Below are positions 1-64,000 of a DNA stretch of 64,000 nt, piece after piece (the stretch's first letter is position 1; every line of letters starts with the position of its first letter). Source of the DNA: Desulfotignum sp. (GTDB taxonomy: Bacteria > Desulfobacterota > Desulfobacteria > Desulfobacterales > Desulfobacteraceae); contig JAABSA010000002.1 in the NCBI GenBank assembly GCA_011390635.1, forward strand, positions 62,308 through 126,307, in the 5' to 3' direction. Under the pieces are notes generated by a model. That model was given only the letters and a program-made list of their open reading frames with translations. It did not search any database and was not told the origin of the DNA. A program made the translations under genes and the position numbers.

Positions 1-600
1 GGCCAGGTTCCGCTGGTCACTGATCTGTGCCAGGGTATGGTCTGAATCAATATCAATAATATCAAAACAAGGGGTATGGTCAAGGATCACCCGGGCCGGT
101 TTGACATCAGCACCAATTTTCGGATCCCAGTCAGATGATGAAAATATTTTGAACTGCTGGATAATGGGGTTGGACAAGAGTTCTTTTGCAAGTTTTTCCA
201 TTTGGGACCGGGTCAGGGTTTTTCCGTTCAGGCAATAGCGTTTGGAGGTGTAAATGCCTTCATGCTGTCCAAACCGCTTGCCCAGCAGATCCTCAATGGC
301 TTCCATGGCAGTGGCACCGGGATTATCCTTTACCCCGGGCCTGAAACCGATCCAGATGCACCAGTGAAAATCAATATCCAGCGACGACAAAGAAGACACC
401 TGGGTCACCGGATTGGTAAAAATCTGCTGTCTTACCCGTTCCAGATCGGATATCTTGAGATCAGAATCAATGGTCACCATATGAACACAGCGCGCTGAGG
501 CGATTTGGATACCAAAATAATCCTTGGCTTTTGTGACCAGCGACGATGCCTCTGCATCCCGCAACCCTTGTTTCAATGCTATTTCAATACTGCAGATCAT
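1..600 (-). CDS. purL: Phosphoribosylformylglycinamidine synthase, N-terminal part (truncated by window edge)
   Basis: Reverse-strand frame open from ATG at 600 to the window edge: MICSIEIALKQGLRDAEASSLVTKAKDYFGIQIASARCVHMVTIDSDL..., resembling the PurS-like N-terminus of long FGAM synthases. Absent from the ORF track because it has no stop in the window. Confidence 0.75.
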   Translation of the reverse strand, partial: MICSIEIALKQGLRDAEASSLVTKAKDYFGIQIASARCVHMVTIDSDLKISDLERVRQQIFTNPVTQVSSLSSLDIDFHWCIWIGFRPGVKDNPGATAMEAIEDLLGKRFGQHEGIYTSKRYCLNGKTLTRSQMEKLAKELLSNPIIQQFKIFSSSDWDPKIGADVKPARVILDHTPCFDIIDIDSDHTLAQISDQRNLA

Positions 601-601
601 C

Positions 602-1672
602 TTATCCACCATTGAAGATTCTAATAATATCATTGTAAAAGACAAAGACCATCAACGCCACCAGGATGGCTGCCCCAAACTGAATCATCTTTTCCCGCAG
701 CTTTTCGCTCACGCTTTTTCCGGTGACAGCTTCAATGCCGAAAAATACCAGATGGCCCCCATCCAGGACCGGTATGGGAAACAAATTGATAATGCCTAAG
801 TTGACGGACAACAATGCGATAAACCAGGCAAAATTCACCGCCCCTGCTTTGGCCTGTTCTCCTGCCATCTGGGCGATCATGATGGGGCCGCCCAAATTGT
901 CGGCAGACAGGCTGCCGGAAATCATTTTGCCCACCGAAACAATGGTGAGCTTCACCAGCCCTGCGGTATCGGAAACGGCACGCCACATTGCCTGGAACGG
1001 GTTCAAGGATATGTGAAAAACCTCTCCGGATCCTTTGATTCCAATGACATACCGGTCCACTGTTTCCTGGAATACATTTTTTGCCTCCCTCTGTTCCGGG
1101 ATGATGGAAATAGCTACCGGCCGGCCGTCCCGGTTCACCAACATATCCAGAGACTGCCCGGTCGAACTGCTGATGATCCGGGTAATATCCTCAAAGGAGT
1201 GGATCTCTTTTCCGTCAATGGTCTTTATGACATCACCGGGAATAAGGCCGGCATGCTGTGCCGGGGTATTGTCCAGTACTTCCCCTACGATGGGTCTGGC
1301 CAGGTAGATACCGGAAAACTGGTACAGCACATAAAAAATAAAAATGGCCAGGAAAAAATTGAATGCAGGACCGGCCGCCACGATCAGGCTTTTCTGGTGC
1401 AATGGTTTATGGGAAAATGAAACTGCCTTGTCTGCCGGATCCAGGTCCTTGCCTGGTTCTTCTCCCACCATTTTCACATATCCCCCCAAAGGAATGGCGG
1501 AAATACAGTACTCGGTGCGGCCGCGCTTTTTCTTGAATATCTTGGGACCGAATCCCAAAGAAAAAACATCCACCCCCACTTTAAAAAACCTGGCAGCCAG
1601 AAAATGGCCCAGTTCATGGCAGAAAACAAGAACACCAATAACAATTATAAATGCAACAGCGGAATGACCCAC
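602..1672 (-). CDS. rseP: RIP metalloprotease RseP (site-2 protease family)
   Basis: HELGHF zinc motif, PDZ region, C-terminal LFPIPVLDGGH motif; probable GTG start inside the longer ORF (602..1759). Confidence 0.95.
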   Translation of the reverse strand: MGHSAVAFIIVIGVLVFCHELGHFLAARFFKVGVDVFSLGFGPKIFKKKRGRTEYCISAIPLGGYVKMVGEEPGKDLDPADKAVSFSHKPLHQKSLIVAAGPAFNFFLAIFIFYVLYQFSGIYLARPIVGEVLDNTPAQHAGLIPGDVIKTIDGKEIHSFEDITRIISSSTGQSLDMLVNRDGRPVAISIIPEQREAKNVFQETVDRYVIGIKGSGEVFHISLNPFQAMWRAVSDTAGLVKLTIVSVGKMISGSLSADNLGGPIMIAQMAGEQAKAGAVNFAWFIALLSVNLGIINLFPIPVLDGGHLVFFGIEAVTGKSVSEKLREKMIQFGAAILVALMVFVFYNDIIRIFNGG

Positions 1673-1685
1673 TTTTACCTCTCTT

Positions 1686-2834
1686 TTAAATAAGGGATTC
1701 GGCTTTTGTCCTGGCCCAGTGATCCGCCTCAATAATACCTGAAAGATCTGGATTGTCAATGCAGGTGTGGCAGTCCATGGTAAGGGAGATAAGGCGGAAA
1801 ATATCGGAAAATCCCATGCGCCGGTCTAAAAATGCCTGGACAGCCACTTCATTGGCAGCATTCATCACTGCCGGCAAAGTGCCTTTTCGGATGCAGGCCT
1901 GCCTGGCAAATTCCAGGGAAGGAAACCGCTGGAAGTCCGGCGCATGAAAAGTCAAAGACTGCAGCTGAACAAAATCAGGAAATGCCATCCCCAGGTCCAG
2001 ACGTTCCGGAAAAGACAAGGCAAATCCAATGGCCTGTTTCATGTCCGGTACCCCCATCTGGGCCATGACAGCCCCGTCGGTAAAGCCCACCATGGAATGC
2101 ACAATGCTCTGGGGATGGATCAGCACCTGGATATGTTCATGACAGATACCAAACAGATGAACCGCTTCTATGAGTTCCAACCCTTTGTTCATGAGGGTTG
2201 CCGAATCAATGGATATCTTTTCTCCCATGGACCAGTTGGGATGGTTCAGGGCATCTTCCCTGGTGATCTTTTCAAATGCCTCTTTCGGGGTGTTTCTGAA
2301 GGGACCGCCTGAAGCGGTCAGAAAAACCTGTTTCACATCCTTGTTCCGTTTACCCATGATACATTGAAAAATAGCGGAATGCTCGCTGTCCACCGGCAGG
2401 ATGGATACCTTTTTTTCCCGGGCCCGTGCCATGACAATATCACCGGCCATCACCAGGGTTTCCTTGTTTGCCAGGGCAATATCTTTTTGTGCCTCAATGG
2501 CGGCCAGGGCCGGTTTCAACCCTGCTGCTCCCACCATTGCCAGCAGGACCATATCAGTAGTTTTCCAGGCGGCAGCCCGTGCATATCCGATCTCTCCGAA
2601 CATAATATCCGGCCGGCAGGGTCCTGTGAGCATGCCGGCCAGTTCCCGGGCCTTATCCGCATCCAGTACCGCCACCACCTCGGGTGTAAATTCAGCAATC
2701 TGGCGGCAGAGCAGGGGCAGATTATTGGCAGCGGTCAACGCCCTGACCCGGAACAGGTCTGGATGCATTCTGACAATATCCAGCGCAGAGGTACCGATGG
2801 ACCCTGTGGCACCCAGAATGGACAGATTTTTCAC
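1686..2834 (-). CDS. dxr: 1-deoxy-D-xylulose 5-phosphate reductoisomerase
   Basis: ILGATGSIGTSALDIV N-terminus, LANKETLVMAG and PVDSEHSAIFQC motifs. Confidence 0.97.
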   Translation of the reverse strand: MKNLSILGATGSIGTSALDIVRMHPDLFRVRALTAANNLPLLCRQIAEFTPEVVAVLDADKARELAGMLTGPCRPDIMFGEIGYARAAAWKTTDMVLLAMVGAAGLKPALAAIEAQKDIALANKETLVMAGDIVMARAREKKVSILPVDSEHSAIFQCIMGKRNKDVKQVFLTASGGPFRNTPKEAFEKITREDALNHPNWSMGEKISIDSATLMNKGLELIEAVHLFGICHEHIQVLIHPQSIVHSMVGFTDGAVMAQMGVPDMKQAIGFALSFPERLDLGMAFPDFVQLQSLTFHAPDFQRFPSLEFARQACIRKGTLPAVMNAANEVAVQAFLDRRMGFSDIFRLISLTMDCHTCIDNPDLSGIIEADHWARTKAESLI

Positions 2835-3646
2835 AACACCACCACAAGATACCCATAAAGCACCGGCACCGCGAACAAAAGACCGTCAATGCGGTCCAGC
2901 ATACCGCCATGGCCCGGAAGTATCCGTCCGGAATCCTTGATGCTGGAGGCCCGCTTCAGGGCGGATTCAAACAGATCTCCCACCTGTCCTGCAATCGCAA
3001 TGAGAAAGGAACAGGGAAGGGTAATCAGGGCCAGGACCGGGGAGCCAAAAAACACCATTGAAAAAACAATCCCTGCTGTCATGGATGCCGCAATGCCTCC
3101 CATTGACCCTTCAATGGTTTTATTGGGGCTGATATGGGGGGATAATTTGTTTTTCCCAAAGAAGGTGCCGGTATAAAAGGCACCGGTATCATTAATAAAA
3201 CAGACAATGAGCAGCCAGATTATCCAGAGAATGCCATCATCCATATGTCGAATCAAAAGCAGAAAAGACAATGGGAAGGGAATATACAAAATACCCAGCA
3301 CCTGCCGGGAAATAGTATCAAAAATATCGGACCGTGCGGTAAACGCAAACAGCACAAAAACAGACAATAAAATAAAATTAAGGGCCAGGACCAGAAACAT
3401 GGTCTGCCAGGAGCCTGCAGCAGCACCGAATATGAAAAAAATACAGGTAACAAAGGATATGGCCGTAATGAACCATGGACAGGAACCGTCACCATGGCTG
3501 AAGATGATGCGCAGATATTCCTTGATGGCAAAAATGGCCACGACTGTTACAAGCGCGGCCAATATCATCGGGGTGCCTTTGATCAGAATCCATATGACCA
3601 AAGGTGCCAGAACTATTGTGGTTATCCATCGCTGGGCATGCTGCAT
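2831..3646 (-). CDS. cdsA: Phosphatidate cytidylyltransferase
   Basis: Multi-TM protein with C-terminal SALKRASSIKDSGRILPGHGGMLDRIDGL signature. Confidence 0.96.
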   Translation of the reverse strand: MQHAQRWITTIVLAPLVIWILIKGTPMILAALVTVVAIFAIKEYLRIIFSHGDGSCPWFITAISFVTCIFFIFGAAAGSWQTMFLVLALNFILLSVFVLFAFTARSDIFDTISRQVLGILYIPFPLSFLLLIRHMDDGILWIIWLLIVCFINDTGAFYTGTFFGKNKLSPHISPNKTIEGSMGGIAASMTAGIVFSMVFFGSPVLALITLPCSFLIAIAGQVGDLFESALKRASSIKDSGRILPGHGGMLDRIDGLLFAVPVLYGYLVVVL

Positions 3647-4368
3647 TCCACTTTACCGAACCGTCGGTTCCTTTTCTGGTAATTGGTTAAAATAGCCATA
3701 AACTCATCTCTGGTAAAATCCGGCCACAGGGTATGGGTAACAAAGATTTCCGCATAGGCGCTCTGCCAGAGCAGAAAATTGGAAAGCCGGAATTCTCCCG
3801 ATGTCCGTATCACCAGGTCCGGGTCCGGCATGCCGGCGGTATACATATGGTCTGCCACAAGCTGCTCACTGATATCAGCCACCCCAAGATCCCCTGCCGC
3901 AACTTTTTGTGCCACCGCCTGAACAGCATCACATATTTCCTGTCTGCTGCCGTAACTCAAAGCCAGGTTAAGGGTCATCTGCCGGTTTTCCCTGGTTGCC
4001 TCCATGGTTTCGCAAGCCTTCTGTCTGACATCTTCGGGCAGTTTTTCCAGCTGGCCCAGCACTTTCAGGCAGATCCCTTTTTCCATCAATTCCCCGCGCT
4101 CAGAAACCAGAAACTTTTTGAGCAGCTGCATAAGTGCCGACACTTCAGATTTCGGCCTGGCCCAGTTTTCAGTGGAAAATGCATACAGGGTAAGGTACTG
4201 GATACCCAGTTCCCGGCAGGCACTTACAATGGATTTGACGGTTTGAGAGCCTTTTTCATGGCCCTTGACCCGGTTCATCAGCCTTTTTTTTGCCCAGCGG
4301 CCGTTGCCGTCCATGATAATGGCCACATGAACCGGCAGCCTGTTCACATCCAGGCCGGATGGCTGCAT
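3622..4368 (-). CDS. uppS: Isoprenyl transferase (undecaprenyl diphosphate synthase)
   Basis: HVAIIMDGNGRWAKKR and MPDPDLVIRTSGEFRLSNFLLWQSAYAE motifs; ORF extends to 4428 but the likely start is MQPSG at 4368. Confidence 0.96.
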   Translation of the reverse strand: MQPSGLDVNRLPVHVAIIMDGNGRWAKKRLMNRVKGHEKGSQTVKSIVSACRELGIQYLTLYAFSTENWARPKSEVSALMQLLKKFLVSERGELMEKGICLKVLGQLEKLPEDVRQKACETMEATRENRQMTLNLALSYGSRQEICDAVQAVAQKVAAGDLGVADISEQLVADHMYTAGMPDPDLVIRTSGEFRLSNFLLWQSAYAEIFVTHTLWPDFTRDEFMAILTNYQKRNRRFGKVECSMPSDG

Positions 4369-4372
4369 GGCA

Positions 4373-4933
4373 TCAGACTTCAAGGATCTCCTTTTCTTTT
4401 TGGGCAAAAATATTGTCCAGCCGCTCAATGTATTCGTCGGTCAGATCCTGGACCTGTTTTTGCCCCTTGAAGCTGTCATCTTCTGAGATATCGCCTTCTT
4501 TTTGAAGATCCTTGAGCAGTTCATTGGAATCTCTGCGGATATTGCGTATCGCCACCTTGTGCTCTTCGCAGATTTTAGAAACATTTTTGGCGATTTCCTT
4601 TCTGCGTTCCTCTGTCAAGGGGGGAATGGAAATGCGAATCAGTTTCCCGTCATTGGAGGGTGTCAGTCCGAGGTTGGCCTTAAGAATGGCTTTTTCAACT
4701 GCGTTAATCACACTGATATCCCAGGGTTTCACCGTAATCAGCCTGCTTTCGGGAATGGATATGGTGGCCATCTGGGGCAAAGGGGTCTGGGTACCATAGT
4801 AGTCAACTCTCACATTGTCCAGCATTGACTGGGATGCCCTGCCGGTGCGAACCTTTGCCATTTCCTTGACAAAGACTTTCTCGGTTTTTCCCATTCTGTC
4901 TCTGGTTTCTTCTATCACATCATTAATCATCAC
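4373..4933 (-). CDS. frr: Ribosome recycling factor
   Basis: KVRTGRASQSMLDNVRVDYYG and DGKLIRISIPPLTEERRKEIAK motifs. Confidence 0.98.
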   Translation of the reverse strand: MMINDVIEETRDRMGKTEKVFVKEMAKVRTGRASQSMLDNVRVDYYGTQTPLPQMATISIPESRLITVKPWDISVINAVEKAILKANLGLTPSNDGKLIRISIPPLTEERRKEIAKNVSKICEEHKVAIRNIRRDSNELLKDLQKEGDISEDDSFKGQKQVQDLTDEYIERLDNIFAQKEKEILEV

Positions 4934-4955
4934 AATCCATCCTTCTGTCTGACTG

Positions 4956-5005
4956 TGGGTTCAGGCTTGTTATTGAGATCAGTCAATAAGCCAAGCCTGA
5001 ACCCA
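4956..5005. repeat. Long imperfect hairpin between pyrH and frr
   Basis: TGGGTTCAGGCTTG/CAAGCCTGAACCCA arms plus inner TTATTGA/TCAATAA arms around GATCAG; no T-tract follows on the transcribed strand. Confidence 0.8.
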
Positions 5006-5007
5006 TA

Positions 5008-5724
5008 TTATTTTATCCGGGTGCCGATATCCTGGCCCAGCGCCGCTTTAAGGATATTGTCCGCCTTATGCAGATCAAACACCTGGAGGGGCAGGTCATG
5101 CTCCATGGCCAGGGATATGGCGGTCATGTCCATGACGTGCAGCTGTTTTTCAATCACGCGCATATAGGACAATTCAGTAAACAGCACTGCATCTTCATGG
5201 ACTACCGGATCTTTATCATAGACACCATCCACCTGGGTGGCTTTAAACAGAATCTGGGCACGGATTTCATGGGCCCTGAGGACTGCAGCCGTATCCGTAG
5301 TGAAATAGGGATTTCCCGTACCTGCCGCAAAAATAACCACCCTGCCTTTTTCCAGATGGCGGATCGCTTTTCTGCGGATAAAGGGCTCGGCAATCTGGTC
5401 CATGCGGATGGCGGACTGGACCCGTGTGGGAACATCTCGCTTTTCCAGGGCATCGCACAAGGCCAGGGAGTTGATCACCGTGGCCAGCATGCCCATGTTA
5501 TCGGCAGAACTTCTGTCCATGCCGGCCGAACTGCCGGCAACGCCCCGAAAAATATTTCCACCGCCCACCACAATGCTGATTTCAACATTCAGTCTGGCCA
5601 CCTTGGCAATTTCTTCCGCCACATAGTGAATCATCTCCGGGGTGATGCCAAAGCCCTGATTTCCCATCAGGGCTTCTCCACTCAGTTTAATCAGAATCCG
5701 TTTAAACTCAGGCAGGGTATCCAA
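5008..5724 (-). CDS. pyrH: UMP kinase
   Basis: [22 protein letters not shown] and [15 protein letters not shown] motifs; between tsf and frr. Confidence 0.97.
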
Positions 5725-5728
5725 GATT

Positions 5729-6325
5729 TTATTCTCCTATCTGGAAGCGTGCAAATCTCTTGATCTGGATATTTTCACCAATCTTGCCGATGGTTTCTTT
5801 AACAAGCTCTTCAATGGTTTTCTGGGGATCTTTGACATATTGCTGACTCATGAGGCAGACCTCTTTATAGTACTTTTCCACCTTGCCGTCCACAATCTTG
5901 TCAATGATGTTTTCCGGCTTGCCTTCCTGCTGCATCTGGGCCTTGAAAATTTCACGCTCTTTTTCCACCACGGTTTTGTCCACATCTTCCGGGGTCAGGC
6001 CTGCCGGATTGGCAGCAGCGATATGCATGGCAATGTTCTTGGCAAATTCTATGAAATCATCGGTCTTGGCCACAAAATCGGATTCACAATTTATTTCAAC
6101 CAGTACCCCGAGTTTTGCACCGGTATGGATGTAGGAATGAATAACTCCTTCTGATGTGGATCGTCCGGCCCGCTTGGCAGCTTTGGCCAGCCCTTTTTTG
6201 CGCAGCAGCTCGACCGCCTTTTCCATGTTACCGTCTGCTTCGGCAAGCATTCGTTTACAATCCATTATGCCGGAACCGGTTGCTTCACGCAGTTCCTTTA
6301 CCATTGCTGCGGAAATATCAGCCAT
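5729..6325 (-). CDS. tsf: Elongation factor Ts
   Basis: [47 protein letters not shown]. Confidence 0.98.
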
Positions 6326-6349
6326 TTTATAGTGCTCCTTAATTTTTCG

Positions 6350-7207
6350 TTATTCAGTTTCAATTGTTTCTTCAACTGGTTCAGCTGGTGTGACTTTTCG
6401 TTTGATCTTTTCCACAACAGGCCCGTCTGTGCCATCTGACACCACTTCAATGGCAACTTTCTGATCCCCTGCATCGGTGTCTTCTTTTTTATCACCATCT
6501 GCCTGGGCCTGCATTTTTTCATCATACATCTGCCGGCCTTCAATGCAGGCATCTGCGATGCGGGAGGTAAACAGACGGATGGATCTTATGGCATCATCAT
6601 TGCCGGGAATCACATAATCAATATCATCGGGATCACAATTGGTATCCACCACCGCCACAATGGGTATTCCCAGACGTTTGCCTTCTTTTACCGCAATGGC
6701 TTCATTTTTGGGATCAATGATGAAAATAGCTGACGGCAGTCTTTTCATATTGCTGATACCACCAATGGCAAATTCCAGTTTTTCCTTTTCCTTGATCATT
6801 TTTGACTGCTCTTTTTTGGGATAATTTTCAAGAGTGCCGTCATTTTCAATGGAATTGAGAAAGTGAAACCTGGTGATATTGTTTTTAATGGTCTGGAAAT
6901 TGGTCAGCATGCCGCCCAGCCAACGGTTTTCAACATAAAACATCTCCGCCCGGTTAGCCTCTTCATAAATGGCTTCTGATGCCTGTTTTTTGGTCCCCAC
7001 AAACAAAACATCCTTGCCTTCGGCAGCAATCCCCTTGACAAAATCATGGGCCTGCCTGAAAAGTTTGACTGTCTGCTGAAGATCAATGATATAAATCCCG
7101 TTTCTTGCCCCGAAAATATATTTTTTCATTTTCGGGTTCCAGCGTTTTGTCTGATGCCCGAAATGGACACCTGCTTCCAAAAGTTCTCTGATCGTAATGT
7201 AAGCCAT
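6350..7207 (-). CDS. rpsB: 30S ribosomal protein S2
   Basis: [38 protein letters not shown]. Confidence 0.98.
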
Positions 7208-7358
7208 TTGTTCTCCACATAATTTTAATGGTTTTGTTGTCCTTCATCCACTTCATTCCCGGAAATCGACTTTGTCACAAGCACCGGATACCAGGTCCAT
7301 GGATGTGCGTTTTATTCAGTTTGCAAAAATCCTATAATTTATATCAAAAGCCAGGCAA

Positions 7359-8225
7359 TTAATCAATTTTTTTTTTAAGATGTACCACCCGGTCATGATC
7401 TGCCAGGTCTTTGATAAATTCAATGCCGTCATATGCGGTGCAGGACTGCGCAGCAGCCATGACCTTCCGCTTCTGGTCAAAACCCATTTCCAGCAGCAGG
7501 TGCCCGCCAGGAACAAGATAGTGGCAGGCACACCCGATGATATCCCGGATACAGTCCAAACCGTCATTGCCGCCATCAAGTGCGGTCATGGGTTCATGGT
7601 CTTTTATCTCAGGTGCCAGATGTCTGATGTCGCTGGTTGGTATGTAAGGCGGATTTGATAAAATCATATCCCAAAAAGGCCTTTGCTGCAGGGCATCAAA
7701 CCAGGACCCTTGGAAAAAATCAATTTTTGCACCCCCTTCACGGCCGGCATTTTGTCGGGCAATGTCCAGGGCTTGCCCTGAAATATCACCGGCAAAAAAA
7801 CGGTTTTTCGGGCTTGCTTTTGCAAGGGACACCACAATGGCGCCGGAGCCTGTCCCCAGTTCCAGGACAGTGCTGCTCTTTACAGGTTCCCGGGCCAGCA
7901 GATCCAGTGCAGTTGTCACCAGGGTTTCCGTATCCGGCCTGGGAATGAGCACACCAGGCCCCACTTGGAAACTTGATTCAAAAAACCCTTTTTCACCCGT
8001 GATATAGGCCAATGGTTCATGGTTTTTACGCCGCTTGATCAAGGCTTTGAACGCTGTAAGCTCTTGATTTTCCAGGGGACGGTCATGCTGGAGATACAGA
8101 TCCAGGCGCCGGATACCCAGACTAAATCCCAGCAGAATTTCCGCCGTTAACCTGGGGCTGTCAACACCATGTTTTCTAAAATAGGTTTCAGTCCAGGCAA
8201 TCAGTTTGAAAACGGTCCATTCCAT
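7359..8225 (-). CDS. prmC: Peptide chain release factor N5-glutamine methyltransferase
   Basis: VLELGTGSGAI and SNPPYIP motifs; adjacent to prfA. Confidence 0.95.
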   Translation of the reverse strand: MEWTVFKLIAWTETYFRKHGVDSPRLTAEILLGFSLGIRRLDLYLQHDRPLENQELTAFKALIKRRKNHEPLAYITGEKGFFESSFQVGPGVLIPRPDTETLVTTALDLLAREPVKSSTVLELGTGSGAIVVSLAKASPKNRFFAGDISGQALDIARQNAGREGGAKIDFFQGSWFDALQQRPFWDMILSNPPYIPTSDIRHLAPEIKDHEPMTALDGGNDGLDCIRDIIGCACHYLVPGGHLLLEMGFDQKRKVMAAAQSCTAYDGIEFIKDLADHDRVVHLKKKID

Positions 8226-9304
8226 TACGCAAGGGTGGTGCTGCGGCTGTCCTGCAAGGCCCGGGCCTGGTGGTAGGTTTTCAGTTCATCAATAATGGTC
8301 TGGATATCCCCTTCCATGATGCTGTCCAGTTTATACAGGGTGAGCCCGATACGGTGGTCGGTCATCCGACCCTGGGGGAAATTATAGGTCCGGATGCGGC
8401 CGCTTCTGTCACCGGTTCCCACCTGACCCTTGCGGTCAGCTGCCCGCTTTGCATCTTCTTCTCTCACTTTGGCATCCAGGATACGGGATTTGAGCACATT
8501 CAGGGCTTTGGCCTTGTTTTTATGCTGGGATTTCTCATCCTGGCAGGTGGCCACCACCCCTGTGGGAATATGGGTGACTCTGACGGCGGAATCTGTTGTG
8601 TTGACGGACTGACCGCCCGGACCCGAGGCCCGGAATACATCCACTTTTATATCTGCAGGATTGATGTCGATATCGATATCTTCAGCCTCGGGCAGCACGG
8701 CCACGGTAACGGCGGATGTATGAATCCGGCCCTGGGTTTCGGTTTCAGGCACCCGCTGCACCCGATGGGTGCCGCTTTCATACTTGAATGCCCCAAACGC
8801 GCCTTTTCCCTGGAGCAGGCAGACAATTTCCTTGAACCCGCCGGAACTGGATTCATTTTTTTCAATGATATCAATTTTCCAGTGTCTGGTTTCTGCATAC
8901 CGGGAATACATTCTGAAAAGATCCCCGGCAAAAATACCGGCCTCTTCTCCGCCTGTGCCGGCCCGGATCTCCAGGATCACATTTTTGTCATCCCTGGGGT
9001 CTTTGGGCATCAACAGCGCATTGAGTTTGGATTTCAGGGTTTCGCTTTTTTTTTCCAGTACCGCTATTTCTTCTCTGGCCATGGACCGGATGTCCGGGTC
9101 TTTGTCCCTGAGCAGCTCCCTTGCCTCAGAAAGTTCAGACAGAACCTCCTCATAGGTTTTAAAGACCGGTACTATCCGGTTGAGTTCCCCGTGTTCCTTC
9201 ACGTACTTCTGGTATTTGTGCTGGTCTTTGATCACCTCGGGGTCACTCAGGAGATGTTCCAGTTTTACATACCGTTCGGCAATGCCCTGTAATTTTTCAA
9301 TCAT
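8225..9304 (-). CDS. prfA: Peptide chain release factor 1
   Basis: [25 protein letters not shown] (GGQ motif); likely start [12 protein letters not shown] at 9304 within ORF 8225..9373. Confidence 0.97.
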
Positions 9305-9369
9305 GGTACAAAATCCAAAAGGGGTGCCCCAAGGCAATCCCCCTTTGCAAAATCCCGGTGAATGTAAAA

Positions 9370-9588
9370 TCACACAAGTTTGGTTGCATCAAACCCGGCA
9401 TATTTTCTTTTAAAGCGGTCGATGCGGCCGGCTGAATCCACCAGTTTCTGTTTTCCCGTAAAAAACGGATGACAGCTGGAACAGATTTCCACCTTGATGT
9501 TTTCCCGGGTGGAGCCGACTTCAAAGGTGGCTCCGCAGGCACAGGAAGCGGTGGTTTTTACATATTTCGGATGTATCTCTTTTTTCAT
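9370..9588 (-). CDS. rpmE: 50S ribosomal protein L31
   Basis: MKKEIHPKY...[44 protein letters not shown]; Cys-containing L31 form. Confidence 0.95.
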
Positions 9589-9650
9589 TTGTTTCATCAC
9601 TCCTTACATCTGCCTTTTTTCACAAGACAGCTGATTTATAAAAATTGTGT

Positions 9651-10910
9651 TCATGAATTCATCAATTCAAGAAACTCTTTATTATCCTTTGTTCCCTGCA
9701 TTTTTTCAAGTAAAAACTGCATACTGTCCACAGAATTTAAACTGGATAACAACTTTCGCAAAATCCATACCCGGTTCAATGTCCCGGGATCCAGGAGCAG
9801 TTCTTCTTTTCTGGTGCCTGACTTGTTCATGTCAATGGCCGGGAATACCCGCTTATCCGCCAGTTTTCTGTCCAAAACCAGCTCCATGTTGCCGGTACCT
9901 TTGAATTCTTCAAAAATCACCTCATCCATCCGGCTGCCTGTATCCACCAGGGCTGTGGCAATGATGGTCAGGCTGCCACCGTCTTCAATGTTTCGGGCGG
10001 CACCGAAAAACCGCTTGGGCCGGTCCAGGGCATTGGAATCCACACCGCCGGACAAAATTTTTCCCGACGGCGGCATCACCGCATTATAAGCCCGGGCCAG
10101 GCGGGTAATGGAATCCAGAAGAATGACAACATCATGGCCCTGCTCCACTATGCGTTTGGCTTTTTCGATCACCATTTCCGCCACCTGCACATGACGTTCC
10201 GCCGGCTCGTCAAAGGTTGAACTGATCACCTCCGCATCCACGTGCCGGGTCATATCCGTGACCTCTTCAGGGCGTTCATCAATCAGAAGAATCATGGGAA
10301 CAATGCTTTTGTGGGATTTGATCATGGAATTGGCAATATTCTGGAGCAGCATGGTCTTACCGGCCTTGGGAGGAGAAACAATCAATCCCCGCTGACCAAA
10401 ACCGATGGGGCACATCAGATCGATAACCCGCATGGAATAATTGTCCGACTCCGCCTCAAGGTTCATTTTACGTTCCGGATACAAGGGCAGCAGGTTGTCA
10501 AACAAAATTGTTTCAGCCGCCAGTTCCGGGCTCTGGAAATTCACCGCCTCCACCTTGAGCAGGGCAAAATACCTTTCTGAATCCTTGGGCTGTCTCACCT
10601 GGCCGGAAATGGTATCCCCGGTTCTCAAATTAAACCGCCGGATCTGGGAGGGCGAAACATAAATGTCATCCGGGCCCGGCAGGTAATTATACCCCGGTGC
10701 CCGAAGAAAACCAAATCCATCAGGCAGGATCTCCAGGGTGCCTTCACCATACACCTGGCCGCTTTTTTCTAAATTGGCCTGGAGCAGTGCAAAAATCAAT
10801 TCCTGTTTTTTTAATCCACCTATGCCTTTGATATTGTTTTCTTTTGCAAGCTTGGTCAGCTCACTGATCTTCATTTTGTTAAGGTCTACAAGATTCATCC
10901 GCGCTCCCAA
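9651..10910 (-). CDS. rho: Transcription termination factor Rho
   Basis: [15 protein letters not shown] Walker [17 protein letters not shown]-terminal [17 protein letters not shown]. Confidence 0.98.
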
Positions 10911-11084
10911 AATGTTTGTTATTTTTTATAATTCCGATATGGTTTTTATGTTTTGCACAAGGATCATTGACAAGGATCAGTTGTTTATACGGGATACCTT
11001 TATGGTAGTCTGAAAATCGCAAACAAGTACGGAAAAACAGACAGATGGCTGGTATTTTCTGGATAACATATGACTAATAGTGCA

Positions 11085-11717
11085 TTAATATTTTCTTGTC
11101 AAGAATTGTTTTTTAATTTCAGCGTACATATCTGCAACAGATTCAAAGACTTCATTAGTCATGCCCTGATTATAAATCACATGGTCAGATTGTGCTATTT
11201 TTTTTTCCTGATCCATCTGCAATGATAATATTTTTTGGGCATCTTCAAGACCGACACCATCCCTTGCAGCGATTCTTTTTGCCAGCACATCATCCGGTGC
11301 CGCCACCGTCACGACGACATCAAATGCGTTTTGCATGCCTGTTTCAAACAGCAACGGCACTTCCACAGCACAGGCTCTTTCCCTGCCATAGACCGCGGTT
11401 TGCATCTGATGGAACAGGGCCTCAAAAATCAGGGGATGCAGCAGGGCCTCAAGCTGCCTGCGCAGCTCAGGCCGGTCCACCATCATATTTCGCAGTTTGG
11501 CTCTGTCCAGTGTTTTATCAGGCTTTACCACCTGCCGGCCAAAAATTTTCACCACCCCAGGGTATCCTTTCCGGCCCGGTGACACTACCTCTCGTGCAAT
11601 CTGATCACAGTCCAGGGTCACCAGTCCCAGGGATGCAAATGCCTTCAGAACCAGGCTTTTACCTGATCCGGCCGACCCGGTCACACCAATTTTTACAATG
11701 TCTGGTTGCTTCATCAT
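11085..11717 (-). CDS. coaE: Dephospho-CoA kinase
   Basis: IGVTGSAGSGKSLVLKAFASLGLVTLDCDQIAREVV, EVPLLFETGM. Confidence 0.94.
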   Translation of the reverse strand: MMKQPDIVKIGVTGSAGSGKSLVLKAFASLGLVTLDCDQIAREVVSPGRKGYPGVVKIFGRQVVKPDKTLDRAKLRNMMVDRPELRRQLEALLHPLIFEALFHQMQTAVYGRERACAVEVPLLFETGMQNAFDVVVTVAAPDDVLAKRIAARDGVGLEDAQKILSLQMDQEKKIAQSDHVIYNQGMTNEVFESVADMYAEIKKQFLTRKY

Positions 11718-11856
11718 GTTGACTTATAATACATGGGTGTGATATTTAGCAACCCTGTTCGAGCAGTACCTGCTGTTTTGGGCCGGTGTATGACCTGATT
11801 CAGTTACCGGCTCAGGGTTGCCAATACCATAATATATACAGAAAGGAAGACCAAAC

Positions 11857-12276
11857 GTGGAAAGAACATTATCCATCATCAAACCCGACGGGGTTGCCAA
11901 AAACATCATCGGTGATGTCATCAAACGGTTTGAAACAGCAGGCATCAAAATTGCTGCCATGAAAATGCTCCAATTAACCAAATCCCAGGCCAAGGGGTTT
12001 TATGCCGTACACAAGGAGCGCCCGTTTTTTGACAGCCTTACCGATTTCATGACCTCGGGCCCCATCGTGGTCATGGTCCTGGAAGGTGAAGACGTAATCG
12101 CTAAAAACCGCAAACTCATGGGCGCCACCAATTTCAAGGAAGCGGAACAAGGCACCATTCGGCGCGAATATGCCACAGACATTGAAAAAAATGTGGTCCA
12201 TGGATCCGATGCCTCCGAAACCGCAGCCTTTGAAATCAGCTACTTTTTCAACAACCTGGAGATCCAGGCAAGATAG
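11857..12276 (+). CDS. ndk: Nucleoside diphosphate kinase
   Basis: [15 protein letters not shown] and [20 protein letters not shown]. Confidence 0.98.
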
Positions 12277-12287
12277 ATTCCCTTGCT

Positions 12288-12731
12288 TCAGGGAATCAGC
12301 AGATCAAATCCCGTGACAGCATCTTTTTTGCGCATCCCGGTGGATCCTGTCAGTTCATGGATGATGACTTCCATCACCTGCCATACCATCACCCCTTTGC
12401 GGATGCACCCGGTGATGGTATTGTCCCCTCTGCCGCATGCCATGTGCATGTGCAGTACAGGGTTACCTGCTTCATCGGGAAAAAGGGTGCCTGTGCCGGT
12501 TACTTCATGGACATCATCCAGAACATGGGTTTTCGGGTGTATGGGAAACCGCCTGCCCTGTTCCGGACCGGTCACAAGGACACTGCCCTTGTCTGCCCCG
12601 CCCAGGACCATCAGGAATGCTGCCTGAATGTTTTGCTTTCGGGCAAATGTTTCAATTGCTTCATGGACCACATCCCCGTCTTCCAACCGGATCACAAATA
12701 CCCGCCCATTTTGTGCTTCAGAATATTTCAT
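12288..12731 (-). CDS. PPC/DUF296-domain DNA-binding-like protein
   Basis: PPC-type pattern: RLEDGDVVHEAIETFARKQNIQAAFLMVLGGADKGSVL...HMHMACGRGDNTITGCIRKG. Confidence 0.8.
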   Translation of the reverse strand: MKYSEAQNGRVFVIRLEDGDVVHEAIETFARKQNIQAAFLMVLGGADKGSVLVTGPEQGRRFPIHPKTHVLDDVHEVTGTGTLFPDEAGNPVLHMHMACGRGDNTITGCIRKGVMVWQVMEVIIHELTGSTGMRKKDAVTGFDLLIP

Positions 12732-12806
12732 GGTCTTTTTTTCTCGTGTGCTGAACACCTGCTTGTAATTATCATGCCTGAAATCCCTTGTCCAATTTTG
12801 CCGGAT

Positions 12807-13631
12807 TCATTTTTTAGCCGGATTCATTTTTCCGGTCCGGTACCCGTCCATATCCAGGCTCACAAAGGAGAACCCAACCTCCTTGAGCCCGCCTGAAATC
12901 TGTTGCCGCATTTGCATCATGGAAACCATGGACATGTCATCGGTTTCAATGCGGGCCAGTCTGCCATGGCACCGCACCCGGACATGGGCAATCCCCAATG
13001 ATTTTATGAAAATTTCCGCCTGTTCAATGCGGTGAAGTGCTTGTTTGGTGATCACAGTCCCAAACGGGATCCGGGTAGCCAGGCAGGACTGAGACGGCAG
13101 ATCCCAGGTAGCAAGCCCTATCTGTTTTGAACAGATGCGGATTTCTCGTTTTGAAAATCCTGCATCCAGCAGCGGGGCCTCAAACCCCAGTTCTCCGGCC
13201 GCCTTCATACCCGGCCTGAAATCCGCCAGATCATCGGTATTCACCCCGTGCAGCACATGGGCAATCTTTGCCCTGTCGGCAGCATCTTTTATCAAAGTGA
13301 ACACGGCTGTTTTACAATGATAGCAGCGTTCAGGGAGATTTTCTATCACCTTTTTATCCTTGAGGATATCCGCTGTCAGGACCTGATGTTCCACACCCAG
13401 ATTCTGTGCGATCTGCCCTGCCCGCAATATTTCTTCTCTTGTTACGAACGCAGAATCCACGGTCACCGCTACCAGACGTTCCAATGCTGATGCAGCCGCC
13501 ACTGCCAGCAGAAAGGCTGAATCCACGCCGCCGGAAAATGCTACTGCAGCAGTTTTCATACGCTGTAACCCGGCTTTGAGCACCGGTAATTTTTCATCAC
13601 AGCCCGGCTGTGTTTTGTCGGTCATCATCAT
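12807..13631 (-). CDS. larE: ATP-dependent sacrificial sulfur transferase LarE-like
   Basis: PP-loop AVAFSGGVDSAFLLAVA, CYHCKTAVF, SCLATRIPFGT. The 330 aa ORF in the track over-extends across the tRNA; the likely start is at about 13631. Confidence 0.85.
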   Translation of the reverse strand: MMMTDKTQPGCDEKLPVLKAGLQRMKTAAVAFSGGVDSAFLLAVAAASALERLVAVTVDSAFVTREEILRAGQIAQNLGVEHQVLTADILKDKKVIENLPERCYHCKTAVFTLIKDAADRAKIAHVLHGVNTDDLADFRPGMKAAGELGFEAPLLDAGFSKREIRICSKQIGLATWDLPSQSCLATRIPFGTVITKQALHRIEQAEIFIKSLGIAHVRVRCHGRLARIETDDMSMVSMMQMRQQISGGLKEVGFSFVSLDMDGYRTGKMNPAKK

Positions 13632-13754
13632 ATACCTCTTTATGGGATTGCCCTTACCGGGGTGACATCTGCATCTTCCGCGGAAGGCAAGTTTCCAGAA
13701 AATCCTTGACACCATTGGGCCTTTGGTGTATAAACCCCGGACATTCAATGATGG

Positions 13755-13828
13755 TGGGTGATCGTCCAATGGCAGGACTACGGACTCTGACTCCGTCAAT
13801 CTAGGTTCGAATCCTAGTCACCCAGCCA
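13755..13828 (+). tRNA. tRNA-Gln (anticodon CTG), CCA encoded
   Basis: TGGGTGA/TCACCCA acceptor stem, GTCC/GGAC D-stem, ACGGA-CTCTGAC-TCCGT anticodon arm (CTG), CTAGGTTCGAATCCTAG T-arm, GCCA 3' end. Confidence 0.95.
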
Positions 13829-13836
13829 ATATTATC

Positions 13837-13872
13837 AAGGGGTTTCAGCTTCGGTTGTAAACCCCCTTTTTT
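13837..13872 (+). terminator. Rho-independent terminator after tRNA-Gln
   Basis: AAGGGGTTT...AAACCCCCTTTTTTG hairpin with T-tract. Confidence 0.8.
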
Positions 13873-14481
13873 GTTTTTCCCGCCCGTGTAAGAACCATGT
13901 AAGCAAATTTGATCAATACAAAAACCCTTTCTAACCCATCCATGAAAATAAATTTCTCGGGAGGACTGCTCCGATAATTTAACCTGAATCCATGCCCCTT
14001 TTCCGTCAACCGGCCTGTCTCAGGCGTGGCAGTGCTTTACGCAGATAACAGTTTACTGGCTGTGTCCCAGTACGGTAACAATACCGGCTGATGACAGCTG
14101 TCTTTTACCACAGGCGGACATGATCTGGAAATCAACTTGTGCCTGATCTTGTGCCTGGTCTTTTTTGGCGAAGGGTTCAGACCGACTCCCCCAGGCCCAC
14201 TATAAACCGCATACGCATGTCGATTTTCAGAAATGTTATATGAAACACTGACTCCCTATCATGGGGAACTGTATCATTCAAGAATAACTTTTTCTCACGG
14301 CATCTTGTGTTGCATAATTGTCTTCTGCCAGTAAGCTGCGAAAGATAGAATCCTGTTTTAATACTTGACAAACATCATGTGAAACAATAGGTAGATTCTG
14401 AGCAGATGGATGTATTTGCTGTTTTTTAAGGTGATGAATACCTGCACCCAGATACAAAAAACCCGTTGAAAGGAAAGCCGG

Positions 14482-15144
14482 ATGGAGGAAATGGAAGGCA
14501 TACTGGAACTAAGTGATACTGAAGGCATTTATATTGATATCGGCACCCAGGTGTACATTGATATTGACGGTGTTGATTTTTCCGTTACCAGTATTTTTGT
14601 CGGTCTGCTGAAAAATGAATTCCTGATTGTCACCCTTCCCAGAAGGTATCGAAGCGTTAAAAACAAATTGTACCCCGGCAGCAAAATGGTGGTCAGATAT
14701 CTGTATGACGGCTGCGTATTTGCCTTCCAGACTACTGTGATAGAGATCCTGACCAATCCCATCCGTACCCTTGCCCTTGAGTACCCCAAAATAGTCCAGC
14801 AGCGGGAACTGCGGATAATCAAGCGCAACAACGTGGTGATTCCCGGCCGGGTAGAAGCCAGAAAGACCGAATTTCCCATCGTGATATTCGATATCAGCAA
14901 AAAAGGCTGCAGGTTTTCCTACCATGACACCAAAAATATCACCATCCTCAAGGAAGGAGACATTTTACGGGTTTACTGCCGGCTGCCGGGTGTATCAGAG
15001 GAAATTGGTGCCATGGCCATTGTCAGAAATGTCAAACGCGAACAAAAACAGATCTCTGTGGGAACCAAATTTCAGGATATCACCAAGACATTTTTAACGC
15101 CTTTGATGCATTTTCTGTTCGCCATAGAAGGATACAAAAGATAA
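14482..15144 (+). CDS. PilZ-domain (YcgR-like) c-di-GMP binding protein
   Basis: N-terminal YcgR-like beta domain followed by QRELRIIKRNNVVIPGRVEA...FDISKKGCRFSY, matching the PilZ layout. Confidence 0.75.
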   Translation: MEEMEGILELSDTEGIYIDIGTQVYIDIDGVDFSVTSIFVGLLKNEFLIVTLPRRYRSVKNKLYPGSKMVVRYLYDGCVFAFQTTVIEILTNPIRTLALEYPKIVQQRELRIIKRNNVVIPGRVEARKTEFPIVIFDISKKGCRFSYHDTKNITILKEGDILRVYCRLPGVSEEIGAMAIVRNVKREQKQISVGTKFQDITKTFLTPLMHFLFAIEGYKR

Positions 15145-15214
15145 GCCCGCAACCATTTTCAATCCTGCCGATGCCCGGACACAGGTCGTAGGATACATCT
15201 TTTCCGACCCGGTC

Positions 15215-15421
15215 CTATCCCCATCCGTTATTGGCATCTGATTTTATATCAAGCCGTTTGAAATAGGGTTTGATGTCAAGCAGCGGGGTGTTGTCCAGCA
15301 CATCAATGCCGCTGATATCCAGGCGGCTGCCTAAGATGTGTTTGAGCCGGACAGTGCTCAGCCCGATGGGATGAAATATAATGTCCATGATTTCTCCTGT
15401 TTTCATATCGGGTTTTTGCAT
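15215..15421 (-). CDS. Short TsaA/TrmO-like C-terminal fragment protein
   Basis: MDIIFHPIGLSTVRLKHILGSRLDISGIDVLDNTPLLDIKPYFKRLD resembles the '(RPN)PIGLSxVRL...GxDxxDxTPxLDIKPY' end of TrmO/TsaA proteins; the N-terminal part is missing. Starts right after the ABC ATPase stop. Confidence 0.6.
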   Translation of the reverse strand: MQKPDMKTGEIMDIIFHPIGLSTVRLKHILGSRLDISGIDVLDNTPLLDIKPYFKRLDIKSDANNGWG

Positions 15422-17236
15422 CTATCGGTACACCTGTGACATGCCCTGAGGGGTATCACTCAGTCCCCTGGCGCTGTTGATGAGCATTTTTGTGTACTGG
15501 TGGCCGGGGTGGTTGATGATCCGGGCGGCCGGACCTGTTTCAATGATCCGGCCGTCGACCATGACACCTATGCGGTCGGCCACTTTCCGGGCCAGGCCGA
15601 TATTGTGAGTGACAAAGAGCATGGTCAGCCCCTTTTCGATCTGCAGGCCCAGAAGCATTTTAAGCACCTTGGCCTGGACACTGGGATCCAGGGCGCTGGT
15701 GGGTTCATCAGCAATGAGCAGGTCCGGGTCATGTACCAGTGCCCGGGCCAGACAGACACGCTGGATGGCGCCCATGTTCAATTCATGGGGATATCGCTGT
15801 AAAAATTCCGGTGCAGTGGAAAGTCTGACATCGGACAAGGCTCTCAACACCCTGGAATGGATTTTTTCCGTGCGGGTTTCCATCTTATGTATGCGCAACG
15901 GTTCCGCCACAATATCAAACACCGTAAACCGGTGACTGACTGATTCAGCAGGGTTCTGGTAAATCACCCCGATTTTCGGTGCCAGGGATGTAAACTCTTT
16001 TTTTACCCATATGTCCATATCCCTGCCCTGAAATATACGCTTTCCCTGGTCCGGTATAATCGCTGCTGCTGCAATCATAGCCAGGGTGGTCTTGCCGGAG
16101 CCTGTTTCCCCCACCAGGCAGAACACCTCTCCGGCCATAAGGGTCAGGTCTGTAGGGGCCAGGGCCTTGATGGGGCCATAGGATTTGGCCACCTGCTCAA
16201 AACAGAGCAGCTGGGCGATACCGCCCCGCAGGCACCGTACCTGATGATCGCCACTTGGCATAATCGCAATCTCGTCTCTGGTGCAGGCTTCGACAGCCTG
16301 GGTACACCGGGGCTGAAAAAGACATCCCCGGGGCGGGGCATGGCCTCCCTGGTGAAAAGAATCCGGTGCCGCCACATGGGTGTGCACATGGTCTGTGCCG
16401 CTTTCCCCGGCATGGGCATGGACCATCCGGTAGAATGCATCCCCTCTGATGCCGCCCAGATCCCGCACCGCGTCCATGGCGGGAAATGCCCGGGCCAGGG
16501 CCAGGGTATAGGGATGAGAAGGATTTTCCAGCAGATCCCTGCCGGGCAGATGTTCCATGATCTGTCCCAGATACAGCACGACAATGTCATCGGCCAGTGC
16601 CTGGGCCAGATCCAGGTCATGGGTAATGAGCAGAATGGTTTTGCCCCGGACACGAAGATCCTGGATCACCCGGGCTATGAACGCTTTGGTCATGGCATCC
16701 AGAGCCGCTGTGGGTTCATCCAGAATAACCAGGGGCGGGTCCAGGATCAGGGCCATGGCAAGCAACCCCCGCTGGGCCTGTCCCCCGCTGAGCTCATGGG
16801 GATACCGCCGGGCCATTTCCGGTGCAAGCCCCATATGGGCCAGCATATCAACAGCCTTTGCCATGGCTTTTTTGCGGGGAGTGCCTTTGAGGACCAAAGG
16901 TTCCGCCACCTGGTCAACCAGACGGTGCACCGGATTGAAAGTGGCGGTCCCGTTTTGAAATACCATGGCTGCTGTTGACCAGCGAAGGGTGTTCATCCTG
17001 GCTTCATCCAGGTCCGGGACATTGTCCCGGTCCAGTAAAATCTGTCCCCGGAGCCGGGCATTATCCGGCAAAAGACCCATTATTGCTTTGCCCAGGGTGG
17101 TTTTGCCGCAGCCAGATTCCCCCACCATGGCCGTAATCCTGCCGGGGTGCAGGGTCAGGTCCAACCGGTCCAGGGCCAGGAGGGAATGGTTTTCTTCCAG
17201 GTAACTTACCCGCAGATTTTGTATATGTACTTGCAA
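15422..17236 (-). CDS. Dipeptide/oligopeptide/nickel-type ABC transporter ATPase, DppD-DppF fusion
   Basis: Two nucleotide-binding domains (GESGCGKTTLGKA/LSGGQAQRGLLAMALILDPPLVILDEPT and GETGSGKTTLAMIA/ELNMGAIQRVCLARALVHDPDLLIADEPT) plus PRGCLFQPRCTQA oligopeptide-type linker. Confidence 0.93.
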   Translation of the reverse strand: MQVHIQNLRVSYLEENHSLLALDRLDLTLHPGRITAMVGESGCGKTTLGKAIMGLLPDNARLRGQILLDRDNVPDLDEARMNTLRWSTAAMVFQNGTATFNPVHRLVDQVAEPLVLKGTPRKKAMAKAVDMLAHMGLAPEMARRYPHELSGGQAQRGLLAMALILDPPLVILDEPTAALDAMTKAFIARVIQDLRVRGKTILLITHDLDLAQALADDIVVLYLGQIMEHLPGRDLLENPSHPYTLALARAFPAMDAVRDLGGIRGDAFYRMVHAHAGESGTDHVHTHVAAPDSFHQGGHAPPRGCLFQPRCTQAVEACTRDEIAIMPSGDHQVRCLRGGIAQLLCFEQVAKSYGPIKALAPTDLTLMAGEVFCLVGETGSGKTTLAMIAAAAIIPDQGKRIFQGRDMDIWVKKEFTSLAPKIGVIYQNPAESVSHRFTVFDIVAEPLRIHKMETRTEKIHSRVLRALSDVRLSTAPEFLQRYPHELNMGAIQRVCLARALVHDPDLLIADEPTSALDPSVQAKVLKMLLGLQIEKGLTMLFVTHNIGLARKVADRIGVMVDGRIIETGPAARIINHPGHQYTKMLINSARGLSDTPQGMSQVYR

Positions 17237-17284
17237 TGTGATATCTACCTTTACCTGTATGTTGTCCTTGCTGGTATGAAGCCT

Positions 17285-18124
17285 TTACACAGATTCCTGT
17301 AACCGCGGATCAAAGATCTTTTCCAGGCTGATGGTCAAAAAAGTTGCCCCCATAATCAGCAGGGACAAAAGCAATATGGGCGGGACAAGCCAGTTGGCCC
17401 AGATGTCCAAGTAATAATATTTCAATGCATAACTGATCATCAGGCCCAAAGATTTCTGGGCCGGATCAAAAAGCCCCAGAAATGCCAGGGAGGCCTCCAT
17501 AAAAACCGCCATACGGATCTTGGCGGCAAAATTTATCAGATACAGCGGAAATAGTTCAGGCATCAGGTGCCGAAAAATGACATATCTGTTTGATCCGCCC
17601 ATGCGCCGGGCTGCCGTGATATGCAGGCTGTTTTTCAAAGTTAGCGCCTGGGCCCGGATTCCCCTGGCCGTGGTAGGCCAGGTCAGGGCCGCCAGGGTCA
17701 AAGCCAGCACCGCAGATGGCGGACGAAAAAACGCAGCCAGCAGTATCAGAATCATTACTGCAGGAATGGCCAGTACAATGTCTGCCAGCCGCATGAAAAA
17801 CTGATCGATCCATCCCCCCATCCACGCAGACACAAGACCGATGCCTCCCCCCAGGATCAGCCCTGCAATGGCGGCAATCAGACCAAAGACCACAGTGTTT
17901 CGCAATCCCCATAACAGTTCGGACAATATATCCATCCCCCCGTCATTGATGCCCAGCCAGTGATGGGCTGACGGCGGGCTCAAGGGCACGAACCCGGTGT
18001 CATGGGGATCCCAGGGAACCAGGAGCGGTCCGATAAATGCCCCGAAAAAAACAAGCACCAGCAGGGTAGACCCGATGATAAACCAGGGATCTTTTTTTAT
18101 CCTGGGGCCTGCGTCAAGATGCAT
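17285..18124 (-). CDS. ABC transporter permease, DppC family
   Basis: HWLGINDGGMDILSELLWGLRNTVVFGLIAA and downstream permease EAA-like region; multi-TM. Confidence 0.92.
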   Translation of the reverse strand: MHLDAGPRIKKDPWFIIGSTLLVLVFFGAFIGPLLVPWDPHDTGFVPLSPPSAHHWLGINDGGMDILSELLWGLRNTVVFGLIAAIAGLILGGGIGLVSAWMGGWIDQFFMRLADIVLAIPAVMILILLAAFFRPPSAVLALTLAALTWPTTARGIRAQALTLKNSLHITAARRMGGSNRYVIFRHLMPELFPLYLINFAAKIRMAVFMEASLAFLGLFDPAQKSLGLMISYALKYYYLDIWANWLVPPILLLSLLIMGATFLTISLEKIFDPRLQESV

Positions 18125-19091
18125 GGCTCACCCGCGGGTCCAGCAGGGTATACACCCATTCCATGCACAGGTTGACCACCAGAACCATGAGTGATGCAAA
18201 CAGTACAATACCCTGGATCAAGGGCAGATCCCGCATGGAAATAGCGTTGAACAGCAGGGTTCCCAGGCCGGGATAGGAAAAAATAGTTTCCACCACCAGG
18301 GCGCCTGTAACCATGAACGCAAACCGCAGGCCAAAGCGTGTGACCAGAGGCAGCAAAGCATTACGGGCGGCATGGGCATAGCGCACCCGTCCTGGTGGAA
18401 GGCCCTTGGCCTTTGCGGTCAGAACAAACTGTTTTTTCAGGACCATGACCATACCGGCCCGGGCCAGCAGAAAATTGCCGGGAAAATAGGCGGCAACCAG
18501 GGTGATCAGGGGCAGCGTCAGGTGATGCAGCACATCCAACACCCACTGGAAAGTGGTCTGCTCTGCATAGGCGGTCTGGGCCCCGGCTGCCGGAAACCAG
18601 CCCAGGTGAAGGGAAAAAACCAACAGCAGTAAAGCCCCGGTACAGATTTCCGGAATACCCTCCAGCACGGTCATGGTACCAACACCCGATTTTTCCACAA
18701 GCGATCCCCGGCGCCAGGCCGCTTCCACACCAAGGAAAAATCCCAAAAAAGAAGACAGGATGTGGGCCGTTCCCATGAGTACGATGGTCCAGGGAAGTGC
18801 CGCAAAAAACAACGTGGAAACCGGCGCAAAAAAAGCAGCGGAATACCCCCAGTCCAGGCGTACCAGATTGCCCAGATATTCACCGAACGTCTGGTTATCC
18901 AAAAAATAGGCCTTGAGTTCGGCTTCCTGAAGGGCATTGAGAGAAACATCCGCTCCCGCGTACATGGCTGTGACAAAATCACCGGGTAAAAGCTGCGGCA
19001 AAAGGTAACTGAGATATACCAGGATCAGGGCGGCTGCCAGGTAGGCAAAAACAGGCCTCGACCATTTGTGTTGTCTGGTGCGCATGGACAA
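18114..19091 (-). CDS. ABC transporter permease, DppB family
   Basis: Multi-TM; VLKKQFVLTAKAKGLPPGRVRYAHAARNALLPLVT loop typical of DppB/NikB. Confidence 0.92.
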   Translation of the reverse strand: MSMRTRQHKWSRPVFAYLAAALILVYLSYLLPQLLPGDFVTAMYAGADVSLNALQEAELKAYFLDNQTFGEYLGNLVRLDWGYSAAFFAPVSTLFFAALPWTIVLMGTAHILSSFLGFFLGVEAAWRRGSLVEKSGVGTMTVLEGIPEICTGALLLLVFSLHLGWFPAAGAQTAYAEQTTFQWVLDVLHHLTLPLITLVAAYFPGNFLLARAGMVMVLKKQFVLTAKAKGLPPGRVRYAHAARNALLPLVTRFGLRFAFMVTGALVVETIFSYPGLGTLLFNAISMRDLPLIQGIVLFASLMVLVVNLCMEWVYTLLDPRVSHAS

Positions 19092-19095
19092 TGGC

Positions 19096-20754
19096 CTATC
19101 TGATCAAAGACATTTTATTCTGGGGAATGGGAACACCTTTGCTGATCCCCCCTTTGGTGTAGAACCATATCACGCCTGTATCCTTGTTGTAAGCTGCCAT
19201 GGTATCCGGATAATACAGGGATATGGCCGGTATCTGCCTTGCATAGATTTCCTGGATATGGAAGACGATCTGCCTGCGCTTTGCCGCGTCCATCTCCCTG
19301 ATCTGGGCTTGCAGCAGGGCATTGAGTTCCGGACTGTCATCGTACCGGGCACAGTTGACAGATCCTGCCCCATAGCTTGAGGATATCATTTCGTTGAGAA
19401 TCCGGGGGTCTCCTGCAATGCCCCCGTGACCGGAGACTGCCAGATCAAAATCCCAGTTTCTAACCCGACTGTCCGTGGTGGTCTGCTCCTGGTTGATCAA
19501 CGTGACTTTTATGCCGATATCTGTGAGCTGTTTTTTGATGATTTCACCATCCCGGTCCGCCACGCTTTCGCCGGCCACAGTAAGGCTGGAGGAAATCAAT
19601 TCAAGCGCCAGGGGGTGGCCGTTCTTGTGAAAAAAACCATCCTGCCCGCTGGTCCAGCCCAGGGATGCAATCATATCCCGGGCTTTTTGCGGGTCACAGC
19701 GGTATTTGGGGGTATCTGGATTATACATGTCATGGTCAATGCTTAAAAGGCCATAAGAGGCAGGGGTGGCAAAACCGCGGTGAGCCTTGTCGATAATTTC
19801 CTGCTGGTTGATGGCAAAGGCCAGTGCCTGGCGGAAAACACGGTCATTAAAGGGCGTTTTTTTATGGTTGATCATGAGTTTCTTGTTCCAGCCCCGTTCA
19901 TTCTTGATGATGATCAGTCCTTTTTTGTCAAGGGGACCGGCCATATCAGGCTGGATATTTGCCAGATCAACCTGTCCGGTTGCCAGAGACATCAAAGGTT
20001 TTGACGTACGCACATAAATCAGACGTTTATTTTTGGGCGGTCCCTGATAATACGCTGCAAACGCCTCAAACAGATAGGTACCCCGGGTTTTGTTGAAATC
20101 TTTGAATACATAGGGACCACTGCCGATGAAGCATGCTGGATCATCACATGCACGGGGGTCTGCGATGGTTTTCCAGATATGCCGGGGCAGTATCGGCATG
20201 GTCCCGCCGATGTCGGAAAGAAACGGGGAATATGGTTCTGTCAGATACAGCACCACGGTATGGTCATCAACCACCTCCACCCGGTCCACGGCATCAGCTG
20301 AAACCCACTGGTAGGGGTGCTTCTTATAATATGCAATGGTAAAGGCTACATCCTGTGCCGTCACAGGCTGCCCGTCATGCCATTTTGCCCCGGGATTCAG
20401 GGTAAAAACAAAGGCGGATTTGTCAGAGTCATAGGACCATGTCCGGGCCAGGGCCGGTATATACCCTTTCTGGTCTTTCCAGACCAGGGTGTCAAATACC
20501 CAGGACATGCGGACATAGCCGGGACCCCGGGGATAATGGCGGTAGGGATTGGGATAGCCCCAGTCTCCTTTGCTGTCGGCAATGCGGACATCACTTGCCC
20601 GGACATCTTTTGCGGCATACAGATCTGGTACCATAAATACCACAGCCAAAAGGACTGCCGTAATCATCCCATGGAAACCGATCTGAATGATATTTTTCTT
20701 GTGCCTGGTTACACTGTGTTTCACTGTTTTCTTTGTGGCAGCAACGGTATGCAT
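19096..20754 (-). CDS. ABC transporter solute-binding protein, family 5 (peptide/nickel type)
   Basis: Signal-peptide-like N-terminus; LARTWSYDSDKSAFVFTLNPGAKWHDGQPVTAQDVAFT and FRQALAFAINQQEIID motifs of SBP_bac_5. Confidence 0.93.
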   Translation of the reverse strand: MHTVAATKKTVKHSVTRHKKNIIQIGFHGMITAVLLAVVFMVPDLYAAKDVRASDVRIADSKGDWGYPNPYRHYPRGPGYVRMSWVFDTLVWKDQKGYIPALARTWSYDSDKSAFVFTLNPGAKWHDGQPVTAQDVAFTIAYYKKHPYQWVSADAVDRVEVVDDHTVVLYLTEPYSPFLSDIGGTMPILPRHIWKTIADPRACDDPACFIGSGPYVFKDFNKTRGTYLFEAFAAYYQGPPKNKRLIYVRTSKPLMSLATGQVDLANIQPDMAGPLDKKGLIIIKNERGWNKKLMINHKKTPFNDRVFRQALAFAINQQEIIDKAHRGFATPASYGLLSIDHDMYNPDTPKYRCDPQKARDMIASLGWTSGQDGFFHKNGHPLALELISSSLTVAGESVADRDGEIIKKQLTDIGIKVTLINQEQTTTDSRVRNWDFDLAVSGHGGIAGDPRILNEMISSSYGAGSVNCARYDDSPELNALLQAQIREMDAAKRRQIVFHIQEIYARQIPAISLYYPDTMAAYNKDTGVIWFYTKGGISKGVPIPQNKMSLIR

Positions 20755-21030
20755 GCAGCGCTCCTTTACAAAAAAAAACCACGAAAACAATCCCATATCA
20801 GGATCATGCCTTCATGGCAGTGTGATTTTAGTTATGTTTGCAGTTTATTGTAACGCAGACTTCATGCCTGTATTGTGACTATTGAATACCAGAAGGGATT
20901 TTGCCTGTCAACTGTTTACAATTTTGGCTGGATATATGCCATGCTCACACCGGATTTTTGAACATTCACTGCAACGCTCTGTCTCTGGACCCGCCCCTGG
21001 TGGTGGAAGGTAATCCATTCCAGCAGATAT

Positions 21031-21648
21031 TCAACGTCTTGGTGATGACACATGGCCTGAAAGGTTTCTATAGTCAGCCGGGGTGTCTACATCCTTGAGA
21101 ATGCCTGCATCTGCAACAGCAACACTCTGGGTCCGGGTGCCATATTCCTGGAACAGGATTCGGGCGCCCGCATCTCCGGCCGGACAGATGAGGCGGGAAA
21201 ACAAAGGGCTGGCCACCAATACCGGGTTCCCCCGCTTTCCTTTGAACCGGGGGACCAGTATCCAGTGGTCGGTAGTCTGGAATACCGATACCAGCTGGTT
21301 GATGGTGTGAACCGATACCAGCGGCTGGTCCCCCAGAAGAAACAGAACGCCACCGGTGCGGCCGGACAGGGTTGAAAGGCCTGCAGCCAGGGAAAAAGAC
21401 TGGCCTTTTTCCCAGTCAGGATTCTCAACCACCCGGATACCGTCCAGATCCAGGGCCGCACGAATGGAATCAGCCTGGAATCCCAGCACCAGAACAATAT
21501 CGTCCAGCATGGATGCTTTGGCGGTTGCAATCACCCGGCCCAAAATAGTAGTATTTTCAAAGGGCAGCAACTGCTTGGTGGACCCCATGCGTGATCCGCA
21601 CCCGGCCGCCAGGATGATGCCGGTGACAGGTTTTGTATGGGGCATCAT
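21031..21648 (-). CDS. mocA: MocA-like nucleotidyltransferase (molybdenum cofactor cytidylyltransferase family)
   Basis: TGIILAAGCGSRMGSTKQLLPFENTTILGRV; overlaps yqeC. Confidence 0.85.
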   Translation of the reverse strand: MMPHTKPVTGIILAAGCGSRMGSTKQLLPFENTTILGRVIATAKASMLDDIVLVLGFQADSIRAALDLDGIRVVENPDWEKGQSFSLAAGLSTLSGRTGGVLFLLGDQPLVSVHTINQLVSVFQTTDHWILVPRFKGKRGNPVLVASPLFSRLICPAGDAGARILFQEYGTRTQSVAVADAGILKDVDTPADYRNLSGHVSSPRR

Positions 21649-22499
21649 ATGGTTATTACTCCCTTTACCGGGTCTGGATCTGCCAGGCTGGCAATGACCA
21701 CCCGACCGGGCCATTGGGACGGATGTTCATGCAAAAAATGATGTGTCTGCTCCCTTTTGCAGGCATACGGTTTTTCACAGCTCTGCCGGCTTTTGCCCAG
21801 TAAATCGGCAATGGCATGGCCGGCCGCCACCCGGAGCGGGTCATCCGCCTTGTTGAACCAGGCTGCGGCTGCCGGGTCGGATCCGGCAAGGCCCCGGGCT
21901 TTTTGTATTTCCAGTTTACAGGAGGCTGCCATGGCCCGGACATCCACCCTGTCCCCAAGGTGCAGACCGGTGTTGTTTGAAAATATGACAGCCCGGTGAA
22001 CATGGTGGTCATCCAGGGGGGTGTTGAGGGCATCCAGACCGGTGACATGAATAATGCAGGTGGTAACGGACGGGATCACCGGTTCATGGGTGTCGCTCGC
22101 CTTGATGGGCAGCTGCCGGGCGCCGTCCGCCTCCACAATGATCCAGTCAAAGCAGCCGGCATGCCATATCTCATCTATGATGGTTGCGGCAAATCCCTTG
22201 AGTTTGCCTGTGCCGGATACAGCAACGCTGCCGGCGGACAGATGGGGGTGATCCTTCAACAGCGGACCGCTTCGGGCAACCAGGTCTTCGGCAGTGTCTG
22301 TTACCAGGGTGACGGGAGACTGTTCTTTGGAGGGAAAATGCACATTGGTGGTGGTGGTGGTGAGAACAGTGCGGCCCGAACCGGCCAGTTCCCGGGCCAG
22401 GCGAAACATCAGGCTGGTTTTACCGCCGGCCCCGATAAGACTGACAACCCCCCTGCCCGGCAGATCCAGACTGTCAAGGATGGGAAACGTCATGGTCAT
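21645..22499 (-). CDS. yqeC: YqeC-type putative selenium-dependent hydroxylase accessory protein
   Basis: GVVSLIGAGGKTSLMFRLARELAGSGRTVLTTTTTNVHFP and EADGARQLPIKA; paired with mocA. Confidence 0.85.
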   Translation of the reverse strand: MTMTFPILDSLDLPGRGVVSLIGAGGKTSLMFRLARELAGSGRTVLTTTTTNVHFPSKEQSPVTLVTDTAEDLVARSGPLLKDHPHLSAGSVAVSGTGKLKGFAATIIDEIWHAGCFDWIIVEADGARQLPIKASDTHEPVIPSVTTCIIHVTGLDALNTPLDDHHVHRAVIFSNNTGLHLGDRVDVRAMAASCKLEIQKARGLAGSDPAAAAWFNKADDPLRVAAGHAIADLLGKSRQSCEKPYACKREQTHHFLHEHPSQWPGRVVIASLADPDPVKGVITI

Positions 22500-22523
22500 G
22501 CCTTCACCGGAATATCCAGGGGT

Positions 22524-22727
22524 TCATTTTCCCTGCTGCCGGAGACGGGTAACGGGTATGCCGCCGACACCCCAGTTATCGGTATCCACCTCGTCAATGG
22601 TCACAAAAGTGGTGGCGGGATTTTTGCCCAGCACATCTTTGAGCAACCGGGTCACCCCATGGATCAGTTCCGCTTTCTGCTCTGTAGTGGCCCCTTCCTT
22701 TGTAATTTTGATGTTAACGTAGGGCAT
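22524..22727 (-). CDS. 4-oxalocrotonate tautomerase family protein
   Basis: MPYVNIKITKEGATTEQKAELIHGVTRLL: catalytic Pro immediately after the initiator Met. Confidence 0.88.
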   Translation of the reverse strand: MPYVNIKITKEGATTEQKAELIHGVTRLLKDVLGKNPATTFVTIDEVDTDNWGVGGIPVTRLRQQGK

Positions 22728-22803
22728 AGTGCCTCCTTATTTCGTAAGATGATATCTGTTTGTCGCACCTTGATTTTTTGCCAGCCGATTGTTGGCAGAT
22801 GGC

Positions 22804-23832
22804 TTACACCACCCCGTCCAGTTCATGCTTCAAAGACCGGTTCATAAGGCGCTGCACGGTTTCTTTTACAGGAAAATTTTCAAACAGCACCCGGTACACC
22901 TCATTGCAGATGGGCAGATCCACCCCCAGTTTTCGAGACAGGTTGTACACGGACCGGGTGGTTTTCACCCCTTCAGCAACCATACGCATCTCCGAGATGA
23001 TGCCATCCAGTTTTTTGCCCTGGCCGATCTGGACCCCCACGGTGTAATTGCGGCTCAGGGCACCGGTACAGGTGAGCAGCAGATCCCCTACCCCGGCCAG
23101 TCCTGACAGGGTCAACGGATCGGCCCCTAAACGGGTGCCCAGGCGGTTCATTTCCGTCAGCCCCCGGGTGATGAGCGCGGCACGCGGATTCAACCCCATG
23201 TTCATGCCGTCACAGATGCCTGCGGCAATGGCCAGGACATTTTTCATGGCCCCTCCAATCTGGGTGCCCACAGGATCATCGTTCACATACACCCGGAAGG
23301 TGGAACAGGAGAACACGGACTGGACAAACCGGGCCACCTGCCTGTCGACGGAAGCCGCTGCCACAACCGTAGGAATACCGGCTGCCACTTCTTTGGCAAA
23401 ACTGGGTCCGGACAGAACCGCCAGATTTTTTGGAGGTATAAAATCCAGTATCTCTTCCATAATACCGGTCATGGTCAGGTGAGTCTTGTTTTCAATACCT
23501 TTGGAGGCACTTACCACCACCGCATCTTTGGAAATAAACGGTTTCATCTGCATGGCCACGGTCCGCATGCAATGAGACGGCACCACCACCACCACCAGGT
23601 CTTTTTCTGTAACCACGGTTTCCATATCATTGGAGGGACGAATGGATTCCGGCAGATGAAACCCCGGCAGAAACACCTGATTTTCCCGCAACGTGTCAAT
23701 CTGTTCTTTCACTTCAGATTCAAATACCCAGAAATCCAGGACAAACCCTTTTTCCGCCAGCAGCCTGGCCAGGGCGGTTCCCCAGGATCCGGCCCCCACC
23801 ACCCCGATACGTGTTGATTTTACATCACTCAT
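22804..23832 (-). CDS. gpsA: Glycerol-3-phosphate dehydrogenase [NAD(P)+]
   Basis: IGVVGAGSWGTALARLLAEKG, SASKGIENKT, GPSFAKEVA; likely start MSDVKS (23832) or upstream ATG at 23841. Confidence 0.95.
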   Translation of the reverse strand: MSDVKSTRIGVVGAGSWGTALARLLAEKGFVLDFWVFESEVKEQIDTLRENQVFLPGFHLPESIRPSNDMETVVTEKDLVVVVVPSHCMRTVAMQMKPFISKDAVVVSASKGIENKTHLTMTGIMEEILDFIPPKNLAVLSGPSFAKEVAAGIPTVVAAASVDRQVARFVQSVFSCSTFRVYVNDDPVGTQIGGAMKNVLAIAAGICDGMNMGLNPRAALITRGLTEMNRLGTRLGADPLTLSGLAGVGDLLLTCTGALSRNYTVGVQIGQGKKLDGIISEMRMVAEGVKTTRSVYNLSRKLGVDLPICNEVYRVLFENFPVKETVQRLMNRSLKHELDGVV

Positions 23833-24223
23833 GGCCTTCATGCACCTTATATAATAAAAAATTATACATATACAGCAAACCACCGGAAGATTCAATGTAT
23901 GATTTTTTGGTCTGTTTTGGTCTGAACATGTGCTATATGGCGTGGCTCTATGAGGAGCTCCTGGTGGTGTCCTGTGAACGGACCATCAGAGCCGGAGGGG
24001 GCCTGGCAGGATATGCCGGGATGGTTTTCAACCAGAGGACGGCTTGCCGCACTTCATCGTCCTTATGCAAACCGACCCCCGCAGGATCTCGGGCCGGGCA
24101 CAGGACACCACCAGGGGCGGATTCGGGGCCAGAGTGCTGCAGAGAACGGTCGAAAACCTGACATGCTTACGGCAAAGATTTCAGTTTCCGGTATGGTCAC
24201 CTGGATGCTGGACCAGCATCCTC

Positions 24224-24727
24224 TTATTTGTAGAAAACCTGATGGGCAGCCTGTTCTTCCAGAAACCGGTCCACGTTCTGTAAAATAAAGGTATCGCACT
24301 GATCAAACAACGGGGAAGAAATCTGCTGTCCCATGCGGGTTTTCAGCAGCAGTATTCTGTCAAGTTTCTGGTTTTGAAACAAAAAGAGCAGGACATTTTT
24401 CTTTCTGTACCGGGCGATCCAGGCATCGGATGTCTCCAACGCACGGGTATAGGTAAAATGGCGCTGTGTGACAAGCGCTGACCGGGTATGGGGATCACAG
24501 GTGATAAGGGTCCGGATGGCGGGCACCCGGTTGATTTCCGCCAGTATCCGTTGTTTGGGTGAATTTATTTTAAAGGCTTTATAACCGCCTGTGGTATACG
24601 AATAGATCCCGGTGGGGGCAATGGCCAGCAGTTCCACCAGGATCACAATCACCAGCATTGTGAACCCCAAACCAATCTGAAGGGCCCGCTGTCTTTTCTT
24701 CCGGGTCATCCCTGCCAGGAGGTCCAC
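24224..24727 (-). CDS. Uncharacterised single-TM protein
   Basis: 167 aa, N-terminal TM segment (LGFTMLVIVILVELLAIAPTGIYSY); no family recognised. Confidence 0.55.
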   Translation of the reverse strand: MDLLAGMTRKKRQRALQIGLGFTMLVIVILVELLAIAPTGIYSYTTGGYKAFKINSPKQRILAEINRVPAIRTLITCDPHTRSALVTQRHFTYTRALETSDAWIARYRKKNVLLFLFQNQKLDRILLLKTRMGQQISSPLFDQCDTFILQNVDRFLEEQAAHQVFYK

Positions 24728-24743
24728 AGCCTTTTGTTCCGGC

Positions 24744-25292
24744 CTAAAGGGCCAGCCCCCCTTTTACGTTATCCACGGTGTTGTCATCAAACAACCGGGC
24801 CACCAGTTCCAGGGAAAATTCCAGGGCTGTGCCGGCGCCTTTGCTGGTAATGCAGCATCCGTCCACGACCACATTTTTGTCCTGGATTGTCCCCCCTTCA
24901 ATCAGTCCGGCAAATCCCGGATGACAGGTCACCGCCCCCGGGGTAACCAGACCCAGGTGATGCAGCACCACTGCGGGAGAGGCGCAGATGGCACCGTACA
25001 GTTTTTTCTGCCCGGCCTGTTTTTTCAAAAGAACAGCCAGTTCTTCGGATTTTTTCAGATTTTCAGCACCGGGAATACCCCCTGGCAGCACGATCAGGTC
25101 AAAGGGCTGGTCCAGGCAGTCCTTGAGCAGCGTATCTGCCTTGAAACAGATACCCCGGGCAGCCGTGATTTCCATTTCATCCACAGATGCCACCACCACC
25201 TTTGCACCGGCCCTTCTGAGCACATCGATGATGGTAATGGCCTCCATTTCTTCGATTCCCTGGGCCACTGGTACCAATACGTTTTTTTCCAT
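24744..25292 (-). CDS. DJ-1/PfpI family protein (YajL/ThiJ-like)
   Basis: KNVLVPVAQGIEEMEAITIIDVLRRAGAKVVVASV, IVLPGGIPGAENL, YGAICASPAVVL. Confidence 0.93.
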   Translation of the reverse strand: MEKNVLVPVAQGIEEMEAITIIDVLRRAGAKVVVASVDEMEITAARGICFKADTLLKDCLDQPFDLIVLPGGIPGAENLKKSEELAVLLKKQAGQKKLYGAICASPAVVLHHLGLVTPGAVTCHPGFAGLIEGGTIQDKNVVVDGCCITSKGAGTALEFSLELVARLFDDNTVDNVKGGLAL

Positions 25293-25338
25293 AACTGCCT
25301 CCTTTGGATCATGGGTAAACCAGGTCATGACATTGACG

Positions 25339-26034
25339 TCAAAAACGTATGCCGTTCTTATGACCCAGCAACTGGTTTGCATACAGCGATGCAGTGATTT
25401 TCACCACTTTGATAATATGATCGCGTCTGGATGACTTGTCTTTTAAGGGAGCATTGCGGAATGTCATGAGAATACCGGTAATGGAGGCCACAAAGGCATG
25501 GGCATAAATCCGGGCGCTATCCTTTGCAACACCGTGGCGGCACAGCAGTTTGGCAAACAGATCGAAAAAGATCTTGGTCACGGAATCAAATTTTCCCATG
25601 ACCGGACGGGTCAGGTTATCCTTGAGCATCAAATAGGTCATCATCTGAAATGTGGACTCATTTTCAATAAGATGTTCCACAAATTTAACCCCGAACTGCT
25701 CAATACTGGCGGGTTCATCTTTCTCAACCATGGCTTCAAAATCGCGGCTGGCAGCAAAAATATCCTGGAGAAACGCTTCGTTGAACAGTTCTTCCTGGCT
25801 GGGAAAATACCGGTAAATAGTGGCAGGAGAGATGCCGGCCTCATCAGCCACTTCCCGCATTCCCACTTCATAAAAAGGCTTTTTTGCAAACAATGCCAGG
25901 GCGGATTCGATGACAATCTGCTTTCTTGCCTGTTTTTCCTTTTCCTTTAATTCAGCAAACCGTGATTCAGCCACAGATGATCCACCTTCCGTTGGGGTTA
26001 ACAAAAATTGGTGTCTTTGTTTTTTCCTTATCAT
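25339..26034 (-). CDS. TetR/AcrR family transcriptional regulator
   Basis: IVIESALALFAKKPFYEVGMREVADEAGISPATIYRYFPSQEELFNEAF HTH. Confidence 0.93.
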   Translation of the reverse strand: MIRKKQRHQFLLTPTEGGSSVAESRFAELKEKEKQARKQIVIESALALFAKKPFYEVGMREVADEAGISPATIYRYFPSQEELFNEAFLQDIFAASRDFEAMVEKDEPASIEQFGVKFVEHLIENESTFQMMTYLMLKDNLTRPVMGKFDSVTKIFFDLFAKLLCRHGVAKDSARIYAHAFVASITGILMTFRNAPLKDKSSRRDHIIKVVKITASLYANQLLGHKNGIRF

Positions 26035-26110
26035 GAGTTCTTATGTCTGACAAGGCAAAATACCATCCCTGTATTGACCACCACCCCCCGTCTCTGGTAT
26101 AAGGGGACCT

Positions 26111-26320
26111 GTGAACAACAAAAGAAAAACTGCCATGAAAAATAGTATGAAAAGAGATCTGTTCGATTTTGAAATCGGGTACCTGACCCGCAGTCCCTGC
26201 CTGTCCTGCAAGAACAAAAAAGACCTGCCCCGGTGTCATGATGACTGCCCTGTGCTGGATATGATCCAGACAACCCTTGCCAGGGGCATATCCAGCCAGT
26301 CTTCCAGGTATGAAAGCTGA
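26111..26320 (+). CDS. Small Cys-rich protein (possible zinc-ribbon-like)
   Basis: 69 aa with CLSCKNKKDLPRCHDDC (C-x2-C-x8-C-x3-C); stop overlaps the start of the downstream kinase. Confidence 0.55.
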   Translation: MNNKRKTAMKNSMKRDLFDFEIGYLTRSPCLSCKNKKDLPRCHDDCPVLDMIQTTLARGISSQSSRYES

Positions 26321-27347
26321 TCCTGGTGACCAATCTCTTTTTTGCGGGACATCCAACGCCCTGGTTAAGCGCTTTTTGTCCCCTGCTGTATTTAACCGCC
26401 TGTGCCGGCTGAAAACAGACACAGGGTTCACCCTGGCCCGGGCCATCCGGTCCGGGCAGAAAAATGCGGATTCCAGTATCGGCATTTATGCCGGGGATGC
26501 CCAATGCTATACCCTGTTCAAAGAGATCTTCGAGCCGGTGATCACAGCCTATCACCAGATTACAGCACCTGCCTGCCATACCCGGAACCTGGCTTTTGTG
26601 GATCTTTTCGACCTGGACCCGGACAGGGATTTCATTCTTTCCGCCCGGGTGCGGGTGGCCAGAAATCTCGATGCAATGGCGTTTACCCCCCACATCAACC
26701 GTCAGGACAGGCAAATGGTGGAAAAACAGATTCTGGATGCGCTGCACAGCCTGTCTGCACCTTTGAAGGGATGCTACCATCCCATGGAAAAAATGGATCC
26801 CGGGCAGATCCGGGATCAGGCCCATACAGGCAAGGCATTTATCCCCGGAGACCGGTTCCAGGAAGACGCCGGCATCAACCGTGATTTTCCCCTGTCACGG
26901 GGGGTCTATACCAGTGAAGACAAAACATTCATGGTCTGGATCAATGAAGAAGACCATCTGCGGATCATCTGTCTTGAAAAAACAGGAGATCTGGGCCGGG
27001 TTTTCAACAAGCTTGTCCAGGCCCTGGATTGCCTTGGCAAAGCCCTTGTATTTGCCTCCGATCCCTGCCTGGGTTATCTGAACGCCTGCCCCACCAATAT
27101 CGGGACCGCCATGCGGGCCGGTGTCCATATCCGTCTGCCCAAATTGGAAAAACACCCCGGAGAACTGGAAAAAACAGCCCAAGCCCATGGCCTCCAGATC
27201 CGGGGAACCTTCGGAGAGAAAACCCGGGTGACCGGATCGGTGTTTGATATCAGCAACCGCCGCCGACTGGGTGTTTGTGAAACCCGTATCATCCAGGATC
27301 TTTACACCGGCATTGCGGCCCTCATGGAAAAAGAGAAAAAATTGTAG
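26310..27347 (+). CDS. ATP:guanido phosphotransferase (phosphagen kinase, arginine-kinase-like)
   Basis: SSIGIYAGDAQCYTLF, DFILSARVRVARNL, WINEEDHLRII, CPTNIGTAMRAGVHIRLP (CPTN active-site motif), VFDISNRRRLG; both phosphagen kinase domains present. Start chosen at ATG 26310. Confidence 0.93.
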   Translation: MKADPGDQSLFCGTSNALVKRFLSPAVFNRLCRLKTDTGFTLARAIRSGQKNADSSIGIYAGDAQCYTLFKEIFEPVITAYHQITAPACHTRNLAFVDLFDLDPDRDFILSARVRVARNLDAMAFTPHINRQDRQMVEKQILDALHSLSAPLKGCYHPMEKMDPGQIRDQAHTGKAFIPGDRFQEDAGINRDFPLSRGVYTSEDKTFMVWINEEDHLRIICLEKTGDLGRVFNKLVQALDCLGKALVFASDPCLGYLNACPTNIGTAMRAGVHIRLPKLEKHPGELEKTAQAHGLQIRGTFGEKTRVTGSVFDISNRRRLGVCETRIIQDLYTGIAALMEKEKKL

Positions 27348-27421
27348 CGCCCTGGTTGCCATTCCCCTGACAGTACATATGGTAAAGTAAGGCAAAACTT
27401 ACAAAAAAAGGGGGTAGCACC

Positions 27422-28144
27422 ATGAAAACCATGCAGCATCTTGAAAAAGCAACCTTTGCAGGCGGATGTTTCTGGTGTATGGCATCTGCTTTTGAACCCC
27501 TTAATGGCGTAAAGAAAGTCATATCAGGATATACCGGCGGCCGCATAGAAAATCCTTCCCACCATGCGGTTGTCAGCGGTGAAACCGGGCACTTTTTATC
27601 CATTCAGATATGGTTCAACCCGAATACCATTTCCTATGGCACGCTGCTCACCTATTTTTTTCACCAGATTGACCCAGCAGACGATGGCGGCGCCTTTGTG
27701 GACAGAGGTCCCCAGTACCGCTCTGCTGTATTTTACCATACCCATGCCCAGAAAGAACTGGCACAAACCGCTGTTCATCGGATCAACCAGTCGAACATCT
27801 TTCAAAAACCCGTGGCCACCCGGGTAATGGCGGCACCTGTTTTTTTCAAGGCAGGTGACCGTCACCAGAATTATCATTTGAAAAACCAGACCAGGTTCCG
27901 GTTTTACAGGGCTGGTTCCGGCCGTGATCTGTTCATTGAAAAATTCTGGCAGAATGGCAACGAAGCAGTACTGGATCATCTTTTTTCACACAAGCATGTG
28001 ATCCACTATACCCAGGGTCATGAACATGAGCATGGACAAATTGACGGCATAAAACCCCGGTACAGCCCGGCGGCCCAGGAACCATTTTGGGAATATGGCC
28101 ATACAGACAGGCAGGACCAACGCAATGCCTGCCAGCACAATTGA
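27422..28144 (+). CDS. msrA: Peptide-methionine (S)-S-oxide reductase MsrA with C-terminal extension
   Basis: ATFAGGCFWCMASAFEPLNGVKKVISGYTGG, QIDPADDGGAFVDRGPQYRSAVFYH. The reading frame runs about 160 nt into the convergent gene. Confidence 0.9.
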   Translation: MKTMQHLEKATFAGGCFWCMASAFEPLNGVKKVISGYTGGRIENPSHHAVVSGETGHFLSIQIWFNPNTISYGTLLTYFFHQIDPADDGGAFVDRGPQYRSAVFYHTHAQKELAQTAVHRINQSNIFQKPVATRVMAAPVFFKAGDRHQNYHLKNQTRFRFYRAGSGRDLFIEKFWQNGNEAVLDHLFSHKHVIHYTQGHEHEHGQIDGIKPRYSPAAQEPFWEYGHTDRQDQRNACQHN

Positions 28145-28909
28145 GAATATGTCCGAAGCCAGGCTGCCTTTTATGACAAACAAAAAAACAGCCTGGCTGT
28201 AAAGACCGGTCCAGAGAAGGACCTGTATATTGTGTTCAGTGATGGTCCACATCCGACCCAATCTTGGAAATGCCATGGAGTGAACGTCCAGAGGCATCTG
28301 TCTTGCATCCAGCATCAGAAAATGGGGTACCTGCCAGATGCCCATTACCAGCATCAAAAGAAAAATCGTTTGAAATCCTGTATCACCAGTCTCCGGTATA
28401 CCTGCTGTCCATCCAATGGCCGGAGGCAGCATGCCGCATACAATCCCCGGCAAAACAGCCAGAACCGTCTTTTTTTTCAATGGGGTATACAGCCCGTTGT
28501 AGCAGACCAGGGCCAGTATCCCCAGCATCCAGGGCAGATTCTGGTGAAAACACAAAAACAATATTCCAAGCCCAGCCAAACTGCAGGCCGCTGCCAGAGC
28601 ACCCGCTGTGTTGACTGCTATTTTTTTTCGGGGAAGGATGCGGTTACAGGTTCTGACAAAATGGGTATCATATGTGCGGTCCTGGATATTGTTTCCCACA
28701 GCAGCCCCGGCCGCCAGCAGCCATACACCGGCGCCCAGAACCAGGGTATCCGCTCCCGGGCCGGCCATGGAAATCACATGGCCCAATACAGCGGACAAGG
28801 CAACATACAGCGTCAGGTGGGCTTTGGTGATCTCTGCTAACAGCTTCATCTTCGCTGCAGCATTGGCAGAACTGGCAGATATCGCCATAACGGCACTACC
28901 ACTCATCAT
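27986..28909 (-). CDS. ctaB: Protoheme IX farnesyltransferase / UbiA-family prenyltransferase
   Basis: UbiA-type multi-TM with NNIQDRTYD and CNRILPRKKI; immediately follows coxB. Start approximate. Confidence 0.85.
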   Translation of the reverse strand: MMSGSAVMAISASSANAAAKMKLLAEITKAHLTLYVALSAVLGHVISMAGPGADTLVLGAGVWLLAAGAAVGNNIQDRTYDTHFVRTCNRILPRKKIAVNTAGALAAACSLAGLGILFLCFHQNLPWMLGILALVCYNGLYTPLKKKTVLAVLPGIVCGMLPPAIGWTAGIPETGDTGFQTIFLLMLVMGIWQVPHFLMLDARQMPLDVHSMAFPRLGRMWTITEHNIQVLLWTGLYSQAVFLFVIKGSLASDIFSIVLAGIALVLPVCMAIFPKWFLGRRAVPGFYAVNLSMLMFMTLGIVDHMLV

Positions 28910-29507
28910 CTTCTTGTATCCATTCATCAAATTCCTCCTTGGACACCACCTCGACCACACCGGTCATGTCTGCGTGTCCCACACCACAAAATTCCGTGCA
29001 CTGAAAAAAATATTGTCCGGTCTTTTCAGGCAGAAACCAGGCATAGGTGTTGATGCCTTTGACAGCATCCACCTTGACCCGGAATGCCGGGATAAACAGG
29101 CTGTGGATCACATCTGCGGAGGTAACATTGAGCTTCACCGGTGTGTTCAACGGCACCAGAATTTCATTTTCAGTTTCCTTGCCATTGGCATAGATGAAAA
29201 TCCAGGAAAAAGACTGGGCAATCACATCGATCTCCATGGCATCGTCAGGCACATTGCGCAAACCGGTATATGCCTGCCATCCGGACACGAACATGGCCAG
29301 GGCAATAAAGGTGGGAATAAAGACCCAGGCTGTTTCCAAAACCCAGTTTCCCCGGATATCAGCCGGCACCGGATGCCTGGTCCTGCGGTAGCGGATGACA
29401 AAATAAATCATCACAAGGGTGATGGCAAACAAGAAAACAAAGGAAAATCCTATGATAAAATAAAAGGATCTGTCCACCAGGGCAACCGGATTTATCATAT
29501 CATTCAT
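28896..29507 (-). CDS. coxB: Cytochrome c oxidase subunit II
   Basis: Two N-terminal TM segments; cupredoxin CuA motif CTEFCGVGHADM. Confidence 0.95.
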   Translation of the reverse strand: MNDMINPVALVDRSFYFIIGFSFVFLFAITLVMIYFVIRYRRTRHPVPADIRGNWVLETAWVFIPTFIALAMFVSGWQAYTGLRNVPDDAMEIDVIAQSFSWIFIYANGKETENEILVPLNTPVKLNVTSADVIHSLFIPAFRVKVDAVKGINTYAWFLPEKTGQYFFQCTEFCGVGHADMTGVVEVVSKEEFDEWIQEDDEW

Positions 29508-29515
29508 CTTTTACC

Positions 29516-29797
29516 TCACCTGAATGCAACGTCCCAGAAAATAAAACCGATCATAATGGCTAAAAACAACACCGTGGACACAAAAGACCATACCACGGCC
29601 CTGCCTTCAAATTTCATGTGCATGAACACCACCAGCACCAGACCAGCCTTGGTTGATGCGATCATCAGGGCGATCCAGACATTCATCCATCCCAGGTCGA
29701 TATAGGATGCCCCCACCGTCACAGCGGTCAGTACCAGCAAGGCCCCCAGAACAAGCCCCAGGGTTTTGTATGCAACTATGTGGGATTCGGTTTCCAT
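29516..29797 (-). CDS. Cytochrome c oxidase subunit IV-like protein
   Basis: Small three-TM protein between coxC and coxB: IALMIASTKAGLVLVVFMHMKFEGRAVVWSFV. Confidence 0.85.
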   Translation of the reverse strand: METESHIVAYKTLGLVLGALLVLTAVTVGASYIDLGWMNVWIALMIASTKAGLVLVVFMHMKFEGRAVVWSFVSTVLFLAIMIGFIFWDVAFR

Positions 29798-29811
29798 GCA
29801 AGGCTCCTTTA

Positions 29812-30462
29812 TCAGACCACCAGATAAAACAAGGGAAAAATAAATATCCACACCAGGTCCACCAGGTGCCAGTAAAGTCCGCAATTGTCCAGCAGTGCAT
29901 CATTTTTAGACGTGATTTTCTGCTTTTGGACCAGCACAAGGCTTACGGACAGCAGTGTCATGCCGATGACAATGTGAAGCCCGTGAAGTCCTGTAATCAC
30001 ATAGTAAAGACCAAAAAACAGGTTCTGTCCTGCCGGTCCGTCCACCAGTTTTTCCGCACCTGGATATATTCCGAGAGCGATCTTGTGGCCCCATTCAAAA
30101 TATTTGTTCACCAGAAAAATCCCGCCACATCCCAATGCACCCCCAAGGCCGGCCAGTGCGATTTTTTTGTGGTCTTTGCGCACCGCTGTAATACTGGCCG
30201 CCACAAAGAAGCTGGACACCAGCAGGATAATGGTGTTGATCACCCCGAAAACCCGGTCCAGCTCCTTTGCACCGGCAATAAAATCCTGCGTATACCTGGC
30301 AAAATACACTGCGTACAGCACAAACAATGCGCCGAACAAAATGATTTCCGTGTACAGGAAAAGCCACATCCCCAGTTTTTTGCCGGTCTGGTCAGTCTGC
30401 ACAGTTAATTCAGGCTCCCTCTGACTTGTTGGCAGGTGTATCCACGATCCCGCTAAAATCAT
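29812..30462 (-). CDS. coxC: Cytochrome c oxidase subunit III
   Basis: GMWLFLYTEIILFGALF, FGLYYVITGLHGLHIVIG, LYWHLVDLVWIFIFPLFYL; start approximate. Confidence 0.95.
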   Translation of the reverse strand: MILAGSWIHLPTSQREPELTVQTDQTGKKLGMWLFLYTEIILFGALFVLYAVYFARYTQDFIAGAKELDRVFGVINTIILLVSSFFVAASITAVRKDHKKIALAGLGGALGCGGIFLVNKYFEWGHKIALGIYPGAEKLVDGPAGQNLFFGLYYVITGLHGLHIVIGMTLLSVSLVLVQKQKITSKNDALLDNCGLYWHLVDLVWIFIFPLFYLVV

Positions 30463-32044
30463 AGGGGTAGACCATGATTTTTGGTTTTTGCACAAAATTA
30501 TGCAAAGGCGGCGGAGACGGAATGGTCCACTCCAAAGTGACCCCACCCCAGGGATTGGATTCCATGTCTCTTTTTTTTCTCAAAGAAGCAAAAAGGTTGG
30601 CCATCATAAGCCCGATCCCGAGAATCATGAACAAAGCACCGAATCCGGCAAAAAAATTGCCGCCTGCATACTGGGGCAGATAATCATAGTACCGCCGGGG
30701 CATGCCCTGGAGGCCCAAAATGAACATGGGCACATAATGAAACATGAATCCGCCGGTCACAAGTATGGCGGCGATATAGGCTTTTGTAAAATCATACATC
30801 CGGCCGAACATTTTGGGCCACCAGTAATGCAGGGCCGCAAAAAAGGCAAATCCCGTGCCCCCGAACATGGTAAAATGAAAATGGGCCACCACAAAATGGG
30901 TGTCATGGACATGGATATTCGCACCAGCCGCCCCCAGTACAAGGCCGGTGAGGCCTCCCACGGAAAACAGATAAATAAAGCACAAAGACAAAAACAGCGG
31001 CGGGGTCATCTGTATGGCTCCCTTGTACAGGGTGGCAACCCAGGAAAACACCTTGATGGCAGAAGGAATGGCCACCACAAATGTGAGCAGGGAAAACACG
31101 AACACGGCTGTATCGCTCATGCCGCTGGTGTACATGTGGTGTGCCCACACCAGGGAACCGGCGATGGCAATGGCCAGAGACGAGGCGACAATGGCCTTGT
31201 ATCCGAAAATGGATTTTCTGGCGAAAACCGGAATGATTTCTGAAATAACCCCCATGCCCGGCAGTATCATGATATACACCGCCGGGTGGGAATACATCCA
31301 GAACAGATGCTGATACAAGATGGGATCCCCGCCCCTGGCCGGATCAAACAGACCCACATTGAAAAACCGTTCCATCATGACCAGCACCAGGGTGATGGTA
31401 ACAACAGGCGTGGCCAGCAGCTGGACCCAGGCGGTGGCATACAGGCTCCAGGTGAACAACGGAATCTGAAGCCATCCCATGGCCTTATCACGCATTTTAT
31501 GCACCGTTGTGATGAAATTCAGCCCGGTGAGCATGGAGGAGAATCCCAGGATAAAGGCGGCAAATACGGCTGTGGACACATTGGTGTTGGTGGAAATGGA
31601 AAACGGCACATAAAAGGTCCACCCGGTATCGGCAAACCCGTCTGAAAAAAGAGAAAAAATAGCAACCACCCCGCCGGCCATATACAAATACCAGGACAAC
31701 AGGTTCAGTTTTGGAAAATATACATCATCTGTCCCGATATGTATGGGCAGGAAAAAATTGCCGAAAACTGCAGGCAGTGCCGGTATGATAAACAAAAAAA
31801 TCATGATGACCCCGTGGAGGGTAAAAGCTGAGTTATACAGATCAGCAGACAGAACCGTTTCTCCGGGAAACATGAGTTCCAGGCGCAGTATTCCGCCTAA
31901 CAGAACCGCCACAAGAAACCAGAACATTATGGCGTACAGATACATCAATCCGATACGCTTGTGATCCAGGGTAAACAGCCATGACCAGATACCGGTGAAA
32001 CGCGCTGGTTCGGGTGTTTCAAAAAATGATTTGACAACTTCCAT
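30410..32044 (-). CDS. coxA: Cytochrome c oxidase subunit I (heme-copper oxidase, aa3-type)
   Basis: WSWLFTLDHKRIGLMYLY, YQHLFWMYSHPAVYIMILPGMGVISEI, WAHHMYTSGM, HDTHFVVAHFHFTMFGG. Confidence 0.97.
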   Translation of the reverse strand: MEVVKSFFETPEPARFTGIWSWLFTLDHKRIGLMYLYAIMFWFLVAVLLGGILRLELMFPGETVLSADLYNSAFTLHGVIMIFLFIIPALPAVFGNFFLPIHIGTDDVYFPKLNLLSWYLYMAGGVVAIFSLFSDGFADTGWTFYVPFSISTNTNVSTAVFAAFILGFSSMLTGLNFITTVHKMRDKAMGWLQIPLFTWSLYATAWVQLLATPVVTITLVLVMMERFFNVGLFDPARGGDPILYQHLFWMYSHPAVYIMILPGMGVISEIIPVFARKSIFGYKAIVASSLAIAIAGSLVWAHHMYTSGMSDTAVFVFSLLTFVVAIPSAIKVFSWVATLYKGAIQMTPPLFLSLCFIYLFSVGGLTGLVLGAAGANIHVHDTHFVVAHFHFTMFGGTGFAFFAALHYWWPKMFGRMYDFTKAYIAAILVTGGFMFHYVPMFILGLQGMPRRYYDYLPQYAGGNFFAGFGALFMILGIGLMMANLFASLRKKRDMESNPWGGVTLEWTIPSPPPLHNFVQKPKIMVYPYDFSGIVDTPANKSEGA

Positions 32045-32106
32045 GACAGCCTCGCAAAGGGTTCAAAACCAGTGGGGACATGCCCGACAAAAAACGCTAA
32101 AAAAAC

Positions 32107-33084
32107 CTACTGCTTTTTGCCTGCGTGTTTGTGTTTTTTTGACGGCCGAAGCAAAAACACCACAAAGCCTGCCAGCAGTGCCAGGATGACTGTTCCAGTT
32201 ATCCTGAACAATTTAAACACATAGGTTTTATTTTCAGGATCATAGTCAAAACAAAACGAGAGCACCCTGCGTTTTATGGAAATACCGGGTTCGCCTTTCT
32301 GTGCTTCCTGCAACGCCATCCCCAGGTCAAAGGGCAGAAAACCCGGGCCGTAAAGATACCGGATGATTTTTCCATCCTTTGCCAGCACCACCAGTACATT
32401 GGGGTGGATGTAAAAATGTTCTCTTTTTTTAATGAAAAAATATCCCAGAGAATCGGTCACCCTGCGGATATTTTCCTGGTCACCGGTGAGATAATACCAG
32501 TTTTCCATGGGAAATTCGCGCTGGATCAGGTTGGCATAATTTTTTTTGGCTGCACTTGCATGGGATGGATCTTCATCATCTGAAAAACTTAAGGTGATGA
32601 CATTGAAATCCTCACCCGGCTGCTGTCCCACCTTGTTCAGAGCCTTTGCCAGATCCGCCTGAAGAAAACTGCACACCGAGGGACACAGAAACCATATGGG
32701 CAGCACCACCACGGGTTTGTCAAATATTGCTGCCATTTCCACAATCCTGCCGGTGGCATCTGAAAACCGTGCCCCAAGATCAATATACTGGCCCAGCCGC
32801 TCCTGAACTTTGACCTGGTCGGCCAGATCCTGGCCCTGGTCCTCTACCTCCATGACCATTTTTCCATGATCATGTTGCTTATCCGATTGTTTTGCACCCG
32901 ACTGGTGTGCATCAGAATGATCAGCCTCATCAGGACCGGTATCATTCAGGCCTGCATGATCGTGGGTATGCAGGTCCGACTTTTCACTGCCGGCAGCCAT
33001 CACATGACAGGAAAATATTAGCATAACGCATAGAACACAAACGGCGGGCAGGCGCAGCCCACATATTTTTTGAAACCGGATCAT
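32107..33084 (-). CDS. SCO1/SenC-type copper chaperone with His-rich linker and C-terminal TM
   Basis: PIWFLCPSVCSFLQADLAKAL (CxxxC), distal His (HFYIHPNVLVVL), His/Asp-rich N-terminal stretch, C-terminal TM. Confidence 0.88.
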   Translation of the reverse strand: MIRFQKICGLRLPAVCVLCVMLIFSCHVMAAGSEKSDLHTHDHAGLNDTGPDEADHSDAHQSGAKQSDKQHDHGKMVMEVEDQGQDLADQVKVQERLGQYIDLGARFSDATGRIVEMAAIFDKPVVVLPIWFLCPSVCSFLQADLAKALNKVGQQPGEDFNVITLSFSDDEDPSHASAAKKNYANLIQREFPMENWYYLTGDQENIRRVTDSLGYFFIKKREHFYIHPNVLVVLAKDGKIIRYLYGPGFLPFDLGMALQEAQKGEPGISIKRRVLSFCFDYDPENKTYVFKLFRITGTVILALLAGFVVFLLRPSKKHKHAGKKQ

Positions 33085-33620
33085 TTCACCTGTACAGTTT
33101 CACCTGTGGCAAAATTAATATCATAGACCGCACGATACCGGTGGGTGGTGCGGAAGGAATCACGTCCTGTGCCGTAGGCAATCATGACACGGGTCATTTT
33201 ATCGGTATGAATGGGTTTATCCCATTGTTCCGCAGCTCCAAGGGAAAGGGAAAAAGAAATGGTGGTGACACCGTCTGTTTCAGTGCCTTCAGGATTTATC
33301 ACATGGTTCTCACCCCCCAGTTTTTCGTCCGGAGAATGACCCCTCTTACTGTCGGCATAATGGTCCTCAATCTTGACTTTGCCATTTTTCACCGCACCAA
33401 TGATAATATCTGCCCCGCCCATCGCATCTTCCGGATCAATGCCAATGGCCACCCAGCCAGTCGTTTGGGCGGACAATTGCATGTGGATCCGGTCTCCTTC
33501 CAGGGTCCAGGAAACCGTCATATCTTTCGTTTCCAGTTTGTGGGCATAATCTGCTGCAAAAAGGTTCCCGGAAAGAATTACTGCTGCCGCCAATACCATT
33601 ACTCCGATTTTTCGTATCAT
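33081..33620 (-). CDS. Exported DOMON-domain protein
   Basis: Signal peptide plus MTVSWTLEGDRIHMQLSAQTTGWVAIGIDPEDAMGGADIIIGAVKNGKV, DOMON-type fold signature. Confidence 0.8.
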   Translation of the reverse strand: MIRKIGVMVLAAAVILSGNLFAADYAHKLETKDMTVSWTLEGDRIHMQLSAQTTGWVAIGIDPEDAMGGADIIIGAVKNGKVKIEDHYADSKRGHSPDEKLGGENHVINPEGTETDGVTTISFSLSLGAAEQWDKPIHTDKMTRVMIAYGTGRDSFRTTHRYRAVYDINFATGETVQVK

Positions 33621-33716
33621 TTTGTCATTCCTTATATTCTGTAATCATCTATTCTGTCATCGTCCTTACATATTTTGTATGATCTTGAAAATTATTGCAT
33701 ATCTGTCTAAAACACC

Positions 33717-34142
33717 TTACCCGTATTGCAGTTCACCACCTGAAAAGCCCAGGGCGATGGCAATCAGAACCAGCAGCAGATAAAATCCGGTGTACCTGTC
33801 CAGTTTTCTATTTTCGGGATCATCCTTGATGGCGACCACCAGCAGCACAATGGTCAGCACTGCGGCCAGCACCATTTTCAATACAATCAAAAACTCCCAA
33901 ACCCCGCCATACCTGTACTGCCAATCAAGGTATCCGGTAAATACAGTGGGCGCCACCCCCAAAAGTGCCAGGATGACACAATGATATCCGGTTCTTGCCA
34001 GCACCTTTAATCGCGGCAGAAATGAAGCCAGACGGAAGACAACAGCGCCCATAACCAATCCCATGGGAACATGGGTCAAGGCAGGATGGACGGGGTGGGT
34101 AAAACCGATCTTGTTGAGGAATTCAAAAATAATTTCAGTCAT
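33717..34142 (-). CDS. DUF2231-like four-TM membrane protein
   Basis: FTHPVHPALTHVPMGLVMGAVVFRL and following TM segments. Confidence 0.7.
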   Translation of the reverse strand: MTEIIFEFLNKIGFTHPVHPALTHVPMGLVMGAVVFRLASFLPRLKVLARTGYHCVILALLGVAPTVFTGYLDWQYRYGGVWEFLIVLKMVLAAVLTIVLLVVAIKDDPENRKLDRYTGFYLLLVLIAIALGFSGGELQYG

Positions 34143-34279
34143 GGAATCACCTTTTGATTGTTATCATGGTTTAAAGTAAGCTGGTTTTTTGCAATTGCAA
34201 TAAAAATATTGTATCTTTACTATATTCAGCATGAGATCACAACTGAATTTCTACACCACAATATCTAAGGAGGTAACCC

Positions 34280-34507
34280 ATGGAAATCACCATCACCTAT
34301 TGCTCGGTATGAAACTACCAGCCACGGGCTGCCGGTCTGGCAGACGACATACAAAAGGCATTGAATATCATCCCGAACCTGGTTCCGGGCAGCAATGGGG
34401 TATATGACATAACAGCCGGTGAAAAAACAGTTTTTTCAAAACACAAAGCCGGCCGGTTTCCGCAAAATCAGGAAATTATTGAGCAGCTGAGACAGCAGGT
34501 GTCATGA
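34280..34507 (+). CDS. SelT/SelW/SelH (Rdx)-family selenoprotein with UGA-encoded Sec at 34310..34312
   Basis: ATG with AAGGAGG 6 nt upstream; reads MEITITYCSVUNYQPRAAGLADDIQKALNIIPNLVPGSNGVYDITAGEKTVFSKHKAGRFPQNQEIIEQLRQQVS*. CxxU redox motif in the Rdx position (compare ITYCxxC/U...RAAxLA). Missed by the ORF caller. Confidence 0.85.
34329..34343 (+). promoter_or_regulatory. bSECIS-like hairpin downstream of UGA (Rdx gene)
   Basis: CTGCC-GGTCT-GGCAG, perfect 5 bp stem, loop containing GGUC, starting 16 nt after UGA. Confidence 0.65.
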
Positions 34508-34611
34508 AAAGACTATTCGCCGTGTTTGCAGCAGCAAAAAACCTGGTGACATATCATAGCGATATATAAACGGTACCTGCTTTTGCCGATCCACCTGTTG
34601 GCTGTAAAACC

Positions 34612-34643
34612 AAAAAAGGCTGCCCCCTATGGGCAGCCTTTTT
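34612..34643 (+). terminator. Rho-independent terminator after the Rdx selenoprotein gene
   Basis: AAAAGGCTGCCC-CCTAT-GGGCAGCCTTTTTC. Confidence 0.85.
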
Positions 34644-35018
34644 CGGAAAAGGAAAAAAAGATGAAAAAACTAATTGGCGATTAGTTAGAAATATATTAAA
34701 GCAACCTATGTGCCAGACAATAGCTGTTACGAAAAATATAATGGGTTATCCCTGGAAAATGCAGCATTGACAAGGATTTTACGCTGGATCAAAAAAAACG
34801 GGATTACAAACGGTTCTGTTGAAAAACTTGTAGCCACATATATCTTGAAAACAATGCACAAAAAAAGTTCAAAATTTTGAACTTTTTCCCAACCTCAGAC
34901 AGACAGATGGTACGGTTACAATGCATATCTATCTGAAATAAAAGTTTTTTTTACCAAAAAGAGACCGATTCAAAAAAATAAACCCGGCCGGATATGTCGT
35001 TGAACCGTTGAGAATCAG

Positions 35019-35378
35019 CTATTTTTTGGACCGCTTCGGTTTAGGGACCGGCTTTTCTGCAGGCTTTGTCTCCGTTGAATCAGGAACGGGTTTTTCAGAC
35101 CCTGTTTTTTCAGGTGCGGGTTTTGGTGCAGAAGTCCCCTTTTTTTTGGGCGTAATGCCTCTGAGAATGGGCATTACCATGTCCCTGCTCTGGGCCAGAA
35201 GCAAAGAAACTGCTTCCATCTGGGTCTCTGATAGTTTCAGGTCTGCATTGTCCAGGAATTCAAACAAATTGTCGGCAATATCAAGCATCTTGTCATGCGC
35301 GTCTGCTTCTTTTTTTGTCGCAAATGTCATTTTCTCCTCTCCATTCCTGACAACAATGTATTTAACAATGACTGCCAT
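35019..35378 (-). CDS. yebG: YebG-like protein with Pro/Lys-rich C-terminal tail
   Basis: MAVIVKYIVVRNGEEKMTFATKKEADAHDKMLDIADNLFEFL closely follows the YebG N-terminal pattern. Confidence 0.8.
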   Translation of the reverse strand: MAVIVKYIVVRNGEEKMTFATKKEADAHDKMLDIADNLFEFLDNADLKLSETQMEAVSLLLAQSRDMVMPILRGITPKKKGTSAPKPAPEKTGSEKPVPDSTETKPAEKPVPKPKRSKK

Positions 35379-35432
35379 ATCATCTCCTTATATCGTAAAT
35401 AAAGACACACATGTAAAAAAAGGCATTCAAAA

Positions 35433-35472
35433 CAAAAACCAGGATCTGGCGTTTCTTTTACCAGACCCTGGT
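35433..35472 (-). terminator. Terminator downstream of metF
   Basis: On the minus strand: ACCAGGGTCTGG-taaaagaaacg-CCAGATCCTGGTTTTTG. Confidence 0.75.
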
Positions 35473-35503
35473 CTTCATACACTCCGCCTGTCTATACCGC
35501 TGT

Positions 35504-36436
35504 TTATATTTCAGGTCTTGGGTAGAGGCCGCTTCTTTCTACGATCTCAGGTACTTTTTCTTCCCATTCAATGGCCATGATGTGGAAGCCTGCAACCCCG
35601 GGAATCTCTTTGAGTTCCTGGATATGTTCCACGCAGATGTTGATGCCTTCTTCTGCCTGTTTCTTTTTTTCCACCCCGGCCAGACGGGCAATGATCTCTT
35701 CGGGCACATCCATACCCGGCACCTTGTTTTTCATGTATTTGGCCATACCCACCGATTTCATGGGGGTCATGCCGGCCATGATAAAGGTTTTTTCCGTAAG
35801 CCCTCTGTCCGCGGCCCGTCGTATCCATTCCTTGAACTTGTCAATATTGTAGATGCACTGGGTCTGGATGAATTCCGCTCCACAGGCGATCTTTTTGGCC
35901 AGGCGCGGCACCCGGATCTCAAAGGGATCGGCAAAGGGGTTGGCTGCAGCCCCGACAAAAATCTTCGGCGGCCGCTTGATGTCATCACCGCCTAAAAACT
36001 TTCCTTCATCACGCATGTAGCGCACGGTCTGCACCAGCTGCATGGAATCCAGGTCATGGACGTTCTGGCCCTGGGCACAGTCACCAAAACTCTGGTGGTC
36101 TCCGGAAAGGCACAGCATATTGGGGATATCAAAGGAAGCCGCCCCCAAAATATCGCTTTGCAACGCCACCCGGTTTCTGTCCCTTGTCACCATCTGGAGG
36201 ACCGGTTCAATGCCCAGCAGTTTTAAATGGATACAGGCAGCCAGAGAAGACATGCGGGTCATGGCAGTCTGATTGTCCGTAACATTCACCGCATCCACAT
36301 GGTCCTTGATGAGCAGGCCTTTTTTCTTGACCTCTTCCGGGTCACTGCCCCTGGGCGGTCCGCACTCAGAAGTCACCCCTAAGTGCCCTGCCTTTAAAAC
36401 ACGCTCCAGCCTGCTGTTGCTCACATATTCGCTCAT
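35504..36436 (-). CDS. metF: Methylenetetrahydrofolate reductase, MetF-type
   Basis: TSECGPPRGSDPEEV, DAVNVTDNQTAMTRMSSLAACI, DIPNMLCLSGDHQSFGD, GAEFIQTQCIYN. Confidence 0.94.
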   Translation of the reverse strand: MSEYVSNSRLERVLKAGHLGVTSECGPPRGSDPEEVKKKGLLIKDHVDAVNVTDNQTAMTRMSSLAACIHLKLLGIEPVLQMVTRDRNRVALQSDILGAASFDIPNMLCLSGDHQSFGDCAQGQNVHDLDSMQLVQTVRYMRDEGKFLGGDDIKRPPKIFVGAAANPFADPFEIRVPRLAKKIACGAEFIQTQCIYNIDKFKEWIRRAADRGLTEKTFIMAGMTPMKSVGMAKYMKNKVPGMDVPEEIIARLAGVEKKKQAEEGINICVEHIQELKEIPGVAGFHIMAIEWEEKVPEIVERSGLYPRPEI

Positions 36437-37101
36437 ATCTTCACATCCTCCCTGGTTACGGTTCTGGGGCCGCCGGCCCGGTCAGTGGACCAGTCTTTTA
36501 CAGGGGCTACTTTCTCATAATCATCCATTTTGTCAAGGGCTTTCAACCGGTCGATGATCAGCTGCCAGGCGCAGTCCGTGTCCTTGGAGATTTCACATTT
36601 GCCGTTGGTGGAACCGCCGCAGGGACCGTTCAACACCCGTTTGGCACATCTGGATACCGGACAGATGCCGCCGGTACGGGCCAGCACACATGTCCCGCAT
36701 GCCTGACACCGTTCCGTCCACAATCCCCTGTCCTCATTGGCCCCCAGACAGATAGTGTTGACCCCGGGCAAAAGCGGCATGGTCAGATATTTTTCTGCGG
36801 CAAACTGCACCCCCACCCCACAGGCCAGGGATACGATGGCATCATAGTCATCAATAATATTCCTGATCTCCTCCAGGTATTCATGGTCGCACTGGCGCTC
36901 CAGGGTACGCTCGCCAATGGTCTTTTCCTGGCCCTGGTTCATGAAATACATCCTGAGCACCGATGCCAGCACCTCTACTTCTTTTTTGCCCCCTGCTTCA
37001 CACACGGTGACGCATTCATTGCACCCCAGGATCAGGATACGGTCAAAATCCTTAACTTCCTGGATAATTTCCTCAATGGGTTTTTTTTCTGCTATTATCA
37101 T
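36433..37101 (-). CDS. metV: MetV-like methylenetetrahydrofolate reductase C-terminal/zinc subunit
   Basis: ILGCNECVTVCEAGGKKEVEVLASVLR...CQACGTCVLARTGGICPVSRCAKRVLNGPCGGSTNGKCEI; overlaps metF. Confidence 0.88.
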   Translation of the reverse strand: MIIAEKKPIEEIIQEVKDFDRILILGCNECVTVCEAGGKKEVEVLASVLRMYFMNQGQEKTIGERTLERQCDHEYLEEIRNIIDDYDAIVSLACGVGVQFAAEKYLTMPLLPGVNTICLGANEDRGLWTERCQACGTCVLARTGGICPVSRCAKRVLNGPCGGSTNGKCEISKDTDCAWQLIIDRLKALDKMDDYEKVAPVKDWSTDRAGGPRTVTREDVKI

Positions 37102-37137
37102 GATTACCTCTTGCTTAGGCGGTTATTTGTTGTATTT

Positions 37138-37587
37138 TCAGGCAGCATCGGCCTTTTGTTTCATGCGTTCTTTTGCAAGGCGTATGGGGCTTGGCCCCAT
37201 TTGCTTTATCTTGTTGACCATTTCTATGGAATACTGCGCAAACAAAGGACCTTCACCGGAAGACAGGTTGTACATTTTTACCCGCTCGCCGCCCACACCA
37301 ACCTGATCCAGCATCCTGGCGGCTTGTTCAACCCGTTTTCTTGCCCGGAAATTGCCTTCGTTAAAGTGGCAGTCACCTTCCATACATCCCACCACATACA
37401 GCCCGTCAGCCCCTTTTTCAAAGGCCCTCAGGATGTGGATGATATCTATTTTTCCGGTACAGGGAAGGCGGATAATTCTAAAATTTGTAGGGATCTTCAA
37501 TCGCATGGAACCTGCCAGGTCCGCGGCTGAATACCCTCAGTAGTTGCAGCAGAACGCCAGTATCACCGGTTCAAAATCTTTTGTCAT
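37138..37587 (-). CDS. mvhD: MvhD-family [2Fe-2S] electron-transfer subunit, selenoprotein (Sec UGA at 37537..37539)
   Basis: Read through in-frame [78 protein letters not shown]...; aligns to canonical MvhD FCCNWCxYxxADLAG. Start overlaps the hdrA stop (ATGA). Confidence 0.9.
37508..37522 (-). promoter_or_regulatory. bSECIS-like hairpin downstream of mvhD UGA
   Basis: GGACCT-GGC-AGGTTC (one G-U pair), 14 nt after UGA. Confidence 0.5.
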
Positions 37588-40500
37588 ATTACCCCCTCCA
37601 GCAGGGATTCCACCTTGCTGAGCAATGAGTCATCCTCATACCAGTTAAGTTTTATGGTTTTTGCAGGACATTCAGATGCGCACACCCCGCATCCCTGGCA
37701 CAGGGCCGGGTCGATGTAGGAAACCCCCATCTCGTTGATCACCGGCACATGGTAGGGACAAGAACGTACACATACCAGGCAGGAAGCGCAATGGGCCTGG
37801 TCGACTTCTGCGACCACCGAAGACAGGGTCAGGTATTCCTGGGACAGGTAGGTGGTAGCCCGGGAAGCTGCTGCCATGGCCTGGGCAACGGTTTCTGTAA
37901 TCAGTTTGGGGCCGTGGGCAGTACCGCAGATGAACACCCCTTCAGTCCCGGCATCCACCGGCCGAAGCTTGACATGGGCTTCCATGAAAAATCCTTCCGG
38001 ATTGCGCTGGGCCTTGATGATATGGGATAATTCCTTTGTATCAGCTGCGGTGACACCGGCGGACAACACTACCAGATCAGCTTCAGCTTCAATGTGCTGC
38101 CCCAGTACATGATCCCGGAAGGTGACAATGAGTTTGCCATCACTGTTTTTTTCCACCTTTGGCGGATCATCCTGGCTGAACCGGGAAAAGATCACCCCCA
38201 TGTTTCTGGCCTTGGTATAAAATTCCTCCAGCATGGAATAGGTCCGCATGTCCCGGTACAGAATGAAAACATCTGTTTCCGGACTGGTTTCCTTGATGGC
38301 AATGGCATTTTTCACGGCACTCTGGCAGCAGACCCGGGAACAATTGGGATTGTCCTGGTTTCTTGAACCCACACATTGGATCATGATAACCCGGTCCAGA
38401 TCTTTTGCCTTTTTTTCTGCCAGCATGTCGGACAGTTCCAGCTGGGTGACCACGGACTCACTGTCGGGATACAGATATTCCGTGGGTTGGTATTCCGTGG
38501 CCCCTGTAGCCACAATCATGACCCCGTGATCGATCTTGCGCTGTTTCATGGAGGATCCCACCAGAACCTCGGTTTTAAAATTGCCTTTATACCCCCCGTA
38601 TTCCACCACCAGTGCCTGTTTGAGAACCTCTATGTGCTCATGGGTTTCCACCGATTCCACCAGATCGTTTACAAAGGCCGGGATATCATCGCCTTCAATG
38701 GTATGGTGAAGCCGTTTGCCCAGGCCGCCCAGGGAATCTTCCTTCTCCAGCAGGGTCACATGAAATCCCTGGTCAGCCAATCCTTTGGCTGCTGTCATAC
38801 CGGCGATGCCCCCGCCGATGACCAGGGCTTTGTCGATAATGGAAATGCGCTTGTCATGGAGCGGTCCCAACGTGCTGACCCGGGCTACTGCCATGCGGAT
38901 GAGATCCTTGGCCTTGGCCGTGGCTTTTTCCGGTTCATGAAAATGCATCCAGGAATCCTGGTTTCTGATATTGGCCATTTCAAACAGGTATTTGTTCAAA
39001 CCGGCCTCCTCCAGGGTATCCATGAAAATGCCCTCATGGGTTTTCGGGGTACAGGATGCCACCACCACCCGGTTGAGCTGGTGCTCGTTAATGAGCTCCT
39101 TGATGGATACCTGGGTGTCCTGGGAGCAGGTGAACAGATTTTCACCGGTATACACCACATTGGGCAGGGTCTTGGTGTAGGCTTCCACTTCTCCCACGTC
39201 AATGACCCCGGCAATGTTGATGCCGCATTTGCACACAAACACCCCCACCCGGGGTTCTTCTCCCAGCACATCCCGCTCTGCGGGCATGGACACGGTCCTG
39301 GTCAGGGTATGCCGGGCAGGAGACAGATTCCTGCCTGCAGCACAGGCAGCACCCGAGGCTTCGGTTACCGAAGAGGGAATATCTTTGGGCCCCTGGAAGG
39401 AACCGGACACAAACACGCCGGGCCGACTGGTCTCCAGCGGGTTGAAAGTACTGGTTTTCACAAAATTATAGGGATTGAGGGCAACCCCGATGCGGTTGGC
39501 CAGGTCCACGCTTTCTTTGGGGATGGTCAACCCCACGGACAAAATAACCATGTCAAACACTTCCTGCTGCATCCGGCCTGCCTCATCCACATAGTTAAGG
39601 ATGAGATTGTCGGTGCCGGGTTCCTCCACCACGGAATGGATCCGGGATTTGACAAACCGTACCCCTTCCTGGTCTGCGGCCCGGTTATAGTATTTTTCAT
39701 AATCCTTGCCGAATGTCCGCATATCCATGTTGAATATGGCGGCATCCAGCTCTTTTTCCGAATGCTCCTTGGCGATCATGGCATCTTTGATGGCATACAT
39801 GCAGCACACCGAAGAGCAGTATCCGTTGCCGCACCGGTTGGTATCCCTGGATCCGATGCACTGGAGCCAGGCGATTTTTTCCGGTTCTTTTTCATCAGAG
39901 GGCCGTACCAGATGTCCCATGGTGGGACCGCCGGCAGACAGAATCCGCTCAAACTCCAAAGATGTCATCACATTTTTGGACCGTTTGTACATATAGGTAT
40001 CATCCATGCCGGAGGGATCAAAGGTGGTAGCACCTGTGGTCATGATCACCGATCCCACGGACACATCCCGTATCAAGGGCACCTGGTCATGGTCCACAGC
40101 GCCTGCCAGACACACCTCCACGCACTGGTAGCACTCGGAACAGATCCCGCAGGACAGACACCGGGCCGCTTCCTGGTCAATCAATTCTTTGACCAGGGCC
40201 TGGGTCACTTCCTTGAAATTGCCCTCTCTTTGTGCCACCGGCAGCTTTTCCGGTGTCATCCGCTTGATCTGCGGCACATTGTCAATTTCCGGTTTTTCAA
40301 AATCCCAGGATTTTTCTCTGCCCTCGGTCAGGTCCAGGCCGTTGATAAACCGGTGAATGCTTTCCGCCGCAGTCTTGCCCGAGGCAACGGCATCCACCAC
40401 GGATTTGGGGCCGTAAAACGCATCTCCGCCGGCAAATACCCAGTCAATGGGGGTCTGGAGGGTAACCGGATCTGCCTCATACCCGCCGGGGCGGGTTAAG

Positions 40501-42038
40501 GCAATGCCCTGGTCTTTGGCAAAACCGGTCTCCCCCATTTGGCCGATGGCCACAATCACGGTATCTGCTTCATGGGTGATCAGCTGGCAGTCATCATACT
40601 GGGGATTGAACCGGCCGTTTTCATCAAACACTGCGGTACATTCCTGAAAGGAAACCTCAGTGACCTGGCCGGCATCGTTGCCGTAAAACCGCAATGGCCC
40701 CTTGCTGTTCACGATGTTGACCTTTTCTTCCAGGGCTTCTTCGATCTCATAATCCCAGGCCGGCATTTCTTCGCGCTTTTCCAGGCAGACCATGGTGACA
40801 TCATCCGATCCCAGCCGCCGGGCGGTAAGTGCCACGTCCACGGCCACGTTACCGCCGCCGATGACAATGGTTTTGCCGGACAGTTTTTTTGCTTTGCCCA
40901 TGGCTGCATCCCGCAAAAAGGTAGTGCCTGCCAGAACCCCTTTCAGGTCCTCGCCTTTGACACCTAAAGAACGGGAACCATGCAGGCCAGTGGCCATGAA
41001 CACCGATGCAAACCCGTCTTTTTTCAAGCTGTCCAGGGTAATGTCTTTTCCGAACTCCACCCCGGTTTTGATCGTAACCCCCAATGCTTCAATGACAGCG
41101 ATCTCTTTTTCCAAATCCGCCTTTGGCAGCCGGTATTCTGGAATACCCACCGCCATCATACCGCCCTTGACCGGCAGTTTTTCATACACCGTGACCCCAT
41201 AGCCCTTCTGGGCAAGATAATAGGCAGTAGTGAGCCCGGCCGGGCCGGACCCGATAATGGCCACTTTTTCGTCTCTTTTTTCATCAATTTCCGGGATCCA
41301 GGCGGATTCCTGTTCAAAATCCAGGTCCGCCAGATACCGGTGCAGGTATTGAATGGCCAAAGGCTGGTCTGCATCGCCTCTGGTACACACCGCTTCACAG
41401 GGATGGTGGCATACCCGGCCGCAGGACCCGGGAAACGGATGCTCCTGTTTAAACAGCTTCAACGCTTCTGCATATTTTTCCTGCTGCATCAGGGCAATGA
41501 AACCCTGGATGGATACATGGGCGGGACAGGTGGCTTTACAGGGGGCAACGGAGCGTTTGGAAATACCGTATGCGCCCGGGATGGCCTGTTCATATTGCTT
41601 GAAAATAGCTTTGCGGTTATTCAGCCCCTGGTTATGCTCACTGGGGGCATCCACCGGGCAGACCTTGGTGCATTCCCCGCACGAGGTACACTTGGAAATA
41701 TCGACAAATCGCGGATTTTCTTTGATCCTGGCCGTGAAGTTTCCCTGTTCACCGTCCAATTCCAGAAGTTCGGTATTCGTCAACAACTCAATGTTCAGAT
41801 GCCGGCCGACCTCGACCAGTTTGGGTGAGATCACTCACATGGTACAGTCATTGGTCGGAAATGTCTTGTCCAGTCTTGCCATCATACCGCCGATGGCATA
41901 TGATTTTTCCACCAGATAGACATAATAGCCTGAATTGGCCAGGTCAATGGCGGACTGCATACCTGCAATCCCGCCACCAAGGACCATGACAGACCCCACA
42001 GGGTCGCTGCTTGGTGTCACCTTTTGCGTCATTATCAA
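37584..42038 (-). CDS. hdrA: Giant HdrA-like flavin/FeS protein (about 1484 aa), HdrA-GltD/NfnB-like-HdrA fusion, selenoprotein (Sec UGA at 41835..41837)
   Basis: ORFs 41835..42038 and 37584..41834 are in the same frame, separated only by TGA: ...[39 protein letters not shown]..., matching canonical HdrA [19 protein letters not shown]. Internal GltD-like [46 protein letters not shown] and second Hdr[22 protein letters not shown]...[16 protein letters not shown]...[18 protein letters not shown]. Confidence 0.92.
41802..41819 (-). promoter_or_regulatory. bSECIS-like hairpin downstream of hdrA UGA
   Basis: CTGGTC-GAGGTC-GGCCGG, 6 bp stem (with G-U pairs), GGUC in apical loop, 15 nt after UGA. 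Confidence 0.65.
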
Positions 42039-42171
42039 AACCTCCTAACCGTTTATTATCGCCCCATGGGCGGTAAGCTGTGTCGCCTGAATCTTCCAGG
42101 TTTTCAACCCGCTGCATGGCAGGTGACAGAAAAAGCCCGTAAAAAAGGACGTCACGCCATTACAGTTTCCC

Positions 42172-42201
42172 CGCCTTTAAGTAAAAAAAAGGCGTTTTTT
42201 T
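42172..42201 (+). terminator. Plus-strand-oriented terminator-like hairpin upstream of hdrA
   Basis: CGCCTTT-aagtaaaaa-AAAGGCG followed by TTTTTTT on the + strand. Confidence 0.5.
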
Positions 42202-42335
42202 GTCAACAATTATTTAATTTACACCTGGTTGTCATGCATAAAACCCTATGTCCGGGGAGCAAAAAACATACCGGCGCAATATCCATTTGTAAAGAAACGG
42301 CAGGTCTCCATTTTATTCCCGTAAAAAAATACAGA

Positions 42336-43850
42336 TTAACCGGCAATCTCAAGGTGACGGCTGCAATACCATACCAGTAAAAGCACAGGCAGGCCCATCA
42401 GTGTGGTGATCAAAAAAAATGCCGGATATCCAAAGGCATCCACCATGGTACCGGAATACCCGCCGAATACTTTGGGCACCAGGGTCATCAAAGAGCTGAA
42501 CACCGCATATTGCACTGCCGTAAACCGGATGCTGGTCAAACTGGACAAAAACGCCACGAACGCGGCACTGGCAAGCCCTGCAGCCAGATTGTCCGCAGCG
42601 ATCACAAGATACAAAAGGACCAGATGATGCCCGGCAAAGGCCAGGACCATGAACAGCAGGTTGGTGGCGGATGCCAGCAGGGCACCCAGAAACAGAATCC
42701 GGATCACCCCGTAGCGGATGGAGAGAATACCGCCGGCAAATCCGCCGACAAGGGTCATGAAAAGGCCGAATGTTTTCACCACACTGGCGATCTGGGTTTT
42801 GGAAAACCCCAGGTCCTGATAAAACACATTGGATATGACCCCCAGCACAATATCGGAAATCCGGTACAGACCAACGAGCGCCAGTATCAGCCAGGCAACA
42901 AAAAGCCTGTACCTGTTGAAAAAATCCTTTACCGGTGCCACATAGCTGGCAACCACCATTTTTTTGTTTACCAGGTCGGCCAGGATGCAGATTTTCCCCA
43001 CCACAGCTGCCGCAGCAAGCCCTGCTCCCAGCCTCAGGCATTCCATCAGCAATCCTGCCAGCCCCGTACTGCCCAGCCACTGCCCCAGCTGTACTTTCAT
43101 ATCCAGAGTGCCCCGGCCGGTAAAATGAAATGTTATGACAAATGCAGCCGCTGCCAGGCCAAACAGGCCCAGGCCGGTGAGATAATCCCGGGAGCTGTAT
43201 GCATCAGAAGGGTTATGGTCGGATGCCGGCTCATCAATGACCAGGGCTGTGACCATCCCCACCAGCATCAGGCCGGCCATGATGCAATAGGTGATCTGCC
43301 AGGCTTCGAACCTGTAATTTCCCTTTGACGACCCAAACCACTCCGCCAGGATCAGGGCGCCTGCCCCTGCCACCAGCATGCCAATGCGGTATCCACCGAT
43401 ATAGGCCGAAGCCATCATGGCCTGGAGATCGAGGGGTGCCGATTCAATGCGGTAGGCATCAATTGCAATATCCTGGGTTGCCGAGGAAAATCCCAGCAGA
43501 ACCGCTGCGATTGCCATGAAGACCAGCGGATGATAACCTGATCCCGGATCTGTAACCGCCATCCACAAGATAGCTCCCACAATCCCGGCCTGGGCTGCCA
43601 GAATCCAGCTTCTCCTCCTGCCAAGCTTTCTGGTCAACCAGGGAATGGGCATCTGGTCCACCAAAGGGGCCCAGACAAACTTAAAAGAATAGCCCAGAGC
43701 AGCCCAGGAAAAAAACGTCACCGCAGCCCGCTGGACTCCGGCTTCCCTGAGCCACAAAGAAAGAGAGGAAAAAATCAACAAAATAGGCAGCCCGGCGGAA
43801 AACCCGAAAAACAGCATGGTAATCACCCGGGGATGGAAAAAAGACCGCAT
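42336..43850 (-). CDS. AmpG/PAT-like MFS transporter
   Basis: FFGFSAGLPILLIFSSLSLWLREAGVQRAAVTFFSWAALGYSFKFVWAPLVD, DAYRIE motif; multi-TM. The ORF over-extends upstream into the next gene. Confidence 0.85.
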   Translation of the reverse strand: MRSFFHPRVITMLFFGFSAGLPILLIFSSLSLWLREAGVQRAAVTFFSWAALGYSFKFVWAPLVDQMPIPWLTRKLGRRRSWILAAQAGIVGAILWMAVTDPGSGYHPLVFMAIAAVLLGFSSATQDIAIDAYRIESAPLDLQAMMASAYIGGYRIGMLVAGAGALILAEWFGSSKGNYRFEAWQITYCIMAGLMLVGMVTALVIDEPASDHNPSDAYSSRDYLTGLGLFGLAAAAFVITFHFTGRGTLDMKVQLGQWLGSTGLAGLLMECLRLGAGLAAAAVVGKICILADLVNKKMVVASYVAPVKDFFNRYRLFVAWLILALVGLYRISDIVLGVISNVFYQDLGFSKTQIASVVKTFGLFMTLVGGFAGGILSIRYGVIRILFLGALLASATNLLFMVLAFAGHHLVLLYLVIAADNLAAGLASAAFVAFLSSLTSIRFTAVQYAVFSSLMTLVPKVFGGYSGTMVDAFGYPAFFLITTLMGLPVLLLVWYCSRHLEIAG

Positions 43851-43905
43851 GGCTTTGTGCCATTTCTCCCGGGTCTTTTGCCCGTTGCCCAAAGAATCCG
43901 GCGTA

Positions 43906-44745
43906 TCAGAGTGTGATTTCAAAATCGCAGGAAACACCGTAACATTGGATAGTACTTTTCTTGGAAAATAAAAAATGTCTGCTGTCCTGCACAATGGACT
44001 CCATATCACAGTCAGACCGGTCCTGGTTCAGATGGATGAGGCCCAGCTGTCCCACCCTGGCTTTAAGGGCCAGATCCAGTGCATGGGAAACGGATGAATG
44101 ACCCCAGCCTTTGCGATGCTGGTACTCATGTTCTGTATATTCCGCATCATGCAGCAGGATATCCGCATGTTCGGCAAACCGTTTGTATCCGTCAAATCCC
44201 TGGCCCTGGGGATGGGAAAACCCCAGTTCATTGTCAGTGAGAAAAACAAAGGTTTTACCATCTTCTGTAAATTTATACCCGAGACTGCCCAGGGAATGGC
44301 TGGTGGGGATGGTGTCGATTTCTACAGAGCCAATTCGAAACCGGTTGTTCAATGCCGCATCAAAACAGATATCTGCTTTCAGATCGTTGAGGCGGACAGG
44401 AAAAAAGGGCGGGGACATGACCTGTGTGAACACCTGTTTTGTGGTTAATCCATCAATTTTTCTATCCTGAATGACCAGGCGGTTGCAGGTGTAAAGCAGG
44501 GGCCTGAAAAACGGTATGCCCATAATATGATCCCAGTGGCAATGGGTGATCAGCATGTAATACTGTGTTTTTTGCTGTTCCAGCAAATAATTTCCCAGCC
44601 GCCGGATCCCGGTACCGGCATCAATGATAATTGTTTCCCCGGACCCGGCAGTGATTTGCAGGCAGGTGGTGTCCCCGCCGTAGGTGACATATTGACCGCC
44701 TGAAACCGGTATTGATCCTCTGGAACCCCAGCATTTAATAATCAT
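43906..44745 (-). CDS. MBL-fold metal-dependent hydrolase
   Basis: CWGSRGSIPVSG, IIDAGTGIRRLG, LITHCHWDHIMGIPFF (HxHxDH). Confidence 0.92.
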   Translation of the reverse strand: MIIKCWGSRGSIPVSGGQYVTYGGDTTCLQITAGSGETIIIDAGTGIRRLGNYLLEQQKTQYYMLITHCHWDHIMGIPFFRPLLYTCNRLVIQDRKIDGLTTKQVFTQVMSPPFFPVRLNDLKADICFDAALNNRFRIGSVEIDTIPTSHSLGSLGYKFTEDGKTFVFLTDNELGFSHPQGQGFDGYKRFAEHADILLHDAEYTEHEYQHRKGWGHSSVSHALDLALKARVGQLGLIHLNQDRSDCDMESIVQDSRHFLFSKKSTIQCYGVSCDFEITL

Positions 44746-44877
44746 GTTTCTCCTGTATCACAACCATCCATAAATATCCAGCAGCCATAATTCATATATG
44801 TGATGATCCGGTAACGGATAATTTTCATACAATGGTATGAATAAATTGATAAATCAACATTTTTTTCGTATCATCCG

Positions 44878-44906
44878 TTGACAACCTATTGGTTTTTGCC
44901 TAATGA
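44878..44906 (+). promoter_or_regulatory. Putative sigma70-type promoter upstream of acyl-CoA dehydrogenase
   Basis: TTGACA-17 nt-TAATGA. Confidence 0.4.
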
Positions 44907-44984
44907 AAGATGCAGACAGACCACCAGGTCAATTTTTATTTTCCCATTGTTTTTTAACCCCGTAAAAAAAGGGACCTTACGCAT

Positions 44985-46832
44985 ATGACACAAGTAATTG
45001 CCGACCGCAGAGACGTTGATTTTGTACTCCACGAACAGATCGGACAGGTGGACCATGAAAGCTTTGCAGAGTTCAATAAAAAAACCATCGACCTGATTGT
45101 TTCTGAAGCCAGAAACCTGGCCATAAAAGAGATATTACCCACTTTTAAAGAAGGAGATGAGCAGGGATGCACCCTGGAAAATGGTAAAGTGCACGTACCT
45201 GAATCCTTTAAACGTGCCTGGCGGCTTTTATGTGAAGGAGAATGGCTGGCCATGTGCGATGACCCCGCAGTGGGCGGCCAGGGCATGCCCAGAACCGTGG
45301 GCAGCGCAGCCTTGGAATATATGGTAGGGGCAAACTCGGCTTTCATGCTGTATTACGGCATGACCCACGGGGCAGCCAAACTGGTGGAGGCATTTGGTGA
45401 TGACACCCAGAAAAGTTTGTACCTGAAAAAAATGTTTTCCGGCGAATGGGGCGGCACAATGCTGCTCACGGAGCCTGAGGCTGGATCGGATGTAGGGGCA
45501 TTGACCACCTCGGCCCAAAAAAATGCAGATGGTACATATACCATCACAGGATCAAAAATTTTTATTTCCGCAGGTGAACACGACCTGTGTGAGAATATTA
45601 TCCACCCGGTGCTGGCCAGAATTCCAGGCGCCCCTCCCGGTACCAAAGGCATTTCTCTGTTCCTGGTTCCCAAATTTCTGGTGAATGCAGACGGCACTTC
45701 AGGGGATTTTAACAACGTAGTCTGTACCGGTCTGGAAAAGAAAATGGGCATCCACGGCAATGCCACTGCATCCTTGTCATTGGGAGACAAGGGGCCGTGC
45801 ATCGGGACCCTTCTGGGGGAAGAAAACCGCGGCATGCCCGCCATGTTCCGGATGATGAACGAAGCCCGGGCCTTTGTGGGACTCCAGGGGTTTGCAGTGG
45901 CATCGGCCGCTTACATGTATGCCCTGGACTATGCCAGAACCAGAATCCAGGGAAGGCATTTGACAGCGGGAAAAGATGCCAATGCCAAAAATGTTCCCAT
46001 TATCCAGCACCCTGATGTCAAACGCCAGTTGCTCAACATGAAAGCCTATACAGAAGGCATGCGGTCTCTGGTTTACTATTATGCCTGGTGCAATGATGTG
46101 GTCCACACCACAGACGACAAAGATCTTAGGGCGGATACGGCTGCCATGGTGGAGGTGCTCACCCCTGTGGTCAAGGGCTATATCACGGACAAAGCCCTGG
46201 AAGTATGCTCCCATGGCATCCAGGTGTATGGGGGATATGGATACATCAGTGAATATCCGGTGGAGCAGCTCATGCGGGATGCACGGATTTTCATGATCTA
46301 TGAAGGCACCAACGGCATTCAGGCCATGGACCTTCTGGGCAGAAAGCTGTCCATGAACCAGGGAAAAGCATTCCAGTATTTTATTGACCGCATGAAAAAA
46401 ACCATACAGGAATTCTGTGGCATTGCGGGCGTGGAAGAACTGTGTGCCAAGGTATCCCATGCCGTATCCCGCCTGGAGGAACTGGCCGGGGTCATGGCTA
46501 CCCGGTCCCGGTCGAACCAGGTGTTAAATGCCTATGCATTTGCCCACCCGTTTTTAGAGGTGACAGGAGATGTCAGCTTTGCCTGGATGCATCTGTGGCG
46601 GGCCGGCATAGCCGCACCCAAACTGGCAGAAAAAGCCGGCAGCCTGGACAGGGGTGTTGTGGCCCGGAAAGCTGCCAAAAACAAGGATACGGCTTTTTAT
46701 GCCGGCCAGATGGAAACCGCCCGGTTTTTTATCAACACCCTTTTGCCGGCCACATATGGTAAAATGGATGCCATTCTGGAAGGAGATTCATGTGTGGAAG
46801 ATATCCAGGATGTCTCTTTTGGCTCCAAATGA
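44985..46832 (+). CDS. Acyl-CoA dehydrogenase (large, about 600 aa, with C-terminal extension)
   Basis: GTMLLTEPEAGSDVGALTTSA, CSHGIQVYGGYGYISEYPVEQLMRDARIFMIYEGTNGIQAMDLLGRKL. Confidence 0.96.
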   Translation: MTQVIADRRDVDFVLHEQIGQVDHESFAEFNKKTIDLIVSEARNLAIKEILPTFKEGDEQGCTLENGKVHVPESFKRAWRLLCEGEWLAMCDDPAVGGQGMPRTVGSAALEYMVGANSAFMLYYGMTHGAAKLVEAFGDDTQKSLYLKKMFSGEWGGTMLLTEPEAGSDVGALTTSAQKNADGTYTITGSKIFISAGEHDLCENIIHPVLARIPGAPPGTKGISLFLVPKFLVNADGTSGDFNNVVCTGLEKKMGIHGNATASLSLGDKGPCIGTLLGEENRGMPAMFRMMNEARAFVGLQGFAVASAAYMYALDYARTRIQGRHLTAGKDANAKNVPIIQHPDVKRQLLNMKAYTEGMRSLVYYYAWCNDVVHTTDDKDLRADTAAMVEVLTPVVKGYITDKALEVCSHGIQVYGGYGYISEYPVEQLMRDARIFMIYEGTNGIQAMDLLGRKLSMNQGKAFQYFIDRMKKTIQEFCGIAGVEELCAKVSHAVSRLEELAGVMATRSRSNQVLNAYAFAHPFLEVTGDVSFAWMHLWRAGIAAPKLAEKAGSLDRGVVARKAAKNKDTAFYAGQMETARFFINTLLPATYGKMDAILEGDSCVEDIQDVSFGSK

Positions 46833-46952
46833 CCGGTGCGGCCGGTACACGGCTGCATGGCCGGCCCATGGGTATCTGCTGCCGGCAATGCAGCACACCA
46901 TGAACGTCAGAACATTGGTCGTACGTACCCATACAAAAAACAGGAGGACCCC

Positions 46953-47258
46953 ATGTTTGAATATGTAAAAAAAAGTCTTCTCACGGGCGTCGGCATGGCC
47001 CTGCGCTCCAAAAATGAAATCAGGGAACTTGCCGAGGAATTAGCAAAATCCACCCAGATGAACCAGGCCGAAGCAAGAGAATTTTTGGACGAATGCCAGC
47101 AAAAATATGAAGAAGCCAGAACAAAACTGGACAAGCGTATGGAAAAAACGGTTGAAGAGGTCCTCAGAAGGCTGGATCTGCCGACCCGGTCGGATATCCA
47201 GGCCTTGAACAAAAGAATCGATGACCTGGTGAAACAGATAGAAAAAAACGTCTGTTAG
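46953..47258 (+). CDS. Phasin/PhaF-like coiled-coil protein
   Basis: MFEYVKKSLLTGVGMALRSKNEIRELAEELAKSTQMNQAEAREFLDECQQKYEEARTKLDKRMEKTVEEVLRRLDLPTRSDIQALNKRIDDL, typical phasin-family small protein. Confidence 0.75.
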   Translation: MFEYVKKSLLTGVGMALRSKNEIRELAEELAKSTQMNQAEAREFLDECQQKYEEARTKLDKRMEKTVEEVLRRLDLPTRSDIQALNKRIDDLVKQIEKNVC

Positions 47259-47264
47259 CATTTT

Positions 47265-48965
47265 ATGCTCAGCATTAAAAAAATCGGCAAGGTGGGCAAG
47301 CGGTACCGGCACCTGCTCCGGTACCAGCAGATCATCGGCATCATCCTCAAATATGGATTTGACAATATCCTGGATGCCATGAACATTGACCGCTATATTG
47401 AATCCGGTCTGAAACTGATCCCCTTTTCCCGCCCCCATGAACGGGTGGAACGGTTATCCAGAAATCAACGGATCCGCATGGCCCTGGAGGAGCTTGGCCC
47501 CACTTTCGTCAAGATGGGCCAGGTGCTTTCCTCCCGGCCGGATCTGGTTCCCATGGACCTGATTGCTGAATTATCCAAACTCCAGGATGAAATCCCGGCT
47601 TTTGGATTTGATCAGGTCCAAAAAATCATTGCCGCAGAATTTGGCAGACCCCTTGAGGCAGTTTTCCATGCCATGGATGAAATGCCTTTTGCCTCCGCCT
47701 CCATCGGCCAGGTGCACAGGGCCTCCATCACCGGACATGACCGGCTTGCCGTAAAAATCCAGCGCCCTGGCATCCGCAAGACTGTTGAGGCGGACCTGGA
47801 AATCATCCATCACCTGGCCGGTATCATGGAAAGAAATATCGAAGAAATGGCGTTTTACAGGCCGGTGAAGATTGTGGAGGAATTTGCAAAAACACTGGAA
47901 AAGGAACTGGACTACACCATTGAAGCCGCCAATATGGAACGGATGGCCAGCCAGTTTCTGTATGATAAAACCATCCATATTCCAAAATTCTATCCAGCAG
48001 AATCTTCTGAACGGGTATTGACCATGGAGTTCATCAACGGGATTAAGGCCAGCGATATCGATGCCATTGACCGGGCCGGTCTGGACAGAAAGCGCATCAC
48101 CCGAAGGGGGGCGGATTTTATCATGAAACAGGTGTTTGAACACGGATTTTTCCATGCAGACCCCCATCCAGGAAATATATTTATACTGGAAAACAACCGC
48201 ATCTGTCCGGTGGATTTCGGCATGACCGGTTTTCTGGACCAGACCACACGGGAATTGTTTGTGGACATCATCCACGCGGTGGCCACCGGCAATGCAAAAC
48301 TTGCGGCCCGGCTTTTGTGTGAATTGTGCGACTATGAAACCCAGCCGGACATGGTTCACCTGGAAAAGGAGATCGCTTTGTTTGTGTCTGTTCACCTGAC
48401 CAGATCTTTACAAGAGATCAGAACCGGTAAAATGGTGAACCAGCTTCTGGAACTGTGTGCGGCCCATGGCCTGCGGATTCCGCCGGATCTGTTCTTAATG
48501 ATGAAAGCCTTTGTTTCCATTGAAGATGTTGCCAGAAAACTGGATCCGGATTTCAACATGCTCGGCCATGCAGTTCCCTATGTGACCTCGGCCAAATACA
48601 TGCAGATGGCCCCGGGGAAAATTGCCGAAAACGTCATGAATATTGCCAAAGAATCCTTTAAACTGTTTCAGCACCTGCCATCTGATACCATGGAAATCCT
48701 GCGTCTGATCAAACAGGGAAAACTGAAACTCGCCATTGACATCCAGGGGCTGGACAAACTGATGGTCCACCAGGACCAGACCAGTAACCGAATCTCTTTT
48801 TCCATCATCATTGCGGCGTTGATACTGGGATCTGCCATTGTTATCAATTCCGATGTCCCGCCCATGGTGTTCGGGGTGTCCGTCATCGGCATCGCAGGAT
48901 TTGTGGCTGCCGCGGTCATGGGAATATGGCTGCTGGTGGCCATCATCAGGGGAGGACGATTATAA
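47265..48965 (+). CDS. ABC1/UbiB (AarF) atypical kinase family protein
   Basis: LGPTFVKMGQVLSSRPDLVP, PFASASIGQVHRA, FFHADPHPGNIFI, PVDFGMTGFL; two C-terminal TMs. Confidence 0.94.
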   Translation: MLSIKKIGKVGKRYRHLLRYQQIIGIILKYGFDNILDAMNIDRYIESGLKLIPFSRPHERVERLSRNQRIRMALEELGPTFVKMGQVLSSRPDLVPMDLIAELSKLQDEIPAFGFDQVQKIIAAEFGRPLEAVFHAMDEMPFASASIGQVHRASITGHDRLAVKIQRPGIRKTVEADLEIIHHLAGIMERNIEEMAFYRPVKIVEEFAKTLEKELDYTIEAANMERMASQFLYDKTIHIPKFYPAESSERVLTMEFINGIKASDIDAIDRAGLDRKRITRRGADFIMKQVFEHGFFHADPHPGNIFILENNRICPVDFGMTGFLDQTTRELFVDIIHAVATGNAKLAARLLCELCDYETQPDMVHLEKEIALFVSVHLTRSLQEIRTGKMVNQLLELCAAHGLRIPPDLFLMMKAFVSIEDVARKLDPDFNMLGHAVPYVTSAKYMQMAPGKIAENVMNIAKESFKLFQHLPSDTMEILRLIKQGKLKLAIDIQGLDKLMVHQDQTSNRISFSIIIAALILGSAIVINSDVPPMVFGVSVIGIAGFVAAAVMGIWLLVAIIRGGRL

Positions 48966-48974
48966 AAAATCCGG

Positions 48975-49487
48975 TTACCGGTCCCCCTGGTAGGGATACC
49001 AGTCCGATTCTCTGAGCCGATCCACTTTCAGGGTCAAAATTTCACAGGTCAGGGTGTTGAAAACAATTTTACGGCCCAGTCTGCCCCCCACATCCTCGGA
49101 TACAATGCGAATATTTTTTTGCATCAGAATGTCTTTGGCTGTCTGGTAATTCTGTTTGCCGACATTGTGGATACAGGTATCCGTGTTGTTGGCGCCGCCA
49201 AATATCTGGGCTTCCAGATGAAAGGGATCTGCCCCTTGGCTGATCATCATCCGTATCAATGTAATGACGGCGATATTACCATAGAGGGCCGTGGTTTTTT
49301 CCCTGCTTTCGGCAACCGGGAACAGAAAATGGTTCATCCCCCCGGTTTTGCGTTTTTTATCATACAGACTCACCGCAACAGATGAGCCCAGAACCGTTGA
49401 AATAACCGTGGGTTTTTCCGGCAGGTAAATATATCCCGGCTTGAGAAAATAATCCCGGGTAACCAGTGTTTCAGAATTGTTTTCCAT
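48975..49487 (-). CDS. cheD: Chemoreceptor glutamine deamidase CheD
   Basis: TVISTVLGSSVAVSLYDKKRKTGGMNHFLFP, AQIFGGANN. Confidence 0.9.
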   Translation of the reverse strand: MENNSETLVTRDYFLKPGYIYLPEKPTVISTVLGSSVAVSLYDKKRKTGGMNHFLFPVAESREKTTALYGNIAVITLIRMMISQGADPFHLEAQIFGGANNTDTCIHNVGKQNYQTAKDILMQKNIRIVSEDVGGRLGRKIVFNTLTCEILTLKVDRLRESDWYPYQGDR

Positions 49488-49648
49488 ATCCCCGTTTCTT
49501 TCCCATACGTGACACCATCTATTGTGTCTTATCCCATTTATCCCCCCATATCAAGTGGTAAGTGAATAAACTTGCCAATGGCTGTAAGCCTGTGGTATGA
49601 ATACCGCACATGGCAGTCAATGGTTGAAGGGTACCAGAAGGGGTATTA

Positions 49649-50617
49649 ATGGAAAATCATTTTCCAGACATCCGTATCGGACATTTAAAAATTGTGGACC
49701 ACCTGCTTCCGGGCATGGCAGCTGCTCTCCCCGGACTGGACAGTCAAGTGCCCTGGCGCCTTATACCGGTTCCCATGCAGTCCTGGGATGAAATCTGTGA
49801 TGGCCTGCAAAATGAAACCATTCATGGCGCATGTATCACCACCCCGCTTGCCCTTAAATTATTCGGCACAGGCATGGATATCCGGCTTCTCATGTTTGTC
49901 CACAGATCCGGCAGTCTCATGGTTAAAAGCCGGAAAGCCAATATCCGATCTCTGTCGGACTTTACAAAAAAATCTGTTTTGATTCCGGAAAGTTTTTCCG
50001 TCCAGGCCATGCTTTTGCACAAGATGTTTGCCGATGCAGGGCTGGTTCTTGGACCCCACGACCAGCCAGACACGCAGGTCAAATGGGAAATGGTCCCCCC
50101 CCATCTCATGCCGGACATGCTTCTGGCTGAAGATGATATAGCTGATGATGATCCGGCCCTCGGCGGGTTCATGGCGCCCGAACCCTTTGGCAGCCTGGCA
50201 GTACTGCAGGGGCAGGCTGATCAGGTCTGTATTTCGGACAGCCTCTGGAAAAACCATCCCTGCTGCGGATTGGTGGTCACCGGACATTTTTTACAAACAT
50301 ATCCGCAAATACCCGGGTCTCTGGTAGCACATTTTTTTAACACCGCTCGACACCTCGAACAAAAAGACACGTTGGAACTGGTTTCCCATGCAGCTGATTT
50401 TCTTGGCCAGGATCCGGTGCTTGTAAAGGCTGTTCTCCGGCACAGCAGGGTAAGTTTTGCCCCAAAGACACTGGTGCCGGATACAGCTGCCATTGACATG
50501 ATACAACACTATATGATTGATGCCATGAAGATTATGCCCCAAAAAATTGATCTGGACAGTTTTGTGGACAACTTCTGGGCACAAAAAGCCCTGACGGAAA
50601 CTTGCAGTGAAAATTGA
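49649..50617 (+). CDS. NrtA/SsuA (NMT1-like) binding-protein-like protein lacking a signal peptide
   Basis: IRIGHLKIVDHLLPGMAAAL...HGACITTPLALKLF...SLWKNHPCCGLVVTGHFLQTYP; the N-terminus has no hydrophobic signal segment. Confidence 0.75.
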   Translation: MENHFPDIRIGHLKIVDHLLPGMAAALPGLDSQVPWRLIPVPMQSWDEICDGLQNETIHGACITTPLALKLFGTGMDIRLLMFVHRSGSLMVKSRKANIRSLSDFTKKSVLIPESFSVQAMLLHKMFADAGLVLGPHDQPDTQVKWEMVPPHLMPDMLLAEDDIADDDPALGGFMAPEPFGSLAVLQGQADQVCISDSLWKNHPCCGLVVTGHFLQTYPQIPGSLVAHFFNTARHLEQKDTLELVSHAADFLGQDPVLVKAVLRHSRVSFAPKTLVPDTAAIDMIQHYMIDAMKIMPQKIDLDSFVDNFWAQKALTETCSEN

Positions 50618-51374
50618 TATTGAAAAAATCACCAAAACCTATTCTGATGCAAGAAAACCCGACCACGTAGTATTACAGGATGTTTCCTTTGCCATTGCGT
50701 CTGGTGATTTTGTCATTATTCTGGGGGAATCCGGATGCGGGAAAACCACCCTGCTCAACCTTCTGGCCGGTCTTGAACTTCCCACCAAAGGCAGTATACG
50801 CGTGGATGGTGACATTATAACCGGTATCCACCCATCCCGGTCCATGCTGTTCCAGCAGCCGGCACTGCTTCCCTGGCTCACCGTCCGGGATAATGTTGCC
50901 TATGGCTGCAACATCAGAAATGACACAGACAACCTGGATTACCGGGTCAACCAGTTTCTGGAAATCATGGGCCTTGCGGGATTTGCAACCGCCCGTCCAG
51001 GTCGGCTGTCCCTTGGCATGGCCCAGCGGGTCTGCCTGGCCAGGGCATTGGTCGGGCATCCTGAGGTCCTTTTGCTGGATGAACCTTTTGCATCACTGGA
51101 CACCTTTACCCAGGCCCATATTCAGGAAGAACTGGTCAACCTGTGGCTGTCGGAAAACTTTACTGCTGTTTTTGTGACCCATGATATTGACGAAGCCATC
51201 TACCTGGGCAATAAAATCATTCTTCTGGCCGGAGATCCAGCCAACATCGCTGAGATCTTTGAGGTAAAACAAAGCTACCCCAGGGACCGGAACCATCCCG
51301 GATTCAAACAGATCCGAAACAACATTCTGGACCGGTTTAAAAATGCCTATCTGGCCAAAAGGACATTGTTGTAA
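50607..51374 (+). CDS. ABC transporter ATP-binding protein (SsuB/TauB/NrtD-type)
   Basis: GESGCGKTTLLNLLAGLELPTKGSI, LSLGMAQRVCLARALVGHPEVLLLDEPFASLD. GTG start overlaps the upstream gene. Confidence 0.95.
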   Translation: MKIDIEKITKTYSDARKPDHVVLQDVSFAIASGDFVIILGESGCGKTTLLNLLAGLELPTKGSIRVDGDIITGIHPSRSMLFQQPALLPWLTVRDNVAYGCNIRNDTDNLDYRVNQFLEIMGLAGFATARPGRLSLGMAQRVCLARALVGHPEVLLLDEPFASLDTFTQAHIQEELVNLWLSENFTAVFVTHDIDEAIYLGNKIILLAGDPANIAEIFEVKQSYPRDRNHPGFKQIRNNILDRFKNAYLAKRTLL

Positions 51375-51375
51375 T

Positions 51376-52560
51376 ATGCATACCCATACCGGCAAACCCC
51401 CTTTGTGTGCAATAACCCGGCGGCAATTTCTGCAGACGGCTGCCACTGCCTGTTCCAGCCTGGCATTTGCCCGGACCGTATCTGCAAAAAAGCCGAAACT
51501 CCGCCTGGGGTATCTGCCCATCACCGATGCCACCCCGCTGCTGGTGGCCCATGGACTGGGATATTTTTCCCAGGAAGGACTGGATGTTGAACGTCCTGTC
51601 ATGGTCAGGTCCTGGAACATACTCACAGAATCTTTTATGGCAAATAAATTTGATATCACCCATATGCTCTTTCCTATCCCGATATGGATGCGGTTCAAAC
51701 AAAACCTGCCTGTCCGTGTGCTGGCATGGGACCACACCAACGGCAGTGCGGTAACCGTAAGGGGGGATTCACCCATCCAGAACTTTTCAGATCTGGGGGG
51801 CAAGCAGGTGGCGGTGCCTTCCTGGTATTCCATGCACAATCTGGTGCTTCAACTGGGATTGAAAACCCGGGGACTGACCCCGGTAATCCAGCCCCAGTCA
51901 GCGCCTGTAAAACCCCATGAAGTCAATCTTTTTATCCTTCCCCCCCCGGATATGCCCGCAGCCCTTCTCGGCAGCAAAGTGGATGCCTTTATCGTAGCAG
52001 ACCCTTTCAATGCCCTGGCTGAACTGCGGTTCAATGCCAGGATCATGCGGTATACCGGAGATATCTGGAAAAACCATCCCTGCTGCGTCATTGTGGCAGC
52101 CCAGCCGTTTATTGACCAGCACCCGGTGGTGGTGCAAAAAGCCGTCAATGCCATTATCCGGGCCCAGGCCTGGTGCCGGAAAAATCCCAGAGAAACCGCC
52201 CATCTTTTGAGCCGGGATGGAGAACGCTACCTGCCGGTGCCTGAAGAAGTACTGCTAAAGGTTTTTGAACCCCCTGACCCGGCACAACTGGTCCATCCCC
52301 ATTGGGATGTTCCCCGCATTGATTTTCAACCTTTTCCCTTTCCCTCGGCAACCCGGTTCATCATAGAACAGATGAAAACCACCCGGGTGGAAGGAGACAC
52401 CGCATTCCTGACAGCACTGGATGCAGGCCAGGCAACCCGGGATCTTGTGGATGACCGGTTTGTCTTAAAGGCAATGGATGAAACGGGGGGAATGGCACCT
52501 TTTTGCGACTGCAATATGACATTTCCCTATGAAAGAGAAGAAACCGTTGAAATCACCTGA
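51376..52560 (+). CDS. Tat-signal ABC transporter substrate-binding protein (NrtA/SsuA-like)
   Basis: ITRRQFLQTAATACSSLAFARTVSA Tat-type signal; LRLGYLPITDATPLLVAHGLGYFSQEGLDVE; IWKNHPCCVIVAAQPFIDQHP. Confidence 0.92.
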   Translation: MHTHTGKPPLCAITRRQFLQTAATACSSLAFARTVSAKKPKLRLGYLPITDATPLLVAHGLGYFSQEGLDVERPVMVRSWNILTESFMANKFDITHMLFPIPIWMRFKQNLPVRVLAWDHTNGSAVTVRGDSPIQNFSDLGGKQVAVPSWYSMHNLVLQLGLKTRGLTPVIQPQSAPVKPHEVNLFILPPPDMPAALLGSKVDAFIVADPFNALAELRFNARIMRYTGDIWKNHPCCVIVAAQPFIDQHPVVVQKAVNAIIRAQAWCRKNPRETAHLLSRDGERYLPVPEEVLLKVFEPPDPAQLVHPHWDVPRIDFQPFPFPSATRFIIEQMKTTRVEGDTAFLTALDAGQATRDLVDDRFVLKAMDETGGMAPFCDCNMTFPYEREETVEIT

Positions 52561-53377
52561 TCGTTTCACATACCGCAACCCAAAACAAATGGGACTTACT
52601 GTCATTTTCACCCCCCAGGCATTTGGATTTCGCTATGAACTTATCGGGCTGGCCCTTTTTGCTGCTGCCTGGGCTTTGGTTTCCTATTTTGTGTTTACCC
52701 GGCCCCAGTTCAGCCAGTTTCAGGGATTTTTGCCAGGCCCCACCTTCAAGGCACTGATGTCGGCATTCACAGATGAACGCTTCTGGCTCTCGGTATTCAC
52801 AAGCCTTCGGCGGGTTGTGGTGGGGATTTCTCTGGCGGCATTTTTTGGTTTTCCCCTGGGGATTCTGGTGGGGTTTTATCCCGGGATCCGGGGATTGTCC
52901 TACTCCGCCATCCAGTTTGTGCGCATGATCAGCCCTTTGTCCTGGATGCCCATAGCCCTGCTCTTATTTGCAAGCTTTGAATCAGCCGTATATTTTTTGA
53001 TTGTAATGGCAACCATTTGCCCTATAATACTGAATACAGCTATCGGGGTGCGCAATATCCATCCCCAGTGGGTAAAAATGGCCATGAACCAGGGAGCAAA
53101 CAACTACCAGCTCATCAAAACCATTGTTATGCCATCTTCTGTGCCCCATTTGCTCACAAGCCTGAGACTGGCTCTGGGAGTGGCCTGGATTGTGCTTGTA
53201 CCGGCCGAATTTTTAGGGGTGTCCTCCGGACTGGGATACCTGATCAATGATGCAAGGGATACAATGGAATATGACAAACTCATGGCCATGATCATTGCCA
53301 TCGGTATCCTGGGTTTTGCCTTGGACCGGTTGTTTCAAAAACTCCAGCAGACATTGCGCTGGTCCTGGAATGAATAA
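52529..53377 (+). CDS. ABC transporter permease (SsuC/TauC-type)
   Basis: FTSLRRVVVGISLAAFFGFPLGILVG, MNQGANNYQLIKTIVMPSSVPHLLTSLRLALGVAWIVLVPAEFLG. Confidence 0.95.
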   Translation: MKEKKPLKSPDRFTYRNPKQMGLTVIFTPQAFGFRYELIGLALFAAAWALVSYFVFTRPQFSQFQGFLPGPTFKALMSAFTDERFWLSVFTSLRRVVVGISLAAFFGFPLGILVGFYPGIRGLSYSAIQFVRMISPLSWMPIALLLFASFESAVYFLIVMATICPIILNTAIGVRNIHPQWVKMAMNQGANNYQLIKTIVMPSSVPHLLTSLRLALGVAWIVLVPAEFLGVSSGLGYLINDARDTMEYDKLMAMIIAIGILGFALDRLFQKLQQTLRWSWNE

Positions 53378-53427
53378 TAATGATAAAGAAACACAATGAT
53401 GAAAATAAACCTTAAGGAGTTTTTTCA

Positions 53428-54804
53428 ATGGCGGTAAATCCTGATATTAAAATTGTGGTGGCGGATGATTCAGGCACCATGCGTATCATGTTCAAACAGA
53501 TCCTTGCCAAAGCCGGGTATACCAATCTTGTGATGGCGGTCAACGGTGCAGATGGACTGGAAAAGGTACAAACCGAAAAACCGGACCTTGTGATCAGTGA
53601 CTGGAACATGCCCCGGATGGACGGGTTGGAATTTTTGCAGGCATTACGCAAACTGGATGAATTCAGGGATCTGCCATTTATCATGGCCACGGCCCAGTCC
53701 GACAAAGGCCAGCAGATCGCCATCACACAAGCCGGGGGCAATGGCCATGTTCCCAAGCCTTTTGACCAGGACCAGATCAGCCGGGCCATTGACCGCGCAT
53801 TTTCCGGTGAAAAAGCACAGCCTGCCGTCAAAACAAGGCAAAGAAGCATCATGGGCGACCGGGTGGAACTGAATGTGGCCCATATCCAGATCACCGACCA
53901 TCTGGCGCTGGGGGCCCTCAAGCACCGGATTGAAACAGGCGATGTGGAACCCCGGTATTTTGATTTGACTACCAGCCTCAAGGCAGGGTGGAATCCCATC
54001 CAGGAGGGACTGGAATCCGGAGAAATCGACTGTGCCTTTGTACTGGCACCCATTGCCATGGACCTGTTTGCCTACGATTCTCCCATCCGCCTGGTTTTGT
54101 TTGCCCACAAGAACGGCAGCACCTTTGTCAGATCCCGCCACTATGACCACAGGTTTGATTCACTCCAGAGTTTTTACAAATACAAAGTGGTGGATATCCC
54201 CCACAAAATGTCCATTCACCACATGCTGGCCCATCAATTTCTCAAGGAGCTGGGGCTTAAACCAGGGGTTCCCGGTAAAAAAGCCATCAACGTAAGGTTC
54301 GAGGTGGTACCCCCAGTTAAAATGCCCCAGATCATGAAGGAAAATGAAGACGTGGCAGGGTTTATGGTTGCTGAACCTGTTGCCACCAAAGCCATTGCCG
54401 CCCAGGTGGGAAATCTGGAATTTTATTCGGCAAGCCGCTGGGATAACCATCCCTGCTGCATCGTGGCCATGCAGGAGGATTTCATCCAGCAGCATCCTGA
54501 TGCGGCCCAGGAATTTGTATCCCTGCTGGTGGAAACCGGTGAATATATTGAAGATGACAAAAGCCGTGCCGCCGGCATTGCGGTTGATTTTTTAGACCCC
54601 CAGGGAACCCTGGGACTCAACCCGGAGGTATTGAAAAATGTGTTTTCCCAACCCCAGGCCATACGGTGGGACGGCCTTTATCCCGAGACCGCAGACCTGG
54701 ACAAAATTCAACGCTACATGCATGATGTAATGGACATCGGTAAACTTATTGATCTGGAAAAATTCATTGAACCCCGTTTTGCCAATACCGCCTACAACAT
54801 TTAG
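53428..54804 (+). CDS. CheY-type receiver domain fused to NrtA/SsuA-like binding domain
   Basis: REC: IVVADDSGTMRIMFKQILAKAGY...DLVISDWNMPRMDGLEFLQ...FIMATAQ...GHVPKPF (DD, D, T, K conserved). C-terminal part parallels ORF 49649: LNVAHIQITDHLALGALK...FAHKNGSTFVRS...SRWDNHPCCIVAMQEDFIQQHP. Confidence 0.9.
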   Translation: MAVNPDIKIVVADDSGTMRIMFKQILAKAGYTNLVMAVNGADGLEKVQTEKPDLVISDWNMPRMDGLEFLQALRKLDEFRDLPFIMATAQSDKGQQIAITQAGGNGHVPKPFDQDQISRAIDRAFSGEKAQPAVKTRQRSIMGDRVELNVAHIQITDHLALGALKHRIETGDVEPRYFDLTTSLKAGWNPIQEGLESGEIDCAFVLAPIAMDLFAYDSPIRLVLFAHKNGSTFVRSRHYDHRFDSLQSFYKYKVVDIPHKMSIHHMLAHQFLKELGLKPGVPGKKAINVRFEVVPPVKMPQIMKENEDVAGFMVAEPVATKAIAAQVGNLEFYSASRWDNHPCCIVAMQEDFIQQHPDAAQEFVSLLVETGEYIEDDKSRAAGIAVDFLDPQGTLGLNPEVLKNVFSQPQAIRWDGLYPETADLDKIQRYMHDVMDIGKLIDLEKFIEPRFANTAYNI

Positions 54805-55509
54805 ATGCAAGGAGTCACATCCATGAAAATCACTGATCCGCAAGTCATTAAAAACGGAGAAAATGATCTGATTGCATCCGTACAGAAAAATCTTGATCAG
54901 GATATTATAAAAAAAATCATCACCGATCGTATGGCCGGGACAGCGCTTGTGTCAAAGGGTGGACAGATTGTGGTCCATGACAACCAGGTTGCATTTCGCA
55001 TGGATTTTGATCTGCAGTTAAGCGGCAGCCTTTTGTTTGACCGGCAGGGCAATTATATTCCCGATGGTTCAGATCCGCAAACAGCGCGCCATACTCTGGA
55101 TACTGATCTGGAACCGCTGGAGGCAAATGACCTGGACACAGCACAGCCGGATGCTGAAGAAGATCTTGCCCGGGCCGATCTTGACCGGGATACTGAAGAT
55201 GCTTCTGAATCAGACTCCCCGACAGAGCCGGATACCCATCTGCCGAATGCACCCCTGGATGCTCCCGACGACAATGATCTGGATACTGCTGATCTGGATT
55301 CCGATGATACGGCGGATGAAGATCTGAGCAATGAAGCGCTGACCGGTGAAGTATTGAACGGTGAAGCGCTTGATGACGACGATCTGGAATTTGGCAGTCT
55401 GGATCTGGAAGAAAACAATGATACCGACCAGGACGACATGCTGGATGAAGACATAAACGATATTCTAAAAGAAAGCCGTGAGTTCTGGGAACAAAAAAAA
55501 GACCTTTAG
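54805..55509 (+). CDS. Uncharacterised protein with strongly acidic low-complexity C-terminal half
   Basis: About 80 aa ordered N-terminus, then an Asp/Glu/Leu-rich tail (DLDTADLDSDDTADEDLSNEALTGEVLNGEALDDDDLEFGSLDLEENNDTDQDDMLDEDIND). Immediately follows the CheY-fusion gene. Confidence 0.75.
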   Translation: MQGVTSMKITDPQVIKNGENDLIASVQKNLDQDIIKKIITDRMAGTALVSKGGQIVVHDNQVAFRMDFDLQLSGSLLFDRQGNYIPDGSDPQTARHTLDTDLEPLEANDLDTAQPDAEEDLARADLDRDTEDASESDSPTEPDTHLPNAPLDAPDDNDLDTADLDSDDTADEDLSNEALTGEVLNGEALDDDDLEFGSLDLEENNDTDQDDMLDEDINDILKESREFWEQKKDL

Positions 55510-55518
55510 AAACGATAA

Positions 55519-55562
55519 AAACACCTGTCAGGCAGTGATGCGCCTGACAGGTGTTTTTTTTT
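55519..55562. terminator. Strong terminator between the ABC/CheY operon and ahcY
   Basis: AACACCTGTCAGGC-agtgatgc-GCCTGACAGGTGTTTTTTTT. Confidence 0.9.
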
Positions 55563-55587
55563 AAACACGCTGACACAATGAAGTGTA

Positions 55588-57033
55588 TTAATATCTATAA
55601 TGGTCTGACTTGAATGGACCGTTTATGGGAATGCCCAGATAATCAGCCTGTTCTTTGGTCAATTTGGTCAAAGATACGGACAGATTTTTCAAATGAAGCC
55701 GGGCCACTTCCTCGTCCAGTTCCTTGGGCAGGGTATATACCTTTTTCTCCAGTTTTTCCGAAGCCAGCTTGATCTGGGCCATGGTCTGGTTGGAAAAGCT
55801 GTTGCTCATGACAAAACTGGGGTGACCGGTGGCACACCCGAGGTTCACCAGGCGGCCTTCGGCCAGGACGATCACGGAGCGCCCTGATTCCAGCACCCAT
55901 TTGTCCACCTGAGGTTTGATGTTGATACGTTCGGCTTTGGGATTGTCCATGAGATAGGACATTTCAATTTCATTGTCAAAATGGCCGATGTTGCAGATAA
56001 TGGCCTCATCCTTCATTTCGGCGATGTGCGTGCCTTTGATGACATGGTAATTACCGGTGGCGGTCACAAAGATATCACCCCTGGCAGCGGCCTGTTCCAT
56101 GGTCACCACCTCAAACCCTTCCATGGCTGCCTGCAGTGCGCAGATGGGATCGATTTCCGTGACCAGGACAATGGCACCATACCCTTTCATGGAGGCGGCA
56201 CAGCCTTTTCCCACATCCCCGTATCCGGCAATCACCACGGTTTTGCCGGCAAGCATCACATCCGTGGCCCGTTTAATACCGTCAGCCAAAGATTCTCGGC
56301 ACCCGTAAAGGTTGTCGAATTTGGATTTGGTCACCGAATCATTGACATTGATGGCCGGAAACAACAACTGATTTTTGGCGGCCAGCTGGTATAGCCGGTT
56401 GACACCGGTGGTGGTTTCCTCGGAAACCCCCTTGATGGCATCGGCAATGCGGCTCCATTTTTCCGGATCCTCTGCATGGGATGTCCGCAATCGGTCCATG
56501 AGGCAGCGCTCATCCTGGCTGTGGCTGGGCTGGGACAAAAGGGAGGGATCTTTTTCCACCTTTACTCCCTGGTGCACATACAAGGTGGCATCTCCCCCGT
56601 CATCCACGATCAAATCGGGACCGGAGCCATCCGGCCAGAGCAGGGCCTGTTCCGTGCACCACCAGAATTCTTCCAGGGTTTCGCCTTTCCAGGCAAAAAC
56701 CGCAGCAGTCCCCTTTTTGGCGATGGCGGCAGCAGCATGGTCCTGGGTGGAAAAAATATTGCAGGAAGCCCATCTGATATCCGCTCCCAGTGCATGCAGG
56801 GTGTCAATGAGCATAGCGGTCTGGATGGTCATGTGCAGACTGCCCATGATTTTAAACCCCTTGAGGGGTTTTTCAGGTCCGTATTTTTCCCGGATGGCCA
56901 TCAATCCGGGCATCTCTTTTTCAGACAACTGCATATCCTTGAGCCCTTCTTCGGCAAGATTGATATCCTTAACCTTGTAAGGTAATTGTAAATCAAGTGC
57001 AATGCACGGGGCATCAGTGGCTTTTTGTAGCAT
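55588..57033 (-). CDS. ahcY: S-adenosylhomocysteine hydrolase
   Basis: [48 protein letters not shown]-terminal [17 protein letters not shown]. Confidence 0.98.
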
Positions 57034-57104
57034 GGGTTCACTCCTTAGCGTTTATTTATAGTAGTAATATTTCATGGTAATACGTATTTGGGAAATGGGT
57101 AATG

Positions 57105-57153
57105 AAAAAGGCTGCCGGATGCAGCAACATCAATCCAACGCATTGGGCAGCCT
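57105..57153 (-). terminator. Terminator-like hairpin downstream of metK
   Basis: On the minus strand: AGGCTGCC...GGCAGCCTTTTTC with inner ATGC/GCAT pairing. Confidence 0.65.
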
Positions 57154-57169
57154 GCATGAAAAGGTGATA

Positions 57170-58342
57170 TTACAGTCCGGCCAGTTCCAGAATCTGATCA
57201 GCTTTGTCTGTTCTTTCCCAGGTAAAATCAGGATCTTTGCGCCCGAAATGGCCGTATGCGGATGTTTTCCGATAAATGGGCCGCAACAGGTCAAGGGTTT
57301 CAATAATGGCGGCCGGTCTTAAGTCAAACACCTGTTTGACGATTTCCACTGCCTTTTTTTCAGAAATCTTGCCGGTACCTTTAAAATCCACCATCAGGGA
57401 AACCGGTTCTGCCACACCAATGGCATAGGCCACCTGGACTTCGCACTTGTCGGCAATGCCCGATGCCACCAGATTTTTGGCCACATACCGTCCCATATAG
57501 GAGGCACTTCTGTCCACTTTTGACGGATCTTTTCCGGAAAAACATCCACCCCCGTGGCTCCCCTGGCCCCCATAGGTATCCACGATAATTTTACGCCCGG
57601 TCAGGCCGCAGTCTCCCATGGGCCCGCCGATCACAAACCGTCCGGTGGGATTGACAAAAAAGCGGGTATCTCCGTCCATCATCTCCTTTGGAATAATTTT
57701 CCGGATGACTTCCTTAACCACCGCGTCTTTCAGTTCCTCATAGGTCACATCATTGTTATGCTGGGTGGAAACCACCACTGCATCCACTCGCTCGGGTTTG
57801 CCGTTTCTGTATTCTATGGTTACCTGGGATTTGCCGTCGGGCCGCAGAAAATCCAGGGCCCCGTTTTTGCGGACCTGGGTCAAGCGCTTGGTGAGTTTGT
57901 GGGCAAACAGGATAGGCATGGGCATAAGTTCTTCAGTCTCATTAGTGGCAAAACCGAACATCAGACCCTGGTCCCCGGCACCCTGCTCCTTGTGCAGACC
58001 AGCCCCTTCGTTCACTCCCTGGGCAATGTCTACAGACTGCTGGTCAATGCTGGTAATAACAGAGCAGGTCTTCCAGTCAAACCCCATAGTGGATGAATTG
58101 TATCCAATATCTTTTATGGTATTTCTTACCACCTCGGGAATATCCACATAACACTCCGTGGTAATTTCTCCGGCCACCATGGCAAGGCCTGTGGTAACCA
58201 GGGTTTCGCAGGCAACCCGGCAGCGTTTGTCCTCTGCCATGATGGCATCCAGGATGCTGTCTGATATGGCGTCTGCTACTTTATCGGGATGGCCTTCGGT
58301 TACGGATTCTGATGTAAATAAAAATGATGGTTTTTCTGACAT
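57170..58342 (-). CDS. metK: S-adenosylmethionine synthase
   Basis: [50 protein letters not shown]. Confidence 0.98.
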
Positions 58343-58509
58343 TTCATGCTCCTTTTTAGAATGTGATAAAAATTGTAATGTCATGTGTGCATTCGGTTCA
58401 CGGTCACGATTTAGATTCCAATTTATACCTGATCAACCACCATTTGTCAATAGCTATCCAGAAATATATCAAGATATGTTCATATTTTGTTAGGTATTTA
58501 CAAAAACCC

Positions 58510-58537
58510 TTGACAATGGCCACCGATTTTCTATGCT
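58510..58537 (+). promoter_or_regulatory. Putative sigma70-type promoter upstream of PfkB kinase
   Basis: TTGACA-16 nt-TATGCT. Confidence 0.4.
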
Positions 58538-58572
58538 TAACCAAACAACCTAACTTTTTTTGGAGACGTATT

Positions 58573-59553
58573 ATGACAAAACAATACAACAAGCGGATTA
58601 CCGGTATCGGATCCGCCCTGGTAGACATCCTCATCAATGAGACAGATGATTTTTTGAAACTGCTTGATAAAAAAAAAGGCGGGATGACACTGGTGGAGGC
58701 GGCTGATATTGACAATATCCTGTCAAAAACCAATGAAGAACCTGTTGTCGTTCCAGGGGGCGCTGCCTGCAACACCATCATCGGTGTCGGCCGCCTGGGC
58801 GGCACTGCCCGATTCATCGGCAGAAGGGGAGAGGACAACTTCGGGACCCTGTTTGAAGATGCGCTCAGATCCGCCCGGGTAGAGCCGGAGCTGACCCTGT
58901 CACCCTCCCCCACGGGAAGTGTGATCTCCGTGGTCACCCCGGATGCCCAGCGGTCCATGTTCACTTTTCTGGGGGCATCCACTGAACTGGATCCCGCAAG
59001 GATTACCCCGGATCTGTTTACCGATACCGCCATTACCATGATCGAAGGCTACCTGCTGTTTAATCCGGAACTGATGATGGCCTCTGTGCGTGCAGCCAAA
59101 GAAGCCGGATCCTTGATCGCCCTGGATTTGGCCAGCTTTGAGGTGGTGAATGCCTGCCGCGGGATACTCAAAGATGTAATATGCGATTATGTAGACATTC
59201 TCATTGCCAATGAAGATGAAGCAGCAGCCTATACCGGTTTTAAAGATGAAGCAAACGCCATTGCCGCACTGTCCCGGGATGTAACCTATGCGGTGTTGAA
59301 GCTGGGAAAAAGAGGCAGTTGTGTTTCATTTAAGGGGACAACCACCAGAATCGATGCCGTTTCCGGATCTCCTGCCGTAGATACCACCGGTGCAGGGGAT
59401 TTATGGGCAGCCGGGTTCCTCTTTGGCATTGCCAATGGTTTTTCCATTGAAAAAAGCGGAACGCTGGCATCAGCATGCGGATACGAAGTCTGCCAGGTGG
59501 TGGGTGCCCACATCCCGAAACAGGGCTGGCAGCGCATCCGTTCCTTGATCTAA
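58573..59553 (+). CDS. PfkB-family carbohydrate/adenosine kinase
   Basis: GGAACNTIIGVGRLGGTARFIGRRGEDNFG, AVDTTGAGDLWAAGFLFG; adjacent to metK/ahcY. Confidence 0.92.
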   Translation: MTKQYNKRITGIGSALVDILINETDDFLKLLDKKKGGMTLVEAADIDNILSKTNEEPVVVPGGAACNTIIGVGRLGGTARFIGRRGEDNFGTLFEDALRSARVEPELTLSPSPTGSVISVVTPDAQRSMFTFLGASTELDPARITPDLFTDTAITMIEGYLLFNPELMMASVRAAKEAGSLIALDLASFEVVNACRGILKDVICDYVDILIANEDEAAAYTGFKDEANAIAALSRDVTYAVLKLGKRGSCVSFKGTTTRIDAVSGSPAVDTTGAGDLWAAGFLFGIANGFSIEKSGTLASACGYEVCQVVGAHIPKQGWQRIRSLI

Positions 59554-62024
59554 ACTGATGGATTTTTGCCTGCCGATACAGGGCCGCTTTTTCCTCCCTT
59601 GTTTTCAAACACCTGCTTGTACACTTCTTTGTAATGTTTAACAAAGGAAAAATCAATTCCCTCTTTGATATGTTCAGGCAGTTTTTCAAATTCACTGATA
59701 CACCCTTCGGGCAGGATGATCTCATTGATGCCGGATCTGCGGGCCGCAATGATCTTTTCCTTGATTCCCCCCACAGGCAATACTTTGCCTGTGAGGGTGA
59801 TCTCACCGGTCATGGCCAGAGGTCTGTTGATCACTTTTTTCCGGGCCAGGGACACAAGGGCCGTGGTAATGGTGATGCCGGCACTGGGTCCGTCTTTGGG
59901 CGTGGCACCTTCCGGCACATGCAGATGGATAAAGGCCTCATCAAAATAGGCGGGAGAAATGCCAAGGGTTTTGGCATTGGCCCGCACATGGGACAGGGCA
60001 ATGGAAGCTGATTCCTGCATCACATCCCCGAGCTTGCCGGTGAGCTTGATGCCGGATCCTTTTTCATGGACCTTCACCACCTCAATGGGCATGGTAACCC
60101 CGCCCATTGACGTCCAGGCAAGACCTGTGGCAATGCCCACCCCCTGCATCTGTTTTTCTGTTTTAAACATCGGAAGACCCAGGAATTTTTCCAGGGATTT
60201 GATGGTCACCCGAACCCTTTGCTTTTCCCCTTTTAAAATAGTGACAATGCTTTTGCGGATAATCTTGTTGAGCAGTTTTTCCAGATTCCGCACCCCTGCC
60301 TCCCTGGCGTATCCTTCAATCAGATGGCGGATGGTGGGATCGGTGATGGTAATGGTGGTGGCTGCCAGTTTGTTGCGTTTGAGCAGCTTGGGCCACAGAT
60401 GTTTCCGGGCGATTTCTATTTTTTCCTGGGTAATGTATCCTGACAGGTTGATTCTGTCCATGCGGTCAAGCAGCGGACCGGGAATGGTATCCAGGGTATT
60501 GGCCGTACAGATGAACAATACTTTGGATAAATCAATGCGCAGATCCATGTAATGGTCTAAAAATTCGCCATTCTGTTCCGGATCCAGCACCTCCAGCAGG
60601 GCGGATGCCGGATCACCCTGGTAGGAAATGCCGATCTTGTCCACCTCATCGAGCATGATCACGGGGTTGGCCACTTTTGTGTCTTTGAGAGCCTGGACCA
60701 TTTTACCGGGCATGGCCCCTACATAGGTTCTGCGGTGCCCCTTAATTTCCGCCTCATCCCGGATACCCCCCAGACTGAACCGATAAAATTTGCGGCCCAA
60801 AGCCTCGGCAATGGATTTACCGATGGAGGTTTTGCCCACACCGGGCGGGCCCACAAACAAAATGATGGAACCGGAGACATCTTTTTTATAGACCCCTGCG
60901 GCAAAAAATTCAATGATCCGCTCTTTGACATCGGACAGTCCGGCATGGTCCCGGTCCAGCACTTTTTCCGCCCGCTGGATATCAATGTTGTCCTCGGAAT
61001 ACACCCCCCAGGGAAATGAGGTGACCCAGTCAAGATAGTTCCGGGTGACCCCGTATTCAGCCGACCCGGTTTCCAGGACCGAAAGTTTTTCGATCTCCTC
61101 TTCAAACCGCTTGGTCACATGCTCGGGCGGTTCCAGTTCCGCAAACCGTTGTTTGAACCGATCCACATCCGAGGTCTTGTCATCCTTCTGCATTCCCAGT
61201 TCTTTCTGGATGGCCTTGAGCTGTTCCTTAAGAAAAAACTTGCGCTTGTTCTCATCCACCTGGGTATTGAGATCCTTGCGGATCTGGGTTTGGAGCTTGG
61301 CAATCTCAATTTCCTTTTGCAACAGCATCAGCACCCGCTTCATACGCTCAATCACTGATTCTGTTTCCAGAATTTCCTGGAGCACATCACCGGATGCCGT
61401 TGTGATGCCGGCGGCAAAATCGGCCAAAGGAGACGGCTGATCCGGGCTGAACCGTCCCAGGTATTGTTTGAGTTCTTCAGAATACAAGGGATTGAGAGAA
61501 AGCAGCTGCTTGATGGAACTGATAATGGAAATGGCATAGGCCTTGAGCTTGTCTTCATCTTCCTTCAAGGGTTTGAAATATTCCACCTGGACCACAAAAG
61601 GGGGTTTGTCCGATAAAAACTTTTTTATCTTGAACCGCTCCAGGCCCTGGGCTATGAACTGGATATTGTCTTCCACCTCCACCATGTTGAGCATCCGCAC
61701 CACGCACCCCACTTCAGGAAAGTCCTCTTTATAGACATACTTTCCTTTCACTTCCGATAGATAGCTGAGTCCCAGCAGGTTATGGGAATCATTGGCCGCC
61801 TTGGCAAGGGTTGTTTCCCACCGCTGTTTGCTCACCACCAGGGGCTGGACCTGGGCCGGCAGGTGGGGACGGCCAGTTATAGGCACCAGGTAGAGGATGT
61901 CGGGTTTATGGCTCTGGCGGATGAGCTGGCCCCCTGTTTTTTCTTTCTTATCAGTACCCGTGTTTTCATCTTCATCGTCACTATCTACAATCTCAGGGGT
62001 AATGGTTGTGTTGTCATCAGTCAT
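59550..62024 (-). CDS. lon: ATP-dependent protease La (Lon)
   Basis: FVGPPGVGKTSIGKSIAEALGRKFYRFSLGGIRDEAEIKGHRRTYVGAMPG, PKDGPSAGITI. Confidence 0.98.
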   Translation of the reverse strand: MTDDNTTITPEIVDSDDEDENTGTDKKEKTGGQLIRQSHKPDILYLVPITGRPHLPAQVQPLVVSKQRWETTLAKAANDSHNLLGLSYLSEVKGKYVYKEDFPEVGCVVRMLNMVEVEDNIQFIAQGLERFKIKKFLSDKPPFVVQVEYFKPLKEDEDKLKAYAISIISSIKQLLSLNPLYSEELKQYLGRFSPDQPSPLADFAAGITTASGDVLQEILETESVIERMKRVLMLLQKEIEIAKLQTQIRKDLNTQVDENKRKFFLKEQLKAIQKELGMQKDDKTSDVDRFKQRFAELEPPEHVTKRFEEEIEKLSVLETGSAEYGVTRNYLDWVTSFPWGVYSEDNIDIQRAEKVLDRDHAGLSDVKERIIEFFAAGVYKKDVSGSIILFVGPPGVGKTSIGKSIAEALGRKFYRFSLGGIRDEAEIKGHRRTYVGAMPGKMVQALKDTKVANPVIMLDEVDKIGISYQGDPASALLEVLDPEQNGEFLDHYMDLRIDLSKVLFICTANTLDTIPGPLLDRMDRINLSGYITQEKIEIARKHLWPKLLKRNKLAATTITITDPTIRHLIEGYAREAGVRNLEKLLNKIIRKSIVTILKGEKQRVRVTIKSLEKFLGLPMFKTEKQMQGVGIATGLAWTSMGGVTMPIEVVKVHEKGSGIKLTGKLGDVMQESASIALSHVRANAKTLGISPAYFDEAFIHLHVPEGATPKDGPSAGITITTALVSLARKKVINRPLAMTGEITLTGKVLPVGGIKEKIIAARRSGINEIILPEGCISEFEKLPEHIKEGIDFSFVKHYKEVYKQVFENKGGKSGPVSAGKNPSV

Positions 62025-62135
62025 ATATTCACCTCAGCTATGCGTTGGCATTTGCAATCAATAATATCTATACTATAATATTTTTTTTCCCCATGACAAC
62101 CCACAAAGCCAAAATCCATACCATGGACAAAGAGA

Positions 62136-64000
62136 TTACGACATGATCCAGGTGGCGGTCTGGAAAAACGCGATGGACACCCCCAGGGCCAGCAGGGTGT
62201 TGAACGCCATGGAAAACGCTCCCCATTTCCATGATCCTGCTTCTTTTGCAATGCAGACCACGGCAACAAAACAGGGGGAGTAAAAAATGGTGAACAGAAT
62301 CAGGCTGAAGGCGGTGATGGGTCCCCATCCGGGGGCAGACTGCAGCCGCTCAGACAAAGACCCGGCATCTTCAGGGTCCACATCTCCTAAAGAATAGGCA
62401 GTTCCCAGGGTGGACACCACCACCTCTTTGGCAGCAAATCCCCCCACCAGGGCAATATTGGTCTGCCAGTCAAACCCTGCCAGGCGGGTCACAGGCTCCA
62501 GGACCATTCCCATGCGGCCGGCAATGGAATGCCGCAGGGCTGCGGAAGCCGGATCCACTTGTTCTTCACCTGTCTGCCAGACCGCCTCCTGTTGGGTTCC
62601 TGCCGGGGCAGAATCAGCCATTATTGGGGTGTCCAGCCGGGGAAAGGTCATCATGGCCCACAGAATAATGGAAATACCCAGGATGACCGTGCCTGCTTTT
62701 TTGATATACTGCCAGGTCCGCTCCCAGGTATGGATGGCCAGACCCTTGAAGGTGGGCAGCCTGTAGGGCGGCAGTTCCATGACAAAGGGGGTTGCCGGCC
62801 CCTGTATGACCGTGGACCGCAGCAGCTTGGCCACCAGCAGGGCACCCACCCAGGAAATCAGGGTGATGATGAACATTACCCGGGCCTGGTTCTCACTGAA
62901 AAATGCCGCCACCAGCAGTGCGTACACCGGCAGTTTGGCCCCGCAGTTCATGAAAGGCACTGTGAGCAGGGTGGCCAGCCGTTCCTTGGGAGACTTGAGG
63001 GTCCTGGCTGCCATGACACCGGGCACGGCGCAGCCCCCGGCGATGCCGCCGGAGACGATAAAGGCCATGACTGATGCGCCATGGAGACCGAACAGCCGGA
63101 AAATCCGGTCCAGCATGAATGCCATCCGGGCCAGATACCCGGTATCCTCCAGAAAGGATATTCCTAAAAACATGAACATGATCAACGGCACAAATCCCAA
63201 CACCCCGCCAACCCCGTCAATGATGCCGGAAATCACAAGGGACTTGAGCAGTCCATCGGAAAGCAGGCCGGCAACCCTGCCCGCAAGCCAGCCGAAAAAA
63301 TCTTCACACCATCCCACAGGTACCGCACTGTATGCAAAGGTGAACTGATACAATCCCATGAGCACCGCCACCATGAGCATGGGCCCCAGGAACCGGTGGG
63401 TGACGATTTTATCTATTTTATCAGAGGTCTCAATCCGGTTTTTATCCCGGGTGTGGGTCATCACCCCCTGCTTGAGAATGGATGTAATGAACCCGTAGCG
63501 CTGGTCGGCGATCATGCCTTCCGGGTGGGTGTCCAGGGTGGCATCCAGATGATGGGTCAGTTTCTGCGCCACCGATGACAGCCAGGAATCCATCTGTGGA
63601 TTCTGTTCTTTTCCCATTTCCAGGATCTGCACATCATTTTCCAGGTATTTTAGGGCCACCCACCGGGGAAGGTATCGGTCGGTCAAAAAATGTTCAGAAC
63701 TGATCTTTTCCACCATCTCATCCAGGGCTTCGTCAATGTCCCGGCCATAGGAGATTTTCAAGGGTGCGGGCCGGATTTCGGCATGTTCTGCCACTGTTTT
63801 GAGCAGATCATCTCTGCCTTTCCCGGTCCGGGCCACCATGGGCACCACCGGCAACCCCAGCAGGGAAGACAGCTTTGCAATGTCAATGTCAATGCCCCGT
63901 TTTTTTGCCACATCCATCATATTCAGCGCAATGCAGACAGGTGTACCCATTTCCATGAACTGGAGGGTCAGATACAGGTTGCGCTCCAGATTGGATGCAT
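62136..64000 (-). CDS. feoB: Ferrous iron transport protein B (N-terminus beyond the window edge)
   Basis: [80 protein letters not shown]; frame open to base 64000. Confidence 0.96.

Follow-up and report, generated by a model that had tools for sequence, protein, structure and literature searches.

Within a 64,000-nucleotide stretch of DNA from Desulfotignum sp. (the window), we found a gene whose product joins a CheY-type receiver (REC) to an NrtA/SsuA-type solute-binding domain (SBP). For this fusion, termed REC-SBP, we put at roughly 60% the probability that ligand sensing by the SBP half in the cytosol changes the phosphorylation state of the CheY-type half, or its partner binding, in a CheA pathway. 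More tentatively, and at somewhat less than even odds, we propose that importer binding proteins relocated to the cytosol and joined to a CheY-type receiver, with CheW also present in sister lineages, form a new soluble class of chemosensory input through which the CheA array would read an internal nutrient pool without a chemoreceptor, with a Cys-less CheD homolog and an acidic protein as possible dedicated partners. Input to chemotaxis normally passes through membrane receptors, sometimes by way of periplasmic binding proteins. If the proposal is true, cells would navigate by a solute they have imported rather than by outside conditions, and REC-SBP, a response-regulator architecture present in many sulfate reducers, would provide a defined genetic system for how metabolic state enters the Che array. 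Cytosolic SBP-type sensors (NasS and the NrtC/CmpC domains) and CheV are already known; a covalent union of an SBP with a CheY-type REC was not found described, and neither were the CheW-fused relatives or the conserved operon, in the open papers searched (subscription journals and preprints lay outside this search).

REC-SBP is encoded by a single unbroken open reading frame of 458 codons (53428-54804, + strand), and direct reading places a Shine-Dalgarno-like AAGGAG (53414-53419, +) 8 nt 5' of its ATG. The receiver spans residues 9-121 (53452-53790, +; Pfam Response_reg, E 3.3e-26) and the binding domain residues 145-458 (53860-54801, +; NMT1_2 match at residues 147-381, E 1.1e-26), with both scores well over the curated Pfam cut-offs. 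This is exactly the 458-residue, two-domain frame described in a first-pass annotation made from the sequence alone. The best NCBIfam match of the receiver is CheY, at a score under that model's cut-off. The receiver carries the phosphorylation residues D13, D14, D58, T88, and K110 together with an SDWNMP motif, and the SBP half carries the pocket motifs HIQITDH, GWN, HKNGS, PHxxSxH, PPxxMP, VAEP, and WxxHPCC. No Sec, Tat, or lipoprotein signal was found in REC-SBP. The receiver, starting at residue 9, occupies the N terminus, and the ATG is the earliest start downstream of the previous in-frame stop, which excludes an upstream signal peptide, barring an unusual start codon. These sequence features support the predicted cytoplasmic location, also proposed in the first-pass annotation.

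An AlphaFold model of REC-SBP was built from 31 family sequences (mean pLDDT 89.5, pTM 0.86). The modeled N-terminal part matched CheY (1e6m) with a TM of 0.93 on target, 1.1 Å, and 38% identity, and thus the receiver fold occurs together with the acidic pair, the phospho-acceptor Asp, the Thr/Ser, and the Lys. CheY is the closest receiver by both sequence and fold and a counterpart for the SDWNMP motif; it is a single-domain protein, whereas REC-SBP has two domains. The modeled C-terminal part has the two-lobe SBP fold in addition to the NMT1_2 family profile, so the possibility raised at the outset that this part is not an SBP did not hold. Its closest SBP structure is 3un6 (TM 0.88 on target), and other matches in the fold search include the C-terminal regulatory domain of CmpC (9uai/9uak), NrtC (8wm7), NrtA (2g29), TauA, and SsuA. 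REC-SBP therefore resembles the periplasmic NMT1_2 proteins NrtA, SsuA, and TauA in its fold and cleft motifs but differs from them in having no export signal, a predicted cytosolic location, and a fused REC.

The fusion is found in 28 of the 59 whole genomes near the window's genome, and since same-family orthologs are 72-97% identical across their full length, it is not a product of chance. A scan with the SBP half, using one genome per species, returned 241 relatives, of which 80 loci from named genomes were kept. The full REC-SBP frame is present in 79 of these 80 independent loci, with the remaining locus (L066) having been removed by the overlap filter in ORF picking. This rules out a sequencing or annotation artifact, and the frameshift or stop between the domains that the first-pass annotation had allowed for was not seen. 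Of the 79 fusion loci, 40 belong to ABC operons, 10 encode a CheW domain at the C terminus, and 29 fit neither class; in 11 of the latter, a gene for a stand-alone cytosolic SBP lies directly upstream of REC-SBP. The carriers are mostly Desulfobacterales but also include metagenome bins labeled Spirochaetes, Latescibacterota, and Melioribacteraceae, and such bins are the source of the Spirochaetes and Melioribacteraceae occurrences.

Across 90 distinct family proteins, which diverge to about 42% identity, the receiver residues D14, D58, T88, and K110 are invariant and position 13 is Asp or Glu, in line with the conserved DD/D/T/K set noted earlier. At the position that we take to correspond to Tyr106 of CheY, most members have His (69/90). 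Invariant residues in the SBP part include H152, I155-H158, W188, N189, H227, G230, S231, P258, H259, S262, M299, E316, P317, W338, and the HPCC stretch (341-344), and this part of the fusion is more conserved than the REC part.

In a midpoint-rooted tree, a rooting that leaves the direction of CheW gain versus loss unfixed, the window protein falls in a 50-row clade made up chiefly of ABC-operon forms (support 100/100). It is nested in a larger clade, with 72 rows of two-domain proteins (support 100/99), and the CheW-bearing forms fall outside this larger clade. Three copies from che clusters (L048, L049, and L099) branch within the ABC-operon clade, and therefore REC-SBP genes have relocated between che clusters and importer operons.

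The pattern of conservation bears on what the SBP half does. In one alternative, the domain is a mere protein-interaction output switched by REC phosphorylation, with no small-molecule binding left. Protein-binding outputs are common among response regulators and the REC is intact, yet we judge this to be improbable: the cleft motifs equivalent to the NrtA contacts are invariant in all 90 proteins despite divergence to about 42% identity, the SBP part has diverged less than the REC, and the cleft residues agree with those of the exported SBP encoded in the same operon. The exported protein matches the consensus in 45% of the columns that are invariant in REC-SBP versus 14% of the other columns, and it has the Trp, the His, and the HPCC stretch as in REC-SBP in nearly all of 43 sequences. 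The first-pass annotation had offered two readings, an intracellular sensor coupled to a phosphorelay or chemotaxis and a binding protein repurposed as a response-regulator output. The second is the less likely one, as REC-SBP keeps the pocket motifs and has them in common with the operon's exported SBP. Since conserved columns tend to agree among any relatives, the shared motifs are support, not proof, that REC-SBP and the exported SBP may bind the same solute.

It is extremely improbable that the SBP-fold half is an enzyme like Thi5 or DszB with the HPCC cysteines as catalytic residues. Thi5 and DszB share the fold and appear among the fold-search matches, and the Cys pair is invariant (90/90), but both enzymes rank under true binding proteins at 11-13% identity. 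In addition, the operon's exported SBP carries an identical Cys pair, and thus the pair need not signify catalysis. The best SBP match, 3un6, was crystallized with zinc and has a Cys pair at the equivalent place; beyond this match, nothing connects zinc to REC-SBP.

The ligand is not deducible from the neighboring genes. The first-pass annotation named nitrate, sulfonates, thiamine precursors, and aromatics as candidates; of these, nitrate, as the ligand of a NasS-like sensor, is disfavored. NrtA contacts nitrate through Trp102, Gln155, His196, Gly240, and Lys269 (PMC13204499). Using profile alignments, and with the numbering of the 2g29 chain taken to differ from that of NrtA by a constant 29, a value that we infer, Trp102 maps to W188 (90/90 family proteins), His196 to H264 (89/90, a placement that depends on where the alignment gap is put), Gly240 to A315, and Lys269 to C344 (90/90), with Gln155 unplaced. 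As the equivalent of Lys269 has been lost to an invariant Cys, nitrate is unlikely. In the NasS-NasT system, a cytosolic NrtA-like SBP without a signal sequence is paired with a CheY-like REC protein and senses an intracellular solute, and NasS keeps the nitrate-coordinating residues (PMC3795266). REC-SBP is similar in its pairing of domains but differs in that NasS and NasT are two separate proteins and the output of NasT is an RNA-binding ANTAR domain, whereas REC-SBP is fused and has no ANTAR. It also differs in the nitrate-coordinating set, of which the alignment shows the Trp102 and His196 equivalents to be kept and a Cys at the Lys269 position.

REC-SBP is the fifth gene of a six-gene ABC importer operon, as the first-pass annotation had placed it, in which all genes lie on the same strand with overlaps or short gaps. 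The first gene encodes cSBP1, a stand-alone NMT1_2 binding protein of 322 residues without a signal peptide (49649-50617, +; Pfam E 2.7e-18) that shares 33% identity with the SBP half of REC-SBP. It is followed by a 255-residue NrtD/SsuB/TauB-like ABC ATPase (50607-51374, +; Pfam and NCBIfam), an exported NMT1_2 binding protein with a Tat-type leader (RRQFL; 51343-52560, +; Pfam), whose start is the mechanical first start of the frame and overlaps the preceding ATPase gene, and an NrtB/SsuC/TauC-like permease (52529-53377, +; Pfam and NCBIfam). Immediately after REC-SBP lies a gene for an acidic protein of 234 residues (54805-55509, +), and a terminator-like stem-loop past it (55517-55558; an 18-pair stem and then a T run) is the probable end of the operon. 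A CheD homolog is encoded divergently from the operon (48975-49487, −; Pfam CheD, E 3e-22). The second cytoplasmic SBP at 49649-50617 and the identity of the divergent gene as a CheD homolog without the catalytic Cys were absent from the first-pass annotation. The arrangement recurs in Desulfospira, Desulfobacula, Desulfobacter, Desulfamplus, Desulfotignum, and others, the cultured strains Desulfospira joergensenii DSM 10085 and Desulfobacter vibrioformis DSM 8776 among them, and many of these loci also keep the CheD homolog and upstream ABC1/UbiB-like and acyl-CoA dehydrogenase-like genes (named from sequence). A further leaderless binding protein, cSBP2, is encoded elsewhere in the window's genome after an IspD-looking gene (L038:7864-8805, +); in L039, L040, and several more loci, the cSBP2 gene immediately precedes REC-SBP.

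This setting gives rise to the main rival explanation, in which REC-SBP is a detached regulator of the ABC importer that senses the solute, docks on the ATPases, and gates uptake, with the REC adding phosphorylation control. We consider it rather unlikely, and it is compatible with sensing in a CheA pathway. In its favor, the NrtD-like ATPase of the operon has no C-terminal regulatory domain or extension, the regulatory domains of NrtC and CmpC rank near the top in the sequence and fold comparisons with REC-SBP, and two genes of the CheW-bearing form adjoin an NrtD-like ATPase, one of them also near a permease. The CmpC domain senses intracellular nitrate and gates transport (PMC13249358). The NrtC/CmpC domain is an SBP-fold sensor in the cytosol that derives from the binding protein of an importer, as REC-SBP is proposed to be; it is fused to the C terminus of an ABC ATPase, whereas the SBP of REC-SBP is fused to a CheY-type REC and to no ATPase. 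Against a role at the importer, many homologs have no nearby ABC genes, with some instead in che operons or joined to CheW. In addition, the copies found in che operons fall within the ABC-operon clade, which indicates that REC-SBP persists away from importer genes.

Sensing in the CheA pathway, the reading that we prefer, draws on links between the family and chemosensory genes, and this comparison strongly supports the chemosensory part of the first-pass interpretation. Fifteen relatives are REC-SBP-CheW fusions (in the six that were run through Pfam, CheW had E values between about 1e-30 and 1e-36), and a model of one of them shows three folded domains with a mean pLDDT of 84. REC-SBP genes also occur in or beside che operons. 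L049 has the order CheA-hemerythrin-CheD-HDOD-CheY-CheX-CheB-CheR-CheD homolog-REC-SBP, L048 has REC-SBP between two CheA genes with a histidine kinase and CheX nearby, L129 has CheA-CheR-[REC-SBP-CheW], and in L045 an MCP gene precedes REC-SBP. Genes of the che type lie within about 6 kb in only 4 of the 29 loci outside the ABC-operon and CheW classes and in only 2 of the 10 CheW-form loci of the same 80-locus set. CheV is a CheW-REC hybrid coupling protein (PMC6759762). Both of its domain types are found in the REC-SBP-CheW proteins of sister lineages, although in reversed order and with a ligand-binding domain between them, whereas the window protein has no CheW domain by Pfam.

At the genome level, CheA is encoded in 28 of 28 genomes with the fusion versus 18 of 31 without (Fisher p 6e-5), and FliM in 24 of 28 versus 12 of 31 (p 4e-4), in tests that ignore relatedness and genome size. 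Within the family, CheA accompanies the fusion in 24 of 24 genomes versus 6 of 12 without it. In the CheW-form genomes G053 and G057, CheA is present and FliM is absent, and thus the output need not be swimming. The window's genome has an orthologous CheW-MCP-CheA-HDOD-CheB operon (67% identity to L049 for CheA, 73% for HDOD, and 81% for CheB). No REC-SBP copy lies in this operon, on which the window gene could therefore act in trans. Separately, the divergent CheD homolog is the only che gene beside the window's importer operon, with no kinase, MCP, or CheW adjacent. This absence of an adjacent CheA, along with the histidine kinase-REC gene that adjoins the L048 copy, would fit an orphan two-component regulator that has an ordinary histidine kinase as its partner and no role in CheA signaling. 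We regard that as very improbable given the CheW fusions, the che-operon copies, and the conserved CheD homolog.

In the mechanism that we propose, REC-SBP would be a cytosolic receptor derived from the binding protein of an ABC importer. Its SBP domain would bind the solute brought in by the co-encoded importer, and the opening and closing of the SBP would be passed to the fused CheY-type receiver, which presumably gets its phosphate from a CheA belonging to the cell's chemosensory system. Changes in the level of the imported solute may then raise or lower the phosphorylation, binding, or lifetime of the CheY-like signal, with a resulting change in swimming or in some other Che output. Where sister lineages carry a CheW domain, it would let the module sit directly in the CheA array, like a CheV with a ligand-binding domain.

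The genes that flank REC-SBP may encode its partners. Canonical CheD has its catalytic Cys in the motif LGSC, and in the Thermotoga protein this residue is reportedly Cys27, with His44 17 residues on. The CheD homolog in the window fits the family profile but reads LGSS, with Ser likewise in 24 of 24 other operon-linked copies among the matches listed (two genomes occur twice). This homolog, divergent to the ABC operon, is found immediately before REC-SBP in che operons, where the copies adjoining REC-SBP (L049 and L099) have Gly at the catalytic position. The canonical CheD paralogs in L049, L094, and L099 keep the Cys (LGSC), and the His is retained in the Cys-less homologs. Replacement of the Cys while the His is kept suggests a conserved pseudo-deamidase retained for binding, and REC-SBP is its possible partner. 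For CheD of Bacillus subtilis, binding is more important than deamidase activity, and CheD-CheC binding is tighter with phosphorylated CheY (PMC3513319). The acidic-protein gene comes after REC-SBP across the ABC-operon loci, and its product has no match in Pfam or NCBIfam. By alignment, the protein has a conserved N-terminal region of ~80 residues, a long acidic linker, and a conserved C-terminal motif (DINDILKESREFWEQKK / ILKESREFWEQKK). This layout recalls CheZ, whose C-terminal peptide binds CheY-P.

Several minor observations were made in related genomes. In G021, FliM appears as two pieces separated by about 2 kb (C1:1196585-1198999) and is possibly interrupted. A divergent REC-SBP of 505 residues in the same-genus genome G007 (L045:92-3932, +) follows genes for an MCP-domain protein and a [NiFe] hydrogenase small subunit, a neighborhood that hints at an energy-related signal. 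Lastly, a REC-SBP-HATPase_c_2-STAS protein (L044:8452-10770, −), the tree position of which is unsure because of its long branch, adjoins a CheA-REC hybrid and represents a third output on the same sensor module.
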